Below, piece after piece: positions 1-64,000 of a DNA stretch of 64,000 nt. Origin of the DNA: Gamarada debralockiae (lineage: Eukaryota > Ascomycota > Leotiomycetes > Helotiales > Hyphodiscaceae); assembly GCA_002803225.1 (NCBI GenBank), contig NXFV01000347.1:1-64000 (forward strand). The letters are read 5' to 3'. Both the position numbers and the translations under genes were made by a program. The number at the start of each line of letters is the position of its first letter. The first letter of the stretch is position 1. The notes under the pieces are model-generated. The model saw only the letters and a program-made list of their open reading frames with translations, had not been told where the DNA came from and ran no database searches.

Positions 1-3000
1 AAGGCAGGAGTTAGTATTACTATATATAATATAATAATATTATCTATAGGTTTATTAAAAGATATTTTAAGTAATAATTCACTTAGTATAAAAGAGTTAA
101 ATTACTATTATTCTTATAAGTTTTATTAATTTCTTAACTATTATTATTATTTCTTACTTTCTAAAATACTACTTAATAATAATATATTAACTAAAACTAA
201 AGAAGAAAAGGCCTATAAAGATAATAAGTTTAATACTACCTATTTGTAACTATTATTAGACAATTTTCTCTTTAAGGATAAAAGCTTATAATTTATTAAT
301 TATCTATATAACTAAAGTCTAATAATATATCTTTTTCAATCTTTTAAGTATAAGATTTTGTTTTCTTTTAATATACCTTTTAATACCTTCCTCTCTTAAG
401 TCTAGGAATATTACTTAGACTTATACTCGAACTTGTGTCTGTAAGCCTCGTTTCCTAATAGTACAGCTCTTTAATACAAGAAAGATACTTTTAAGAGTAA
501 GAATCCTATAATTAAATAAAGAATTAAGAAAATCAAAAAACAAAATCTTATAATAACTTTATTTTTTAGCTTTTAGACTTCCTTTTATTTATACTTTATC
601 TTTAAAGGTATTATAATTTGCTTAGTAAATAATATAGACTATTTTATTTAATTTCTTCCCTTTATAATAGCTTTAGGATTTATACTTCTTAATATTTTAT
701 TCCTTAAAAATTCGATTCTTTCTTTTAGCTAATCTCTTCTTTTTCCTAAATTAAGTTTAGCTATTAGTCTACTAAGGCCTCTATAACTTCTATTTATAAC
801 TATAAGTCTTAAATATATCTTAACTAAGCTAAAAACCTCTCTTATATCTAATAATAGTACTTAAGATCTAATATTAATAAAGCTATAAACTAAGGTAAGT
901 CTAAGCTTAGTAACTAATAATATAATAAGACCTAAGGTTATAATTTAATATATATTAAATTATTCTAGAATACTTTATATACTAGCTAAGATAAGAAATA
1001 AGCAAACAAGGCAAATAACAATTAAAGTATCTTTTACTAAGAGTACAAATAGTCTTACTTAACTATAATGAAATCCTCCTTATATAAGTCACTAAATATA
1101 GAGGGGCAAAATACAAGTATAAGCGCTTCCCGATTACGCTATATATTGCATATGCTCTTAGTAAGGGATAAAACTAAAACGAAAACTAACGATATAAAAC
1201 AAAGGTTATAGTGCTTGAACGTACTATAGAATGTATATAAAAAACAAGATATATAATTATAATATTATCTAAGTACTACTTTAGCTACAAAGGCCATTTA
1301 TCCCCCGCTAATACGTGACGAAACTAGCTAAGCGAGGTTCTTATAATTATAAGACCCACTAAAAATCTGAAAAGTAAGGTAACAACAACTTTCTAGACAC
1401 ATTTCCCTACTACAATATATAATTATATAACTTATTTTTTGATATATTTTTGTAGTACATTTAAGTATATAATCTTTGTTTTATATCGTTTTTGTTTTAT
1501 CCCTTATTAAGAGCACGTGCAATATATAGTATAATTAAGATATACTTATACTTGTATTTTATTCCTTTTATAGTATAGCTAGTGATATAAAGTATAATAT
1601 AAGAGATAATAGTAAAAAAGATATAAAGGAAGAGAGAGAATATAATAATAAAGAGGAAGCTATAACTCTAGCTCTTCTATAGGCTCCTCTCTTTAAGCTC
1701 TTCTCCTAGCTATTACCCCTTTAGTCCTTATAGTAATACTTTCTTTTAACTTTTACTAGCTAATATTATCTTGTCTTTTATTACTAAATCTTACTTTAGG
1801 GATATAGGTTATATTTTATCTTACTATAGTACACTAACTCTAATAACGCGCGCTAAATCGTTAGGTCAAGTGATTTAGTATAAATAAGGGGTAAAAGAAT
1901 ATAAATATCAAGTCTACTTTAGCTTATAAGTATAAAGCTTAAGTACTTAAGCTATACTATTTATATAGCTATACTCTTAATTAAGGGGGCTATAGATAGA
2001 GTATATAGTACTACTATACTACTTATAAAGTAATTATATAAATTGCTATTTAAATAATAAAGGAATATAATATAGCTTTTAATATAAGTATAGATTATTA
2101 ATCTTTAAGTGATTTAGTTAATAAAATATTAGCTATTATCCTTTCTTTTAGTATGTCTTATTACTAATAAACTACTATAAAAAGTACTCTTAAAAAGCGT
2201 AGCTAAATTAACGAAGGCTAAGCTTTGTTTAATACTAGTATAAGGCTTAGTCTTAAGTAGTTAAAGGAGTTTTTAAAGTATATAAACTCCTCCTTTAATT
2301 ATATTTATAATATAAAGAGATAAAATAAGAGAAGACAAGGACTATTTAGATAATAGAGATAGGGATCTAGTTATATAAGGTCTAGCTTCCTTACTATATA
2401 GTAGTGTCTTAGGGAATATAAGCCTGTCTTAATTTATATAGTAATATATAGTAAAAGAATAATAAAAGAGGATAGCTAAAGACATTAGCTCTCTTCTTTA
2501 TTATATATAATTATCTATATAACTTAAATATTAGCTAACGTTAAATAATTTATATATTTACTAAAGAGACTAGTTAGTTAATTAATTAATTATTTTATTA
2601 GCTAGTATATTAAAGGCAAAAAGAAATAAAAATATATTAATACTTAGATTTTAATTTAAGTTAGTAAAGTATCTTATTTAAGTATTAAATTAATTTGTAA
2701 AAGTATTTATAATTAGTTTATTTTTATTTATTTATAGTAGTTAATAAACCTTAAAGAGGAATTCCTAGTAAAAGATTTTATCCTTTTAAATTTAAAGTTT
2801 AAAGGATAGTTAAATTTACTTATATATAATATACATAATATACTAAAGGAAACTTTAATTAGTTATATTAGCTAGGTATTTGTTTTTTAAAATCTCTTTA
2901 TTTAAATATATATACCTTTTAATAAAATTTCCTAATATCGCGATTTTACGACTAATCCTCTATATATATCAAAATAATTATTTTTAATCACATAATCAAT

Positions 3001-3050
3001 TGTATCGCACGATTCAAGGGGTCTAGATAATTAATTCGGCTATCTTTTTT
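1..3050. repeat. AT-rich, ORF-free block (probable RIP-eroded repeat)
   Basis: About 3 kb of very AT-rich DNA, dominated by TA, TAA and TTA strings, with no open frame of 60 codons on either strand. Composition changes abruptly around 3000-3060 to ordinary gene-type sequence. In filamentous ascomycetes such blocks are usually old transposons eroded by repeat-induced point mutation (C to T on both strands) and packed as heterochromatin. I recognise no transposase or reverse transcriptase remnant, so the original element cannot be named. A foldback element (about 1101-1568) is embedded in it. The block begins before the window, so its full length is unknown. Confidence 0.75.
1101..1568. mobile_element. 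Foldback / MITE-like inverted repeat inside the AT-rich block
   Basis: Two long arms are reverse complements of each other. The left arm is about 1101-1250 and the right arm about 1410-1568. Outer ends share ATACAAGTATAAG (1111-1123) with its complement near 1549-1561. Further inward, GGGATAAAAC (about 1168) pairs with GTTTTATCCC (about 1495), and the ATATAAAACAAAGGTTATA region pairs with its diverged complement. The centre is about 150 nt, with no coding capacity. Arm differences are mostly C/T and G/A transitions, as RIP would leave. Arms of about 150 nt around a short non-coding core suit a foldback MITE. The exact ends and any target duplication are uncertain. Confidence 0.6.
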
Positions 3051-3292
3051 ACTACAGGGATACACTAATAAAAAGATCGCCATAGAAATCCGAGGGCGGT
3101 GAAGCGCATTAGACCCAAAAGGGTTTTTTGGAAAAAAGTCTATATGACCCGCCATACTGTGGCGTCATTCACTGAAATCTTTCGGTTCCGTGCGGCCAGC
3201 CTCGTCGCCTCACGAGACCTGAAGTCGACTTCAAGAAATCGCGACCGAGAGCCTTCATCACCATATCAACCCCGCTAACGACCCGTGCAACA

Positions 3293-5482
3293 ATGGCAAC
3301 TGGCGCAACAAATAAAGGTAAGCCCTTGTCTGGACTCTGCAATTGAAACTCAAGGAAAGAGCGATGCTAACCCATCTCCACCGTTATCAGCCTCCTTCGG
3401 GAGCGAAGATGAATCCACGATCAAGGTCGCGCCCACTAAGAAGGACGGCAAGGAGAAGGCCCTCAAATTGAAAAAGAGCGCGCCTAAGCAGAACAAGCCT
3501 GGGAACTGGCGCGATGGGAGTGTGATCGATGGTTTGTTTTCCGCAATTGAATCGCGACCTCTCGGCAGCCGGGCGCAATCGCTGATATATGGTCAATCTC
3601 TAGATGACAAGAAAAAAGGCACCGATACACCATCAACGAACTCCGTTCCAGCGTCGCCAGGTCCCATAGTAAATCAGCTAGATGATTCAGCCAAAGAAAC
3701 GTTTGCGACTGGCAGACCACTCGAAGATACCCCCAAGATCCAACAGTGCAGGCATTGCAAGAAGAGCATTCTGAACACGGCAATTACGGCACATGTCATT
3801 GCTTGCTTGAAGGCGAAGAAGGAGAAAGCGCAGCGAAAGAAAGAGCAGAAAGAAGCTAGGGAACGAGAGAAGAAGGGGATAGACGCAGATAGTAAGAAAG
3901 ATGATGAGGGTGATACCAGAATGGAGGACGATGATGATGCCGAGGAGGATGTCTCGCCTGAGAAGAAAGGTCCTAGTGGTTTGAAGAGCACCAAGAAGTC
4001 TGCGGGCAAGAAGCTCGAGATCGACGACACGAAGAAGGGAAAGAAACGCAAGGCTGATGGAGATGCTGAGAAAGGACCGAAGCAGAAGAAGAAGAAGGAA
4101 GAGCCGAAACCAAAGGCTCCTAAGCCCAAAGGTATTTATTTTCCGCATCTTTTACCATTTACTTCTGAAAGATTCCCTATTTCCTCCTTTGATGCTGCTC
4201 CTGGACAGTTGTCTACCGAGAACAAGCCTGTCCGAAGTTGTGCTTCTGCTCCTGTAGCCACGAACCCCTGGGACTGGAACTGGGAACCCCATCTCTATTC
4301 ACCATCCAAGACGCTTCGAGAGCGAATACTATTGATTGGCCAAAAGAGTCCTCGTGGGCGCCCAAGAATACATCCACCGAAGACACCAACTCCAAAGAGG
4401 CAGCGAAGCAAATGTACAAGTACGTCGCCTTCCAAAAGGCTACAGGAACGATCAAAGTCCATCAGTCCAAAGATGCTGCAAGGACGACGCACAATAATAC
4501 ATCCACAGAAAGTATTGTTCAGACAGAGCAAGGAGCGTAGAAAAACCTCGTCCTTCAAAACCGCACGAGACGTTCAAAACACGCCGCCCCTGGTCGAGCT
4601 AGGAGACGAATGCACATCCCCATTGCCTTCAAAGAAGCTTCTGCCTCGACCCAACCCACACTCTCCAACAACATCAACGCCAAAGATGCGGCGAACACAT
4701 TCCGGAAAGCTATTCTCTGTGGGAGGACCTCCAGCATCAAAGGAGCCCGAGGAGCACCCTGCTTTCATCACGTACAATCCAGAATTACCAGCTAACAGCC
4801 TGTTTCAAGGTCCCGTCGACGTTGAGAGACAATGCGGTGTGATCATCAAAGACGGCGTTCAATGCGCTCGATCGCTCACCTGCAAGAGCCATTCCATGGG
4901 AGCCAAGCGCGCTGTTCCAGGCCGCTCTCTTCCTTACGACATGCTGCTCGCAGCTTATCAGAAGAAGAATCAAGCTAAGCAACAAAGTACCCGTCCTTTG
5001 ACTTTTAACATTGCGCAATACTGACAAAAGGAACAGAGGCTGCAATTGACGCCAATGCTCCCCTCGAAGACGAAGAAGAAGCCAACGGCCCTTTCGATTC
5101 CGACGAAGAACTTCAAGGCGTCATGACCGGTCTAGCGAACTGGAACCCTCAACCTCTTGTCCAACCCGAGCCGCAAATCCCCATCCAGCGCAAGTACCAG
5201 AAGGAAGCACTCTACGAACAGTTACGTCAAGCTACTAACGGATTCACTGTCAACATCTTCGCTGTCAAGGGTTATGGATATCAGAAGTTGCAGCCTGGTC
5301 ATCCGGGATTGTTGAATTTGAATGCTGATGGCGAAGCGGATGCGGATGGAGAGGTTGATGGCGCATATGGTGGATTGACGGCAGGCATGCAAGGAGTTGC
5401 GAATCGACGTGCGAGTGGCTTCAATATGCAGCTGCCTCCGAGTCGACGAGCGAGCATGGCGAGTCAGGCGAGTCAGCGATAG
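3293..5482 (+). CDS. SGF73: SAGA complex subunit Sgf73 (ataxin-7 homologue, SCA7 domain)
   Basis: Predicted exons: 3293-3317, 3391-4131, 4810-4986, 5037-5482, giving 462 aa. Sgf73 anchors the deubiquitinase module (Ubp8, Sgf11, Sus1) to SAGA in the nucleus; that role is family knowledge. Visible features: an N-terminal C-x2-C-x12-H-x3-C zinc finger (CRHC...HVIAC, near residue 100), a long lysine/glutamate-rich stretch, then the SCA7 block (GPVDVERQCGV, CARSLTCKSHSMGAKRAVPG, YDMLLAAYQKKNQAKQ), and a conserved tail (MTGLANWNPQPL, NGFTVNIF, GYQKLQPGHPG). I chose ATG 3293 because an upstream GTG-started frame would read through intron 1, which has a GCTAAC branch and TTATCAG end. Intron 2 (678 nt) is open in frame and a multiple of three, so a 688-residue isoform is possible. 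The gene begins only about 250 bp from the AT-rich block. Confidence 0.88.
4132..4809 (+). other. Large stop-free intron of SGF73 (possible retained, coding intron)
   Basis: The segment starts GTATTT after AAGCCCAAAG and ends with a GCTAAC branch and TTTCAAG just before GTCCCGTCGAC. Removing it joins the basic linker (KPKAPKPKG) directly to the SCA7 domain (GPVDVERQCG). It is 678 nt, exactly 226 codons, and the host frame stays open throughout. The encoded peptide would be basic and rich in Pro, Ser, Thr, Lys and Arg, with imperfect reiterations such as GRPRIHPPKTP and GRRTIIHPQK. Other introns in the window are about 40-240 nt. It may be a retained intron, an alternative exon, or a recent insertion. 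Confidence 0.6.
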
Positions 5483-6038
5483 GAGTCTCAAGTTCTTGCA
5501 TTCATTCAGTCTTCGAATACGGTTTGGGGAATGGGAATGGAGTTCATTGGGTGGATGGTATGCATAAATATGGAAATGGGCCGAGAAGGTATGGTATATA
5601 ATTCGAGGGTTGTCCATTTCGCGCATGGTGTTAACTATGGAGGATGCGAAGGCTGGCGTTATTGAAGGACTACGGCCTGGATTCAGATAGTCATAAATGG
5701 TAGCTGGCTAGCACCATCAATCAACGAACTTGCTTCATACTCCGCAAACACTCTTCGCACTCCAAGGATGGTCACTATTCAGTCTGATTGCGGTGGGGGT
5801 ATGATGCACACGTCAAATCATTGATTTGAAATGAGCAATTGGAAATAACTACGACCTTTCCATAGGTAACCAATGCCCAGCAATCTCTCTCCTAACGCCT
5901 TGTTCCACGACATGTATCGCTCGATATCCGCAGTACATCGTTCATTCAATATGAGCAATTGAAAATCCAGAACACTCCACTCACATCCCATCTAATCCAG
6001 ATATCCGGTATCATAATCACTTATTCCACATCAACACC
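5483..6038. other. Intergenic region after SGF73
   Basis: About 550 bp between two genes that converge here. It should hold the 3' untranslated region of SGF73 and the downstream region of the hydrolase relic. ORFs on either strand look like chance frames; no repeat or RNA gene is recognised. Confidence 0.5.
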
Positions 6039-7372
6039 TCAAAATCCTCTAGCCTGCAACCAAGCATGCGTAACATTAAAGCCCAGCTGAGCGCTATAAT
6101 GAAAGTGCCAACAATGACCTGTGTCAGGTACATTCCACCACGAATAACTCGCATTAGGATACAAGTCCGCCGTGCCTGCAAGATAATTCAACGGTCCACC
6201 AACGCATTGTCCCGGTCCATCAATCGGCAAAGCATTCGCGCCGCAAAACAATGTATCCTGCTGTCCCGTAATCGTCAACACATCGCCCGTATATCCATAT
6301 GCCGTGGCAGCAGCCACACCTCCACTTGCACCTTCACCGACTGTAATAGAGTGACGGAGAGCGTAGTCGTAGGCTGGGAATTTGGGGTCGTAGTATGTGC
6401 TATTAGCGTAGGGATCATACTAGAAAAGATACTGGATGCCAGGGAATGAATCAGGCTCCAGGTATCCGACAGGCAGGTATCCGTATTTCTGGGGCTTGAC
6501 AACATCAGCTGGTAACAAGGTACCCGTGACGTAGATGCCTGGCAGGAAATTGAGTATGTATTTCGAATATCCTGTCAAGATTATGGCATTTGCATCATTG
6601 GGATATTTAACGGACAAGCTCTGTGTGATGACAGAACCTAGACTGTGGCCTGCGACAATGACTTGTGAACTTGCGGGGAAAGGGCGAAGCGCCTTTGCGG
6701 GCCATGGCAATGATTTGGTGCGTGATTTCGACCTGGGTGGGACATTGGACGATGAGGATGGGGTCGGGTTGGCTGGACGCGCCGGAGCCGAGTCGGTCGA
6801 TTGCGAAGGTCGGGTAGCCTTGCTGTGAGGCATACGCAATCCAGCTGTAGGTGTGGTTAGAGTAGCCGGAGCCTGGGGGGCCGTCGTCTGACCACTGGGG
6901 AATGTTAGTTGCGGGTCTTGGAGTATTCGTGGGGAGATGCAAGGTTGAGGGCCAGAGATAAGCTCGCAAACTTCAGGGTGAAGAAGAGAACGTCGAAACG
7001 GCAAAATTACATAGTTGCAATCATATGTAGCGTCATGCATAAGAAATTGCAGAGTGTTGGCTCGAGAAGGAACAGGATTTTGAGGCTACAGTATGTACCC
7101 GCAATATTGAACGTGCCTTGAACGAGTTCATCGAACAGTGAACTAACCAGGGAACTGAGGAGGTTGGTGGCCAGGTCCAGATTAATTTGGGTTGCCAGGT
7201 TCAAAGCTTGTTGGAAAGTGGTAGTTGAGACCTCATTTGCGCTGATCGTAATGGGAATAACAACTTCCGTGCAGCTTGGTTCGCGCTTGGTGAGTGGCTG
7301 CGTGGTGGGAGAGCATACTGAGATTTGCAGAAGGACCATTGCCGTCAAGGCAATGCCTTTGAGGAAGTTACT
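6039..7372 (-). pseudogene. Broken secreted alpha/beta hydrolase (lipase/esterase-like)
   Basis: Minus strand. The pieces line up in order as one fungal secreted hydrolase. A hydrophobic leader-like stretch (GIALTAMVLLQISVCS) is followed by FNIAGTYC, then SRANTLQFLMH...TYDCNY. An intron (GTAATT...CAACTAACATTCCCCAG) joins NY to WSDDGPPGSGYS. Then come SWIAYASQQGYPTFAIDRLG, the nucleophile elbow GHSLGS, YILTGYSKYILNFLPG and a C-terminal GHCWHFHYSAQLGF that probably carries the catalytic His. At least three lesions break it: a frameshift at an A-run near 7076-7081, a frameshift near 6662-6666 just before GHSLGS, and an in-frame TAG at 6420-6422. The start also looks damaged, since ATG near 7380 is out of frame with the leader. 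No active enzyme is expected unless these are assembly errors. Confidence 0.78.
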
Positions 7373-7399
7373 TGAGCATTCATTTTGGTATCCGAGGTC

Positions 7400-10266
7400 G
7401 ACTTGAGAAGAGGATGTCGGGGATTATTGAGCTGTGGTATTTCTTTTCGGTGTGGACTCGAGATAATGAGGTTTCGAGGAGAAATCTCTAATGAGCCGTC
7501 TTGTTGTGAGTCAATCCGGGCATACTTCATCCAATGTTCGGAGCCCATGCCGATTCACTGTAATGGTGTGAACGATTCTTATAAGCAGGATCCGAGAGAG
7601 GAAGCGACCATTTGAGGAAGGCGTGGGCAACACAAGACAAGCAAGCACCTTTGTGCAAACTTGCCAGGAGCTTTTCCGGAACCGAAGCCTCGGGAGGCGC
7701 AATCTAGAGGAATAAGGAAATACGAATCCATTTTCAAATAAGCGAAAATCCAAGATTCATAGGGGCTGTAAGAATAATTATTTTATAATTACAATATCAA
7801 TTAGATTGATTTAAATATCGCAAAAAGGATGCATTTAATTTTATAATTTCATATAAGCTTAAAAGTAAAGAGTTCTGGAGTTCTGATAGTATTTGCATTT
7901 AATATAAAGTCGCGCAGATGTAGAGATTTTGAGGTTACCGACATTTTGAAAAATAGATGAATTTCCATTCGTAATCCACCATAAACGGGCAACAACCACA
8001 AAGATAAAGCAACTTGTCAGACTTTTCAGGGACTCAAGTTACGCTGCAGAAGAGAACAAAGTTTCGTCTGATGTCATCCAATAAGTACAACGGAAACCAA
8101 CAGATTGTAATACGGTTGAGCATCCATCAAATCACTCTTGGTCTCTGTTACCGAGGGAGTGGTACTCCCGTCTGCAAGCACTACATGGATTTTCGGGAGG
8201 CGGCAGAGTGGTGATGTCTTGTGCAAATCCCAATATCCGAGTGGCCACGCCGATCAGAAACGAGGGTCGAAATATCTCACTTAATGTGATTCTCGGGTTT
8301 TGTATGCAACTCGCATTGTTATGCCAATTGGATGAACACAGTTGAGGTTAGAGCACAGCACAAACAACGGCGCTAGATATTTGCATATTATTTCGAGCTA
8401 ACATTCATTCTCCCATGTCGAGATTATAATGGGAAGAAGCACAAAATCTGAGGTGCTTCTTGATGCATGCTTTGAACACTGACTTGCCGCAAATGAGAGA
8501 TGCCGCGGAGGCAAGGCCAAATTTAAGTTCTCTAGCACTGTAGAGTTGGAATTGTAGATGTGCTACTCTGTAGCACTCTCCAACGTAATTAATTAAGTAC
8601 AAAGACCTTGGTGAGGCTTTGGGATAGCCCCGATGTTGTCAAACTTTTGATTTCAAGGAGCTTCTGAAGGATCGTTTGGGATAGGCAGGAGAAAATGCTG
8701 AACATAATTGAGCCTAGTTGATACCCACCCTTGATGAGTGACCCAAAGAATAGAAAAGACAGCATAGTGTTACAGTCACACAAATTGCTTCTTCACCTGG
8801 AGACTTTCAGCAAATAGTTCTGGCTTCATCACACCGAGGCACCTGCATGAAAACTTTCGCTGCAGATTTAGCAAAACACGATTACTTTGGTCATGTAGGA
8901 AGCACCGGAAGAAGCACTAACAGGAAACAAAGGGTGTCAACTTTGGAGCTAGCAAGTGACCATGGCCTGGAAGCTTTCCAGTGTGCGTGCCGTACTATAT
9001 GTGAATTATTTATAATTATATGTGGATATTGTCTTGGGCCTGATTTGGCCTATCATGCTGGACCGACAACAGTCTTAATCAACTGAACAATTGAGCAAGA
9101 GAGAAGTGTTAGCAGGCCGCTAGCTGACAGGGCGCACGGAATTTCCAAGGCTGAAGGAAGGTGCTTCCAATGACATCGTGCCTTTCTTTGCGAATGAGCC
9201 TGGCTTCACAGCTTCGACTCTGTATGCATTCCACCATCAGAGTATGATGTCACCCATCCATCCTGGCGCTTCTCAACCTCTCGCAAGCCGTTGCAAAGGG
9301 AAAACAGAGTTGGCAGCTAACTCCACGCCTCAGTGTCACCGCTGACCACCACGTTCCATCGTGTATCCCCACCGCTGATGTGCTTTCTATTGGTGTTCAG
9401 ACAATTCATTCATCGACTCAAGATCAGGGGAAAACTTGAGGGGGGAGATGGACGAGGTTCGCAAAGCGTCGTGGAGGGCCTCATAGCGTGAGCCTTGTGG
9501 ATTGGAGATCCGTCTGTGATTGACGTTTCTTCTGCAAATGAACTTGAGCTGATGGAGTGGGAATGCGTAGAATGGATGTTGCTGGATTTGCTTTTGAACA
9601 CCATTCAGACACTCGGAGATCTCCTGGAAGCAAAGGATGACTTGTTTGTGTTAAGCAACAATACCTGCTCATTCGCTCACCTGCACACGAAGTGCCAAGC
9701 CGATAACAGACTGCTTTGGGCAAGAAGAGCTTCACAGCCATTGAGTTGTTTCTTGCGGTTTCTGCGGCACAGACTTCTCAGTCGAAATTGAAGGACACTT
9801 TGGGCGACTGCTCTTCTAAGAGTTACGGGTATAATGCTGCTGATAGCTTTTTGGCAGGTGCAGGAATGTCGAATTCATGGAAAGTGCGATTCTGAAGAAA
9901 GGTGTGAGGTGCATTTATGCTTCCCCTTTCTCCAGGAAAATACAGAGACCATGTCGTGCCTTTCCCGCGATTTGCAACTGCCGAATCACATCCATGTCAA
10001 AGCTCCAAACAACCTTTCGAAACTGTCAGCAATAAGAACCTTATTTCATTTAGTATTTATTTAAGAACAGACAGACGTCCGGTTTGCTTTGTTCGATCCT
10101 ATTTCATCATTGAGCCCTGCCAATAACCTTATCAGTTCCTGACAATCACGATTTCCCAAGCACCATACCCAAGACTGAAACCCAGATTCTACCTCACGGT
10201 CCTTTGAACAAAACACAACCCTTCCAGATTCCTTGGACTCTCCAATACTTTCAATCCTTCATCCAA
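7400..10266. other. Gene-poor interval, nothing recognised
   Basis: About 2.9 kb. The part 7760-7900 is AT-rich. Short frames on both strands (for example around 9400-9790) have no recognisable domain, no convincing splice structure and coding potential on neither strand that I can defend. It may hold the promoter of the hydrolase relic and 5' sequence of the next gene. Confidence 0.45.
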
Positions 10267-10731
10267 ATGGCATCAAACCAATCTCTCCTCCACAAAATCG
10301 CCCTCCCCTACCGCATCTTCTTCCTGTACATCGAACCCGTCTTCGCACTGGGCGGTACCTATCTGTGTATGGCAGACCCCCAACGTTTCCTCCTCGGCAC
10401 CGTCCCTCTCCCCGCCTGGACTCTGGCCTCACCCATCACCATCTCGCCCATCATGCAGCTTCTACTCACCAACATTGGCGCTCTCTACGCTCTCTTTGCC
10501 ATGAACGAAGCAATTGTCCTGCGCTGTACGAGAGAAAAGAGCGTTTGGTACGCGATCATTGGAGGCATGTTGGCGAGTGATATTGGCCATATTTATGCGG
10601 TGTATGCTGTGGCTCCGGAACGAGTTGCGCAGTTTGTGAGTTGGAGTAGTGATGAGTGGATTAATTATGGGACGCTGCTTGGGGGTGCGTTGATGAGGTG
10701 TGCGTTCTTGTTGGGGGTTGGGAATCAGTGA
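10267..10731 (+). CDS. Small multi-pass fungal membrane protein (DUF7704-like)
   Basis: A 154-aa protein, single exon, starting at ATG 10267 (MASNQSLLHKIALPYRIFF). A longer upstream frame exists, but this methionine begins the conserved-looking part. I see about four hydrophobic segments: around residues 12-32 (YRIFFLYIEPVFALGGTYL), 55-80 (PIMQLLLTNIGALYALFA), 90-115 (WYAIIGGMLASDIGHIYAVY) and the C-terminus (GTLLGGALMRCAFLLGVG). The pattern, including IEPVFALGG near the start, resembles the uncharacterised fungal DUF7704 membrane family; that match is from memory. Function is unknown. Codon use (C-ending codons in the first half) supports a real gene. Confidence 0.6.
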   Translation: MASNQSLLHKIALPYRIFFLYIEPVFALGGTYLCMADPQRFLLGTVPLPAWTLASPITISPIMQLLLTNIGALYALFAMNEAIVLRCTREKSVWYAIIGGMLASDIGHIYAVYAVAPERVAQFVSWSSDEWINYGTLLGGALMRCAFLLGVGNQ

Positions 10732-12400
10732 ACTGCTGATAGAGGCGAAAAATGCGTGTATTTTTCTGAGTGTATACCAGAAGATCTCGTCGGAGTGGAA
10801 AGGAGGTTCGGTTGGAGGAAGAGGTGTGAATTTTGGGTTTGTGCTCGTAAGCATTGGCCTTTGTATTTCCCTTCCAGTCTCAGATCATAGAGGATAGATG
10901 GCTTTTATTTCGTTGCCTCTTTTCAATTTTTGGACGCTTAAGATCTGGCAAAGTTATTCTGTATCAATAGCCTCAAAATCCCGCTATTACGAACAGCATC
11001 CTGGCCCCTTTAAATGGCAGAAGCGTATGGGAAACCAAACTAGATTTGAGTCAGGGGGCACCTTTCATTTACCACGTGAAAGTCAGGTGAGACTCTGGTC
11101 TTTTGTACGTCATCTCTTGGCGCTACCTTAGGGGTGAAGATCGTCTCAGCGCCAGTTGATAGAACCAAAGCTTCAACTCCCGTCCAATGGCGATAACAAT
11201 TCTTATCAGCCTCCAGATCCTTCTTCCGAATGAGGGGGTTTGGCAACGTGCGGGTTTGACATTATGGACGAGAAGCGAGGCCGTCACAATTCTGAGCATG
11301 AGCAGTGCGAACAGCGTTCTTTATAAATGGTCCTTCATAGCGATTGATCTTATATCAAGCAGCTCCCTGGAAGGAGCTGCATAAAGTAAGAAGGCCATCG
11401 TTGCTGTAAGGTCCGGACTTGTTTGCGTTTCAAAAAGGGGGGGGAACTTAAAAGCTCCGGGCTTTATCAAAAAGGGCACCAGGGGGCGTCAGCTCGTGGG
11501 ACAGCGGAAAAACTTATCAGTCCTCAGCACCAAGACCACAACGTTCAAACACATAAAAAGTATATTGAGATATGGAATTAATTTCGGCGAACGAAATTAT
11601 CTGTTCAGATTTTTGATTTTGCGTTATGTTGAGAAGTTACGAATCGGTTTGCAGGTTTGACTGTCCCACGAGCTACTGCACCCCCCTGGTGGGGCGCCGA
11701 AATCCAAAAATGAGACAAGAGACTCCAGATTGATTCACAGACATTCTGGGGTTTAGTCTTGCAAGACGAAGAAATAACACAAGACTCTATTTCTCATTCG
11801 TAGTACTGAAATACTGTCAAAACTGTTCGAATCGGTAATTTACGGATCCATAAGTGCGGTATTTAGCCTCTTTCGAAATGCTTAACCTCCGCGCCCGCCC
11901 GCCGAGACATCTCGTTCTACGAACACAGCACTTGAGCTCTTGTTAAGGTCTTTATAATGTTCTATGTATCCTCCGGTCTTCAAGTTCCGTTCATTTCCTT
12001 CTAATTTCCTTATATTTTAACTGCCGTGTGCCGAATTCAACCGACATGCCCACTGGTGAGGAGAGCATTACGAATGTTGCCCAATATGCCTGCGATCATT
12101 CTGTTGCAAGCAAAGGATGCTTCGATGCTCTCGGGAAATCCCTAAATGCAGCAATTGCAAAGAGTGGTCAGATGCATGCATCTACTCCCGACATGGCCGT
12201 ATACGAGGGCGACCTAAGCAAGTCACATGAGTTTCTCGCGTGATGCTTGACTGACACGCAAGCAGCGTTCTAGCTAGGACCAAGGCGGGAGCTTCATCAT
12301 TAAAGAAAACATATGACTCTACTCCCTTTTCCTCTTCGCTATCCCAAGATCCTTCTCCTACGACCACGGTTTCGCAGGTTTCGTAAGTCTCGTCTCTTCC
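10732..12400. other. Intergenic region with a foldback element
   Basis: About 1.7 kb with no gene I can support. Short frames at 10898-11384 and 12028-12243 lack recognisable domains. It contains the inverted repeat described at about 11474-11699. Confidence 0.45.
11474..11699. mobile_element. Short foldback / MITE-like element with G-rich arms
   Basis: The left arm (about 11476-11505) reads CACCAGGGGGCGTCAGCTCG then TGGGACAG. The right arm (about 11661-11692) is its near-perfect reverse complement, CTGTCCCACGAGCTACTGCA then CCCCCCTGGTG. The roughly 155-nt core is AT-richer and has no ORF. The layout suits a non-autonomous inverted-repeat element or a long RNA hairpin. No target duplication is obvious. 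Confidence 0.5.
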
Positions 12401-13015
12401 TAATCCAATAGAGCAGAAGGAGCTACATGCAGACGACTCTGAAAAGCTCCCGAGGGATTCTGACGGAAGGACGTTCTACCTTGGCCATCCCCCACTGCAT
12501 CGTTTTTGTCGCAAGTCAATAGCAACATCGACAAATTGAAAGGTACCTTCCGGGATCAAAGTTTCGAAAAGAGTGCCGAGGGTGGCCTGTCCGAGCTTTC
12601 TAGCACTTTTGCTGCTGTCTCCAATATCCGAGCAAATGCGAGAAGTTTCAGTCGAAAACAATGAGGTATTCTTCATTCCAGAAAAGGAAGAAGGCACGCG
12701 AATGATACAAAGTAAGACGGCATCCCTTACCAATTGTTCAATACATCTGACTGTCCGGTAAAATACCCCTGGAAAACTGTGCTGACAACACATTTAGTCT
12801 TCAAAATGAGAATCGAAAAAGGGAGACCCTTCTTTGCATCACCACCTCCGGATTTGTTACCGAAGATTGTTTTCGAGCCATTGACTGTCCAGGAAAGGGG
12901 TTGGTTACTGCTATTCAACGTATTTCTTTCGACCGCCCTATCATTGATGAGTTCACCCGTAAGAGTTCAATTTCCCCTGATTTGGAACGATCTCGCTAAA
13001 TCCAAGCAAGACTAA
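12400..13015 (+). pseudogene. Degenerate remnant, possibly a fungal Zn2Cys6 transcription factor
   Basis: Plus-strand pieces in different frames appear to belong to one former gene: DGRTFYLGHPPLHRF (near 12460-12510), MREVSVENNEVFFIPEKEEG (12633-12692), an intron-like gap (GTAAGACGG...GCTGACAACACATTTAG, about 12711-12797), then FASPPPDLLPKIVFEPLTVQ followed by ERGWLLLFNVFLSTALSLMS (about 12831-12950). This resembles the middle-homology region of fungal binuclear-cluster regulators. No DNA-binding domain is visible and frames do not join. The attribution is tentative. Confidence 0.33.
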
Positions 13016-13375
13016 GGACAAGGCGGAGCCCAAGCGATCGAAGACGCCGTAGGCCTCGGAATTGCCTTAACAGGCTACGCACCAGAGACTCTCGAAAAGC
13101 GTCTTCAGATTTTCGAGAAAGTGAGAATGAAGAGAACAAGTGTGATGCAAGTCTTCAGTAATGCAGGCCAAGATGAGCCGGAGAAGATACATGCCGAGGC
13201 CTCGAAGTTCATTCCTGCTGATACTGTTCCGAAGACACCGGAGGATTTCTTTAAATATAATTTTGGATATGATATCGTGAGGGATAGTACACGGTCGATG
13301 GCAAGAGAGTATCCAGGGTGGGTGTTGCCCGAGACATTTTTTGAGGAGGAGCCTGGTACTGGTATATATCCTTGA
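13016..13375 (+). pseudogene. C-terminal fragment of an FAD-dependent monooxygenase
   Basis: The frame opens with GQGGAQAIEDAVGLGIAL, the conserved helix that follows the GD(A)AH motif in PHBH-type flavoprotein monooxygenases (salicylate hydroxylase-like). It continues YAPETLEKRLQIFEKVRMKR and ends IVRDSTRSMAREYPG...GTGIYP with a stop at 13375. A stop codon lies directly before GQGG (13013-13015), and neither the N-terminal FAD fold nor the GDAAH motif is found upstream. It is therefore a truncated relic of about 119 codons directly after the regulator-like remnant. The pair may be scraps of a lost catabolic or secondary-metabolism locus (inference). Confidence 0.6.
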
Positions 13376-13479
13376 ACGCGTTCACAATCGAGGCCTCATT
13401 CATTCACACAGATTGGAAGTGCAATGGGTTCCTTAAAATCACAATCCCGTCACCAGATCGTTTATTCTTCAGCACCTGC

Positions 13480-15514
13480 CTAGAAGATCCACCTCAGCAC
13501 CGCCTCAATCCTCCCCCTCGCACTTCTCTCCCTCTCAGCCTCCTCCCGATCATCCTTACTAGCCTCATAAACATCAGTCTCCAGGTCCATACTCTCCACC
13601 CTCTCAATCCGCGTCCTCTTAAGCACCTTCCACCCCAAATACATAACAGCCATAACCGGCAATTCCAAATAATAGCTAAAGAAATCCACCACACTAAAAC
13701 TCGGACTGAAGCTGCTCCATCCCTGTACCAAAATAATCACCACATTCAAAACTACCGAAATCCAAGGTCCATATGGATATGTCCAATTTTTGAACGGCAG
13801 GAGGTGCGTTTTGCCTTGAATTTCCATCGCTTTCCGGAATCGCAGGGAAGTAATCCCGATTGCGAGCCATGCCAACTGGTTGGAGACCCCAACGAGGTTT
13901 TGAAGCCATGTCCAGAGTTGACCTGCGCCGATGAAGGACGCGCCGAAACAGAGCCCGCTGATGGCGCTTGTGGCTAGAACAGCTGTCCAGGGGACTTTAC
14001 TACGGTTTAGTTTCCCGAAGAATTTAGGGGCGTGACTATCTACGCTCAATGAATAAAGCAACCTCGTCCCTGCAAACAGCGCATGGTTCCCAGCACTAAT
14101 GACGCTCGTGATTATAACAGCATTGATGAACGACCCTGCGGCTTTCGCGCCAACCATCTGGAACACGAGCGTGAACGGAGACACGGAGGAATCTTTTGAG
14201 GAGAGGTTCGGATAATTGTAAGGGATGTTGAGACCGATCAGGAGGACGGAGAGGATGTAGAAGAGGAGGATACGCCAGAATACGTTTTTCACCACGCGGG
14301 GGAGGTTCTTGGTGGGATTCTTGGTCTCGCCGGCGGTGATGGCGATGGATTCTGTGCCGCCGTAGGCAAATGAGGCTGTCACGAAAACGGATGCGAAGCC
14401 CCCGATTCCATTGACGAAGGGTGCGTCGCCAATGTACCAGTTATGCGCTCCGAGGTAGTGGTGCGAGGTGTTGGCGCCGCAGTTGACGACGATGCCCAGG
14501 ATGATGAAAATCTTTGCCGCGAATGAGTAAACTAAAGAAGCAATGAGATAAAGCGGACATACTTACCGTGATAGTAATGACTTTTAAAAGACTAAGCCAA
14601 TACTCAACCTGCAGTATCTTGTTAACCCTTTGCCCAACCTGGCACAGTGGAGACGATACGTACTTCGCCATAAGCCCGCACGGTAATAATATTCGCCCCG
14701 ATCAGGAAAAACCAAAAGATTAAACTCAGCGCCCACCCAGGAAAACCCGTATCCCAATAGGCAAACACAAGTTGCAGCGCAGTCAAATCCGCAGCCGTAG
14801 AAACGGCATCGTTAAACCAGTAATTCCACGTCAGTGCAAAGCCCAACGCGTCATCGACGTAACGTCCGGCAAAGGTGCAGAAGCTGCCAGCTATCGGGAC
14901 GAAGGCGGCCATTTCTCCCAGCGCCAACATAGTGAGGAACACGATTGTCCCGACGATGATGTATGCGATGAGCACTGTTGATTTCAGAGTCAGTAACTGT
15001 TCAAAAATGGAAGAACACAGAGTCCCAAGACATGCTCTTACTGCCCGGAAATGTCTTTTAGGGAAGCCGAGAATAGGACTCATAATTATGCCTGGAATAG
15101 GAGGCTTGTAGGGCTGAGAATAACTTACTGGATGCTGGGCCGCCTGTTGCGAGGGATTTACCGGTTCCGAGGAAGAGGCCTGTCCCAATTGTGCCGCCGA
15201 TCGCAATCACTGTGGAAATACCAAACTCAGCCTTTGCTATTAGATACACAGAATCAAAAGCATTTCGAAGAGAGGTCCATGCAGAGTGGATTACGACCAC
15301 CCATGGATGGAAGAGACAATGGGTCACCGAAGAAATACTTACTTTGTACTTGGCGCGCAGAGAGCTTGCGCGCAAGTTTATCAGCTAAGACCGGGTGGAG
15401 GCCAGGGTAGTCGTCGGTGAGTGTGAGGTTGGGAGTTGAAGCGGATCGCTCGACGTCTTTATCGTGTGATTGATCGATCACGTGGACCGTAGGGTCCGAA
15501 GACTGGTCTGCCAT
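13480..15514 (-). CDS. Amino acid permease (APC superfamily, yeast amino acid transporter type)
   Basis: Minus strand. Exons 15514-15343, 15209-15129, 14974-14664, 14608-14567 and 14511-13480 give 545 aa. It is a plasma-membrane amino acid/proton symporter by family. The N-terminus is hydrophilic, then TM1 carries IAIGGTIGTGLFLGTGKSLA, the hallmark of the family. Then come LGEMAAFVPIAGSF, YWFNDAVSTAADLTALQLVF, VEYWLSLLKVITIT, the conserved FAYGGTESIAITAGETKNP and a dozen or so membrane segments, ending in a charged tail. All introns have standard ends and the exon total is an exact multiple of three. The 3' end of intron 4 (GGCAAAG) is the least certain. Substrate cannot be told. Upstream HGATAR motifs would suit nitrogen control. 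It is the only intact gene in its neighbourhood. Confidence 0.88.
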
Positions 15515-15534
15515 TCTACCTTTCCAACACAGAT

Positions 15535-15982
15535 TGATAGCTGAATCGATAAGTCTCAAAAGTAAACAGAAACATGCGTTACTTGGCTGCAGCTTGCGTG
15601 CGTCTTCATAGCACAAGAGAAGACGAAGAAAAACGAGAAATGATGAAGTTATAGGGAGAGTCAAGAAGGGCGCAAATGATGACTGAAGAAAGGTAATATG
15701 GTGAAAATTTCCTGGTCCAAGATTGGGTTGGCGGACAATTGCGTGCTTGAAGCACCCCGCTGAGCATTTTGACGTGATTCGGAAAGTCAGTTGTTAGTGA
15801 TCTTGGGGACCGTTCATGGAAATGCCCTGGCGATTTTGGCAGTGGCATGACGTTTGATGGCACTTGGAATCAGCTATCATTTCCAATTTCACATCTCCTT
15901 CACCAGGAATTCATTTAGAAGTGAAAGGGTTTAGGAATTGATAAAAGGTCAAGTATTTCTTCTTAATTCGCTGTCATGATAG
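15535..15982. promoter_or_regulatory. Cluster of HGATAR motifs upstream of the permease
   Basis: GATA-factor type sites (HGATAR on either strand) lie at 15535-15540 (TGATAG), 15547-15552 (CGATAA), 15874-15879 (reverse TGATAG), 15939-15944 (TGATAA) and 15977-15982 (TGATAG). That is about five in 450 bp where one or two are expected by chance. AreA/NIT2-type activators bind such sites at nitrogen-regulated permease genes; applying this here is inference. Confidence 0.35.
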
Positions 15983-16294
15983 AGCAACTTGCCCTTGATT
16001 TCTATGTGTCATGGTCGGAAAAAAGATTTTCACCAGTTGAGGCTTGCTTATTAACCTTACGGTGGCCCTCGCCCCCACCCCCCTTTTTCAGTCAGCTGAC
16101 TTACAGCCGTTGGCGATTTTGATATTGAGATGGAGCCCAAGCAGGGACTCCAAGAGGTTAAACATGACATGATTTATACACTAGACTGCACTGGTGTTGT
16201 AAACGTACATTAAGCTGGACACTGTCAGCCTGCCTACCGCTCTCGCCTGCTCACTTCGGCATTCATCCATTGCGGGACCCTGCAGACCTCCCTT

Positions 16295-17112
16295 CTATGT
16301 CTTACCAACCTGATGATTGGTGACTTCTCCCCAACCCCCGCCAACTGTAGAGACTTCCGAAACCGCATCTAGGTCTTTCTTGTCACTGGGAAGCGACTCT
16401 GAGGCCTCGAAAGCCGCCTGAATTTTGCTTCCCCGTAGAAGTTGCGAAAGGACTCCATGGGTATGAGGATGAGCGGCAACAATCCTAATGAACAAGACCC
16501 TAACTCTCGATGGAACTCCGCATGACCATAACGTTGTTATTATTCCATCTGTGTCGATTTCATTCTGAGTTTATCCAGCTTGACAGCCAAACCAGATTTC
16601 CTTCCACCCTTCAAATCCAATCCAATAGTATCACGGGCTCGTTGATCAAAGAATAACTGACTTGTTCCTCGGTCATTGGGTACCTATTTCTCTGCAGCGA
16701 AGCGACGACCTCCGGGCCTCGAGGAACAGGATAGTACCAGTCAGGGTAGTATCTAACAGTGATGTTTGTGACGAAGTGAAGCCATCTACTGCTGAAGAGA
16801 TGCGCATTGAAGCTGTCTATAAGCGCATCACATGTCTTGTTCTGTGGTTCCTGGGCAAGTGTTGGGTACTGGTATCCCCTTGAGCCTCTCCGCAGTTGGC
16901 CATCCGGACTCGTGATAGAGGTCTCGGATCCATTGCTCCCATTTCGGCGGTGTGAGTTCTGAAGTGAAGTGCTCATCTACGTGGACGGAGCCAGGTATGA
17001 ACCCAGTGTCGAGATTAGCGGTAGCGGTGATAAATTCCCGCAGAACGTCTGGCGCATGCCGAGCATATATATCATCCCTTCCATAGAAACGTCCGGGATT
17101 CGGGACTCCCAA
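16295..17112 (-). pseudogene. Minus-strand gene fragment, unknown function
   Basis: Two overlapping minus-strand frames read like parts of one protein. The first (17112-16828) contains GRDDIYARHAPDVLREFITA, PGSVHVDEHF and ELTPPKWEQWIRDLYHESGW. The second (to about 16611) contains WLHFVTNITVRYYPDWYYPV and ends in EPVILLDWI. The frame change lies near 16830-16880. An intron is possible there, but I see no good splice pair, so a frameshift is equally likely. I do not recognise the family. The DVLREF and PPKWEQWIRDLYHESGW segments have the texture of real protein. Confidence 0.4.
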
Positions 17113-19946
17113 GGTGTCTTGTCCGAAGTATCCTAGTGATCAAAGAACCTGTCGCTGTTTACCCCGCCTTTGGTGTCCAAAGTGAGCATCCGGTTCGTTT
17201 CAACATCCAGTAGGAGTACTATGCCATAATTTGGGATTGCGGATTACGGATTGCGGACAGAGGTATGGCAGATTTTGGTAATGCTTCGAGGCCGATTAAC
17301 CCTTCCTCTAATGTCATTCTCACCACATCTTCAGGTGCGAAGCTGTAATCTGTTCGGTGCTGATTTTGTGGCAACCTTCTCGTTTATTATGGTGTTGTCC
17401 TGAGACTCATGACAGTTCACTTATATTCGCTGCCATAGGCACTGTGTGCATCAAGGCCAGACTTTCAAACAATTAATTTTGATCTATGGCAATTCCAGTT
17501 CTCCCGTCGAGGTAGACTGTCAGGCGTCTTGGCGCGCTAGACCTTCCTGTCTTCACAAAATAAATCAGACGCGTCAATCCTGGCGGTCAGTTCAAAACAC
17601 CTCAACCTCCTCTCACATGCTGGGTTGCTGGGTTCTCCCTTGAGTTTAAGTGCTACTTCAGTGGTTTAGAATCTCACGAATTTCGATCCCATGCTTCTGT
17701 GCTCCGAACACCTTTGTCCTTCGGCCCTATTTTTTCACAGGTGTCCTAAATCCAGACCCAAGACGTTACTATCCCATCTACGACGACAAATACAAAGATC
17801 CCAGTTCACCTTTTGTCTCCTATGGCTACCAACTCCTCATCCTTGCGGTTATGTTTGCTTTTTTTGACTTTCAGATCGGGGATGTTGGTGTATCCAACGC
17901 ATTTGGTATTACAGGGCTCGGGGAAACCCTTGCCTACACAAGGTACAATGATTAAAAGCGCTGAAGATGCGGCGGCTTACTGAAAGTAAAAAGGCCTTCT
18001 GTCCGAAAATGAGAGGCTCCATAATAGCACAGTAGCTCAGGGTGAATGCAGAAGTCGAAATGCCGAGAAGGCAAGGGGAACGCCAATCTATTGTTCAAGT
18101 CAGCCACTCAGTGCAAATACGAATGTTTGACGCTCAGGAAAATTAAAATCGTAGGCGTCTTCAACGTGCTGTCATTGTACTAAAGCATGGCTAAGGCTAG
18201 TAGCCGCTGGGCTCTGGGGGATTTGAAGTCAAATAATGCTCTCTGCTAGACTGCTCCAAATGCAAGAATCCGCTTCTTCTTCAGTTAGTTACATAATCCC
18301 TGCTAAGGCTACTTCGTTTTGGCTCTGCTTTTCTGAAGCTGGATGGTAGCCTGACTGCGCGGTTTATAAAAATTGTGAGAGAGTCTGGAAGAAAGAGATA
18401 CTGAGTAAGATGACGTCTTTAAGTGAAGATCTCAGTCCGCATACGAAAATTCAGGTAGGTCCATGTCGCACTTTCGAAATGTTCTGTGAGTACCAAAAGG
18501 TGGTACTTCAGAACTGATACGTTATACTGGATCGTAACATGGGGCACCCTACCAGCAAAGAGTCACGGTGCAGGAGGCAGTCAATCGAAATATAGAGTTG
18601 TTGGTATTTGATGAAACCTCCCTCATATTACTAGTTTCTGGTGCTCTCCGCAGAAAGCTCCGCTGTTCCTTCCAAAACATGAGTGATCGATCAGAAAATA
18701 TCTTGCTTCCAAGATAAACTCATTCCCACAATACCTAACTCTATTCCATCTCTTTCATATTAGTGGCCCCATCCAGCTCCAGCATATGGATCTATCCACC
18801 TTGCCACTTCGCTTATGATGACTTGCTTTGTCTCTCTTGTCCCCTTGGAACCTCTCCAGCTTTCGCACTGAGTTGCTCCTGTGATCTAATCATCTTCACC
18901 CACGCTTCCAAATTTATTGAAATGATGCTATCCTTTCAGTGATCGCGAGGACAACTTGTGTCAAAAGCACCGAGGATCATGCTGGTTGAAGTAATGCGGA
19001 GATTTGATGTCAAATGCCATCGCTTCGCTTTGGGAACGTAGAATCCCATCCGGGCACTTCTCAGAATGTACACATGAGTGATCCACTGCACTGTGTTTGC
19101 ACAGTGGATAGTGCCAGTGGCCAGCGACTTCAAGCCCGAGATGACGGAGATCAAGAAACTTGGAAGTGGATATTGTTTGATATCGGTGGATGAGATAGAA
19201 ACTATGACAATGCGTGAGAGTGGGAGGACGGACAGAGGACCTTGTGATGGTCTTTGGATGTCGGATACGAAGCCGCGGAGAGTTATCATGAACGTTGGTT
19301 GCTCGCAGGATCAAATCGAGATCGAACTTGGGGCAGTTGAAAAGGCCTTATTCGTCGATGCAACAAGCGGTTTGTTTATTTGAATTGCAAGGGAATAAAG
19401 CAACCGCTATTGGCACATTGAGCTTTGAACGCCTGTTGAACTGTATCTGTTTTCGCTGTTGTGTGGTTCCTTTTTCGGGATCGTGATTTGGAGCTAGACC
19501 TCGAACCTTCAAGCCATTGCGCTTCCCGAACTTGGTCCAAGACCGCATTGTTTCCCTTTTGATGTGAAGTATTTGACTGTCCATTCAACAATGAGGTGTT
19601 CCCTTCAATGATTGGACGAAAGAAATGGTCGTGTTTCGTGCGATTGACGTTTGAAATTGAATGATAGCCGTTCTGACGGGTTCTGCACTATGGAACAGTT
19701 AGTTGTGGTCTGGGGCTCCGACAAATTAGGGAGGTGGTTGTAAACTTACAATTGAGAAAGTAATGATTACTACGCCCTCTACTAATGACCTTCCATCTAT
19801 TGAACTCGTCGGTGCAATTTTCAAAACCCGATTCGGTATCCTTTGCAGCTTGGATGTCTAAAGGTGGAGCCAATATGATGCTGTCATGGCTACTGTTTGA
19901 AGTTCCTCATCACCTCAACTCACCAGCAGACCCTTTCTATGCCTTG
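17113..19946. other. Gene-poor interval
   Basis: About 2.8 kb without a supportable gene. A plus-strand frame at 17650-17955 encodes NPDPRRYYPIYDDKYKDPSS followed by a hydrophobic stretch (YQLLILAVMFAFFDFQIG). It looks protein-like but matches no family I know. Another open frame (19078-19383) is unrecognised. No RNA gene or clear repeat is seen. Confidence 0.4.
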
Positions 19947-20375
19947 TCACAACCCATAGAGTTCCTGTGCCTGCTGCCGCAGTTCAAGTTCGGCTATTTT
20001 ATCTCGTAATTGTTGAGTCTCGCGATCTCTTTGGTCCAAGGCCCGCTCCCACCACGTGGTTTCTCGACCCGTCTTGTAAACATCGAGGCCGATGGCGAAG
20101 GACTGAGTAATCAGATACAGCGAGATGGCCCAGAGCGCCAACTTTTCGAAATCTCTGCTTTCTGTGGGTGTGGATTGTTGCTGCTCCGTTTGAGTTTCGG
20201 CGATTCTCTTTTGGAAGGCTTCGTGGACTCGGCGAACTTCCGGTTGTATATTTGTTTGTGGTCGATGGGGTCTTTGCTGCAGAAAGGAGTGGACTGGGCG
20301 ATGACCGAAGAAGCTGCAGACACGCTGGCCCCATTCCTTTCGAAATACTGCTCGTCTGAGAGTGGAGGGTAACAT
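19947..20375 (-). CDS. Small single-pass membrane protein, probably mitochondrial, with C-terminal coiled coil
   Basis: Minus strand, single exon, 142 aa from ATG 20375 (MLPSTLRRAVFRKEWGQRV). A longer frame exists upstream but starts at TTG. The N-terminus is rich in Arg, hydroxylated and hydrophobic residues without acidic ones, as in a mitochondrial presequence. A single hydrophobic segment (LALWAISLYLITQSFAIGL, near residues 85-105) is followed by a charged helical tail (RDRETQQLRDKIAELELRQQ) that suggests a coiled coil. No family is recognised. The consistent features in order make a real gene likely. Confidence 0.6.
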   Translation of the reverse strand: MLPSTLRRAVFRKEWGQRVCSFFGHRPVHSFLQQRPHRPQTNIQPEVRRVHEAFQKRIAETQTEQQQSTPTESRDFEKLALWAISLYLITQSFAIGLDVYKTGRETTWWERALDQRDRETQQLRDKIAELELRQQAQELYGL

Positions 20376-20728
20376 GATTGATTGATGATCTGTGTGGTCT
20401 GCGAGACTTGTGCCGAAAGGAGGGCTGAGGAGAGCGGAGAGACTGGTTTTATGGACGTAAGAATCGTCGATAGTTGAATTGCGCGATATTTGCGGGTCGC
20501 TATGATGTGGTGGAATGAGGGAAGTCAAGAGATAATTCAGTTACAGCTTTGAGGGAAAGAGTTCAGTCCAAATGTAAATACTTCGCTGTCAAGAACATTA
20601 ACTCATGACCTTCTATTTTAGATTCTTTGTACGTTTTTAATCTATATTAAAAGACACTATATTGAAGTGTAAATATTTTAAGGAAGGATATCTGAAATTA
20701 TCGATTTTGAAAAGCGTTTACTATATTG

Positions 20729-20989
20729 TAACTAAAACCAGGTCTATAAAGTATTATATTTAAGTTTAGGAAGAGTAGCAGATTAATAATATACTCTTAG
20801 CACATGCTTTCGGGCATTGGGTTTCCCAATTTAAGCCATTTTGGGTGTAAAAAGATGAATTTTGATATAACGAATTTTGACAAATTCTGTTCGTATTACG
20901 TTATAGCGAGAGATTCGTTATATGATAAAAAATTCGATATAGCCAGATATTCGTTATATCCGAATTCGTTATAGCCAGATTTTACTGTA
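20729..20989. mobile_element. Pogo/Fot-like MITE (or its end)
   Basis: Read on the minus strand from 20989, the sequence begins TACAGTAAAATCTGGCTATA and then carries repeats of the motif ATAACGAAT / ATATCGAAT (about 20868-20985). That is typical of the terminal repeats of pogo/Tigger-like elements, which insert at TA. A diverged left counterpart (ACTAAAACCAGGTCTATAAA, from 20731) would give an element of about 260 bp, MITE-sized, with TA at both borders. The right border touches an NLR gene fragment exactly at a TA. The left end is tentative. Confidence 0.5.
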
Positions 20990-21110
20990 TTTCTCGACCG
21001 AATCTTCCGCAGTCTGTATTTGTCAAGCAGCAATGGCTAAGCTAGGGCATGGAAAATATTCTTTGGCTTCCTTCTGAACATCGGCCAGCGCACGTCGCAG
21101 GCGATTTCCA
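20988..21110 (+). pseudogene. C-terminal scrap of a NACHT-WD40 (NWD2-type) gene
   Basis: The stretch runs from TTTCTCGACCGAATCTTCC through GGGCATGGAAAATATTCTTT to CATCGGCCAGCGCACGTCGC. It closely matches 26564-26690, the 3' end of the decayed NLR gene (peptide MENILWLPSDHRP). It is an isolated 120-bp duplicate of that C-terminal WD40 cap, starting right at the MITE border. It cannot encode a protein on its own. Confidence 0.65.
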
Positions 21111-21151
21111 GGAGATTATTACAGTGGAGTATGTGAGGATTACTGTGATAC

Positions 21152-21853
21152 ATGTCTAGTGATAAGGTGCAGGCGAAATACGATGAAGGTGTTGAGTATG
21201 GGAGGAAGGCGAGTAGGAGGGTTATGGGAAGGGTGTATGGGAGGGATACGGTGGAGGAGTGGGATACGACGAAGGGAGCGTTTGATGCGGGGCCGTATAG
21301 TGTGGTGAGCCAGGGTACGGTACCGAGGATTAGTTTGGAGAGTCAGACGGCGAGTGCGGGGAGTGGGATTGAGGGGTCAAGCAGAGTGGTGGGAGGGAGT
21401 ACAACGGCTACGAGTCGGGCCTCTTCGTTCTCCGCAGCTACGGCGACGGACTCGAGTAATATCTGCGTCCCCTGTAACGAGTCGGCTGATACCCCATGGG
21501 AATGTTCCAAACTCCAAGCATCGCAAGCGCGTCAAGAGATACATCCGTTTCGTCTTCTATCAAATGGTATGCCTGCTCACTGGCACTTCTCTCAAGAGCG
21601 ATATGTGCTCCTCAAACGTCGGGATTTTGTTCGGTGGCATAAATTCGATCGCTCCTTCTCTAATAGTTCCGCAGTTTCCACTGTACAATTTGTGCCTCAT
21701 CGGCATAGGCAGCCTCTTCGCACTGGCCCCAGCATAACAAGGATTGCTGTCCTCTTTACGACCCCAAAACATTCTGTCATCCCAATCGTCAATGAAGTCT
21801 ATAATTGTTTGCAGATGATCATATGTAGCTGGCATGGGTCCAGCAGGTCTTAA
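21152..21853 (+). CDS. Uncertain ORF, hypothetical protein
   Basis: An open frame of 233 codons from ATG 21152. The first half (to about residue 110) has plausible content: YDEGVEYGRKASRRVMGRVY, DTVEEWDTTKGAFDAGPYS, then a Ser/Thr/Ala-rich stretch. The second half overlaps antisense sequence that looks coding on the minus strand (21560-22151), so it is probably chance reading. No family is recognised. It may be the C-terminal exon of a lost gene. Confidence 0.25.
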   Translation: MSSDKVQAKYDEGVEYGRKASRRVMGRVYGRDTVEEWDTTKGAFDAGPYSVVSQGTVPRISLESQTASAGSGIEGSSRVVGGSTTATSRASSFSAATATDSSNICVPCNESADTPWECSKLQASQARQEIHPFRLLSNGMPAHWHFSQERYVLLKRRDFVRWHKFDRSFSNSSAVSTVQFVPHRHRQPLRTGPSITRIAVLFTTPKHSVIPIVNEVYNCLQMIICSWHGSSRS

Positions 21854-22151
21854 AAGACTTATGTAGGTGGCGTATATCGAGACCAGTAGAACAAAACCTG
21901 TGAAGTAAAAGATTTAAGGCGGGGTACATGTTCACCTCAAGGCAATAGCCAACGTTGATAGCAAGATCGAAAATCCAGTGGATGATGGTTTTGAATACTG
22001 CAAGAGTCGTCGGATAATGTCTGATCTCTTGCTTGCAATTTGATAGGTTGAGGTTATTCGTTTGCAGGAAGAATTTATCGCATGCGGGACTTTGCAAGTG
22101 GTGGCCCAGCTCAATACTCCATAATTTACTCAGCAACCCGATACTGGCCAA
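21560..22151 (-). pseudogene. Fragment of a fungal multi-pass membrane protein
   Basis: Minus-strand segments in order: FKTIIHWIFDLAINVGYCLE, then (after a possible 38-nt intron 21935-21898) FVLLVSIYATYISLLRPAGP followed by YDHLQTIIDFIDDW, RMFWGRKE, CYAGASAKRLP and HKLYSG. The alternating hydrophobic stretches and the HLQTIIDFIDDW...FWG block resemble the C-terminal part of uncharacterised fungal membrane proteins. The reading phases across the supposed intron do not match, and no start region is found, so I treat it as a remnant. Confidence 0.35.
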
Positions 22152-22799
22152 AAAGACCCGATGGCTTCAAATACTGTAGACTGCTGAGGTGCGCGCCTAG
22201 TTTATTTTGACCTGCACAAGATAAGGTTATCTTATTAGAATGCCTTTAACTGTAGTTACGTATATCTTACTAATCGTATCAAATTTGATGGAAGATGAGC
22301 TCCCGAGGTCGTCGTGATAGCATTTATCATAGAAGTACTTCTCGATGCAAAACTAGAAAATAATTTGCTTCGAAGGAACTTGAGCTTGACATCTGGGTGC
22401 TTTGATCGGTCCCCGAGATTCCGATATCATTACTTGGTCGCCATATATCTGCTAAGGCGGTCTCATTAACCCATAAGTATAGTAAGCAACATACAGCGTT
22501 TAGAGGGGTGTCACGGATAATACCATAAATCTGGTATCATGGCTGCCTGAGTTAGAGCAGTAGGCGCTAGAAGGCGCACCGACTATTAGAGTGCCTTGTA
22601 AAATTTGTAAAGGAATAGGATTTTAGACGGAAATTTCGGTTATATTTATATTATTTTTGGCGGAAGAAGCTGGTTTCGTCAGACGTATAACATGCTCAGC
22701 CTCGTTAGCAATGTCTCAAATCTGCAACTAGAGCACAAAAGTCCTCGTCATTAGTATAACGTACAAGACGGCTTCTTGTGGTGATGATCTATAATCGCC
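22152..22799. other. Intergenic region upstream of the ULD gene
   Basis: About 650 bp with no ORF of note. It includes a small hairpin (ATACCATAAATCTGGTAT, near 22521-22538). It presumably carries the promoter of the gene at 22800. Confidence 0.4.
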
Positions 22800-25005
22800 A
22801 TGTCGGTCGGAATAACCTTTGGCTCTATAGGAGATCTGATCGCTGTTTCAGAGATGGCCTGGGCTTTAGGCAAGGCTCTCAAGGACAGTAGGGGGTCTGT
22901 GAAGGAATACAGGTGTCTGGGCAAAGAATTGCAGACTTTCAGCCAGGCATTTCAACAGGTTTGCGAATTGCCACTATATTGCAAAGTCAATATACTAACC
23001 GTACTTTTTATAGGTCGTCGCATTATGGCAAAATTACGACAGCTGTCCAGAGCTCGAGGAATTGGGTGCATTCTCGAAAAAAGCAGCAAAGGATATCCTC
23101 GATATGCTCGTCGCGTTCCGCGACAAAATTGCCAGGAAGTATGGCAAGTCGTTCGATCCGAATGGGTCAGGGAATTATGCCAAAGATGTCGGGAAGAAAA
23201 TACTATGGTTGACGGAGAAGGGTGATATTACAGAGCTCAGGAGGAAGTTGCGCGACAACACCGATGTAATCACGATGCTTACCCTGGTTGCTAACGGGTG
23301 AGTCCTATATATTTTGATGAACTGCCGTTGGTGTGCATTTTCTAAGTGTTTTCTTGGCTGTAGGAGATCTTGTAAGCTTGACGCGGAAGCTCAGAAACTA
23401 CGGTCCGAGGTTGTGCACAATATGTGTAAGGAGGCTTTGGAATTGGCTCAGAAGCATTTAGGACAACTAGAAATAGCCGAAGAAACGATGGCTGTGCAGG
23501 CTGAGACATCCAAGTTGATTTTGAGGACGGTCAAGGGAGGAGCAGATCTCCTGTGAGGTGCCCCTTTTCAACCATCTATAAAGTATAAACTCACATCTTC
23601 TAGAATCCAAATTATATCCTCTATACAAGAAGTAAAAGATAGTCTATATAGCTTGCGGCTACAGTTAGCGTATGAGAGAAATATCCCACGTGGTCTAGGA
23701 AACTACTGGCGTCAGGCCCCTGCGATATTAGAAGACGCACTTGGCAATTTACTACCAATTCCTCTAGAATTGGTTAGGTCTTGGGATGTAAGTAGATCAG
23801 TTGTATTTAAGTCTTAGTCTGTTTCCTTATGGGTATCGTATTATGAAGGCCTTTTCATGACTAAAGTACAGAATCTCGATACAGTGTTGTTAATGCACTT
23901 CGAAAGACTGCCAGGGCACGGAAAGATCATTCGGCAAGAATTTGCCATCGAAGACAGCATTACGAGAAAACCTCTCAAACGGGAGCGGGAATGGTCTATG
24001 TCTTTTCTTCCGGGGAAGAAAGTTGATATGAGTATGCTTTTCAGAACAAGCAACGCAACGACAACGTGTCCCCGCTGCAAGACTATTGCGGACAAACCCA
24101 CTGACTCTTGGATTGTATGGTGAGTAGTGTATAGTGATGACTCTTATGGCAACGCTAATTTGACTCTAGCGAGAAGCCGGGATGCGGCGTGGGTTTTCGA
24201 AGAATTGAGCAAGTTGACAGCACTTCTCAAAGCTCTCAAGAGGATAATAAATCTTCTTCCATACGCCACAATATTCGTCGCCAGCAGAGCGGTCTCAACT
24301 CTCTACGTGTAAACTCAGAAGACGATCCTGCAGATTTTCAGAGAGTACAATTCATCCACACAACTGTTTTGCGAATCAATGTCTCAGAGCCTGAAAGACA
24401 ACCGTTTCTCGGGATAGCTGAGATCGAGCAAACAGTTGCGATGGCGTTAAAGCAGGACTCCTGTAAAGAACAAGGGGATGTAATGGACGAAACTCTCCCT
24501 ACTCCTGCCAATATGACCCATCCGGCTCTCACCTCCCACATAGCGTATGAACCTCGCGTATCTATATATCCCTCATCTCACCATAACTTGGGCAGCGATG
24601 GTGGAAATACCACTTCTATAGAAGGCAATCCAATAGTATGTCATGAAAGTTTCAGCCTACAAACAACACGAACAGTCCCGTTTGCACAGGATGACATTAT
24701 CCTTTCCACATCTACCGAAAAGATGGTTATAGTCAGACCTTCGAAATCAAATCCGACAGTCTTAGAAGTGGATATTGAGCTAGTTCGCAAGATGGACACG
24801 AGTAATGTCGAACATCTTTGTTGCGCATGGGCAGGTGAATATTTCTGAAATTTCCCTTGGTTAAAGATTCGTAACTGACGATTGTGTAGACTTTTCGAAA
24901 TATGCAGGATTACTAGAAGAGGGTCGACGACTAGAAAACCTAAGCTGGAGAATATGGAGCAGGGAAATGTATGCTGTGATACCATATTTGATACAGAATC
25001 AATAA
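22800..25005 (+). CDS. Fungal ubiquitin-like-domain (ULD) protein with C-terminal GATA-like (DUF1752-type) motif
   Basis: Predicted exons 22800-22958, 23014-23297, 23364-23552, 23604-23787, 23872-24119, 24170-24834 and 24890-25005 give 614 aa; all seven join in phase. The N-terminal helical region (MSVGITFGSIGDLIAVSEMA) matches the start of a large fungal family. Next come a helical middle and the ULD (from LDTVLLMHFERLPGHGKIIR to REWSMSFLPGKKVDMSMLFR). Two CxxC-like pairs follow (CPRCKT and CEKPGCG), which may be a zinc knuckle. The last exon has the motif GRRLENLSWRIWSRE, as in the AreA GATA-like (DUF1752) region. Family function is poorly known; related N-termini occur on fungal NLR-like and signalling proteins. 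The gene looks intact, beside a decayed NLR gene. Confidence 0.75.
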
Positions 25006-25423
25006 GCAATCACTAACCGTACCGCTCTCAAACCCAAGATTTTTCATTGGGAATATTTCCGAAAACAATATTATCACAGATCACGTTGCTGAAGGAGACC
25101 CGAAAAGAAGATCCAATCCAGGGCGGTTATCAATCCAGTAGTGTTATTGATTCGGTAGCGTTTTCAATCCAGGCGGGATGAAAACCACGTGATCTCGCAT
25201 AGCGCAGATCATTGTCAAGATTATGAGCTGTTTCTAGCTAGGGAAATGATGAATACAGCGGAAAGTTCACAGTAATTGATGATTGTAATTGATTCTCTGA
25301 TTGAGAGCAGTTCTCTGACTGTATTCTATGATGTTGTAGATGATAAGTTCTCAACTGAAGGGGCTGGGTTCTAGGCATGGTTTCATCCAGAACCCGTGAT
25401 TACATAAAGTATTCCTGACAATC
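25006..25423. other. Spacer between the ULD gene and the NLR relic
   Basis: About 420 bp. It contains a short AATCCAG-type reiteration (25110-25185: CCAATCCAGGGCGG, CAATCCAGTAGTG, CAATCCAGGCGGG). No NACHT sequence is found here, which shows that the 5' part of the NLR gene is gone. Confidence 0.4.
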
Positions 25424-26740
25424 ATGGCTTGGATTACTCCTGGGAAGGGGGAAGGGAAAAAGAAAAATTTCAGAAAGATATTTGAGATTACTGCGTTTTC
25501 TGTTTTCGAGGAGCGATTCTTGTATATACTGCCCCCTCTTCTCGTTTGCTCCTTGAGCAGGGTACTCAATACCTCCAAAGAGGACATCGGCCAGACGCTG
25601 GATGATCTTCATTCTATCCTAGATATTCCTGAGATCCAAACCCGCCCGCTCCGCTTGCACCAGCCTTCATTCCGCGACTTCCTCCTCGACAATGATAGGT
25701 GTAGCAATCCGAAATTTTGTGTGGACGAGAAGCAAGCGCATCGGACATTGGTCGTGAGCTGTATACGGCTCATGTTAGAGTCTCTTAAGCAAGATATCTG
25801 CGGGCCAGATACTCCAGGTGCGCTTGTAGCGGATATAGACAGTGGCTGAGTTGAGCGCAGTCTTCCACCGGAGCTTCAGTATCCATGTCTCTACTGGATT
25901 CGGCATTTTTACAAGAGCAGCGCCCAGCTTCGAGACGATGACGAAGCGCATCAGTTTCTGCAGGAGCATCTCCTTCATTAGCTAGGCTCTTCGTTGGATG
26001 CAGAAGGCTTCTGAAGGAATCCATGCCATTACTTCTTTGGAATCTATCGCAGCTGTGAGCCAGCTTCTTCTATGATATGAATATTTGGCTAATATATGGC
26101 TTAGGTATGTGAGTGTCCCCGACTGTCCGAATTTGTCCATGGCACAAAGCGATTCGTCTTCTACAACCGACCAGCCATTGAGCAGGCTCCCTTTCAGATA
26201 TACTGCAGTGCGCTCGTGTTTGCACCAGCGATGAGCTTAGTGAGGAAGCAATTCAAAGACTGCGTGTCTCGATGGATGTGAAGATTACCGGAGGTCGAGA
26301 ACAGTTGGAATACCTTGCTGCAGACGCTCGAGGGCCATTCGAATTCGGTCAACGCCCTGGCCTTCTCACAGGACGGGAAGACGCTAGCGTCGGCATCTTG
26401 GGACCGGACGGTCAAGGTGTGGGACGCCGGCTCAGGAGCAGAGCTGTACACGTTCGAAGTTGACGCTGTTGTTCTGACCCTTTCATTTTCTGACGATAGG
26501 AAATTCCTCCAGACTGATAGGGGACTATTACATACTGCACTCCTTTCCGATCGCATAGCTATGTCTCGACCGGATCTTTTGTGGTCTATTTTTGTTAAGC
26601 AGCAATGGGTAAGTTGGGGCATGGAAAATATTCTTTGGCTTCCTTCTGATCATCGGCCAAGTCAAGTCGCTGTTCATGCGGGCATTGTTACTTTCGGGTA
26701 TGGATCTGGTCTGGTGTCATTCATGGAATTCGCTTTCTGA
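25424..26740 (+). pseudogene. Decayed NACHT-WD40 (NWD2-type) STAND gene: C-terminal half
   Basis: The order of segments is that of fungal NWD2-like NLRs downstream of the NACHT domain: LDDLHSILDIP, VRL-type block RLHQPSFRDFLLDNDRC, FCVDEKQAHRTLVVSCIRLM, LPPELQYPCLYWIRHF, DDEAHQFLQEHLLH, IYCSALVFAPAMSLVRKQF, LQTLEGHSNSVNALAFSQDG with ASASWDRTVKVWD (one WD40 repeat), and the C-terminal cap MENILWLPSDHRP...SFMEFAF. In-frame stops at 25847-25849, 25979-25981, 26012-26014 and 26279-26281 disable it; at least one (TTAG where CAC TGG is usual) fits a G-to-A change. The effector and NACHT domains are missing. The WD40 array, normally many repeats, has shrunk to a single one joined to the cap. Such STAND proteins act in allorecognition and immunity (family knowledge). 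Confidence 0.82.
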
Positions 26741-28744
26741 AGTCTGCCTTGACTCCTTCCCACCCGCCTCCATTGCGACTAACGTCTTCTTGTAGTGCGT
26801 CAAGATCAGCGAGAGTGGCAATGGCTTATGAGTAATATATAATTAGAAATATACTGTACAGTACCAGCTTTGAAATTTAATGACTATAGCATACAGGTGG
26901 GGCGCGCGGGGTGTTCGCGTAAAACTCCTCTGCTGGTCTGAATCGCTAGAAATGGCTTACAACCCCACCAGAAATAGATCCAGATTGTTTAAAAAGAGCT
27001 CAAACAGAACTTATCATAAGCACGTGATTGTATTCGAGAAGCAGCTGATTCCACAAAGTATTTTTGGCTGGCTGGCTGACGACGGTACTTTGGAATATCT
27101 ATAAGCCACTGAAGACAGAACACTTGAGGCCTTTGCGAGTACTTGTCATGCAGATATAAAAATGAGAAGGGGAATACGTCACATCCACTCTGGCAGTAGA
27201 TTTTGGACTTAGATGTTACTGGTGAAAGCCATGCATTTGGAGCAATAAGGCGAGCCCGATCATCGACAGTAAAAAGAAGCTAACGCCCACTTGAAAGCCA
27301 ACGCCGTTTCCGTCTCGCCTTAACTCCCCTCCGCTATCCAGAATCTATCCTCCCGTATACTTTTTCTCAATTGCTGCATAGACCATGCTCTTCTCTCCCT
27401 CCTGTCACGAATCTCGGCCGGGGTTCCTCCCTCTATAATCTCGATCTCACCACTCAATAGTCCCGTCTGAAGAGTAACACAATGTTATCCGAGAAAGGCA
27501 GTGGAATAGTCCAACCATTAAAGGCCATGTTTCTTGACTTATTGCATGGCTGGATCCTCTCCTAGCTTGACACCCTACGTAGAATCCAGTTCGAAACTCA
27601 GATTCTGCACTGTAATCCTTACGACCTTTCCGGCTGCCATTCTAATATTTATACCAGGTGTATGAAGATCGACGATGATATTAGTGCCGTTGGAGGAGGG
27701 TTAGACACGGTCGAACATCGTGCTACTGAAAGCAAGGGGTGTGGCAGGTTTCGAGGTAAACGACCAACCAGTACACGCGTCCTTGGGCATATTCGGAATG
27801 GAAGGCTTCGAAAGATCTCGTAGATATTTGAGGGAGGAGGAAGATGTAGGAATGTTAACTGTCCTCGCGACCTAGTGTTAGCATATGTGTGTCGGTTGAG
27901 ACGAGATTGAGGCTTCTGACTTACAAGGGAAAGTTCTTGATTGCGATCGCAGAAACTACTCACGAAGCCCGCAGTGGTGGCCGATGAGGTTTATCGCATA
28001 TGTGTAGGAGACTTCTCATAGTGATAGGGTTTCGTAGGATTCGAAAGGTCGTATTGTAATCGAAAAACAGTGTGATCGATTACAGGAATTCTTTCGAAAC
28101 GTGTCGCTAGCTCGAAATGTGCGTCGCGGGGTCACGTGAAGTTCCCAAGTCGCTGAAATCAAAGCCTTAGGCTGCACAATTTACAGGCCACCCAGCAGCC
28201 ACTTTTAGCCTGAGGCCCCAACATTAGAAAGCAGCAAATTTAGCCGAGGCACATTTCGTAAGTCGAATAGACCAATGATTCTCGTGCTCAAAACTTTACT
28301 CATTTTATGAATAAACCAAAGCAAATGTCATAAATAAGTTGGACTGCTTTTATTTAATATTACTAGAGTTTTGAGCTTTAAGAATATCACTGAGGCATAG
28401 ATAAAACGTAGTGTAAAGAAATAGAGTACAAAATAAGTGATAATTTAAAACGTAATTAATAAGCCTTTGTATAAGTTCTCTTAAAGGCAATACGTATATT
28501 AGAATAACAAAAGATTAAACATAATTTCAGAGCGTTACGAATACAAGAATATTATTTCGTGTTGGGATATTTGTAATTTAGCCAAATATTTAGTTGTACT
28601 ACGGGACTTTCGCCTCGCAGGGATGTCGGTTAATTAGATTCATCTATTTAGGAGTATAACTTCTATTTATATTATTATAATACATATGTTACAACAAAAC
28701 TACTTATTTAACCAAACATTAATGGGTAAACAAAAAGTATTGCC
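26741..28744. other. Gene-poor interval with an AT-rich patch
   Basis: About 2 kb. The part 28280-28740 is AT-rich with no ORF, resembling eroded repeat. Short frames elsewhere (for example 27649-27963 minus) show no domain. Nothing else is recognised. Confidence 0.45.
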
Positions 28745-28763
28745 CTAGTAGTGAAAAGCGCAG

Positions 28764-29999
28764 TCACCCTTCATAGCAATCGGGAGGAGAGTTTCGCTGG
28801 CCAAAGACACCATATCCGAGCGGATTATTTCTGAAAAATTGCTTGCAAGCTTCTTTGACTGCGAACCACTCATTTGCCTCCTGCGAGAGCTTACCGGACT
28901 TGACTCCTTCTGCAGCGATGGCATTTGCAAGACCTAGGCGGCGAAGTCTTGACTTGCCGTTTCTAGTTGCAAGTTCCAAAATTGACAGGTCCATAGTGCC
29001 TAAGGATGCAACTTAATATCAAATTGGAAGTAGAGGGCATTATGGTCATTGCGCAGGTCCCAAACATAACCATTATATTCTTAGATTCCAACAAATCGAC
29101 AATTCGTTGGCCGCGTGAGCCTCTCATGTAGAAGACTTTTCGACCCATAAAAGTCACATCAAATACCCACGTGTGATTCATAGAGTCTATCGTGAGCAGT
29201 AACAAGTGGATTGTTCCAGGCGGTCTAGAAATAGTGTATCCTTCCAAGTTGACGGATGCGTCTGGCTCGTGCTTCTTAATCAGAAGAAGGTTTGGAAGAA
29301 AGGCAACCATTAAGTTTTCGGTGTTGACAAACGTCTCGTTCTCGCGAGGGTTGTAGTAAATTCCTAATTTGTCTGTTATTAGTGGTTAGCAAAAATTTCT
29401 ACATCAAACTTTCGATGGCTTACTTGCTGTCTGCTGCATTGTCGTTGTCGAGTTCATTTTTATTGTCGATCGAATAGCTCTTCGTAGCATTAGCGTCAGG
29501 ACTTCCAGAGCAGAGATTGATCTTCTTGTCGTGCACACAAGGTGAACGGCCAATGGTAGGAGTGGGAGTAGCACTGTCGGTGATGTCCTTCCCTAAATTG
29601 CTTGTAGTGGAAATGGAAGCGTCTGAGGACTTGTCTTCCATGTCGGAATCCGAGCCTAAACACTCCTCTTGTGAAGAGCATTGAGACTTCGATTCACTGG
29701 CAGAAAGGTCAAAGAGCTTTTCCCATGTTTCAATGTCCGTTATGATGGAATTCGAAGATGGATCACCTTCACCATGGCTACGCTTGAAGGGACATCGTTC
29801 TGGCGTGTGGACTTCGTATTCTTCTTGGCGACGACAAGCTTACGAACCGGGTAGGCTTCTGCAGGTGTAGGGAAAGAGTCAGCCCACTCCGCTTGGGTTG
29901 ATGTAGCAGTAGGCACACTGAAAATTGGACTGCTGTCACCCATGGCAGTTGGCTTGGAGAGACTGATACAGGGCCCTTGGCTGCGTTGGCCCAGGACAT
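28764..29999 (-). pseudogene. Broken 3'-5' exonuclease-domain gene (DEDD/RNase D-like)
   Basis: Minus strand. The N-terminus starts MSWANAAKGP at 29999, continues in other frames through a low-complexity acidic/Ser-rich region (EDKSSDASISTTSN, DNKNELDNDNAADSK), an intron-like stretch (GTAAGCC...GCTAACCACTAATAACAG, about 29387-29441), then IYYNPRENETFVNTENLMVA and the exonuclease fold: VNLEGYTISR, GTIHLLLLTIDSMNHTWVFD, DLRNDHNALYFQFDIKLHP, MDLSILELATRNGKSRLRRL. Frameshifts are seen near 29056-29062 and at a T-run near 28998-29003, with more in the N-terminal part. The first catalytic Asp of the usual D-x-E motif reads Asn (AAC, 29250-29248) in VNLEG. Fungi have many copies of such genes. This one is dead unless the frameshifts are assembly errors. 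Confidence 0.75.
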
Positions 30000-31008
30000 G
30001 ATGGTTGCGGAAATGGATGGTGACTGGGTATGAGAATTGATAAGTGAGAAAGGGTGTTCGTTAACGGATTCGAAGCAAATGATCGTCGTGCATTTACTGT
30101 AATAGAAGGAACCGTTGCAGTGCTTTGAAGTTTCAATAGACGGCTGTAGGTGATCTCAAGTCAGATGCTTCTATTGTTGCTTTAAAAGACGCGTGCTATA
30201 TATATTGACGCTACCCAGTGGAGTGGCGGACACGCAATTCATTCGAAATATATTCACTCGAAAATTTCAATTTACCTAGCAAATAAACAGTGAATCAAGT
30301 GACCTGGTGCTCTGGCGAGGTTCTGAACAGTTTGTCTTGTAGTCGAAGTTTGAGTAAGCATACCGAGCGTTAGTGAAGGGAAGTTGAAAAATAGAGGCCA
30401 GAGGCATTCCCAGATACTTCACTTCGGGACTCTATATATGCACATTTGGTAACTTGACACGACATTTTTCTTTCTCCCAAGGCCAGTGAGTTAGCCTTGC
30501 TGCTCTACTCAGTGCAGTTCACCTGAGAAACCTGAGCAGACCCTGAGCAGAACTTCAGTGGCTCCTGAGTAGTATCTAATCTTCGTCTGTTTTGTCAAGC
30601 TGTAACGGTCACCCGGAGAGAGCCCAAACTGGCTTCTAGAGGTCCCAAACTAGACCCTCCCTGGACGGATCAATGTTATGCCATGGTTCCACGAAAATGG
30701 ATGGGCCATCATGGCCCTATTCTGGGAATATATAAACCCCCTTATCTAATCTGTTGACTCTCTAGTTTAATGCGGCCCTTTACAACCATGTTCATTGAAG
30801 CACGTGATCTTGACGAATGCATGTGAGTCAAAGCGCTGAGTCAAACAGCACGCCTTCAGATACAGTGGAGACACTCACTACTATCCTGCTCATTTTATGG
30901 TCAATCATTACGAAATTCTTCTTTAATTGACGAACGAACGTTTAATTCTAGAACTCTAAGGCAAATGTTCAACTGAGCGCAGTCGTCGTCTGTCAACGCG
31001 AAGTCATC
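30000..31008. other. Intergenic region; possible LTR fragment
   Basis: About 1 kb between divergent gene starts. The part about 30600-30784 begins TGTAACGGTCACCCGG, contains a TATA box (GGGAATATATAAACCCCC, near 30726) and ends with CCCTTTACA. That is reminiscent of a solo retrotransposon LTR, but no matching target-site duplication is visible. Confidence 0.35.
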
Positions 31009-32088
31009 ATGTGTCTCCCCCAACAACGCTCGCGAACTTCCCGTCATCCAAACCCCAAATCCCGCACTCGGCAACAAAGACACGGATTCAATCTCCCAAC
31101 TGAAATCCTCCTTCAAATAACTTCCTACCTCCCAAAATCCTCCTGGCTATCCCTCCGCCTCGTCTCCCGTTCCCTCTACGCCTTCTCGTCCAACCTCCCC
31201 ATCATCACAGAGCTATGGTTCGGTCCATACTTCGAAGATCGCTTAGCCTTCGTGAGCGTTTGTAATCACTCATTCCTAGGCTCCCACGTAACGACCATTC
31301 TATATGATATAACTCGATTCGAAGATTTCTCATTAGAGGAGTTGCGTAAGCGTTGGCCAAGGCCTCCGAAGAGGGAGAGAGAGCATCCCAGACAGACGAG
31401 GAAAGAGTGGATTGAGAATCATCCTGGAATATGGCAGTATTTGAAACTGGTTGAAGAGGAGAAATCTGGGTCGTTCAATGTAGTTCGGACATTGGCGGAG
31501 GGACTCAAAAAACTCCCGAAGGTGAGGACCATCACGCTGGCATTTGCGTTTCAAAAGAAGCGTCTCCTCACAGATAGGAATCGTATGAGTCCACTGAAGA
31601 TGTACTCGGATGTGGAATGGATTAGTCGCAAGGGTGATAATTGGAACGCTCAGATTGATGTGAAGGAGATGGGGAACATTTTGGAGGCGATTGCTCAAAG
31701 CGGGGTAGTCATTGAAGAGTTGGACTTTTGGCAAGACTATATCTCTGTTCCCCTCAACGCTTTCAACTTCAGAGAACGATTCGAAGATCTTTCAATCATA
31801 TTCAGTCGTTTGACAAGTTTGACCATTAAGGTCTCCAAATCGAGCATGAAAGACTTGTCAGATACACAGTCGTTTCGGAAGCTGCTGGAAATGGCGAAGG
31901 AGCTGAGGAAGCTGCATCTATGCATCGATGGCATATCTGATAATGAGAAGAGAGACGATCTGAGGCCGTTGGTGGGGGACCTCGCGTTGTCTCAGATGCG
32001 AGAGATTGAATTGGCTGGAAGCCCCGACATTCTCGGCAATCTGTGGATCGGTTTCGACTACGATCCTCCATGGCAGGGAAGTGTGTGA
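31009..32088 (+). CDS. F-box protein
   Basis: A single exon of 359 aa from ATG 31009. The F-box lies near residues 26-60 (FNLPTEILLQITSYLPKSSW, then LRLVSRSLYAFSSN). F-box proteins recruit substrates to SCF ubiquitin ligases through Skp1 (family knowledge). The rest is an LRR-like helix/strand region (LTSLTIKVSKSS, LRKLHLCIDGIS, MREIELAGSPDI) without an exact repeat consensus. Downstream in another frame, the text continues as protein (GNFAIKFERLVFPDLRGL, stop TAG 32176-32178, then LLGRHRNTLRSLKLERITIA to about 32330). It seems the original gene was about 80 codons longer and has been shortened by a frameshift near 32085-32115. I call the remaining frame a gene that may still be expressed. 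Confidence 0.7.
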   Translation: MCLPQQRSRTSRHPNPKSRTRQQRHGFNLPTEILLQITSYLPKSSWLSLRLVSRSLYAFSSNLPIITELWFGPYFEDRLAFVSVCNHSFLGSHVTTILYDITRFEDFSLEELRKRWPRPPKREREHPRQTRKEWIENHPGIWQYLKLVEEEKSGSFNVVRTLAEGLKKLPKVRTITLAFAFQKKRLLTDRNRMSPLKMYSDVEWISRKGDNWNAQIDVKEMGNILEAIAQSGVVIEELDFWQDYISVPLNAFNFRERFEDLSIIFSRLTSLTIKVSKSSMKDLSDTQSFRKLLEMAKELRKLHLCIDGISDNEKRDDLRPLVGDLALSQMREIELAGSPDILGNLWIGFDYDPPWQGSV

Positions 32089-33588
32089 ATCTTAGAAAGA
32101 TGAGAAGGCCGATAACCTTAAAGGCAATTTTGCGATTAAGTTCGAACGACTCGTATTTCCCGACCTTCGCGGCCTGTAGCTGAAAGGAATATGTATTTCT
32201 GGAGAATCAATACGTCAGTTATTGGGTCGGCACAGAAACACTCTTCGGTCTTTGAAGTTAGAGAGAATAACGATTGCCAAGCAGTCAAGAGAATTATCTG
32301 CAGCTTTTTGGGATTTGAATAATATGAGGATGGAGGCAGGGGGTTATTGAGATTAGTATTTGGATGATGGGTTCAATGATTATCTACAGAGCTTTCTGAT
32401 GCAGTCCGGTTGAGTGATCGTTAGCTTACAATAAGATATATTCCAAAAGCCAGGCTACTCACAATGTCTTTTGGCTCGTGTTATGCAACTCGGAAGCCGC
32501 TGGAAAAGAGCTGGGGAGAGGGACAGGAGTAATCGAAAAGAACACGAGACTGGCTCCCGCACCAGCGTAGTGGAAATCGAGTTGTGATTCTCGCGTCACT
32601 CAATGCATGCAGAATTGAGTTTATAGAATTTTTGAAGAAAAAAAATTCAGAAGAGGTCGAGGAAAAAAAAGTCGGTTTCGCGCTACTCGAAAGCAGATTC
32701 ACACGAACGAACGTAACCTGCGAAGTTTCCAAGCCAACCCTATTGCCCGTCGTTGATTCTACGACAACGCTCCTTGACGACTCGATGGTAGACTTCGACC
32801 GAGTCACCTTGAAGGGCTGATGTTCAACGAGGAGAGAAAAAAGGGATTCTTTCACGCTGGTACTTGGCTTAAGATTGCTGATTGAGCACTTCCATTGCCT
32901 GTATAGCGGAAACAGTTTCCTGACTTGATTCTAGATTTTATATACCGTTGCCCGACTTCTCACTATACTACTGTCTCTTCATGAAAATAGGCTTGATCAA
33001 ACTCGTTCGTTCATTGGCGTAGCAAAGAATGTCTTTAAAGCAGGAGCAAGACTCTAGTTAGAATGTTAGACATAGAACTATTGGACGAGGACGAGATTTC
33101 GTGAGCACCTTGGGTGTTGTTTATGTTGTTCACCTACAGAGCGGGAGTAAATTCCAGGTACTGCCTCGTCACCTCGTATCTTCACATTATAATAAGATGA
33201 ATATTAAGAGACTACAATAAAATAGTGTCAGTTGCAAGACGTACAACCAAGTCAAGATGAAGAAACGCTAATTTCAACCATAGCAGAACAAATACAGTTC
33301 AAATATAGTCTCCTCGAATCGCTCGATCCAAGCAGAGAATAAAAAGCATTCTCTCAGGAACAGTTCGTTCCAGAGTTTGTCAAGTCAGATAGCTTCGCCA
33401 AAGCGGTTGACAACACTCTCTATAAGGAAGCCATACCGAAATTGCACTGAACGACAGGTTTGGACTCCAGGAGTCAATGGACAGAATCCAAGGACCACTC
33501 CAGCTTTGCAAGAACCCGCCAAGGCAAAGGAATAACAATGCTGCAGCTTGTTCTCTAGTTTCAGCATCCATCGGCGGTGGAAAAACGC
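32089..33588. other. Intergenic region after the F-box gene
   Basis: About 1.5 kb. The first 240 bp hold the cut-off F-box/LRR tail. Beyond that, frames such as 32481-32855 (minus) are low-complexity and unconvincing. No RNA gene or repeat is recognised. Confidence 0.45.
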
Positions 33589-33902
33589 ATGCAACCTGGA
33601 GGACTAGAAGCAGACGTCCCTGTCGCTGTCGCTGGATTTATCGTTATTGCTGCACTGCTCGTCGTTGTTTCATTCCTGATGAAGGGAATCGAGGAAGAAT
33701 ATGAAGTGGATACAGAGTTATGGTACGTGCAGCCGACTTGAACTGTCCTTCAATGAAATGTTCATGTGTTTTACTGAACACCTCCTCTCCGACTCGAGCA
33801 CCTGCTCCTCCACCACCACTTCCACCTTTATTGCTGTGATGAATTTACAGGATCGCAGAATCGCTTGATTTATGTAGACATTCAAAGTGCAAATTCAACT
33901 GA
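33589..33902 (+). CDS. Possible small single-pass membrane protein
   Basis: From ATG 33589 a short protein begins MQPGGLEADVPVAVAGFIVI with a clear transmembrane segment (VAVAGFIVIAALLVVVSFLM) and an acidic tail (GIEEEYEVDTELW). With an intron 33723-33850 (GTACGTGC...TTTACAG) it would be 61 aa, stopping at 33902. Without splicing it is 50 aa, ending ...LWYVQPT at 33741. The compact design (short lumen side, one helix, acidic end) is suggestive of a real small protein, but no family is recognised. Confidence 0.4.
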
Positions 33903-34299
33903 TGGAAAAAGCAAAAAGGATGGGACTGCCTCCAGAGAAGGCTGGAGCAGTGCAGTTGTAATCTTTCCTCGTCCGCACATGCACGGGACGAAATTAGGTT
34001 TAATGAAACTTCTATGCGGCGAAAGGGAATTCGGAATTCGGTCTTGGACTACTAGATTAGTCGAAAAGATACTCTGAGAACATGCACTAACCTATTCAGC
34101 CTCTCACTCGAGTATGAAGCCCGTAACCTACGGGTGCGATTTCAAGACAAGACGCAAAAACTGTATCAGGAACATATATATTCAATCCAGCCATCCTACC
34201 GTACTCCTCCACCCAAGAACACCATGATATCCATAACCTCATAATAATACACTCCATTCACCCTTTCCCCTTCTCCCCCATCTCTCCCACTTCATTCAT
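33903..34299. other. Intergenic region, 3' side of the SNF5-family gene
   Basis: About 400 bp, pyrimidine-rich near 34250-34300. It should include the 3' untranslated region of the minus-strand SNF5-family gene. Nothing else is recognised. Confidence 0.45.
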
Positions 34300-36517
34300 T
34301 CAAAAGTTCCCACTGCCACCGCCACTTCCACTCGCATGTCCATGACTACCACCCCCACTCCTCGAATCGACCCGTTCCCTATGCTGTCGATTCTTCAAAT
34401 GGATCTCAAAGTTACCCACTGTTGTATCGGGGCCAGGGGTGTAGAGCTTGCCAGGACAATCGTGACATCGTATTCGTGGGAGGTACATATATTTTACGCC
34501 TTCGGAGGACTGTCCAGGTTGAGGTGTGGGACAGGGCATTTCGGTTGTTGCGTTGACGGCGGAGTAGCGCATTACGCCTTCGAAGCTGTCGTTAGGATAG
34601 GTTTTCTTGAGTTCGATGAGGCCGTTTGTTAGCCAGGCTGGAGGTGCGGGCTGTGGTTGTTGTTAGCTATTGATTAATGGTGAAGGACGGAAGAGACCGA
34701 GTATAGAAACTTACAGGAATATGTTGAGCTTGCCCGGGAGCAGGAGGCGGTGGAGCATCGACACGACCGATTTGTCCTGTCGGAACCGGAGTCGTTGAAG
34801 GTGCCAGTTGCTGGTTCTGCAGCCCCGGCGTTGAAGGTGGACCCATAGAGCCCGGCGCAGGTGTACCGAGTCCCGATTGTGCTCTGTTGAAAGAAGGTGT
34901 TGATTGTAAATTCGAAGGCCGCACTCCAGCCTTGATATCGCGGATCAGCTTCCTGAACCTTTCCTTGTTCATCTTCAACTTCACGATCTTGGTACTAGGC
35001 TCTTCCACACTCTCCTCACGAGCATCACGACCAAACCTCCTGGCAGATGTTCGTGTCTCATGGTGATGGAGTATGGTTGCTTCTGGTGTTTCTGATCTTC
35101 CAAGATTCGCCATCCTTTGCTGTGCTGTCGCAGCAGCTCCTCGCATGTTTCTCGTTCGAGCAGTGCCAGTCAATTGTGAGAAGTGCGGAGATTCGGGGGC
35201 CGACTCTTCGCTGTCCGATGAATCTGAAAGATCTCCATCACGGGCTGCGCCCAGTCGTTTCCCTCTGCCTCCCGCACCTCCCATGCGCTTGTACATTCGA
35301 CTCTCCTCAATTGTATTCGCAGCTCCTGGCAGCACGGTAGACACAATAAGAGTTCGCACAGTTCGTTGTCTGTCCTTGAGATCCGGTAACGTGGGTCCTC
35401 CTCTTCTGTTTACTGAGCGCTTCTGTCTTCTCTGCTCTCGAGAATATATGACCTCGCTTCGTTCCAAGTCTGCGTCACTCATTTCGTAGAGGTAGGGTGC
35501 GTATTCACGAGCTTGTTGCTGGGGTCGGAATACTGATGGTAATGGCGTTGGCAACATGGACGAAATCAGGTCGGCATCCTCCAGAGGTCGCCCATCAAAT
35601 GGATGGCCCACTACATATAAACTCCTTATAAACAACTGGCTCTGTTCCCGTATGCAATGCGCAATGGCAGTTGTGAACTCGCCGGATAAAGACAACTCCC
35701 TCGACATGCTCTGTGCAAACTCCTCTGGCGAATTCAAAGGATTATTAATCTCCCATTCGAACTTGTCCTCCAAAGTGTGCGGCCCAATGGTGATGTTCAA
35801 CTTGATCAATATTCGCATTTCATCGTTCTTGTACGCTGAATATGGTAACTCGGGATCCAGCGCATCTTCTTCGATGTATACCGGGGGATAGAAATCGTTC
35901 AGCTGTTCGTGTAACTGTTGCTGAATTTGCTCGAGTACTGGATTCGCTGTGGGTAGAGGCAATCCGAAATCCTCGACAAGCTGCGCGGCAAACAAGTCCA
36001 GGGGAACTGTTCTATCGTGCAGATTCCAAGTGAAAGTATCGCGCAACTTGATCTTTTCCCAATCCACATCCAATCGTATGGGTACTAGTTCTTCGTGCTG
36101 ATCCGCCTGGGAGTTCAACTCTTTGCGCTTGATTCGAAGTCTGGGCGTTTTCCTATGCCCTGGCCTTGGTTTTCCGCCTGGATACACCAATCTCGTAGGC
36201 TGAACATCTGTATGTCCGTTGCCATAACCATTGTAGCCCTGACCGTACAAGCGACTAGGTGGGAAGAACTGGCGATAATCTGTCCGGACCTTCTTGTAAT
36301 CCGCCGTCTCGGCCGTCATATGTACGTACTGCTTCTTCCGATTCTCGAAGTCCTGTAGCATTGCTGCCGTATGTACAAGGTCGCGGTTGACATATTGGTC
36401 GAGGAGGATCTTGCTGAAGTCCTCTTTCGTCCGCTGGCGATGTGTTAAGGTAGAGGTAGAAAGGGCTGAGGTTTCGTCGTCATCCGCCGCCGAGGTCTGC
36501 TGAGGGTCTGGTGCCAT
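34300..36517 (-). CDS. SNF5: SNF5/SMARCB1-family chromatin remodelling subunit
   Basis: Minus strand, exons 36517-34715 and 34650-34300, 717 aa. I chose the ATG at 36517 (MAPDPQQTSAADDDE) because the 71 codons upstream, to an in-frame ATG at 36730, look like 5' leader. It is a core subunit of SWI/SNF (or of RSC, as Sfh1; I cannot separate them with certainty). Visible features: KEDFSKILLDQYVNRDLVHT, then SNF5 repeat 1 (VPIRLDVDWEKIKLRDTFTW), repeat 2 (ILIKLNITIGPHTLEDKFEW), FIRSLYVVGHPFDGRPLED, a charged middle, and after the intron a short conserved tail (YLPRIRCHDCPGKLYTPGP, FEIHLKNRQHR) of a kind seen in fungal members. It is divergent from the PA2G4-like gene. Confidence 0.88.
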
Positions 36518-36877
36518 TGCGGACACATTCGCGACCGTGTTACGCCAGGAGTTGTTCACTGAGAGGGTGTCCCTGACGAAAGGAGGTTGTTTGATAATTT
36601 TGGTAGGGAATGCGAGTTGAGGCGCGAATAATCTCCAAGCGCGACAACAAAGGTGCAAAATAGGGAGAGCGACAATCGTCTTTGGTGAATTTGATGACAG
36701 GGATTCTGCGGCGGGTGGATCGAGCTCCATGGCTGAAAACTACGCATTAAGCGACTCAAGGACAGCCCACAATCATGGTCCAAGACTTGAACAACCATTG
36801 TCCGAAACCACAACAGACGCACTCGCTACACTCGAACTTCACGGAATAGCATACTTTCCTTTCAGAATATCGCAGTC
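36518..36877. promoter_or_regulatory. Shared divergent promoter, SNF5-family gene / PA2G4-like gene
   Basis: Only 360 bp separate the two start codons (147 bp if the longer SNF5-family start is used), so the genes must share a compact bidirectional promoter. No TATA box is obvious; the region contains a CCAAT-like CATGGTCCAAG stretch but nothing decisive. Confidence 0.5.
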
Positions 36878-38370
36878 ATGGCCGACAAGAAAGAAAGCGA
36901 AGAGATCGGTAAGTCAACCCCCTCGATTTCACACCCAACTTGGCTCATGGTGGGATGTTTTGACCCCGCTATTGCGGTAGACTCAAGAATACCTCGCAAC
37001 AATGACTTCAAGTACGCTTGCAAAGTATCTGCTAACTTCTCTGACTTTCAGATTACTCTCTCAACAACCCCGATACCCTTACCAAGTACAAGAGTGCCGC
37101 CGCCATCTCTCAGAAGGTTCTAGAGGAGGTCACCAAGCTATGTGCTGCAGGCGAGAAGATCGTAACCATCTGCGAGAGAGGCGACAAGTTGTTGGAAGAA
37201 GAAATCGCGAAGGTTTACAGAGGAAAGAAGGTCGTAAAGGGTGAGTAGCAATGGGAACACGCTTTGTTTATCACGCGACTAACTCTCTTCCAGGCATTGC
37301 GCACCCCACGACCGTTTCTCCCTCCTCTTTTGTCACCCCATACACTCCTCTTACATCTGACGAAGCCGAAGCCGCCGTTACACTCAAAGAAGGCGAGGCG
37401 GTCAAGATCCAGCTGGGCGCACAAATTGATGGGCTTGGGACGATTGTCTGCGACACAATCATAATTCCCTCAGCTGATAACGAAGATGGCCAGATTCACG
37501 GCCGAGATGCAGATCTTCTGTTGGCTACATACTACGCAAATGAGTTGCTTCTACGATTAATGGTCCCCCCTGGACTGCTTGCTACTGGTACGGACGAGGA
37601 GAAGGCAAAGGCAGCCAAGGTTAAACCTCCCACTCAAAGCAAGATTACCAGTCTTCTGGAGAAAGTTGTCAAGAGTTACGATTGCAATTTGGTTGAGCAC
37701 ACCACCAGTTGGTTGTTTGATCACAATGAGATTGAGGGCAAGAAGAAGATCATTCTCGCCCCTGGAGATGGTACCAAGGGAGAAGGTGTTCCTGAGGTCG
37801 GAGATGTTTGGGGTGTTGAGATGGGCGTGAGCTTGGGTTCTGGAAAGATCAAGCAGCTTGAGAACAGACCAACTCTCCACAGGCGTACCGCTCTTACATA
37901 CGCTCTGAAGAGGCCCTCTTCGAAGAAGATCCTGAATGAGGTCGTTAAGAAATTTGGTGTCTTCCCATTTAGCTTGCGACAATTGGAGGATGAGAGAGAT
38001 GCCAAGGTTGGAGTCGTTGAGTGTGTTCGGGGGAATGTCTTCAGACAGTATGAGGTCGTTGGAGATAAGGATGCTGAGCCTGTTGGAAGACTGCTGACCA
38101 CCATTGGTATTTAAAGTCTCCCTTTTCTTCTTGCAATGCTAATATTCTGCAGCTATTACCAAGAATGGCATCCAAAAGCTCGCTGCGCCACCAGCTCCAG
38201 ATCTCTCGAAGTTCAAGACGGACAAGAAGATCACCGATGAGGAAGTTCTCAAGATCTTGGAGCAACCTCTGGCGAAGGAGACTAAGTCCAAGAACAAGAA
38301 GAAGAAGAAGCCAGCCAAGAAGGCAGCGGCAGCTGCGGACGATGACGACGAAGATAGTGATGACGAATAG
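36878..38370 (+). CDS. PA2G4/EBP1-like protein (Cdb4 type, metallopeptidase M24 fold)
   Basis: Exons 36878-36908, 37052-37240, 37294-38106 and 38153-38370, 416 aa; all join in phase. The protein matches the proliferation-associated 2G4 family (S. pombe curved DNA-binding protein Cdb4), a catalytically inactive relative of methionine aminopeptidase linked to ribosome biogenesis and nucleic-acid binding. Visible: DYSLNNPDTLTKYKSAA, CERGDKLLEEEIAKVYRGKK, KGIAHPTTVSPSSFVTPYTP, VKIQLGAQIDGLGTIVCDT (where the M24 metal-ligand Asp pattern is not kept), VVEHTTSW-type block LVEHTTSWLF, FPFSLRQLEDERDAKVGVVE and a lysine-rich then acidic tail (KNKKKKKPAKKA, DDDDEDSDDE). Intron 1 is 143 nt and the others about 46-53 nt. 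Confidence 0.88.
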
Positions 38371-39467
38371 GCACGTGATGATTTGAGGACGAATCACGAG
38401 GTGACCCCTGATTGGCATTTTGCATAGGATGGAAGCCTTCTGGGTACGATTCTTCTCATATCTGATTTCTTGCTGCGGACAACTGCTATGGGGCTTGTCA
38501 AGCAATCTTCTGCTGTAGCCACGTTTGTCTCGGGCACGTTAGTCGAGGCAGAATCGTGGATACGTATCGTCATGTGTTCCTTAGTTCTACCCTTTGGAAA
38601 TTTCGTGGAAGGGGGGATATCGCATGGAATTATTTGAGCATTAGAGAGCTTCTCGAAAAAATAGAGATATGCAGCAACTCGTTTCTTGATATCGGCATCT
38701 CGAGTGAATTTTTGACCTGGTGCCCTTGTGCAGTGGCTGCCTGTGCGTGATGGAGGGGGATAAGAGTTAGCGTAAAACTGTGAAAGAAGAAGGACACCTG
38801 ATGACTCAATTTCTACGCCACTACATAAAGAAGGTAATCGAAACTCGAGAGAACCAAATAACGAAACGCGCCCCGAGTGTTATTCAATCGTGTGCGTGTC
38901 GCAATCTGGGTCACGCCTAAAATACGCAAACCCGCCCCTGTTGTTTCTCCGGCTCTTTCCTTCTTTTGCACCAACACATTCTCGACCGACTCCTTTCCAT
39001 CCTCCCTTCTTCATCTCACATGATCGATATTGACCTTTCGACAATCAACAAATAATACTGGGGGAAGAATAACGACAAGTTTGAATCGTTTCAGAATCGA
39101 AATTCCCTCGATATCTCTTGTAGGGATTTTGTTCTTTCATCAAAGTTTTCCCTCGCATACGCATACGTCTAGCGATTTTCGTCGGTTGTCTCCCTCGCCT
39201 GGCCGCCAGGGGAGTCTAGCTTAAGCGAGACCTCCTAAGCTAAAACTCCTCCATCTCCAAGTCCAATTCGCCTTGTCCCCAAATACCAACGCGTCTCCCA
39301 CCTCGAATAGCGATTGTATCCAGGCGTACATGCAGTTGAACTGCAGAGAAGTAACAAATCACCCCTTCGCATGTTTGGTTCCTGAACTAACAAGTCTTCA
39401 GTCGTGTTGGATTCGCCGTCGCAATTGAAAAAGGGAGGTGGTCGGTCGCAGCGAGGCGGCTTCGAAA
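38371..39467. other. Intergenic / 5' region of RCO1
   Basis: About 1.1 kb. It holds the 3' end of the PA2G4-like gene and the leader of the next gene. The part 38930-39040 is pyrimidine-rich (CTCCTTTCC, CCTCCCTTCTTC), as in many fungal promoters. No ORF or repeat of note. Confidence 0.45.
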
Positions 39468-42400
39468 ATGACAACCCCAACGACTCGACCGACACGCTCT
39501 CGATACAACAGTCCATTTGGACCTGCGCCGAACAATTCTGCGTCGGAAACTCCAAAAACAAATGCAGATAGTGAGAGACCTAAGACTTTGTTGGACAAAT
39601 GGGTTGAGCCTTCTTTGGCACCACCGCGCCCGAGTTTCGCGGAAGCTGGCATCGAGCGACATGGAGTCCTCGTGGGAATGTCTGCGTTAGGTGCACTGCC
39701 GACTGCGAGGGTCATGAAGGCTGCTACTACGGCGATGGATATGGGAGGACGTGGTGCTGCTGGAAAGAAGACAACACCTTCTGCGTCGACCCCTGGCGAG
39801 TCGAATGCAACTGCAACTGCGACTGCGACTGCGACTCCAGAACCTACCCCAATTTCTTCACGGCCGTCATCGAGTCAAGCAAAGGCAGAAGAGTCTACAC
39901 CTGCACCCACACCTACACCTACACCTGCTCCTGTAGCTGTATCTGTACCTCCACCCACGCCTTTACCCGCCCCAGTGTCTATACCAACACCCCCACCTGC
40001 GCCTTTGTCTGTAACAACACCAACGCTGCTTCCAGCACATATACCTCGTCCTGCTCCTCAAACCCCTCAGCAGCAGATGAGCCCACGAAGATATGTCCCG
40101 GCTCCAAGCATCATACAGCAAAAGATGGGCCAAAGTGTATTTGCTCTTGCGCGTCCCGCTCATACCATGCCTCATCCAGTCGCCCCTCCTGCGCCTCCAC
40201 CAACTATGTACCAACATCCTCGATACCAACCAGCTGGTGATTCTATCAATATCGAATTTACAGATAAAGTTGTCGAGGTTGCAGTTCAGGAGGCGGTTGA
40301 TCAAAAGAGATGGCCTACGGCTTGGGCTTTACGGACATTATATGATGACCATCGAAAAAATGAGCGTATGGTACGGCTTATCGACGCTATCTGCACTGAG
40401 AATGCCGATGCGACCCAGGTTCAGGAATTCAAGAATGTCATGAAACACAAGAAGAAGGAGGGCAAGAAAGACCGAACTGGAGAATATTATTTCTGTGGTG
40501 ACGGAAGTGATCCAGCACCTCAAATTCATTCTTCCGCTGTCAACACCCAAGCATCTACCTACAGCACGCCTTCTGGGAGATCAGGCTCGGGCGCAAGAAC
40601 AATGAGTGATGCCCAAGCGAGGCGATCCTCATTCGCCCTTTCATCGATGTCTGCATCGCCTCACAAAGAATATGAGCACGTCAATAAGAAACATAAAGGA
40701 AATAATTTCCCGTCTTCAAATATGGAGATGAATGGAAATGCAAGTGCAGAAAATGGGGCGAAGATCAAGACACCTCAGAAGCAGCCACATGGCCAACAAA
40801 ATGGAACATCAAATTCTATGGGTCGTGGGAGAGGTGACTCGATTTCAAGTTCATCATCATTGTCATCTGTTGATGAACAAGTCTTGGATGGTGGCGAATA
40901 TGCTAATACGGGTGATTCGAGTGTTCCACAAGAATCACAGAAAGACACGGCTGGGCGAGCGAGTGGTCTTGGCGGTGTTGCTGCACCTACCCAGGCGCAC
41001 CATCGTTCCACGCCATACGCCAACGCCAAAAACTCAGCGTCTGCCGAGACCCATGCTCGTCCAGGAGCGCAAAATCAGCCTGGACCAATCACAGCGCCCA
41101 CAACAAAAGGGCCCAAAACATACACCTTTTCCACGGTCACCTCTTCGTCTCCCGCCGCTGCACTTTCCTCTTCCACTAATAACCACGCCAACGCCGCCAA
41201 CACACATCATCGCCCAAATTCCTCCGCAAACAACTCTATGGCACCGGCGGCCCTTCTTCCTTCAGCAACATTATCATCGACGGCTTATCAACCACCTACG
41301 TCTATTGTTTTTAAGACAAAGAAGGATCTGAACAAGGCTTCAGCTCGTGCTTCTTACGACGAGAATGACTCTACAACGGGACGTATGAAGCGCGATGCGA
41401 GAAAGGTGACCGAGAAAAATACATCCACCGCCGAAAGTTTCGAGCGTGGGCGAGAGCGGCATCAAATTTCATTACCTTTGCTTCCAGAGTTCGAGTCTAC
41501 TTCAGATGGTGGAGATTCTGTCGCTGCTGTCACTGAGCCGAAGCGTGGCACGAAAATCCGGCTTCTCAACCATAAGAGATCCACGAGACAAACTGGAGTC
41601 AACTATGATTCAGATAGCCTCAGTTCTCCGACAGCCCTTTCATTTGCACCAGATATCGCACCCGGTTCTCTCTGTGTTTCTCGCGCTGGGACGCCGAATA
41701 CGTTCAATCGACCAACCAGGAAGGCAAAGACAGGCACCGGCCTACGTGTCAAGACATCGTAAGTCATCAATTTTCATTGCGTCACATTATTACTCTATCT
41801 ATTGCAGCAGTCTGTATGCTTTCAGCATCAATTTTCAGCAACTGTATCATGGTGCATCGAGCCTTCCGTTTTGCTGCCTGGAAGGTTCGTGATGCTTGTC
41901 GCACAGTGCGACCGAGGAAACATTCTTCGCCTTCCCAACACTTCGCTTTTCACCACCTCGATCTATCAACAATGCTAACATGTTTACTACCTTTTACAGA
42001 CCAATGAAGAGAAAGGGTGGCGGCACTCTTGCTGGCATTCCTCGAGCAAGCGGTGAACGAAACAGCCCGGTCGGCAACGGTGCTTGTTCGAACATCCAGG
42101 TAAGCCCATTTTCACCGTTGCATGATCCCGTCGATCTATGCATCACTTGTTTTCATCATTTTTACGCCTTTCGCGATGCCTTTTTGATGGATTCGAATTG
42201 TATTGATCGATATTCGATCGGATTCCATGTGCTGGCGAGGGCCTCCGAAACCCAAACGCCCGAGCGGCAATCTCTTTCATTCCGCATTTACCGAACAATC
42301 AAAACAACCCCCACATCCTTATGAATCTCGCCACCCATTTCCAAATTTAAATGCTGACTCATTGATTCAGGATGATAACGATGATTACTGCTCCGCTTGT

Positions 42401-43876
42401 GGAGGTAATGGTGACTTGGTTTGCTGCGATGGCTGCACCAGATCCTTCCACTTCAAATGCGTGGACCCGCCGATAAGCGAAGAAGCACTTCCAGACTCGT
42501 GGTACTGCAATGTCTGCGACAGCAAAGTTAATCCTCCTCTTATTGACGATGAGAGGGGAAGCTTCGGTCTTCTGCTTGCGAGTCTCCACAGAAAGAATCC
42601 AAGTGCTTTCCATCTTCCGAAGGACATTCGAGAGTATTTCGATGGTGTCAAGACAGGAACGGAGGGAGAGTACGAGGAACCTACTCAACCAAAGGCAAAG
42701 TAAGTTTATTTTGCAGATTATTTTATTAATCGCGTCTGACAGTCACACAGGAATCGCGCCGGTTATGATGAAGCTCCAGATTACTTCAGATTAAAAGACA
42801 GCAAGGGCAAGACTATCCTCTGTCACCTTTGTCATGGTGCTGCATCTTCTCCCGATCGTGCAATTATTCCATGCACATACTGCGGTCTCTACTGGCATTT
42901 GGACTGTCTCGATACCCCCATGGCAAAGGAACCTGCGCCTGGAAGACCTTTCAGATGCCCAGCACACGTCGACGACCTACTTGCAGTAATTCCTGGAAAT
43001 CTCGGCCCCGCTCACCGACGACGAAAGATCAAGGGCGCATCAGTAATCAAGCCAGCAATTTCCCGAGGCCTCTTGAACAACGGCGACATTGAGATCGAGA
43101 ATGATCCAACAGACGACGAAGAGCTTGGATTCTACGAACAGAGAGAGTATGGCCACACATACAAGCTCCCTGAGCTGGGCATCAAGTTAGACTTCATCTC
43201 ACAGTACGCCTCACCCTTTCGTGTCGCAAAAACAATCACTAACAAGCAAACAGAGTTCGGCAAAACACGGGCGGAGGGTATGCCCCGGCTCGCCTCTTGT
43301 CGCACAAGCCAGCATCCCCGCGCAAGACAAGCCCAGACTGGAATATACGCAGCGTCCAAGAAAAGCAAGCAGCGCTCAACCTGGCTGCTCTGGGCATGTC
43401 CGCACCCGAATCGGGCGATGTGACTTCGCTGATTGACGCTTTAATTGTATGTTCATTCGCGCATCCCTTTTCCTTTCCTGTTTCAACGCCCTGGGACTAC
43501 ATACGTGTCATGACGTAATTAGTGCGATGCGTTTCAAATCCAGATAAATCGATTCGATTGATTTGAATAAAGAGGGAAACACTAATTTTGGGTTGTCACT
43601 GACTGTCAGCAGGCCCAAGCTCCTCCTGCTGTGGTAGCTATGATTGCGCAAGGCGATGCGGATAAGCTTGCACAAGGCAATGTGAGCGATGACCGTGAGA
43701 GAAACAGTCTCTTGGCATTGAAGACGTTGATTGAGAGTAAACTTGCAGCGATCCGCACACCTCAGCCTGAACAGGAAGCAGAGCAAGTAGCGACACCAGC
43801 GTCGACTGCTGCAGCGGAGAAGGTCAAGGACGAGGTTGTTGCTCCGGTGGATGAGGATGTGGAGATGCTTTTGTGA
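39468..43876 (+). CDS. RCO1: PHD-finger protein Rco1 (Rpd3S histone deacetylase complex)
   Basis: Exons 39468-41758, 42000-42099, 42371-42699, 42751-43203, 43254-43446 and 43613-43876 (the last may start at 43610), about 1209 aa. Rco1 targets Rpd3S to transcribed chromatin with Eaf3 (family knowledge). The N-terminal 760 residues are low complexity, with TATA- and PTPTP-type runs, HPVAPPAPPP, and a short ordered patch near residue 280 (VQEAVDQKRWPTAWALRTLY). After two introns comes a PHD finger (DYCSACGGNGDLVCCDGCTR, SFHFKCVDPP, WYCNVC). A second zinc module follows (ILCHLCHGAASS, IPCTYCGLYWHLDCLD, FRCPAHVDDLLA) with the LGPAHRRRKIKGASVIKPA block typical of fungal Rco1. The tail is acidic and Ala-rich. 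The 241-nt and 271-nt introns flank a 100-nt exon. Confidence 0.85.
39806..39930 (+). repeat. In-frame hexamer repeats within RCO1
   Basis: 39806-39836 is a run of the hexamer GCAACT/GCGACT, coding Ala-Thr repeats. 39899-39930 is a run of CCCACA/CCTACA, coding Pro-Thr repeats. Both are multiples of three, so slippage changes length, not frame. Confidence 0.7.
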
Positions 43877-44873
43877 GTTTGCGACGCAGGAACGAGGCGC
43901 CTATGGCCTTTGTTACGAATCTGGGAGCGTTCTCGGTCCAGACCGGAATTGACTTCAATCTTACTGCATTTGCATCAATCGAGCATCCATCGTCAGCAAA
44001 TGAGCGACCTGGCCCGATCTCGTGGAATCCTTCGCAAAATTGCATCACGTGATTGGCATGGGCTTGGCAGGGGCACCTGATCGAATCACCCGACTCGCTC
44101 GTTATTTCCCGAATGATTGGCTGAGATCAGATGATCGACAGCTCAGCTCAGCTGATGGCTGAGACTCACAGTCACAGCCACACACAAACAATATTTTGCC
44201 TTTCCTTTTTTCGTCTGAAGTTTGAGGGTTTCGCGAATACTGTATCATATGGAGTCGCAGGAGGATCATGGACATCTAACTCGATGGATGAGAGAGATGA
44301 GCGCGTTACTACTGATACTACTTTAAAGTATCGATTTCACATTGAGAATGAGCATAGGTGTTGCTGCTAGATGGGGATGAATTGAAGAATGGAAAGATGG
44401 GGGTTTGTCGAGGATGGGAGAAGGGAGATTGTGTATGGTAGTATTGATTGAGGAGCAACTCAATTGAGAGAATAAAAAATTGAGGCCTGATGAGATTTGC
44501 AGTGAGATATCATTCATTACCTTCCAGGCAGTTGATCGGACTACATTCGTAAGAACTGAAACCCATTGCGTTGTGTCTCACTTGTTACCCTCCTCCAGGA
44601 GATTTCTTCAAACGAGGGTATGCGAATCCCCGATTTTGACTTGGGCCCGTCAATATATGGAGTACCCTTCCACAGTGAATTTCCTTTCTTCCAACTCTTT
44701 AGCTAACTGACCATCCATAATACCGTCGATATAAGACTCTCTAACAAGAATGCAGTAGTTTTCTATCTTTCTCAATAAACAGGGGTTCGCACGGCGAGAA
44801 GGATGCAAAGAAGATCGCGTCGTTAAGCCGCGGGCGGGCACAACCTTATATATCCCTTACCGGATATGATCAT
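43877..44873. other. Intergenic region after RCO1
   Basis: About 1 kb. No recognisable gene; a CTCAGCTCAGCTGATGGCTG reiteration lies near 44142-44161. The region should contain the 3' end of RCO1. Confidence 0.4.
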
Positions 44874-46110
44874 TTAGCGCTCTGTGATGTATATCTCAGC
44901 AGCAGAGAGAAGAGGCAGACAGTATCTAAATCCCCTCATAGTGTGATCAGCGCCGGTTATCCAGTCGTGAGACGGTTTTGCTCCCGCTGTAGAAACTTTG
45001 AGTCGTTGTTTGAATGAGTCAGGGGCTCTCCCTGTGCCCAATGTGTCCCCGAAGTCCCTGTCTGCGATAATAATTCTTAACAGAGCTTCCAATCTCTCGC
45101 TCCGAGACTGCGCTGCCTTTGATCCTGTCCACCATACACTGGGGGTAGGCAGTTGCTATATCGACCCGATCCCTAGGTATAATGGTTCCCAGCTCCAAGT
45201 CACGAGAAACTTTCCTTCCACTAAGCATTCTGATAGTGTCAAAACAGAGCCCATCAATGGTTAGAATGTCTACGTTCTCAGGAAAAGATAATCCGGCTGG
45301 AATACTTCCGGAGGCGCTGATAAATATCACGCTCGTGACTATTTTCTAACAGGGAAATCGTAAGCATAGATTCCAATTTGGGACCCGCGATGGGAGATTC
45401 TTCTCAATTCCGTGTCTCCTTGGTCGGCTCAGCATTATGCTGAGACTGTCGACACCATCTCCTCTGAATCAAAAGCTTCGTAACTTCCTTGTAGACCAAT
45501 CCAGTGGACCTGGCAGTCAGCCATATATCGATCTCCAGGCGGATCTTTGGCTAAGCTAAGTAATACGAAGATCCGGTCCCGAGGATCCGTAGTCTGCAGT
45601 CCCGCACTTCCATCTAGAACCATGCGCAGAGTGAGATGGTGCTTTTAGGTCCCAGCCCCCTCTGAGCATGAACATGGTTCTTTCCCTTTATCCCATACCA
45701 CAACAATGTGGACGCCGTCCTGGTTCCATGGAGGCTTCATCATGAGTATAATAAGCTTATGAAGGTGCACTCCAGCCAGATGCAGCTTTCCACATCAGAA
45801 ATGTATGTGTTTGGCAACACACCTCTCCTGAAGCACCCAGCAGCGATAAAAATAAGGTCGATCTCATGATTTGTTCTTGGGCGTTCCTTTCCTACAACTC
45901 CGCTTGATTGATGCATATGGCATCAATCCAGATCGTTCTTGCAAACTGCTCGTCATGTAGATGCCGAAGCGTATCTTCAAGGCTCTTGGTCACGTTGAAC
46001 GACATTCCCTCGATTTTTATCGGCACCGTCACCGCTGGATCGCCCATGTATACGAAAGGGTCTCGTAGTCGCCAGAGTTTTCTAGTGACACGACCTTGAG
46101 CCGGTAACAT
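44874..46110 (-). pseudogene. HET (heterokaryon incompatibility) domain gene remnant
   Basis: Minus strand. The first piece (46110-45892) holds the HET-domain signature: PIKIEGMSFNVTKSLEDTLR, RTIWIDAICINQAEL. After a gap without coding sense, a second piece (45623-45435) has LQTTDPRDRIFVLLSLAKDP, the block that follows the HET domain. More pieces lie at 45330-45019 (FPENVDILTIDGLCFDTIRM) and 45092-44874. Between them are frame changes and deletions: the segment usually found between the ICINQ and DPRD blocks is mostly missing. HET genes trigger self/non-self cell death in fungi (family knowledge). This copy is not functional. Confidence 0.75.
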
Positions 46111-46994
46111 ATCTCGTCGCTGGCTGTTCCTGGCTCGAGGATGACTAGACGGATCTCGCGCGTCAGTCCGAAAACGAGGCGGGGCTGTAGGTTAGGTTGA
46201 GTTCATTATGATTATTTTCAGGCTATGAAGGAAATTTTTTTTAAAAAAAAATTAAAAAATTAAAAAATTAATTTTTTTTTTTTTTAATTATTATTATATA
46301 TATCTGTTACAATAGAGGTTTGCTGCCGTTGTAAACTGTCTGTAGCGCGAAAGGAAAAGGTCAAACCGGAACTGACAGGCGTTTGGAGGTCGTTTCGCAT
46401 TAGTCGGAAGCGTAGGCTGAAGAATTATCTAGAATTGTAATGCATAGCAGACATCTTGACTTGAGGTAGAGAAGTGAGGCGAAACAACATGCCCAACTCG
46501 TCGAGATGCTGACTTATCAGATCAGGGTGAAATAGTCGACAAAATGATAGTCAGATAACGTACCAAGGACTGAATATCAGTAACGATACCTTCGTACAAG
46601 TACATGTAAATAGGAAGAACATGGATTCGGGATAATCACCCCCTCTCACCTGAGCACTGTGGAAATCCGTCTTAAATTGCACTTGCAGCTAACTCCATTC
46701 GCAAAGAGAGAAAGGTTATATGTGCAAAGAGCTTATATTCATTAAACAGCTAATCGCTCAAACCAGTCGGCTATCTACACAACCTTTTCCTATCTCAGCT
46801 ACCGCTTTTGCCATATCCATCCCTAACATATCCAGGTACTTCATGCTCGGGTATTATGCTCTTACTACTCAAACATAGGTAAAGCAATGGATGAACGCTA
46901 TGGCTTGAAAAATCCTCAAATCGAATTGTTCGCGTGATTGCGTGATTCAAATTGAATCACTGAAATGAGCTGAACGGCCAATATCCTGGCCTCG
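46111..46994. other. Spacer between the HET remnant and PDS5
   Basis: About 880 bp with the poly-A/T tract (46234-46304). No gene is recognised. Confidence 0.45.
46234..46304. repeat. A/T low-complexity tract, self-complementary
   Basis: The tract runs T8, A9, TTAAAAAATTAAAAAATTAA, T14, then AATTATTATTATATATAT. It is prone to slippage and to hairpin formation. It may be an old poly-A tail or simple sequence. Confidence 0.75.
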
Positions 46995-49900
46995 TCACTC
47001 CGACTCCTCCACATCGTAGATATCACTCGCCTTACTCTTCCCCTTCCCTTTGCCCTTTCCTTTCGCAGCCGGTCTGCTACCAATTGACGCCTTGGCCTTG
47101 ATCTTCGGCATAGCGGGAGATTTTGGCTTCGCCACAAGCGGACTCTTCGCCTTCTGTTTCGCAACCTTCGCCGCTTTCACAACCGGTGTGGTCTTCTTCG
47201 ATGAAGCTGTAGCTGTTCTCGATTTCCGACCGGTGGATCGCGGAGGTGTGGGCTCAACTTCTTCCTTTTCTTCCGCCTCGGGCGTATCTTCATCCATCGG
47301 CTCCGGTTCGGGCTCTGCTTCAGGCTCCGGCTCCTCTTCCTCGACAGGCTGAGGCGTGGCCAACTTTTCCTCCTCGGCATCTTCTTGTTCCTCACCTTCC
47401 TCTTCCTCACCCTCCTCATCCCCAGACTGTTCATCAGAATCTTCATCAACATATTTCCACTTCGCTACACCCTCCATCATCTCCTCTTCATCCTCATCAC
47501 TCTCACGATCCGCATAGCTCTTCCGCGCACTTGTGCCTGTGTAAATTTCGGAGTCAGCAATCGCTCAATAGAGGTGAAAGATTAGAATTAAGCGAGCTTT
47601 ACGGATTTTTCACTAACCTCTCGAGCTTCGTCTAGTAGCCGCCGACGAAGGGACGGGTGTGCTGAGGACTTGTTTCTGCCTCTTGGGCTTGGGTGTTTTC
47701 TTCTCCTTTGCTGCTCTCTCTTTCTTTACGCTCGACGGTCGAGAGGCTTTTAGCTTGGATTCGGATTTGATTTTCTTCGCGAAAGGCTGGCCGTCGGAGT
47801 CGTCTGGCTTGCGCTTCTTCTTTTGCTCGGCTTTCCGAACTACGCCGTTTAGTAGATCATCCATATCCTCCGGCAAGTATTGTTTCTCGGCGATTTCTTG
47901 AGCGACCTGATGGCTGGGCAATGCGGCAAACAGGCCAGTCGGCAATCCCACCTGTGGAAAAATTGGAGTTAGTGATCGCTCAAACAAGATGAAGGATTAG
48001 GGCTGAGCGGGGACTTATGAGTAGAATTCGTGAAAGAAATCGCTCAAACTAGATGAAAGATTGGACCTGAGCGGAATTACGTACCTTTGCAGGCCAAATC
48101 TGCATGCTCCATCCCTTCTTTTCCTCCCATTTGCGGATAACCGCTTGGGCGAGATCGCTCAAAACATACAATCTGTCAGAATCCTTAGCGCTAATACCAT
48201 CTCGAGCTTGCTTCACTCGCTCGGCAAATTTATATATTAGTCCAAGGTTTTCTTCGGATGCAACGCTGGTGACTGTGGATATGGAGTCAGCAATTGTTCA
48301 AAAGGGTTGAATGATTAGAGCTAATCGGATTTCATCAGTTTCCAACTTCAAATATATCCTCTTTGGGGTCGAAGTCTGGAGTAGAACTATCGAATCCAAA
48401 TTTACTCCAAAGAATTGAATGATTATTCGGAGAAATACATACTGTAGTAGAGAATATACTGGGCATGATCCTTCAACTCCACAGGGTCTGTGCTGTAGTC
48501 GGGGTGGTGAGCGAGGAGGGATAGCAGACGAGCAAAGATTGATTCCATAACATGGGATTTCTTCTCGGTAAAGGCCTTTGCGCGAGAGCGGATCCAGGTG
48601 ATGATGGAGTTCTTGAATTCGAGTTCGGGCTCAAAAGCAGTGAGGAAGATGATGGTATAGAAACGGTGTGATAGTTTGCCTTTGACAAGATACTTCTGGA
48701 GTTTCTCGACGAAGCCACGACGTACATTTGCCAGTCTGTCCTGTGCGACGAAGGCGAGGCGGTTGAATTCTGTGGGTGTGAGAATATCGTCGAAAGTCTT
48801 CTTGGTGCAGAGTTTCAACATTGACTGAGCTGCCAGAAGTCGTAAACGAGCCTTATGCGCCTTTGGTGTGTCGTTCTGTTTCGATATTTCTCCCTCTTTG
48901 AGTATCAATGCATTCAAGAGCTTGAAGACTGGCGCAGCGATTTGTTTTGCGGCGTCTGGGTCTTCGGTGCCTCGAAGACGATTCACAAGAACCTTGATTG
49001 CCCAAAGCTTCGCTTGACATTCATCGTCCAGTTCCGAGTCTGATTGCCAAGAAGAGTCCGTATCTTGTGCAGGAGTTCGTACTTTGAGGAGAACTTGGCG
49101 GGTGGTGATTTCTAGAATCTCGTCACTAATTTCATCCGCAAATTTCGCGTCCATTATTGACAGTTGGCTAATAGTTGCAAGCTTCGTCAAGAAATGATCC
49201 TCGCCATACTTCCAATCAGTGGTGGTCTTCTCCAATAGGTCCTTTGTATGCATCTCTTTCCGGTCCGAAGCGGCCATCAAGATTCTCACGGCATACTTAG
49301 CAGCCTTTGGCGGTGTACCGTACAGTGCGAAGTTGATCAGCGTCTGGACGAATTTCCGATCATGAGGAATATCTTGGGGACGATTCTTCGCAAATTCTGC
49401 GCAAGCTCTCAATGTCTCCACGCTGCCTGGGTCGTTGGCTTTCGTTTCAGAAGGGGTGTTCTCTTGTAGGGACTTGCAAAGCTCCTTGACGTTTGATGAA
49501 AATATCTTGGGCATTCTTTGGGATATTTCATGCATGACCTCATGGGCTGTCGCACCAAGACTGTTTTCGTCGCTTCTGGAGAATTGAAGGAGTCCTGGAA
49601 GATGGCTGCGATTGTACACAAGAGACGCGGAGCGGTAGATGATTGGTTCGAAGGTTTCGACAAGACCAGCTGGGGCTCCCGGTGCTGATTGCATACGCTT
49701 TGTGAATTCTTTGATCGCCTTGTGGACGGTCTTGAAGTCGCTATCAGTATCCGTTGCATATCGTAGCAGTTGGTAGCTTCTCCGATCATGCATTTTCGCA
49801 TACTTGTGCAATTCGGCACTCGTACGTAGAGGATCGGGAAAGAACTCGGTGAACCATTTGATAACAGCGTCAAGCTTTGCTTTGATCTCCTTGGCATTTT

Positions 49901-51956
49901 CATCCATCACCCCTCCATTGAACTCTTCGCAGCGTTTAAGGAAAGCGGTCAGAACACTAGCAAAGGTGGATTGACGAGCTTGCATTGCAAAGAATGCTTT
50001 CTTCGATTTTGCATCAAGAGATTTGACAAGGAGCAGAATGCGCTCAACACGAACTTTGTCTGCGTCGAATGGGCCTCCTCCGTTTGTCTGAGTTGCTTGA
50101 GATTCGCCATTAGTGGCCTTCGATCCTTTTGTCTTGGTTGGAGGATAGCTCAAAGGAATCAGTTGCTCAAATAAGACGTGGTCTAGCAGCACGTTGACTT
50201 CCGTGTCATTTGCATAGAAAGCATCACAGATTCTGGAAGGAATCGTACCCAGGGCAGAGATAACGGATTCGTTGCCATCTGCAATCTCGCCCACTGCAAC
50301 CCCCCACATTCTACCGAGTATCGTCATACCTTCAACCCGAACGGCATGCTTTCGATCTCGAGCTCTGTCCGCAAGAGTCGACAATACAGAGCCAGATGTG
50401 CTGACACCACCATTGGGTGCCAGAATTGTCATGATATCGCGAAAGCTGAAGTTTCCGATAGCCTTGACTGCTGCAATTCTGACCTTTTCATCCGCATCGT
50501 TCAACTTCTCTCCAAGTCCCTTAACCAGGGAGTTTCCGTCATCACGACTCAGACCAATGCCACCAGCGGAAGTCGCCAGAATTCGGCCAACAGCGGTGGT
50601 CCATGCTGCCCGGACAAACGCGGATTTATCGTTTTTTCTTCCGATGAAGCTATGGTACACACCAGGATGGGTCTGAGCAAATGATAGAGGTGAGATTGGC
50701 CTGGTGAGAACACTGTCTGAGACGGCAGAGGATGGGTAATCGTCTAATCTCATCGGTGGATAAGCCGCAGGGTCCATTGTAGGGGACGGAGGGGGTCCGG
50801 CAGCTCCAATACCAGAAACGACGTCGCCCAGTGTCTCCGTGGCTATTGATCGTAATTGCACATTCTCGGCGGACAACTGTACCTCCAATTGGGGAATTAC
50901 ATTCTGCAGGACAGATGGTGATGCTCGCCACAGTTCACGTAGCAGTGAATGAGCCTTTCTAAGTTCCTTCAAATCGTGTTCTGTTGGCCCTGATGGTGCA
51001 TCTCCATCTTCAGACTCCATTGCATCACTTGCTCTTCGATGTCCGTTGGACCTGGGAGGCTCAGCGCCACCAGAAACATTCATTATAACGTCGGCAAAAT
51101 ATTGGCTGATGTAACGGCCCATTGGCCCTTCACATGCATTGCAGATCGTTTTGGCCATGTTGTACGCTTCTGGAAACTCCTTTGGCAGTAGGGTAGACTG
51201 CTTGTCGTCGGACTGTGCGTCTCCATTCTTGGTCTTGCCACCGGTCGATGTACGCAAGAATTGGGCCATGATGATATCCACAACCTGGCTAGGAAGATTC
51301 TGATGTTCGTCCACCAGCGCCACCAGAATCTGGGTCATATGATATTCAACATCCTTCGCAATTTGCTCGCCTGTAGAATTCTTCGTAGAACCCGATATGA
51401 TATCGAAAAAGGAGGCGAATAGGTGTAGAGTCAAGGGATCAGAGTTAGGGATGTCCATAAGGAGGATAATGCTCTTGACCTCCGCGAGTGATACCAGGAC
51501 ATATTTGTGTTGCGTATTATATGCATTTGCGGGGTCTGCGAGGGCAGGGAGGATGGTAACGACGAAGAGCGTAAAAATGTCCTGCATTAGGTGTCAGCTT
51601 CATTCTCCCACGCATTGACGTGGCATTCAGACCTTTAGTTGTGAACCAGTAAAGGGCGCATCTGGCGCGCAAATCTTTAAGATGTCTACTAAGCAGCATG
51701 CTGTGAATGCGCGTACTCCTTTGTCTTTGTGGCCGAGGAGATGCTGCCCCGCAAGATCCTTTGCGACCGCCGTCAACGAGTCCTTGTCCGTTTCCTCTTG
51801 CTCCATTTCCCGCAACTCAGTCGACAGCGCATCCAGTCTCTTGAGGAGTTCCCCCGTAGGAATGGGCTTTCCTGCGCGCCACGATAGTGGTTGGTTGAAC
51901 GATAGACCCCTCAGCTGTGGCTCCTCCTGAACCACCGCACTGCGGCGGGGACCCAT
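46995..51956 (-). CDS. PDS5: Sister-chromatid cohesion protein Pds5
   Basis: Minus strand, exons 51956-51633, 51581-48443, 48272-48085, 47951-47618 and 47536-46995, 1508 aa, in phase throughout. Pds5 binds cohesin (Scc1/Rad21, Wapl, Eco1) and regulates its loading and release on chromosomes (family knowledge). The long exon 2 is a HEAT-repeat solenoid: conserved blocks include SLAEVKSIILLMDIPNSDPL, FVRAAWTTAVGRILATSAGG, DADEKVRIAAVKAIGNFSF and FNRLAFVAQDRLANVRRGFV. The C-terminus, in exons 4 and 5, is highly charged with KKKRK, EEEPEPEAEPEPEP and KGKGKGKGKSKAS, as usual for fungal Pds5. Introns 2-4 resemble each other and look like introner-type insertions. Confidence 0.92.
47537..48442 (-). 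repeat. Related hairpin-forming introns of PDS5 (introner-like)
   Basis: Three introns (48442-48273, 48084-47952, 47617-47537) share a unit. On the plus strand it reads roughly GGAGTCAGCAATCGCTCAAA, then AGATGAAAGATTAG, then AGCTGAGCGG. The units are at 48047-48074 and 47977-48010 (two tandem copies in the 133-nt intron), 47552-47600 (one copy), and 48284-48340 plus a more diverged one at 48411-48434 in the 170-nt intron. CGCTCA and TGAGCG flank each of the two best copies, so each unit can fold into a hairpin. I take these as members of one intron family. Confidence 0.6.
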
Positions 51957-53385
51957 CTTGCGCGCTTCAGAGCCGTGGATGTCGAGTTTTTCGACGCTGG
52001 ATATTGCGACTTTTTAATCGCTGACCTGGATTGAAAGATTGATTTGGTGGTGGGTTAGAAGTTGCGCGACTGTGGAGAAGTTCTGGCGCGTCACACAAGC
52101 GCCAAAAAGTCGCGTTGGCTCGAAGCGACACCGAACGGCCGACCTCACTCCATTCACTCAACATCAATCGTCCAGATAGATGTAGTGAGCGGTCTGGAAC
52201 TTGAGAGAAGCACTATGATTAGGAAAAAAATTGTTTTCCTTTTGATCTTTCGGAGCAGTTGATGATCCAAGGAGGACTTATTGGTACGAACAAGGGAAAG
52301 CCTGAGAGCCACATTTCATCAAGGATGAGTTGACTTATCCGTATTATTTGAGCAGCTCTCGAATCTTGTTGCAAGACTATGTTATATCAAATCGGATAAC
52401 AAATATGTTCCGTACCCAATTGCTCTCAAACCAGGGCCATAATACCCTCAAATCTTGAGGTGATTCAGTTATATGCATCCATTGGAAGCTACAACTGAGA
52501 GAGGGTAACAGGAGAAGCACGACCTCTCAGTTCAGTGCGCCTCCGGAAAGCTGGGGATGATACCCTTGTTCTGGCCTGGTTACCGGCAACTACCTCTTCA
52601 CTATGCTCAGCCCTTCATAGACTTCACAGTGCCCGTCTCTGGCGCCTGAACAAATCCTTCAGACGAATCCAGTGATTCTATTCCAGAGAGGCAATAATCA
52701 AGCTTGGAGTACCCTCACGGATAACTTATTCCATATTTCTCCAGCAAGCATTAATCGTGAAGGGCTGTAGCACCTATCCATCAACTCTACTCACGTGACA
52801 GCTAACTCATGCTTTCGTCCTCTCAAAATCTCCATATTGCAAGGGATCAGGTTGTTGAGTTCCACAAGTATTGAAATTGAAGCAAAGATCTCGTACTTGA
52901 AAATTCTACTGTTCTCTGATCGAAGTGAGGTATCAGCCCAGAGAAGTCTCAGAGTCTGAACGTTTGCCTCCTTTGACCCCGATATTCTGACTTTAGGCTC
53001 TTCTGTGAATCGTACCAAACTATTGGCAAATTGAATCTTGAATTTGTGATTTTACAAGATCGTCAAACTAGTCACCGCAAACTCCATCTTTGAGTGCCCG
53101 TTCTGAGAAATTCACTAGTTGTCGTCCCCACGCGTCTCAACCGGTGGTAAACAAAACCACGCCGACTTCACCTTTGTCAACTACAACACCTAAAATTTTC
53201 AACTTTACTACCATAGCATTCGTTTGGTTTTGAAGATATCTCGATACACTTGCAAGGACAACTTCTTCACGCTGAACGTCTTTCGATTATTTCGCGTCAT
53301 CTTTGTCGCCGAATATCAAAACTACCTTGACTCTCGCCCACAAAACAACCTCAACGACAACTCAGCTACGAATCCCGCCAGCAAG
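51957..53385. promoter_or_regulatory. Divergent region between PDS5 and the glycoprotein gene
   Basis: About 1.4 kb between two divergent start codons. No ORF with recognisable content. It should carry both promoters. No repeat or RNA gene is recognised. Confidence 0.45.
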
Positions 53386-55877
53386 ATGAAGTTATACTTG
53401 ATCGCTTCGTCTTTGACACTTGTGATCACTGCAGCAAGCCCTGCTCTTGGTTTGGCTGGACACGCTGATCGCGACGATAAATTGCTCCCTCCAAGTCAAC
53501 AATTCACCGCTGCTACATATTTAGCTGCCGTTGTCGAGGGTCGCGAGTATCCAGACAATGGTTACCCAGGGTATGGTGTCACGACAGCAGCTGTTGAGGA
53601 GTTCACGGTCACCACCGAATGCAGCGAATCCACGGTCACCGTTTCAGCTAGAGGTGTACTGAGCTCCGTCACCTCGATCATCGTCCCTGCTACTTATACC
53701 GGTATTACTTTGTCCGTCCGTCAATCTGCCAGCTCTGCCGAGGGTGTCCTTGCCACCCCTTTCAGCACCTCCACTCTTCTGTCCGTCTCAACACTCGTGA
53801 GTTTAAGCACGTCGATCCTTGAAACAACTATCCTCTCCACAATTGCCGTAGTGCCTATCTCGTAAGTACCTTTCTTATATTCGAACTAATGCGATGTCTT
53901 TATGCATTCAAGCTAACGTTTTTTTTAAAGGACTTTGAGCTTCTCCCCGCCGCCCGAATCAATCGTCCTAGGCTCAGGCAGCTCTGCAGTGGCTTCTTCG
54001 ACCCCTCTTAGCACATCACCCTTTATCGTAATATCCACAAGTCTCAGCACATCTACATTGCTTGCTAGCCCTGAGGTCCCAGTCTCGTCAAGTGCTGCTC
54101 AATCTACCGGCTCCTCCACAGCTGTTGCTAGTTTCTCCATCGTGCCAAGCTCTGAATCGTCTGCCCCAAGCAGCAGCGTCGGCTCTCCAACGGTGGCTTC
54201 AGAAACCTCTTTGTCAATCGCTGGCAGCACCTCAACGATTGCTTCTGGACCAAGTAGCTTGAGTTCCTCATCGGCTCTGTTATCGAGTGCTTCTCAGATC
54301 ACCATCAGCACGCTATCTTCATCTAGGTAAGTTACATTTTTGAATCGCTGAATTATAATGTGTGATTGAACTGACCATTCACAGTACCTCAACAGCTGTC
54401 TCATCAACTACTATTTCGAGTAGTTCCCAGTCCGCCCTTAGTAACTCTTCCTCGTCGAGGTATGTTCCCTCTTCTGAATTACTCAGATACAGTGAACAAT
54501 TGATCTTACCCTCTCTAGCCTTTCGATCGTTTCATCAACCACAGCTCCCGGCAGTTCACAGTCCGCACTTGGTACCGGATCTTCATCCAGGTATGCTCAA
54601 TCTTTTAAATCACTCAAAGTCAATAGCAGATTAAACTGACCCTTTCTAGCGTTCTGAATATCTCTACTGGTTCCCAATCCGCTGTCAGCTCGTCGTCTTT
54701 ATCCAGGTATGTGTATCGCTCAAACACGGTCAACGAATTGATCTAACACCTTGACAGTCCTCCAACTACTGCAGTGTCGGCATCATCATCATCCCTGGGC
54801 ACAAGCACGGAGACTTCGTTCACCACGGCCACGGTCTTCCCGACTACCTTCCTGTCGACCCTGACAACCAGCATCCCAGTCAGCCCACCCTCCCCCTCTG
54901 TACTTAGTGCCTTGAGCTCGACTACTGCTCTGGCAATCTCTACTCCCGTGTCCATCGCCAGCCAATCCTCCAGAACGCCTGTTGCGGTCGTCCCAAGCGC
55001 ATCATTTCTCAACAGCAGCACCACAGTCCTAACACTTGCGCTAACTGAGCAGTCCACACTCACCATTCCCCCATCTCTCTCAACTAAGACAACCACGGCA
55101 TGGGGCATTAGCGTCACCTATACTTTCACCCAACCAGGCCAGCCAATCTTCAGCGTCAGCACATCTACGACCACTCAAAAGGTCTCTTTGGTCGCCTCAT
55201 ACTCTGGCCCTGCAATCGCTACTCCAACTGTCCACGCTTATGGAACCCCTCCTGCTTCTGAGTGTACTTGCGCTGCGCGTGTCACAGTTACCGTCACTCA
55301 GACCTTGATTCAGCAAACCGAGACTGTAGTCCCATACCCACCTACCACCATCAATGGTGTCAGCACTGTTACCGCCAACAGCGGCTTTGAAGGCAAAGGA
55401 ACTGCCGCAACTGCAACAACCTCTTGCGAATCATCCTTCAGTTACCCCGGCTTCATCGGTGTAGCTTCTACTCTGTCCTCCTCTCGAGCTTTCGCCGCCG
55501 CCGGAATCACCGAATCGGAATCAACGACTTGCACTGCCGAATTGCTGACCGAGACCCTCTCCAATGCTCATACCCATTCCATTCCGACTTCATCAAGTCT
55601 GTACAGCCAGCCAGTGGTTCTTCCAACCTCGCTCATTGAGCAGGGCATGACTTTCATCAGCGGCTCTACTCTCTCAATCATTGCTCCGGCTTTGCCTTCC
55701 AACTCAACGGCTGTTGCTAACAAGAGTACTGGTTTGAGCACAGCTGTATATGGCAAGCCTTTCGCTCCTACTTCTATGCCGCAGCTGTTCACTGGTGGTG
55801 CGGAGGGAAGCGGTCAGGGTCATGATTTCAAGATGGCGTTCTTGGTTGGTCTTGGGGCGCTTTTCGTGCTTGTCTAA
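53386..55877 (+). CDS. Ser/Thr-rich secreted cell-surface glycoprotein, probable GPI anchor
   Basis: Exons 53386-53861, 53931-54326, 54385-54459, 54519-54590, 54650-54706 and 54758-55877 give 731 aa. The N-terminus (MKLYLIASSLTLVITAASPA) is a signal peptide. The body is almost entirely Ser, Thr, Ala, Val and Pro with few charges, a likely O-glycosylated stalk, and has a few Cys-containing patches (TTECSES, ECTCAARVTVTVTQT). The C-terminus ends in GQGHDFKMAFLVGLGALFVL, a hydrophobic tail after small residues, as in GPI-anchored fungal wall proteins. The GVTTAAVEEFTVTTECSEST region could be a small folded part. Exons 3-5 (75, 72, 57 nt) are in the same phase, each starts after AG and codes a STSxSSQSAxxSSSSR-like unit. 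Function is unknown (adhesin or wall protein by composition). Confidence 0.75.
54326..54757 (+). repeat. Tandem exon-intron modules within the glycoprotein gene
   Basis: Three short exons (75, 72, 57 nt) and the four introns around them (52-59 nt) look like copies of one module. Each exon holds the GGTTCCCAATCCGC / AGTTCCCAGTCCGCC core and ends in a run of TCx codons before AG|GTATG. Each intron holds a piece such as AATCACTCAAAG or ATCGCTCAAACAC followed by AATTGATCT-like sequence and a CTGACC or TTGAC branch. Confidence 0.6.
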
Positions 55878-56583
55878 ACCTCTACATTCACTCATCATCC
55901 AGCCTCGAGCTTTACATGCTGCGAGAACGGATGATCGCGAGAAAGACTTGAGGGAGGAAAAGAGAGGACGGGCGTCGGGATACATACATTTTCCTTTCCT
56001 GAACATACTTAGAGGCGATCAATCATCAAGTGTTGACCAGTCTTCTTGATTCACAAACATACTTTTGAAAAGCTGGACTCCCCTACACGAATCACGATCG
56101 ACTAATACATCCTTCAACTCCTCAGTCTCTTTTCTTTAACCGGCGATTTCTTCGGATTGGTTGCTGGCTAAGAAAGGGTTTCGGGTCCATGGGCGGCGTA
56201 CACCTTTTTCTTTTCAGTTGTAGAGTAGGATATTCACGCACGCGATTGAATGGAATGGATTGGAGAGGGCAAATCTGCGATTGCAGATAAATGATTCATT
56301 GGTATAGACGCCTTGATCCGCCAGCCTGTTGGCAGATCAGCTGGACCCTTGCTATTCCCATCCTCCGTTCTAGATAGGCCAATTAAGTCAATCCCCATAA
56401 AACCTATTCCCAATTCATGAGACCATCCTTTGCGTACGCCTTCCGAGTCTGATTATCCAGATCCCATCCATATCCCAAGTCCAAGCACCAACGCCCGCAC
56501 AACAAGAAGCAGAAACAAGTGCTCGACACGCTAGCCCCTTTTCCAGCAGCCACCAGACGGATATTGAGAGGGCGCAAGTGCTT
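55878..56583. other. Convergent intergenic region
   Basis: About 700 bp holding the 3' ends of two convergent genes. No other feature is recognised. Confidence 0.45.
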
Positions 56584-57870
56584 TCATTGCGGTCGAACAG
56601 GCGGACTCGGACTCGGCCGTCCTCCACCCTGCTCATCACCCTTTTTCTTCACGCCCCCATTCGCTGGCCCATTAACACCCACGCTTGCAACTCGCTTCCG
56701 TTCAGCCTCTTTCTTCTCTCTGCTCTGCTCTTCCGCAGCCCTCCGCTTCCATTCATCCCTAATACCCTTCGCTGCCGCAATCAAATCCTTCTCCGTGACT
56801 CTGTCGGTGATACTTTCGATGACGCTCTCCACGGTACTGGTATGGTTCGCTTGGGTTTTATCATCTCTGGGCCGCATGTACCGCCATCTTCGCTGTGAAT
56901 CCATGTAGCATTCGACGATTCGATCGTTGAACGGCTCGTTGGCAGCCTTCATTCTCTCCCACTCTTCAGGTTCGAGGAACATAGTGCCGTACCAAGGATC
57001 TTCGTTTCCATCACCAGCGAAAACATGAAGGTTACAAGTGGGCATGGCGTCGTAGTCGAGATACGGCTCTGTAATACCTTCCGCGCGATCGATCTCATCT
57101 GGTTGGACAAGGGGGAAGTCGAGAACAAGTCTGAAATCAATACTGTTCTCTGCCTCTGGCTTCCACTTCAATATATGCTGATCAGTGCCATGCTTATAAT
57201 CCGTGCTTCGACAAGTGAAAATGAGGCCATCATTGCCGTGGAGTAATGAAGGGAGGATCTGTCGGAACATCGTCTCAACTGCATAGCTGAACTGCATCTG
57301 TTTTAGCTCGACAATGAAATGCATGTACTGCTTCTCGTCCGGGAAATCCTTCAACAGCTGTTTATAAGGATCAAAGATGCGCTCTTTGAAGTAGGCGATT
57401 CGTTTGTCGAGTGTGCGAGTCATGAGACTGTTACCATCGAGCACCATGCAGTCAAAGACAAGGTATTTGGGTTGCTTGCCGCCGCCGGGCACTCTATCCA
57501 TCACCAGCTCACCATCAATGAGAGTGTCTGTATGGAAGCCTTCCACATTGTGAGGTATGGGGAAGTGAAGTCCATTATTCGGGATAAACCAGAAGTCGTT
57601 CTTGCGATCAATCAAGTAGTGGATTTCACGGCCTTCTTCGTCCTTGGTGAGATAAAGGAGGTAGCGCATGCCGTCAGACTTCTCGCAGACGTAGTAGTCT
57701 CTTTGCGTTAGTTCCACGAGATGTCTCCGGGCGAAGGAGACAGGTTGCGCGCCAGGGAAGCTGAGGTTTCGTCTGTCGAGGAGGGTTGCGACTTCTGAGC
57801 GGAAGTTGTATAGTGCATCACCCTGAATTTTGATGCCGGGGGCTGCGATATCTTGCAATGGGCCCGCCAT
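56584..57870 (-). CDS. CEG1: mRNA-capping enzyme guanylyltransferase (Ceg1)
   Basis: Minus strand, single exon, 428 aa. It transfers GMP from GTP to the 5' diphosphate end of nascent mRNA in the nucleus (family knowledge). The KxDG motif I with the GMP-linking lysine is EKSDGMR (residues near 60-66). Downstream are further nucleotidyltransferase motifs: HYLIDRKNDFWFIP, the motif III/IIIa-like TLIDGELVMDR, YLVFDCMVLDG, NDGLIFTCRSTDY (motif IV) and ILKWKPEAENSIDFRLV (motif V). The OB-fold region includes YMDSQRRWRYMRPRDDKTQA, with the motif VI RxDK-type RPRDDK. The tail is low complexity (KKKGDEQGGGRPSPSPPVRP). Length and order fit the fungal alpha subunit; the triphosphatase would be a separate protein. 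Confidence 0.93.
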   Translation of the reverse strand: MAGPLQDIAAPGIKIQGDALYNFRSEVATLLDRRNLSFPGAQPVSFARRHLVELTQRDYYVCEKSDGMRYLLYLTKDEEGREIHYLIDRKNDFWFIPNNGLHFPIPHNVEGFHTDTLIDGELVMDRVPGGGKQPKYLVFDCMVLDGNSLMTRTLDKRIAYFKERIFDPYKQLLKDFPDEKQYMHFIVELKQMQFSYAVETMFRQILPSLLHGNDGLIFTCRSTDYKHGTDQHILKWKPEAENSIDFRLVLDFPLVQPDEIDRAEGITEPYLDYDAMPTCNLHVFAGDGNEDPWYGTMFLEPEEWERMKAANEPFNDRIVECYMDSQRRWRYMRPRDDKTQANHTSTVESVIESITDRVTEKDLIAAAKGIRDEWKRRAAEEQSREKKEAERKRVASVGVNGPANGGVKKKGDEQGGGRPSPSPPVRPQ

Positions 57871-60800
57871 CTTTAGAGTGTGTGCTGAGATATATGGTCT
57901 AGAGGTGGGGTAGATATCTTGAAGTTGAGGTATCTTTGTCTAGGGTGAACAGTTGAAATGTTTGTGGAGCGGCAAGCGCTTCGTTGTAGAATGAGGGAGG
58001 GGCTTCTTTTGGGGAGGTGAGAAGGTGCGCCGAAGTGCTTAAGGAGCCTGTGTTGTCTCTCTCGACTGATGTTGGAAATGAGGTATTGCTGATCGCGTTT
58101 GTCGTCTGAAACCAGGCGCTGGTGCTGCGCTGAAGCTTTGCAAGTCGATCAAGGTGATGTTCAGGATGTTGGTGGTGCGCGCGTATCTGTTTGTAGTATG
58201 CTGCCAGTAATGCAACTGAGCGATATGGGTGAAGTTGTTGTATTGTTGGTTTGTGGCGGCGAGCGCATTCTTTCTCAGAAGTGAAAGGCACAGTTTAGAT
58301 AAGTCCAGGATTCTGACGTCTCTCAGGGTCACGTGGGCGGTGAGATACTGTGCCACTCGGTGTTCACGGTATGATGCGCAGGTTCAGCAACGATGAGAGC
58401 TTTGTATGGATATGGAATTCATTTCTTCACCTTCGTCTTTTAAGTCTAGTCTCTTCTGCACTATCACATACCTGGGTAACGCACTGAATGTGTTCTCAAT
58501 CCCCGTCAGTCTTCCACTCAACTGATTCTAGGTATCAGATTAGCAGCTTTCACCCTTGGAGTAGCGGGCGACGAGAGAGCAGAATAGCGAATCACAAATG
58601 ACAAACTTTTCAAGTGTGATGACTTACGCTTCTGATAATAGAACTTGTATCCGATTCCCTGCTTTCCCTTTTCTTGACAAGACCTAGAGATATTATTGAA
58701 CAATAATCTTCTTCAGTTTCCCAAATTCGCCTGTATATGAAGCTCCTTAATTCAAAAAGTCCAGGTCTTTCCAGAAACTGAGGCCATATATCACCAATAT
58801 AATGTCAGTTAGTTCTATCGCATTGCTTAGAAATATTCTCAATGTAGAACTTTCTTGATCTTTCACGGTATTCCCAAATTGCTAGTTGGTATTGATTCTG
58901 TATCTGTGTATGTATTAGGAATTTTTAGTTTGTTGTCTTCCGACGTCCATCTCACCTCACCTGGCATATGTGGAGTTGATTTAGGACGCCGTTGAACTTA
59001 TCATCATTTTCAGGTAAACAAAAATTGAATTTCGAACCTAAGAAAGACTATCACACATTCCATGGGAAGAAACCCAGCGCCCTCGTAAGATTGATATTAG
59101 GTGAGTCTTCGAACACTAAATCCATCGTACTCCTTTAAGGGTCAATGAGGCTAACCGAAGAGGCGGTGGCGGCGGTGTCAAGGACCTTAGCATTCCCTGT
59201 ACGACGTCTTCTCTTACAAACATTTCTAACTTCGTTTTATTCATGAAATGAATGGCCTATCCTTGAGACACAATTTGCTGAGATTTACCACTCTTGACCC
59301 CAGTTTCAAATTGTCTTCTTGCTCCATACTACATTGGCCAGTCGTTATTCGCCCAGGCCGCTCAGCTGATGCTGGGAGAGTCAGGTTTCAGTGTTCAGTT
59401 CTGTGGCCTCCAATTGCCAATAAGCATGTTGTATTTGAGACTTTGTCTTTCATCTTTTCAGAACTTGGAATGGAACTAGGTATCAAAGGGCTGTCAACTC
59501 GAAAGCCATGGATGTCACCAAAGTGGCCAAGTTGAGATTCTACTTGATATCCAAAGACAAATGTCCTGGTGAGGCCCATGTCTATATATCCAGCTTAAAA
59601 ATTTCCACTTCATCTCTCTGGCCACGTCCCCTCAATACCCTCCCGCTTTCCGTCGAGCATTGGTCGTATTTTAGGGATGGTCCGATCGCATTTCCAGGAT
59701 GTCACACGGGAGATAAAATGCGATGGTAATCTATCTAGCGCGAGGGGAGCACCTCCATGCGGCTCACTGCAAAAAGCAAAAAGCGGACCGACCTTAATGG
59801 CAGGTGGCTTCCCACCAACAATGCCACGTGTGCGCCACTATTGCGAACCCATTATCTCGCTGAAATTGGGTCGGGAAATTTTTCGCTGTTCGACGTTGGA
59901 TTTGGTGGGCTTGTGGGTTTTTGGCTTTGGGATACGGGAGTGAGTCGACTGGCATAGTTTTGGAAGTGGTCTCGAGGTTTATAGCTTTCCGATTGTTCAT
60001 CTAGAGTCGAGCTTGGAAAATAAGTCTCCAGGAGGAAATGTTGTGAGAGTGAGACGGGACATTTCGGCAACGTGAAGAAGACGCTTGAGAATTAAGGAAT
60101 AAAAGAAATTGAAAGAAATAGATGAAGATAATAGGAGCAATGGGTTGAACTTTAGGCCCCTTCATTCAACTGGTAACCTTTCGTCATCGTTCCCAGAGAC
60201 AACCCACACCCCCTCCTACCAAAATTCTCCCGAAACTTTTTGTCTCATCTTTCTTCGATAACCTAAGAATGTCTTTGGGATATTCGCTGCCTACCCGCTT
60301 TCGCATCCAACATCCAGACACTCGACGACTTCCAGTTCCGTCCCTATTTCGATTGATTATCGACTTCCACTCCCAATTGTTGAAATCCCACTGATTCTAT
60401 ATGAACTGCACCTCTCAAATCCCCCCCGGATGCTCACACTTTATGTAGCTGTACAGAGACCACAGTATAAAGTATGGCATGGAAAGCGTCAATCCTTTCG
60501 GCATAAACAAGCCCATGAATTGTAGTGAAGTCAATGGTACGCTTTCTTGAGCATTGAGATCCTGTTGCTGTATAGAAGCTTCAATATCGGTAGGCTTTTG
60601 AAAAGTGTCCTTGCAGGCCCATCCGTGTTGGGAAAATTGAGTACGGATTGGCTGTCTGAATCCTTGATTGACCAGACTTGCTCTCGCAGTCTGAAGGGAG
60701 TTCGGGCTGGAAGGCCGGTAGTTTGTGATTATTATGAAAATGACAAGAGATAGGTAATTTTGCAATGAGCTCGCAAGTTTCGAAGAGAGCCTTCCTCTTT

Positions 60801-62478
60801 TCATAGGTATAAAGTTGCGCTTACTCCTTTACAGTTCTCGCTATCAAAAGACTCTGGGCAAGATGATGGAACTTATATGCTCTTTGCATTATCAAATTTC
60901 TACGCAAGACCTACTTGATATTTGCATTAAGGTTTACGATAGAATTTATATATGAGAATGAGGATGATAGTAAACCACAGTTAGAGTTGCTTAGAATTTA
61001 AGTGTTGATAAAGGAGAGCTCCTAAACCTGTAGCCGCGGAGTTGAAATCAAGGCTTTGCCATAACTGGGCCACTGGACTCTCAGGAAAACTTCTCGCCGA
61101 TGTTATTGATGTTTTTAGAACCATTCAACTCACGTGTAAGTTGCAATCTCTTAGCATCCATTTGCGACGTTGAGACATTTGGTTACCGCGCAGCTAACCG
61201 AGCAGGGGTGTCACGCGGCGGTGTGGACAACGACATTTAGGGCAAACCCTTCTCTTCGAAATATTCCCCAAATTGCCAACTTGATGAAGAAAAGAAATCG
61301 GCACTGGGAGTCATTTCATAGTCTTCGGGAAGTCCTGACTTCATCCTCTGGTTTTCTCGTTTTTGTTTCTTAGCACATCTAGTCATTGACAAGTCGTCAA
61401 TCCCCACGCCGCTTAGTTTAACGGTTAAGGGATTGTCAGTGCTCAGCCGCTTGGACGAGTAATTGGATTATTGTAATAAAATATATGTTTTTGAAAATGT
61501 CCTGAAGAGTCACTCAAGGGTTACTTTGGCTTATTGGGCTGCTTAGGTAGTCACGTAAAAAAGTCCCAGTAGGCTATGGCCAAGCGAGCAACGTAGGCAT
61601 CTCAACCTGGGAGTCTAACTACCCAGGGTTCCTTTTAACTTTCAAGTTACCTTGCGCTAGATTGATCTGCTAAAATCACCCCCCCAAGTCTTTCACTTTC
61701 TTAGTCGAGACCAAGGCGCTGGTAATTGGCTCTCGCGATATCTTTCAGAATTCAGGCGGCAGCAAGTGCCACTTTTGCATCGGCACTAGTCTTTCAAGAC
61801 CAGATACCATTACTGGACTATCAGGCTCCAATGAGGTCTCTATACAAGCTCCACATTCTCTGTATCGCTATAGCTGTTACAAACCATGTACCTAACCGTT
61901 CCGTTTCTTTCTCCAATCACGTGACTTAGCAATGCCCCCAGTCTTGACTGGCTGCGGCGTTGTGCGGCGATTGGGTGGCGGCTTTTTGCAGGCGGTGAAC
62001 CCCTGACTGTCTCAGAGAGAGATGCACATTCTTTGGATCTCCTACTTTGTTTCCTTTTTATCCCTTCAGTCTTTCTCTGCATTACTGGCTATGCGAATTC
62101 GATCATTCCGTCCGTTTGAGAGATTTTCGAGATTAGATGGGGACGACTCTCTTTGCGACAATTCCTGCTGGTTTCACATGCTGTACAACGACACGCAATG
62201 ACTCCTTGAGATTCGATGATTGGCCTCAAAACTCCATTTGGCAAGGCGTCGCGCAATGAACTTTTGCTTGGCTTCTGGACGCCTTCGCAGTCTTGGACCT
62301 CATGGTCCGGATGAGCTGTACTCTGAAATGTGCGGATCATTGCCATACTGCCACGTCGGCGAGCTGACTGCTCCGCTGAAGAGCTCATGTGAGATTCTAT
62401 TTCCTCTTGTTACCAATCATCATTGTATAGCTTCGCATCCTGACCCTGTAGATTGAAGACAGGAATCAATGTCTCGAT
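57871..62478. other. Long interval without a recognised gene
   Basis: About 4.6 kb. Several 60-130-codon frames occur on both strands (58039-58356 minus, 59248-59535 plus, 60415-60804 minus, 61170-61373 plus), none with a recognisable domain or convincing splicing. 60415-60804 (minus, ATG 60804) has two weakly hydrophobic stretches (YLSLVIFIIITNY, LSMPYFILWSLYSYI) and is the least unlikely. A C-rich stretch lies near 61678-61686. No RNA gene or transposon is recognised. Confidence 0.4.
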
Positions 62479-63983
62479 TTGTCCTACCTCTCGCGGTCAA
62501 CGACTCGCGATCCGGATGTCTCAAACAAATATGACGATTGCCTACGAGACCACCACGAGTTTCAATATGCTGCAGCAGAGCCCAAGTGTTCTGGCAATAT
62601 GCTACCAAATAGGCCAAAATCATACAAATCCACGATGCCCAACTGTTCCGAGTCGATTGCGAGCTGTAACCTTGATATATCTTACGACTCCCAATCTGCA
62701 AGATATGCAGCAAAACAACCGCACATTTCATTGCAGGAGATCAGTCAAGGACTCATCCAAATATTTGGGGAATATTTAATCAATGAAAGGCCCTCGAGGA
62801 TTGTGACTGTTGCTGGTGGCACATCTTCACCTCCACCTTCGACGAGGAGCTCGGCCTCATCTAAGCGGACATCTACTTACTCGACCAGCAACGGAAAACG
62901 ACCAGGGGATGGGGCCGGTCAGCCCCCTATGGACGATAAGAACGGCCGATTTCCCAAGCGACCAAAGAACGATTTACTTCGTCCGGTGGATCAGGAGTCG
63001 GTCCATATCGAGTTTGCATGTCCCTTTCGAAAACATGATCCCCGCAAATACACAATATTCACCTCACAAGTCTGCGCACTTTCTCACTGGGCTACAATAG
63101 CAAGGTTAAAGTAAGGGAGTCCCATCACTCTTTGGGCACAGCTGACAAGCTGTAGAGAACATCTGTATCGATGCCACCTCGCTCCCATACATTGCCCAAG
63201 ATGCTGGGAGCAATTTAAAGCCCCAGAGGAGCTTAACCCCCATCTCCGAGCCGGTAGCTGCGATTTGAGGCCTGGAAACCCCCCGGAGGGAATTACAAGA
63301 GAGGTGGAAACAGAATTGCGAAGTCGGAAAAAGCCTCAAGGGAGTCGGTCTCATGAAGAACGCTGGTATGATATCTACCGCTTGCTCTTCCCGGGCCATC
63401 CTGTGCCAAGTTCACCGTGTAAGTCTAGACCATGGCTGATTCCCTAAAACTCCTAGCCCAGTACCCGCCTGCTAATGAAGAAGTAGACTTCGAGCGCGAG
63501 CGCGTCCAAGAGGAATCAGCACCGCCACCTGACCTGATAGATATGAACGATTATGCGTCATATAGTCGACAGAACATACCGAGGATATTTCGATCTATTC
63601 TCGACAATGAGGGCGAATACGACAGCTCACTCTCATTAGACGAAGCTTCGAAGAACCGCCTTGAAAATATCGTTCAAGCCTGTAATGAGCACGTTATTTC
63701 GGACTACCGATCTCAACTGGCATCCAATGCCAGCAATTCAATAGCATCCGAGTCGAGCGATTTAATCCTGACACCTTTCTCATCAGTACCGGATGAAATG
63801 CGGCTGGAGTATTCCACAACATCGTCTGCTAATTGGTCAATAAACACCGAGTCTCCGTCTGATTTACAAGATTGGAGTGCGGAGGACCCTATGGTTGCAG
63901 AGATGGAAGGCCTTTTCCCCGCAATGGTTCAATATGATCTTTCGCCACCCAATGACCATCCATGGGAGGGACCGGTGTCGTGA
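62479..63983 (+). CDS. Fungal C2H2-type zinc-finger protein
   Basis: Exons (62479 or upstream)-63110, 63156-63418 and 63457-63983, roughly 473 aa. The start is uncertain: the open frame begins at a TTG, and an upstream exon spliced at GAAGACAG (about 62461) is plausible. The zinc module is the common fungal arrangement CPFRKHDPRKYT...WATIARLKEHLYRCH then HCPRCWEQFKAPEELNPHLR (exon 1/2 junction within LKEH). It is followed by the conserved block PPEGITREVETELRSRKK and ERWYDIYRLLFPG. The rest is Ser/Asp-rich and low complexity. The family is widespread in fungi and often near accessory or NLR genes; function is unknown, and DNA binding is only suggested by the fingers. The stop is at 63981-63983, 17 nt before the end of the window. 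Confidence 0.75.
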
Positions 63984-64000
63984 ACACATGATATTTGATA

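What the first reader, a model, noticed from the sequence alone, without database searches (positions are those of the whole stretch)
47537..48442. Three PDS5 introns belong to one hairpin-forming intron family with tandem copies (introner-like elements)
Seen directly: introns at 48442-48273, 48084-47952 and 47617-47537 share a unit. On the plus strand it is about CAATCGCTCAA, then AGATGAAAGATTAG, then GCTGAGCGG, and each good copy can fold (CGCTCA with TGAGCG). The middle intron carries two tandem copies and the first at least two, one diverged. Unrelated introns of one gene should not look alike. Known: introner-like elements with strong secondary structure multiply introns in some Dothideomycetes. 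Inference: PDS5 has received recent intron gains, and tandem doubling lengthens introns without harming splicing.
Basis: partly seen in the sequence, partly recalled or inferred. Interest (0 to 1): 0.75.

Follow-up and report, generated by a model that had tools for sequence, protein, structure and literature searches.

The report
Introner-like intron family in a Leotiomycete
Three introns of a fungal chromosome-cohesion gene are copies of one repeated intron that has spread through many genes of this fungus, and a short core of that intron is also scattered outside introns, for reasons unknown.

Summary
PDS5 introns 48442-48273, 48084-47952 and 47617-47537 belong to a genome-wide intron family: its 3' end occurs 144 times and its 5' start 111 times in the 54.3-Mb assembly, against 1 control hit each. 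In 18 full-length copies similarity starts at GT and stops at AG, so the repeat is the intron: an introner-like element (ILE). Twelve of 54 ILE introns hold two or more units. Among 53 relatives' apparently unspliced ORFs, 52 read through site 1 and 50 through site 2; the 96%-identical one stops exactly at site 2. That fits lineage-specific gain, though loss of intron 1 in that relative is not excluded. Corrections: the fungus is a Leotiomycete near Hyphodiscus; and the shared core, a 25-nt inverted repeat AATCGYTCA-N7-TGARCGATT, also lies outside introns (1,317 sites with up to 2 mismatches against 4 control). Its arms vary independently at the two positions counted genome-wide (102/41/5 and 102/47/6, as expected without pairing), so the dispersed core is probably kept as a sequence-read dyad, not as a hairpin. 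How the ILE moves was not shown; no target-site duplication was found.

The parts
48273..48442 (-). PDS5 intron 1, 170 nt, full-length ILE copy
   Evidence: GT-AG, open frame when spliced; 83% to consensus by a permissive aligner; site read through in 52 of 53 relatives' short non-NCBI ORFs
47952..48084 (-). PDS5 intron 2, 133 nt, ILE with two core units
   Evidence: relative P0002 ends exactly at this site
47537..47617 (-). PDS5 intron 3, 81 nt, shortened ILE, donor GTTAGT
   Evidence: site read through without gap in 6 of 9 C-terminal relatives' ORFs
47559..47583 (-). 25-nt inverted-repeat core of intron 3
47974..47998 (-). second core unit of intron 2
48038..48062 (-). first core unit of intron 2
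48292..48316 (-). core unit of intron 1
48400..48424 (-). diverged second unit of intron 1 (up to 5 substitutions)
46995..51593 (-). PDS5 coding region as far as followed; a further short ordinary-looking intron and the N-terminus lie upstream, read by eye only
14975..15128 (-). another ILE intron (154 nt) of this family, inside an amino-acid permease gene
   Evidence: Pfam PF00324 match runs across the junction
52016..52040 (-). core-like 25-nt unit upstream of the PDS5 coding region
   Evidence: 2 mismatches

Best explanation
The three PDS5 introns are members of a multi-copy introner-like element family in a Leotiomycete fungus. The element is a complete spliceosomal intron of about 167 nt: donor GTAWGTAATTCTCGGAGCAAT, a self-complementary middle, a 25-nt inverted-repeat core, branch point RCTGAC and acceptor. 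It inserts precisely, leaves the flanking protein unchanged, is spliced out, and then decays by deletion, substitution and doubling of its core unit. Shown from sequence: the family, its boundaries, copy number, unit doubling, sites empty in relatives, no target-site duplication. Inferred: splicing in vivo (no RNA data), spread by an RNA copy such as reverse splicing, and gain of intron 1 after the split from the 96%-identical relative.
For: 144 and 111 copies of the two ends against 1 control hit each. Conservation begins at GT and ends at AG in 18 full-length copies. 53 of 61 3'-end hits lie in a frame-consistent GT-AG intron against 311 of 1,000 random positions. In 5 of 6 spliced neighbours tested (6 chosen of 53) a Pfam domain runs across the junction. 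Of 63 relatives with no NCBI source, 53 are shorter than 1,300 aa; 52 of these read through site 1 and 50 through site 2, the rest not reaching or ending there; P0002 ends at site 2 with a read-out VCNSQIALLT that fits the ILE start GTATGTAATTCTC (back-translation, inference). Tandem units in 12 of 54 introns. No direct repeat across the junctions beyond permuted pairs at usable counts.
Against: No RNA data. Intron 1 is only 83% to the consensus, old for a gain after a split at 96% protein identity; loss in P0002 is not excluded. Copies share no conserved fold: 6 pairs, -0.54 kcal/mol over 15 of the 18 full-length copies, mean z -0.85 over 55 introns. The frame test succeeds at 31% of random positions, and 8 of 61 hits fail it, one of them PDS5 intron 3 because of its GTTAGT donor. 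That the short ORFs are unspliced is inferred from their ends and from equal contig lengths, not from DNA.
Confidence: 0.85

Rival explanations
1. Local duplication: one PDS5 intron was copied to two other places of the same gene, without a genome-wide family.
For: Three alike introns in one gene.
Against: 144 and 111 copies elsewhere in the assembly; copies in unrelated genes such as amino-acid permease, GH92, RNA-dependent RNA polymerase.
Confidence: 0.03
2. Old introns of common descent that were lost repeatedly in relatives, and look alike through conversion or shared splicing constraint.
For: Copies are diverged; intron loss does occur in this gene: the QKK intron at which most relatives' ORFs end is absent here.
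Against: Would need losses of sites 1 and 2 in nearly every relative read (52 of 53, 50 of 53), and similarity runs the whole intron length including non-splicing parts.
Confidence: 0.07
3. The introns are DNA transposons (MITE-like) that carry splice sites and jump by a transposase.
For: The consensus ends are partly complementary and the whole folds as one hairpin; the 25-nt core is a dyad that looks protein-read and is dispersed outside introns.
Against: No target-site duplication: 54 introns, k 3-6, shifts -4 to +4, near permuted values; largest excesses 14 vs 10.9 (s.d. 1.7) at k 4 shift -1 and 2 vs 0.4 (s.d. 0.5) at k 5 shift +4. Full-length copies outside genes were not looked for systematically.
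Confidence: 0.2
4. The dispersed 25-nt core is a dyad read by a symmetric DNA-binding protein and has nothing to do with intron mobility; ILEs merely captured one.
For: With one exact arm used for finding, the partner arm is 77-90% constant except one position at 53%, the loop 31-62%; in a tandem array arms 0.92, loop 0.80, intervening 0.63; no covariation at positions 8 and 4. Compatible with the best explanation.
Against: No protein known. Part of the non-ILE sites are copies of each other (11 identical loop pairs against 4.0 expected). Sites also occur in open frames.
Confidence: 0.45

Closest known systems
Introner-like elements (ILEs) of Dothideomycetes (Collemare 2015, PMC4457414, parts 1-3 of 4 read; van der Burgt 2012 recalled and as cited there)
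   Same: Whole spliceosomal introns present as families in unrelated genes, degenerating fast, at sites without introns elsewhere; stable structure of founders (recalled).
   Different: Host is a Leotiomycete; core unit doubled inside introns; the core also dispersed outside introns.
Internally symmetrical stwintrons and cropped sister introns of Hypoxylaceae (PMC8469720, abstract and section 3.5 read)
   Same: Proliferated canonical introns with a long terminal inverted repeat, seamless insertion, no short tandem duplication.
   Different: No nested donor-splitting intron was seen here (not searched for); the repeated core here also lies outside introns.
Introners by DNA transposition (Gozashti 2022, PMC9860276, passages seen)
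   Same: Intron families by insertion.
   Different: That paper reports TSDs or TIRs for most non-ascomycete families and none for ascomycete ones; here no TSD, the consensus ends are partly complementary.
Short palindromic repeats: bacterial REP and Rickettsia palindromic elements, mitochondrial double-hairpin elements (recalled; the last also a search listing)
   Same: Many short inverted repeats scattered between genes.
   Different: Nuclear fungal genome; arms do not covary at two positions; loops mostly not shared.

Membership tests
Introner-like element | Many similar introns in unrelated genes | tested here: met
Introner-like element | Similarity limited to the intron, GT to AG | tested here: met
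   18 copies aligned with exon flanks
Introner-like element | Lineage-specific position, empty in relatives | tested here: met
   PDS5 only; protein-level read-through, 52 of 53 at site 1 and 50 of 53 at site 2; site 3 in 6 of 9 C-terminal ORFs. Intron 2 appears shared with P0002
Introner-like element | Near-identical recent copies | tested here: not met
   best pair 84%, median 76% of 153 pairs by a permissive aligner; only 18 full-length copies of at least 111-144 were compared. Published families include degenerate ones (PMC4457414), so this is not taken as disqualifying
Introner-like element | Stable predicted secondary structure | tested here: inconclusive
   consensus -50.8 kcal/mol, z -4.2 on mononucleotide shuffles; single copies mean z -0.85, 9 of 55 below -2; no conserved fold
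Introner-like element | Splicing in vivo | not testable with these tools
   no RNA data
DNA-transposon introner | Target-site duplication | tested here: not met
Hypoxylaceae-type stwintron | Nested intron splitting the donor | not tested
   not searched for
Structure-conserved hairpin element | Compensatory change between the arms | tested here: not met
   arm position 8: 102/41/5 against 101.4/42.2/4.4; position 4: 102/47/6 against 101.6/47.8/5.6 (expectations by hand). A biased local table pointed the other way

The most novel reading that the evidence does not exclude
The 25-nt dyad is the recognition site of a symmetric DNA-binding protein, perhaps an active or domesticated transposase, that also drives the spread of the introns carrying it. 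The sites in and between genes would then be the docking network of the system, and ascomycete introners, held to be RNA-borne, would have a DNA-level partner.
Probability: 0.1. Interest if true: 0.85.

Novelty: new variant of a known kind. Interest (0 to 1): 0.6.

Why it matters
[quoted passage not shown] Two searches of the held library (introner + Leotiomycetes, one paper on other species; intron gain + Helotiales, four unrelated by title) showed no report of introners in Leotiomycetes; subscription papers are not held. Here intron 1 of PDS5 is absent from a relative with 96% identical protein, so gain or loss can be settled with two genomes. The shared dyad outside introns gives a concrete sequence with which to look for what recognises these elements.

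Tried and rejected
Covariation: a first table from my own loci showed none beyond expectation, but its mismatch limit works against finding any. A one-arm table suggested association at positions 8, 4 and 5 (non-ILE position 8, own G: partner G 11, C 7). It counts near-perfect palindromes on both strands and draws on selected loci. Exact genome-wide counts show independence at positions 8 and 4, and I take those. Position 5 was not counted genome-wide; position 6 shows no positive association in the loci.

Frame consistency as proof of an intron was downgraded after 311 of 1,000 random positions passed; Pfam across the junction was used instead, on 6 of 53.

Random sampling: only five 10-kb contig starts were obtained; they hold 2 dyad hits with up to 4 mismatches against 17 in the window, so density is uneven and these stretches may be unrepresentative.

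Rfam: no family at gathering threshold in window 46500-55500. Viral contigs scanned for the exact dyad as control: 2 stretches, not followed. Papers on palindromic elements: listings only, nothing matching recognised by title.

Flank similarity between dyad sites: 67 hits between different loci; the 20 shown are mostly 30-53 nt, which I read as other unmasked dyads or ILE pieces; L025 and L044 share 85 nt at 81%, and L008 and L040 70 nt at 77%.

Full report
What was claimed and what is there. Three introns of a minus-strand gene share a unit. The repeat finder sees it without prompting, the gene is PDS5 (PF20168), the introns are 170, 133 and 81 nt, GT-AG, and their removal leaves an open frame. 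Intron 2 holds two units 64 nt apart, intron 1 one good and one diverged.

Which organism. The spliced PDS5 piece is closest by score to Hyphodiscus hymeniophilus (77% over the whole query); most other named hits in the 120 listed are Leotiomycetes, some Sordariomycetes and others further down. P0002, of metagenome-type sources and without a name, is 96% identical over 79%. Hyphodiscus is Leotiomycetes, Helotiales, Hyphodiscaceae. The window is contig C118 of a 54.3-Mb assembly in 1,112 contigs.

A genome-wide intron family. The 25-nt core with its ILE-type loop gives 54 hits with up to 3 mismatches and 0 for the reversed control. Thirty loci, read by eye, showed two settings: many near the 3' end of what look like introns, followed by RCTGACTCCGAAA and TTTCACAG, others not. 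The 3'-end pattern has 144 hits against 1, the 5' pattern 111 against 1. Of 61 distinct 3'-end hits in the loci held, 53 lie in a frame-consistent GT-AG intron, and of the 8 failures one is PDS5 intron 3, whose donor GTTAGT fell below my threshold. Random positions reach 311 of 1,000. Stronger: 18 copies of 150-180 nt align with their exon flanks, and information is near zero in the flanks, rises at the GT and falls after the AG. Six spliced neighbours of the 53 were tested with Pfam. In five (amino-acid permease, peptidase M48, GH92 N-domain, RNA-dependent RNA polymerase, ankyrin) a domain match runs across the junction; in the sixth (Aquarius) the junction falls between two domains (junctions). 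So the repeat is the intron.

Structure and age. The 167-nt consensus folds at -50.8 kcal/mol as a long hairpin, z -4.2 against mononucleotide shuffles. Single copies average z -0.85, with 9 of 55 below -2; the PDS5 introns give -1.40, -2.13 and -1.48. RNAalifold on 15 of the 18 full-length copies finds 6 pairs and -0.54 kcal/mol. My reading: the founder was a strong hairpin and the copies have lost it. Full-length copies are 75-84% to the consensus and at most 84% to each other with a permissive aligner; BLAST gives 77% for the best other copy of one element. By this measure the family is not freshly active; only 18 copies were compared.

Gain at PDS5. Many relatives in the protein database seem to come from callers that do not splice: P0003 and P0122 share the longest-contig length 71,574 and are two separate ORFs, P0006 and P0123 likewise. 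An ORF of that kind that runs through one of our intron sites shows an empty site. Of 63 listed relatives without an NCBI source, 53 are shorter than 1,300 aa. Of these 53, 52 align without gap across site 1 and 50 across site 2. The exceptions are P0070, which ends before both (LLAGMCL), P0064, which ends nine residues before site 2 (KKGT), and P0002, which ends at site 2. P0002's last residues, VCNSQIALLT, fit a translation of GTATGTAATTCTC, the ILE start (inference). For site 3, 6 of 9 C-terminal ORFs (P0121, P0122, P0123, P0125, P0126, P0128) run through without gap, P0129 with one gap, and two do not cover it. So intron 2 seems to predate the split from P0002, and introns 1 and 3 are absent from each relative in which the site could be read cleanly. 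A loss of intron 1 in P0002 is not excluded, the more so as our copy is 17% from consensus. Most of the short ORFs end near query residue 1113, after QKK: an intron there that our species lacks.

Insertion. At 55 introns the last exon base is A in 33 and G in 14, the next exon base T in 28 and G in 18. Direct repeats of 3-6 nt between the two junctions stay near permuted pairs over 54 introns; the largest excesses are 14 against 10.9 (s.d. 1.7) at k 4, shift -1, and 2 against 0.4 (s.d. 0.5) at k 5, shift +4. This agrees with what PMC9860276 says of ascomycete introners (passages) and PMC8469720 of Hypoxylaceae (abstract). I infer an RNA route; it was not shown.

Unit doubling. Twelve of 54 ILE introns hold two to four units; shuffled introns give 0.35 units per set.

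The dyad outside introns. AATCGYTCA-N7-TGARCGATT occurs at 102 sites exactly and 1,317 with up to 2 mismatches (control 0 and 4). These counts include ILE cores that fit the pattern. Spacing 7 alone stands out. Found by one exact arm, with the site that brought in a locus removed where it lies at the centre (some duplicates and some such sites remain), 93 of 134 have a partner of 6/9 or better at spacing 7, against 0-9 at 18 other spacings. In the 108 with 5/9 or better the partner arm is 77-90% constant except one position at 53%, the loop 31-62%, the flanks near background with a weak T at -5 and A at +26 to +28. C783:400-2400 has 17 with up to 5 mismatches in 2 kb. In a tandem array of seven units the majority base holds 0.92 in arms, 0.80 in loop, 0.63 between; in another of eight 0.82, 0.73, 0.65 (units were cut at the dyad, which favours it). 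Sites with up to 3 mismatches lie less often in ORFs of 120 aa or more than base coverage predicts in three of four locus sets (0.33 against 0.61, 0.06 against 0.36, 0.25 against 0.52) and more often in one set of short loci (0.30 against 0.21).

Do the arms pair? Genome-wide, with all other arm positions exact, position 8 gives C-C/mixed/G-G 102/41/5 where independence predicts 101.4/42.2/4.4, and position 4 C-C/mixed/T-T 102/47/6 where it predicts 101.6/47.8/5.6 (expectations by hand). A stem under pairing selection would be short of mixed sites. A smaller, biased table had pointed the other way. So the arms behave as two copies of one word read separately, as in a dimer site. Non-ILE loops are shared more than chance (11 identical pairs against 4.0; 121 against 67.9 with 6 or more of 7), so part of the sites are copies; in ILE-like sites sharing is far stronger (33 against 1.7). 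What reads the dyad is unknown. The exact dyad lies on only 2 stretches of the 2.9 million viral contigs, so it is not a generic motif.

Verdict. The finding is real and its main reading is right: introner-like introns in PDS5. The host, the age and the role of the hairpin differ from what was written, and the shared dyad is the part that I could not match to a known family.

Noticed in passing
window 54327-54757 (+): A Ser/Thr-rich, secreted-looking protein gene has at least three short introns (54327-54384, 54460-54518, 54707-54757), each holding a dyad with up to 3 mismatches, and by eye a fourth between them; exons between them look like near-repeats, as if an exon-plus-intron unit of about 125-133 nt had been duplicated in tandem.
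   Followed up: partly
window 14975-15128 (-): A 154-nt ILE intron of the same family inside an amino-acid permease gene, with the Pfam domain running across the junction.
   Followed up: yes
window 47780-47830 (-): PDS5 here lacks the intron after QKK near which most relatives' short ORFs end: an apparent intron loss beside the gains.
   Followed up: partly
L058 (C783:400-2400): 17 dyads with up to 5 mismatches in 2 kb; some lie in an open frame and would encode peptides such as NRSxxMND.
   Followed up: no
window about 44500-46200 (-): Downstream of PDS5, remnants that by eye resemble a broken heterokaryon-incompatibility (HET) gene; recalled resemblance, no search made.
   Followed up: no
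L007 (C210:2423-5447): A gene that by eye resembles anaphase-promoting complex subunit 2 holds about a dozen dyads with up to 3 mismatches, in introns and possibly in coding sequence.
   Followed up: no
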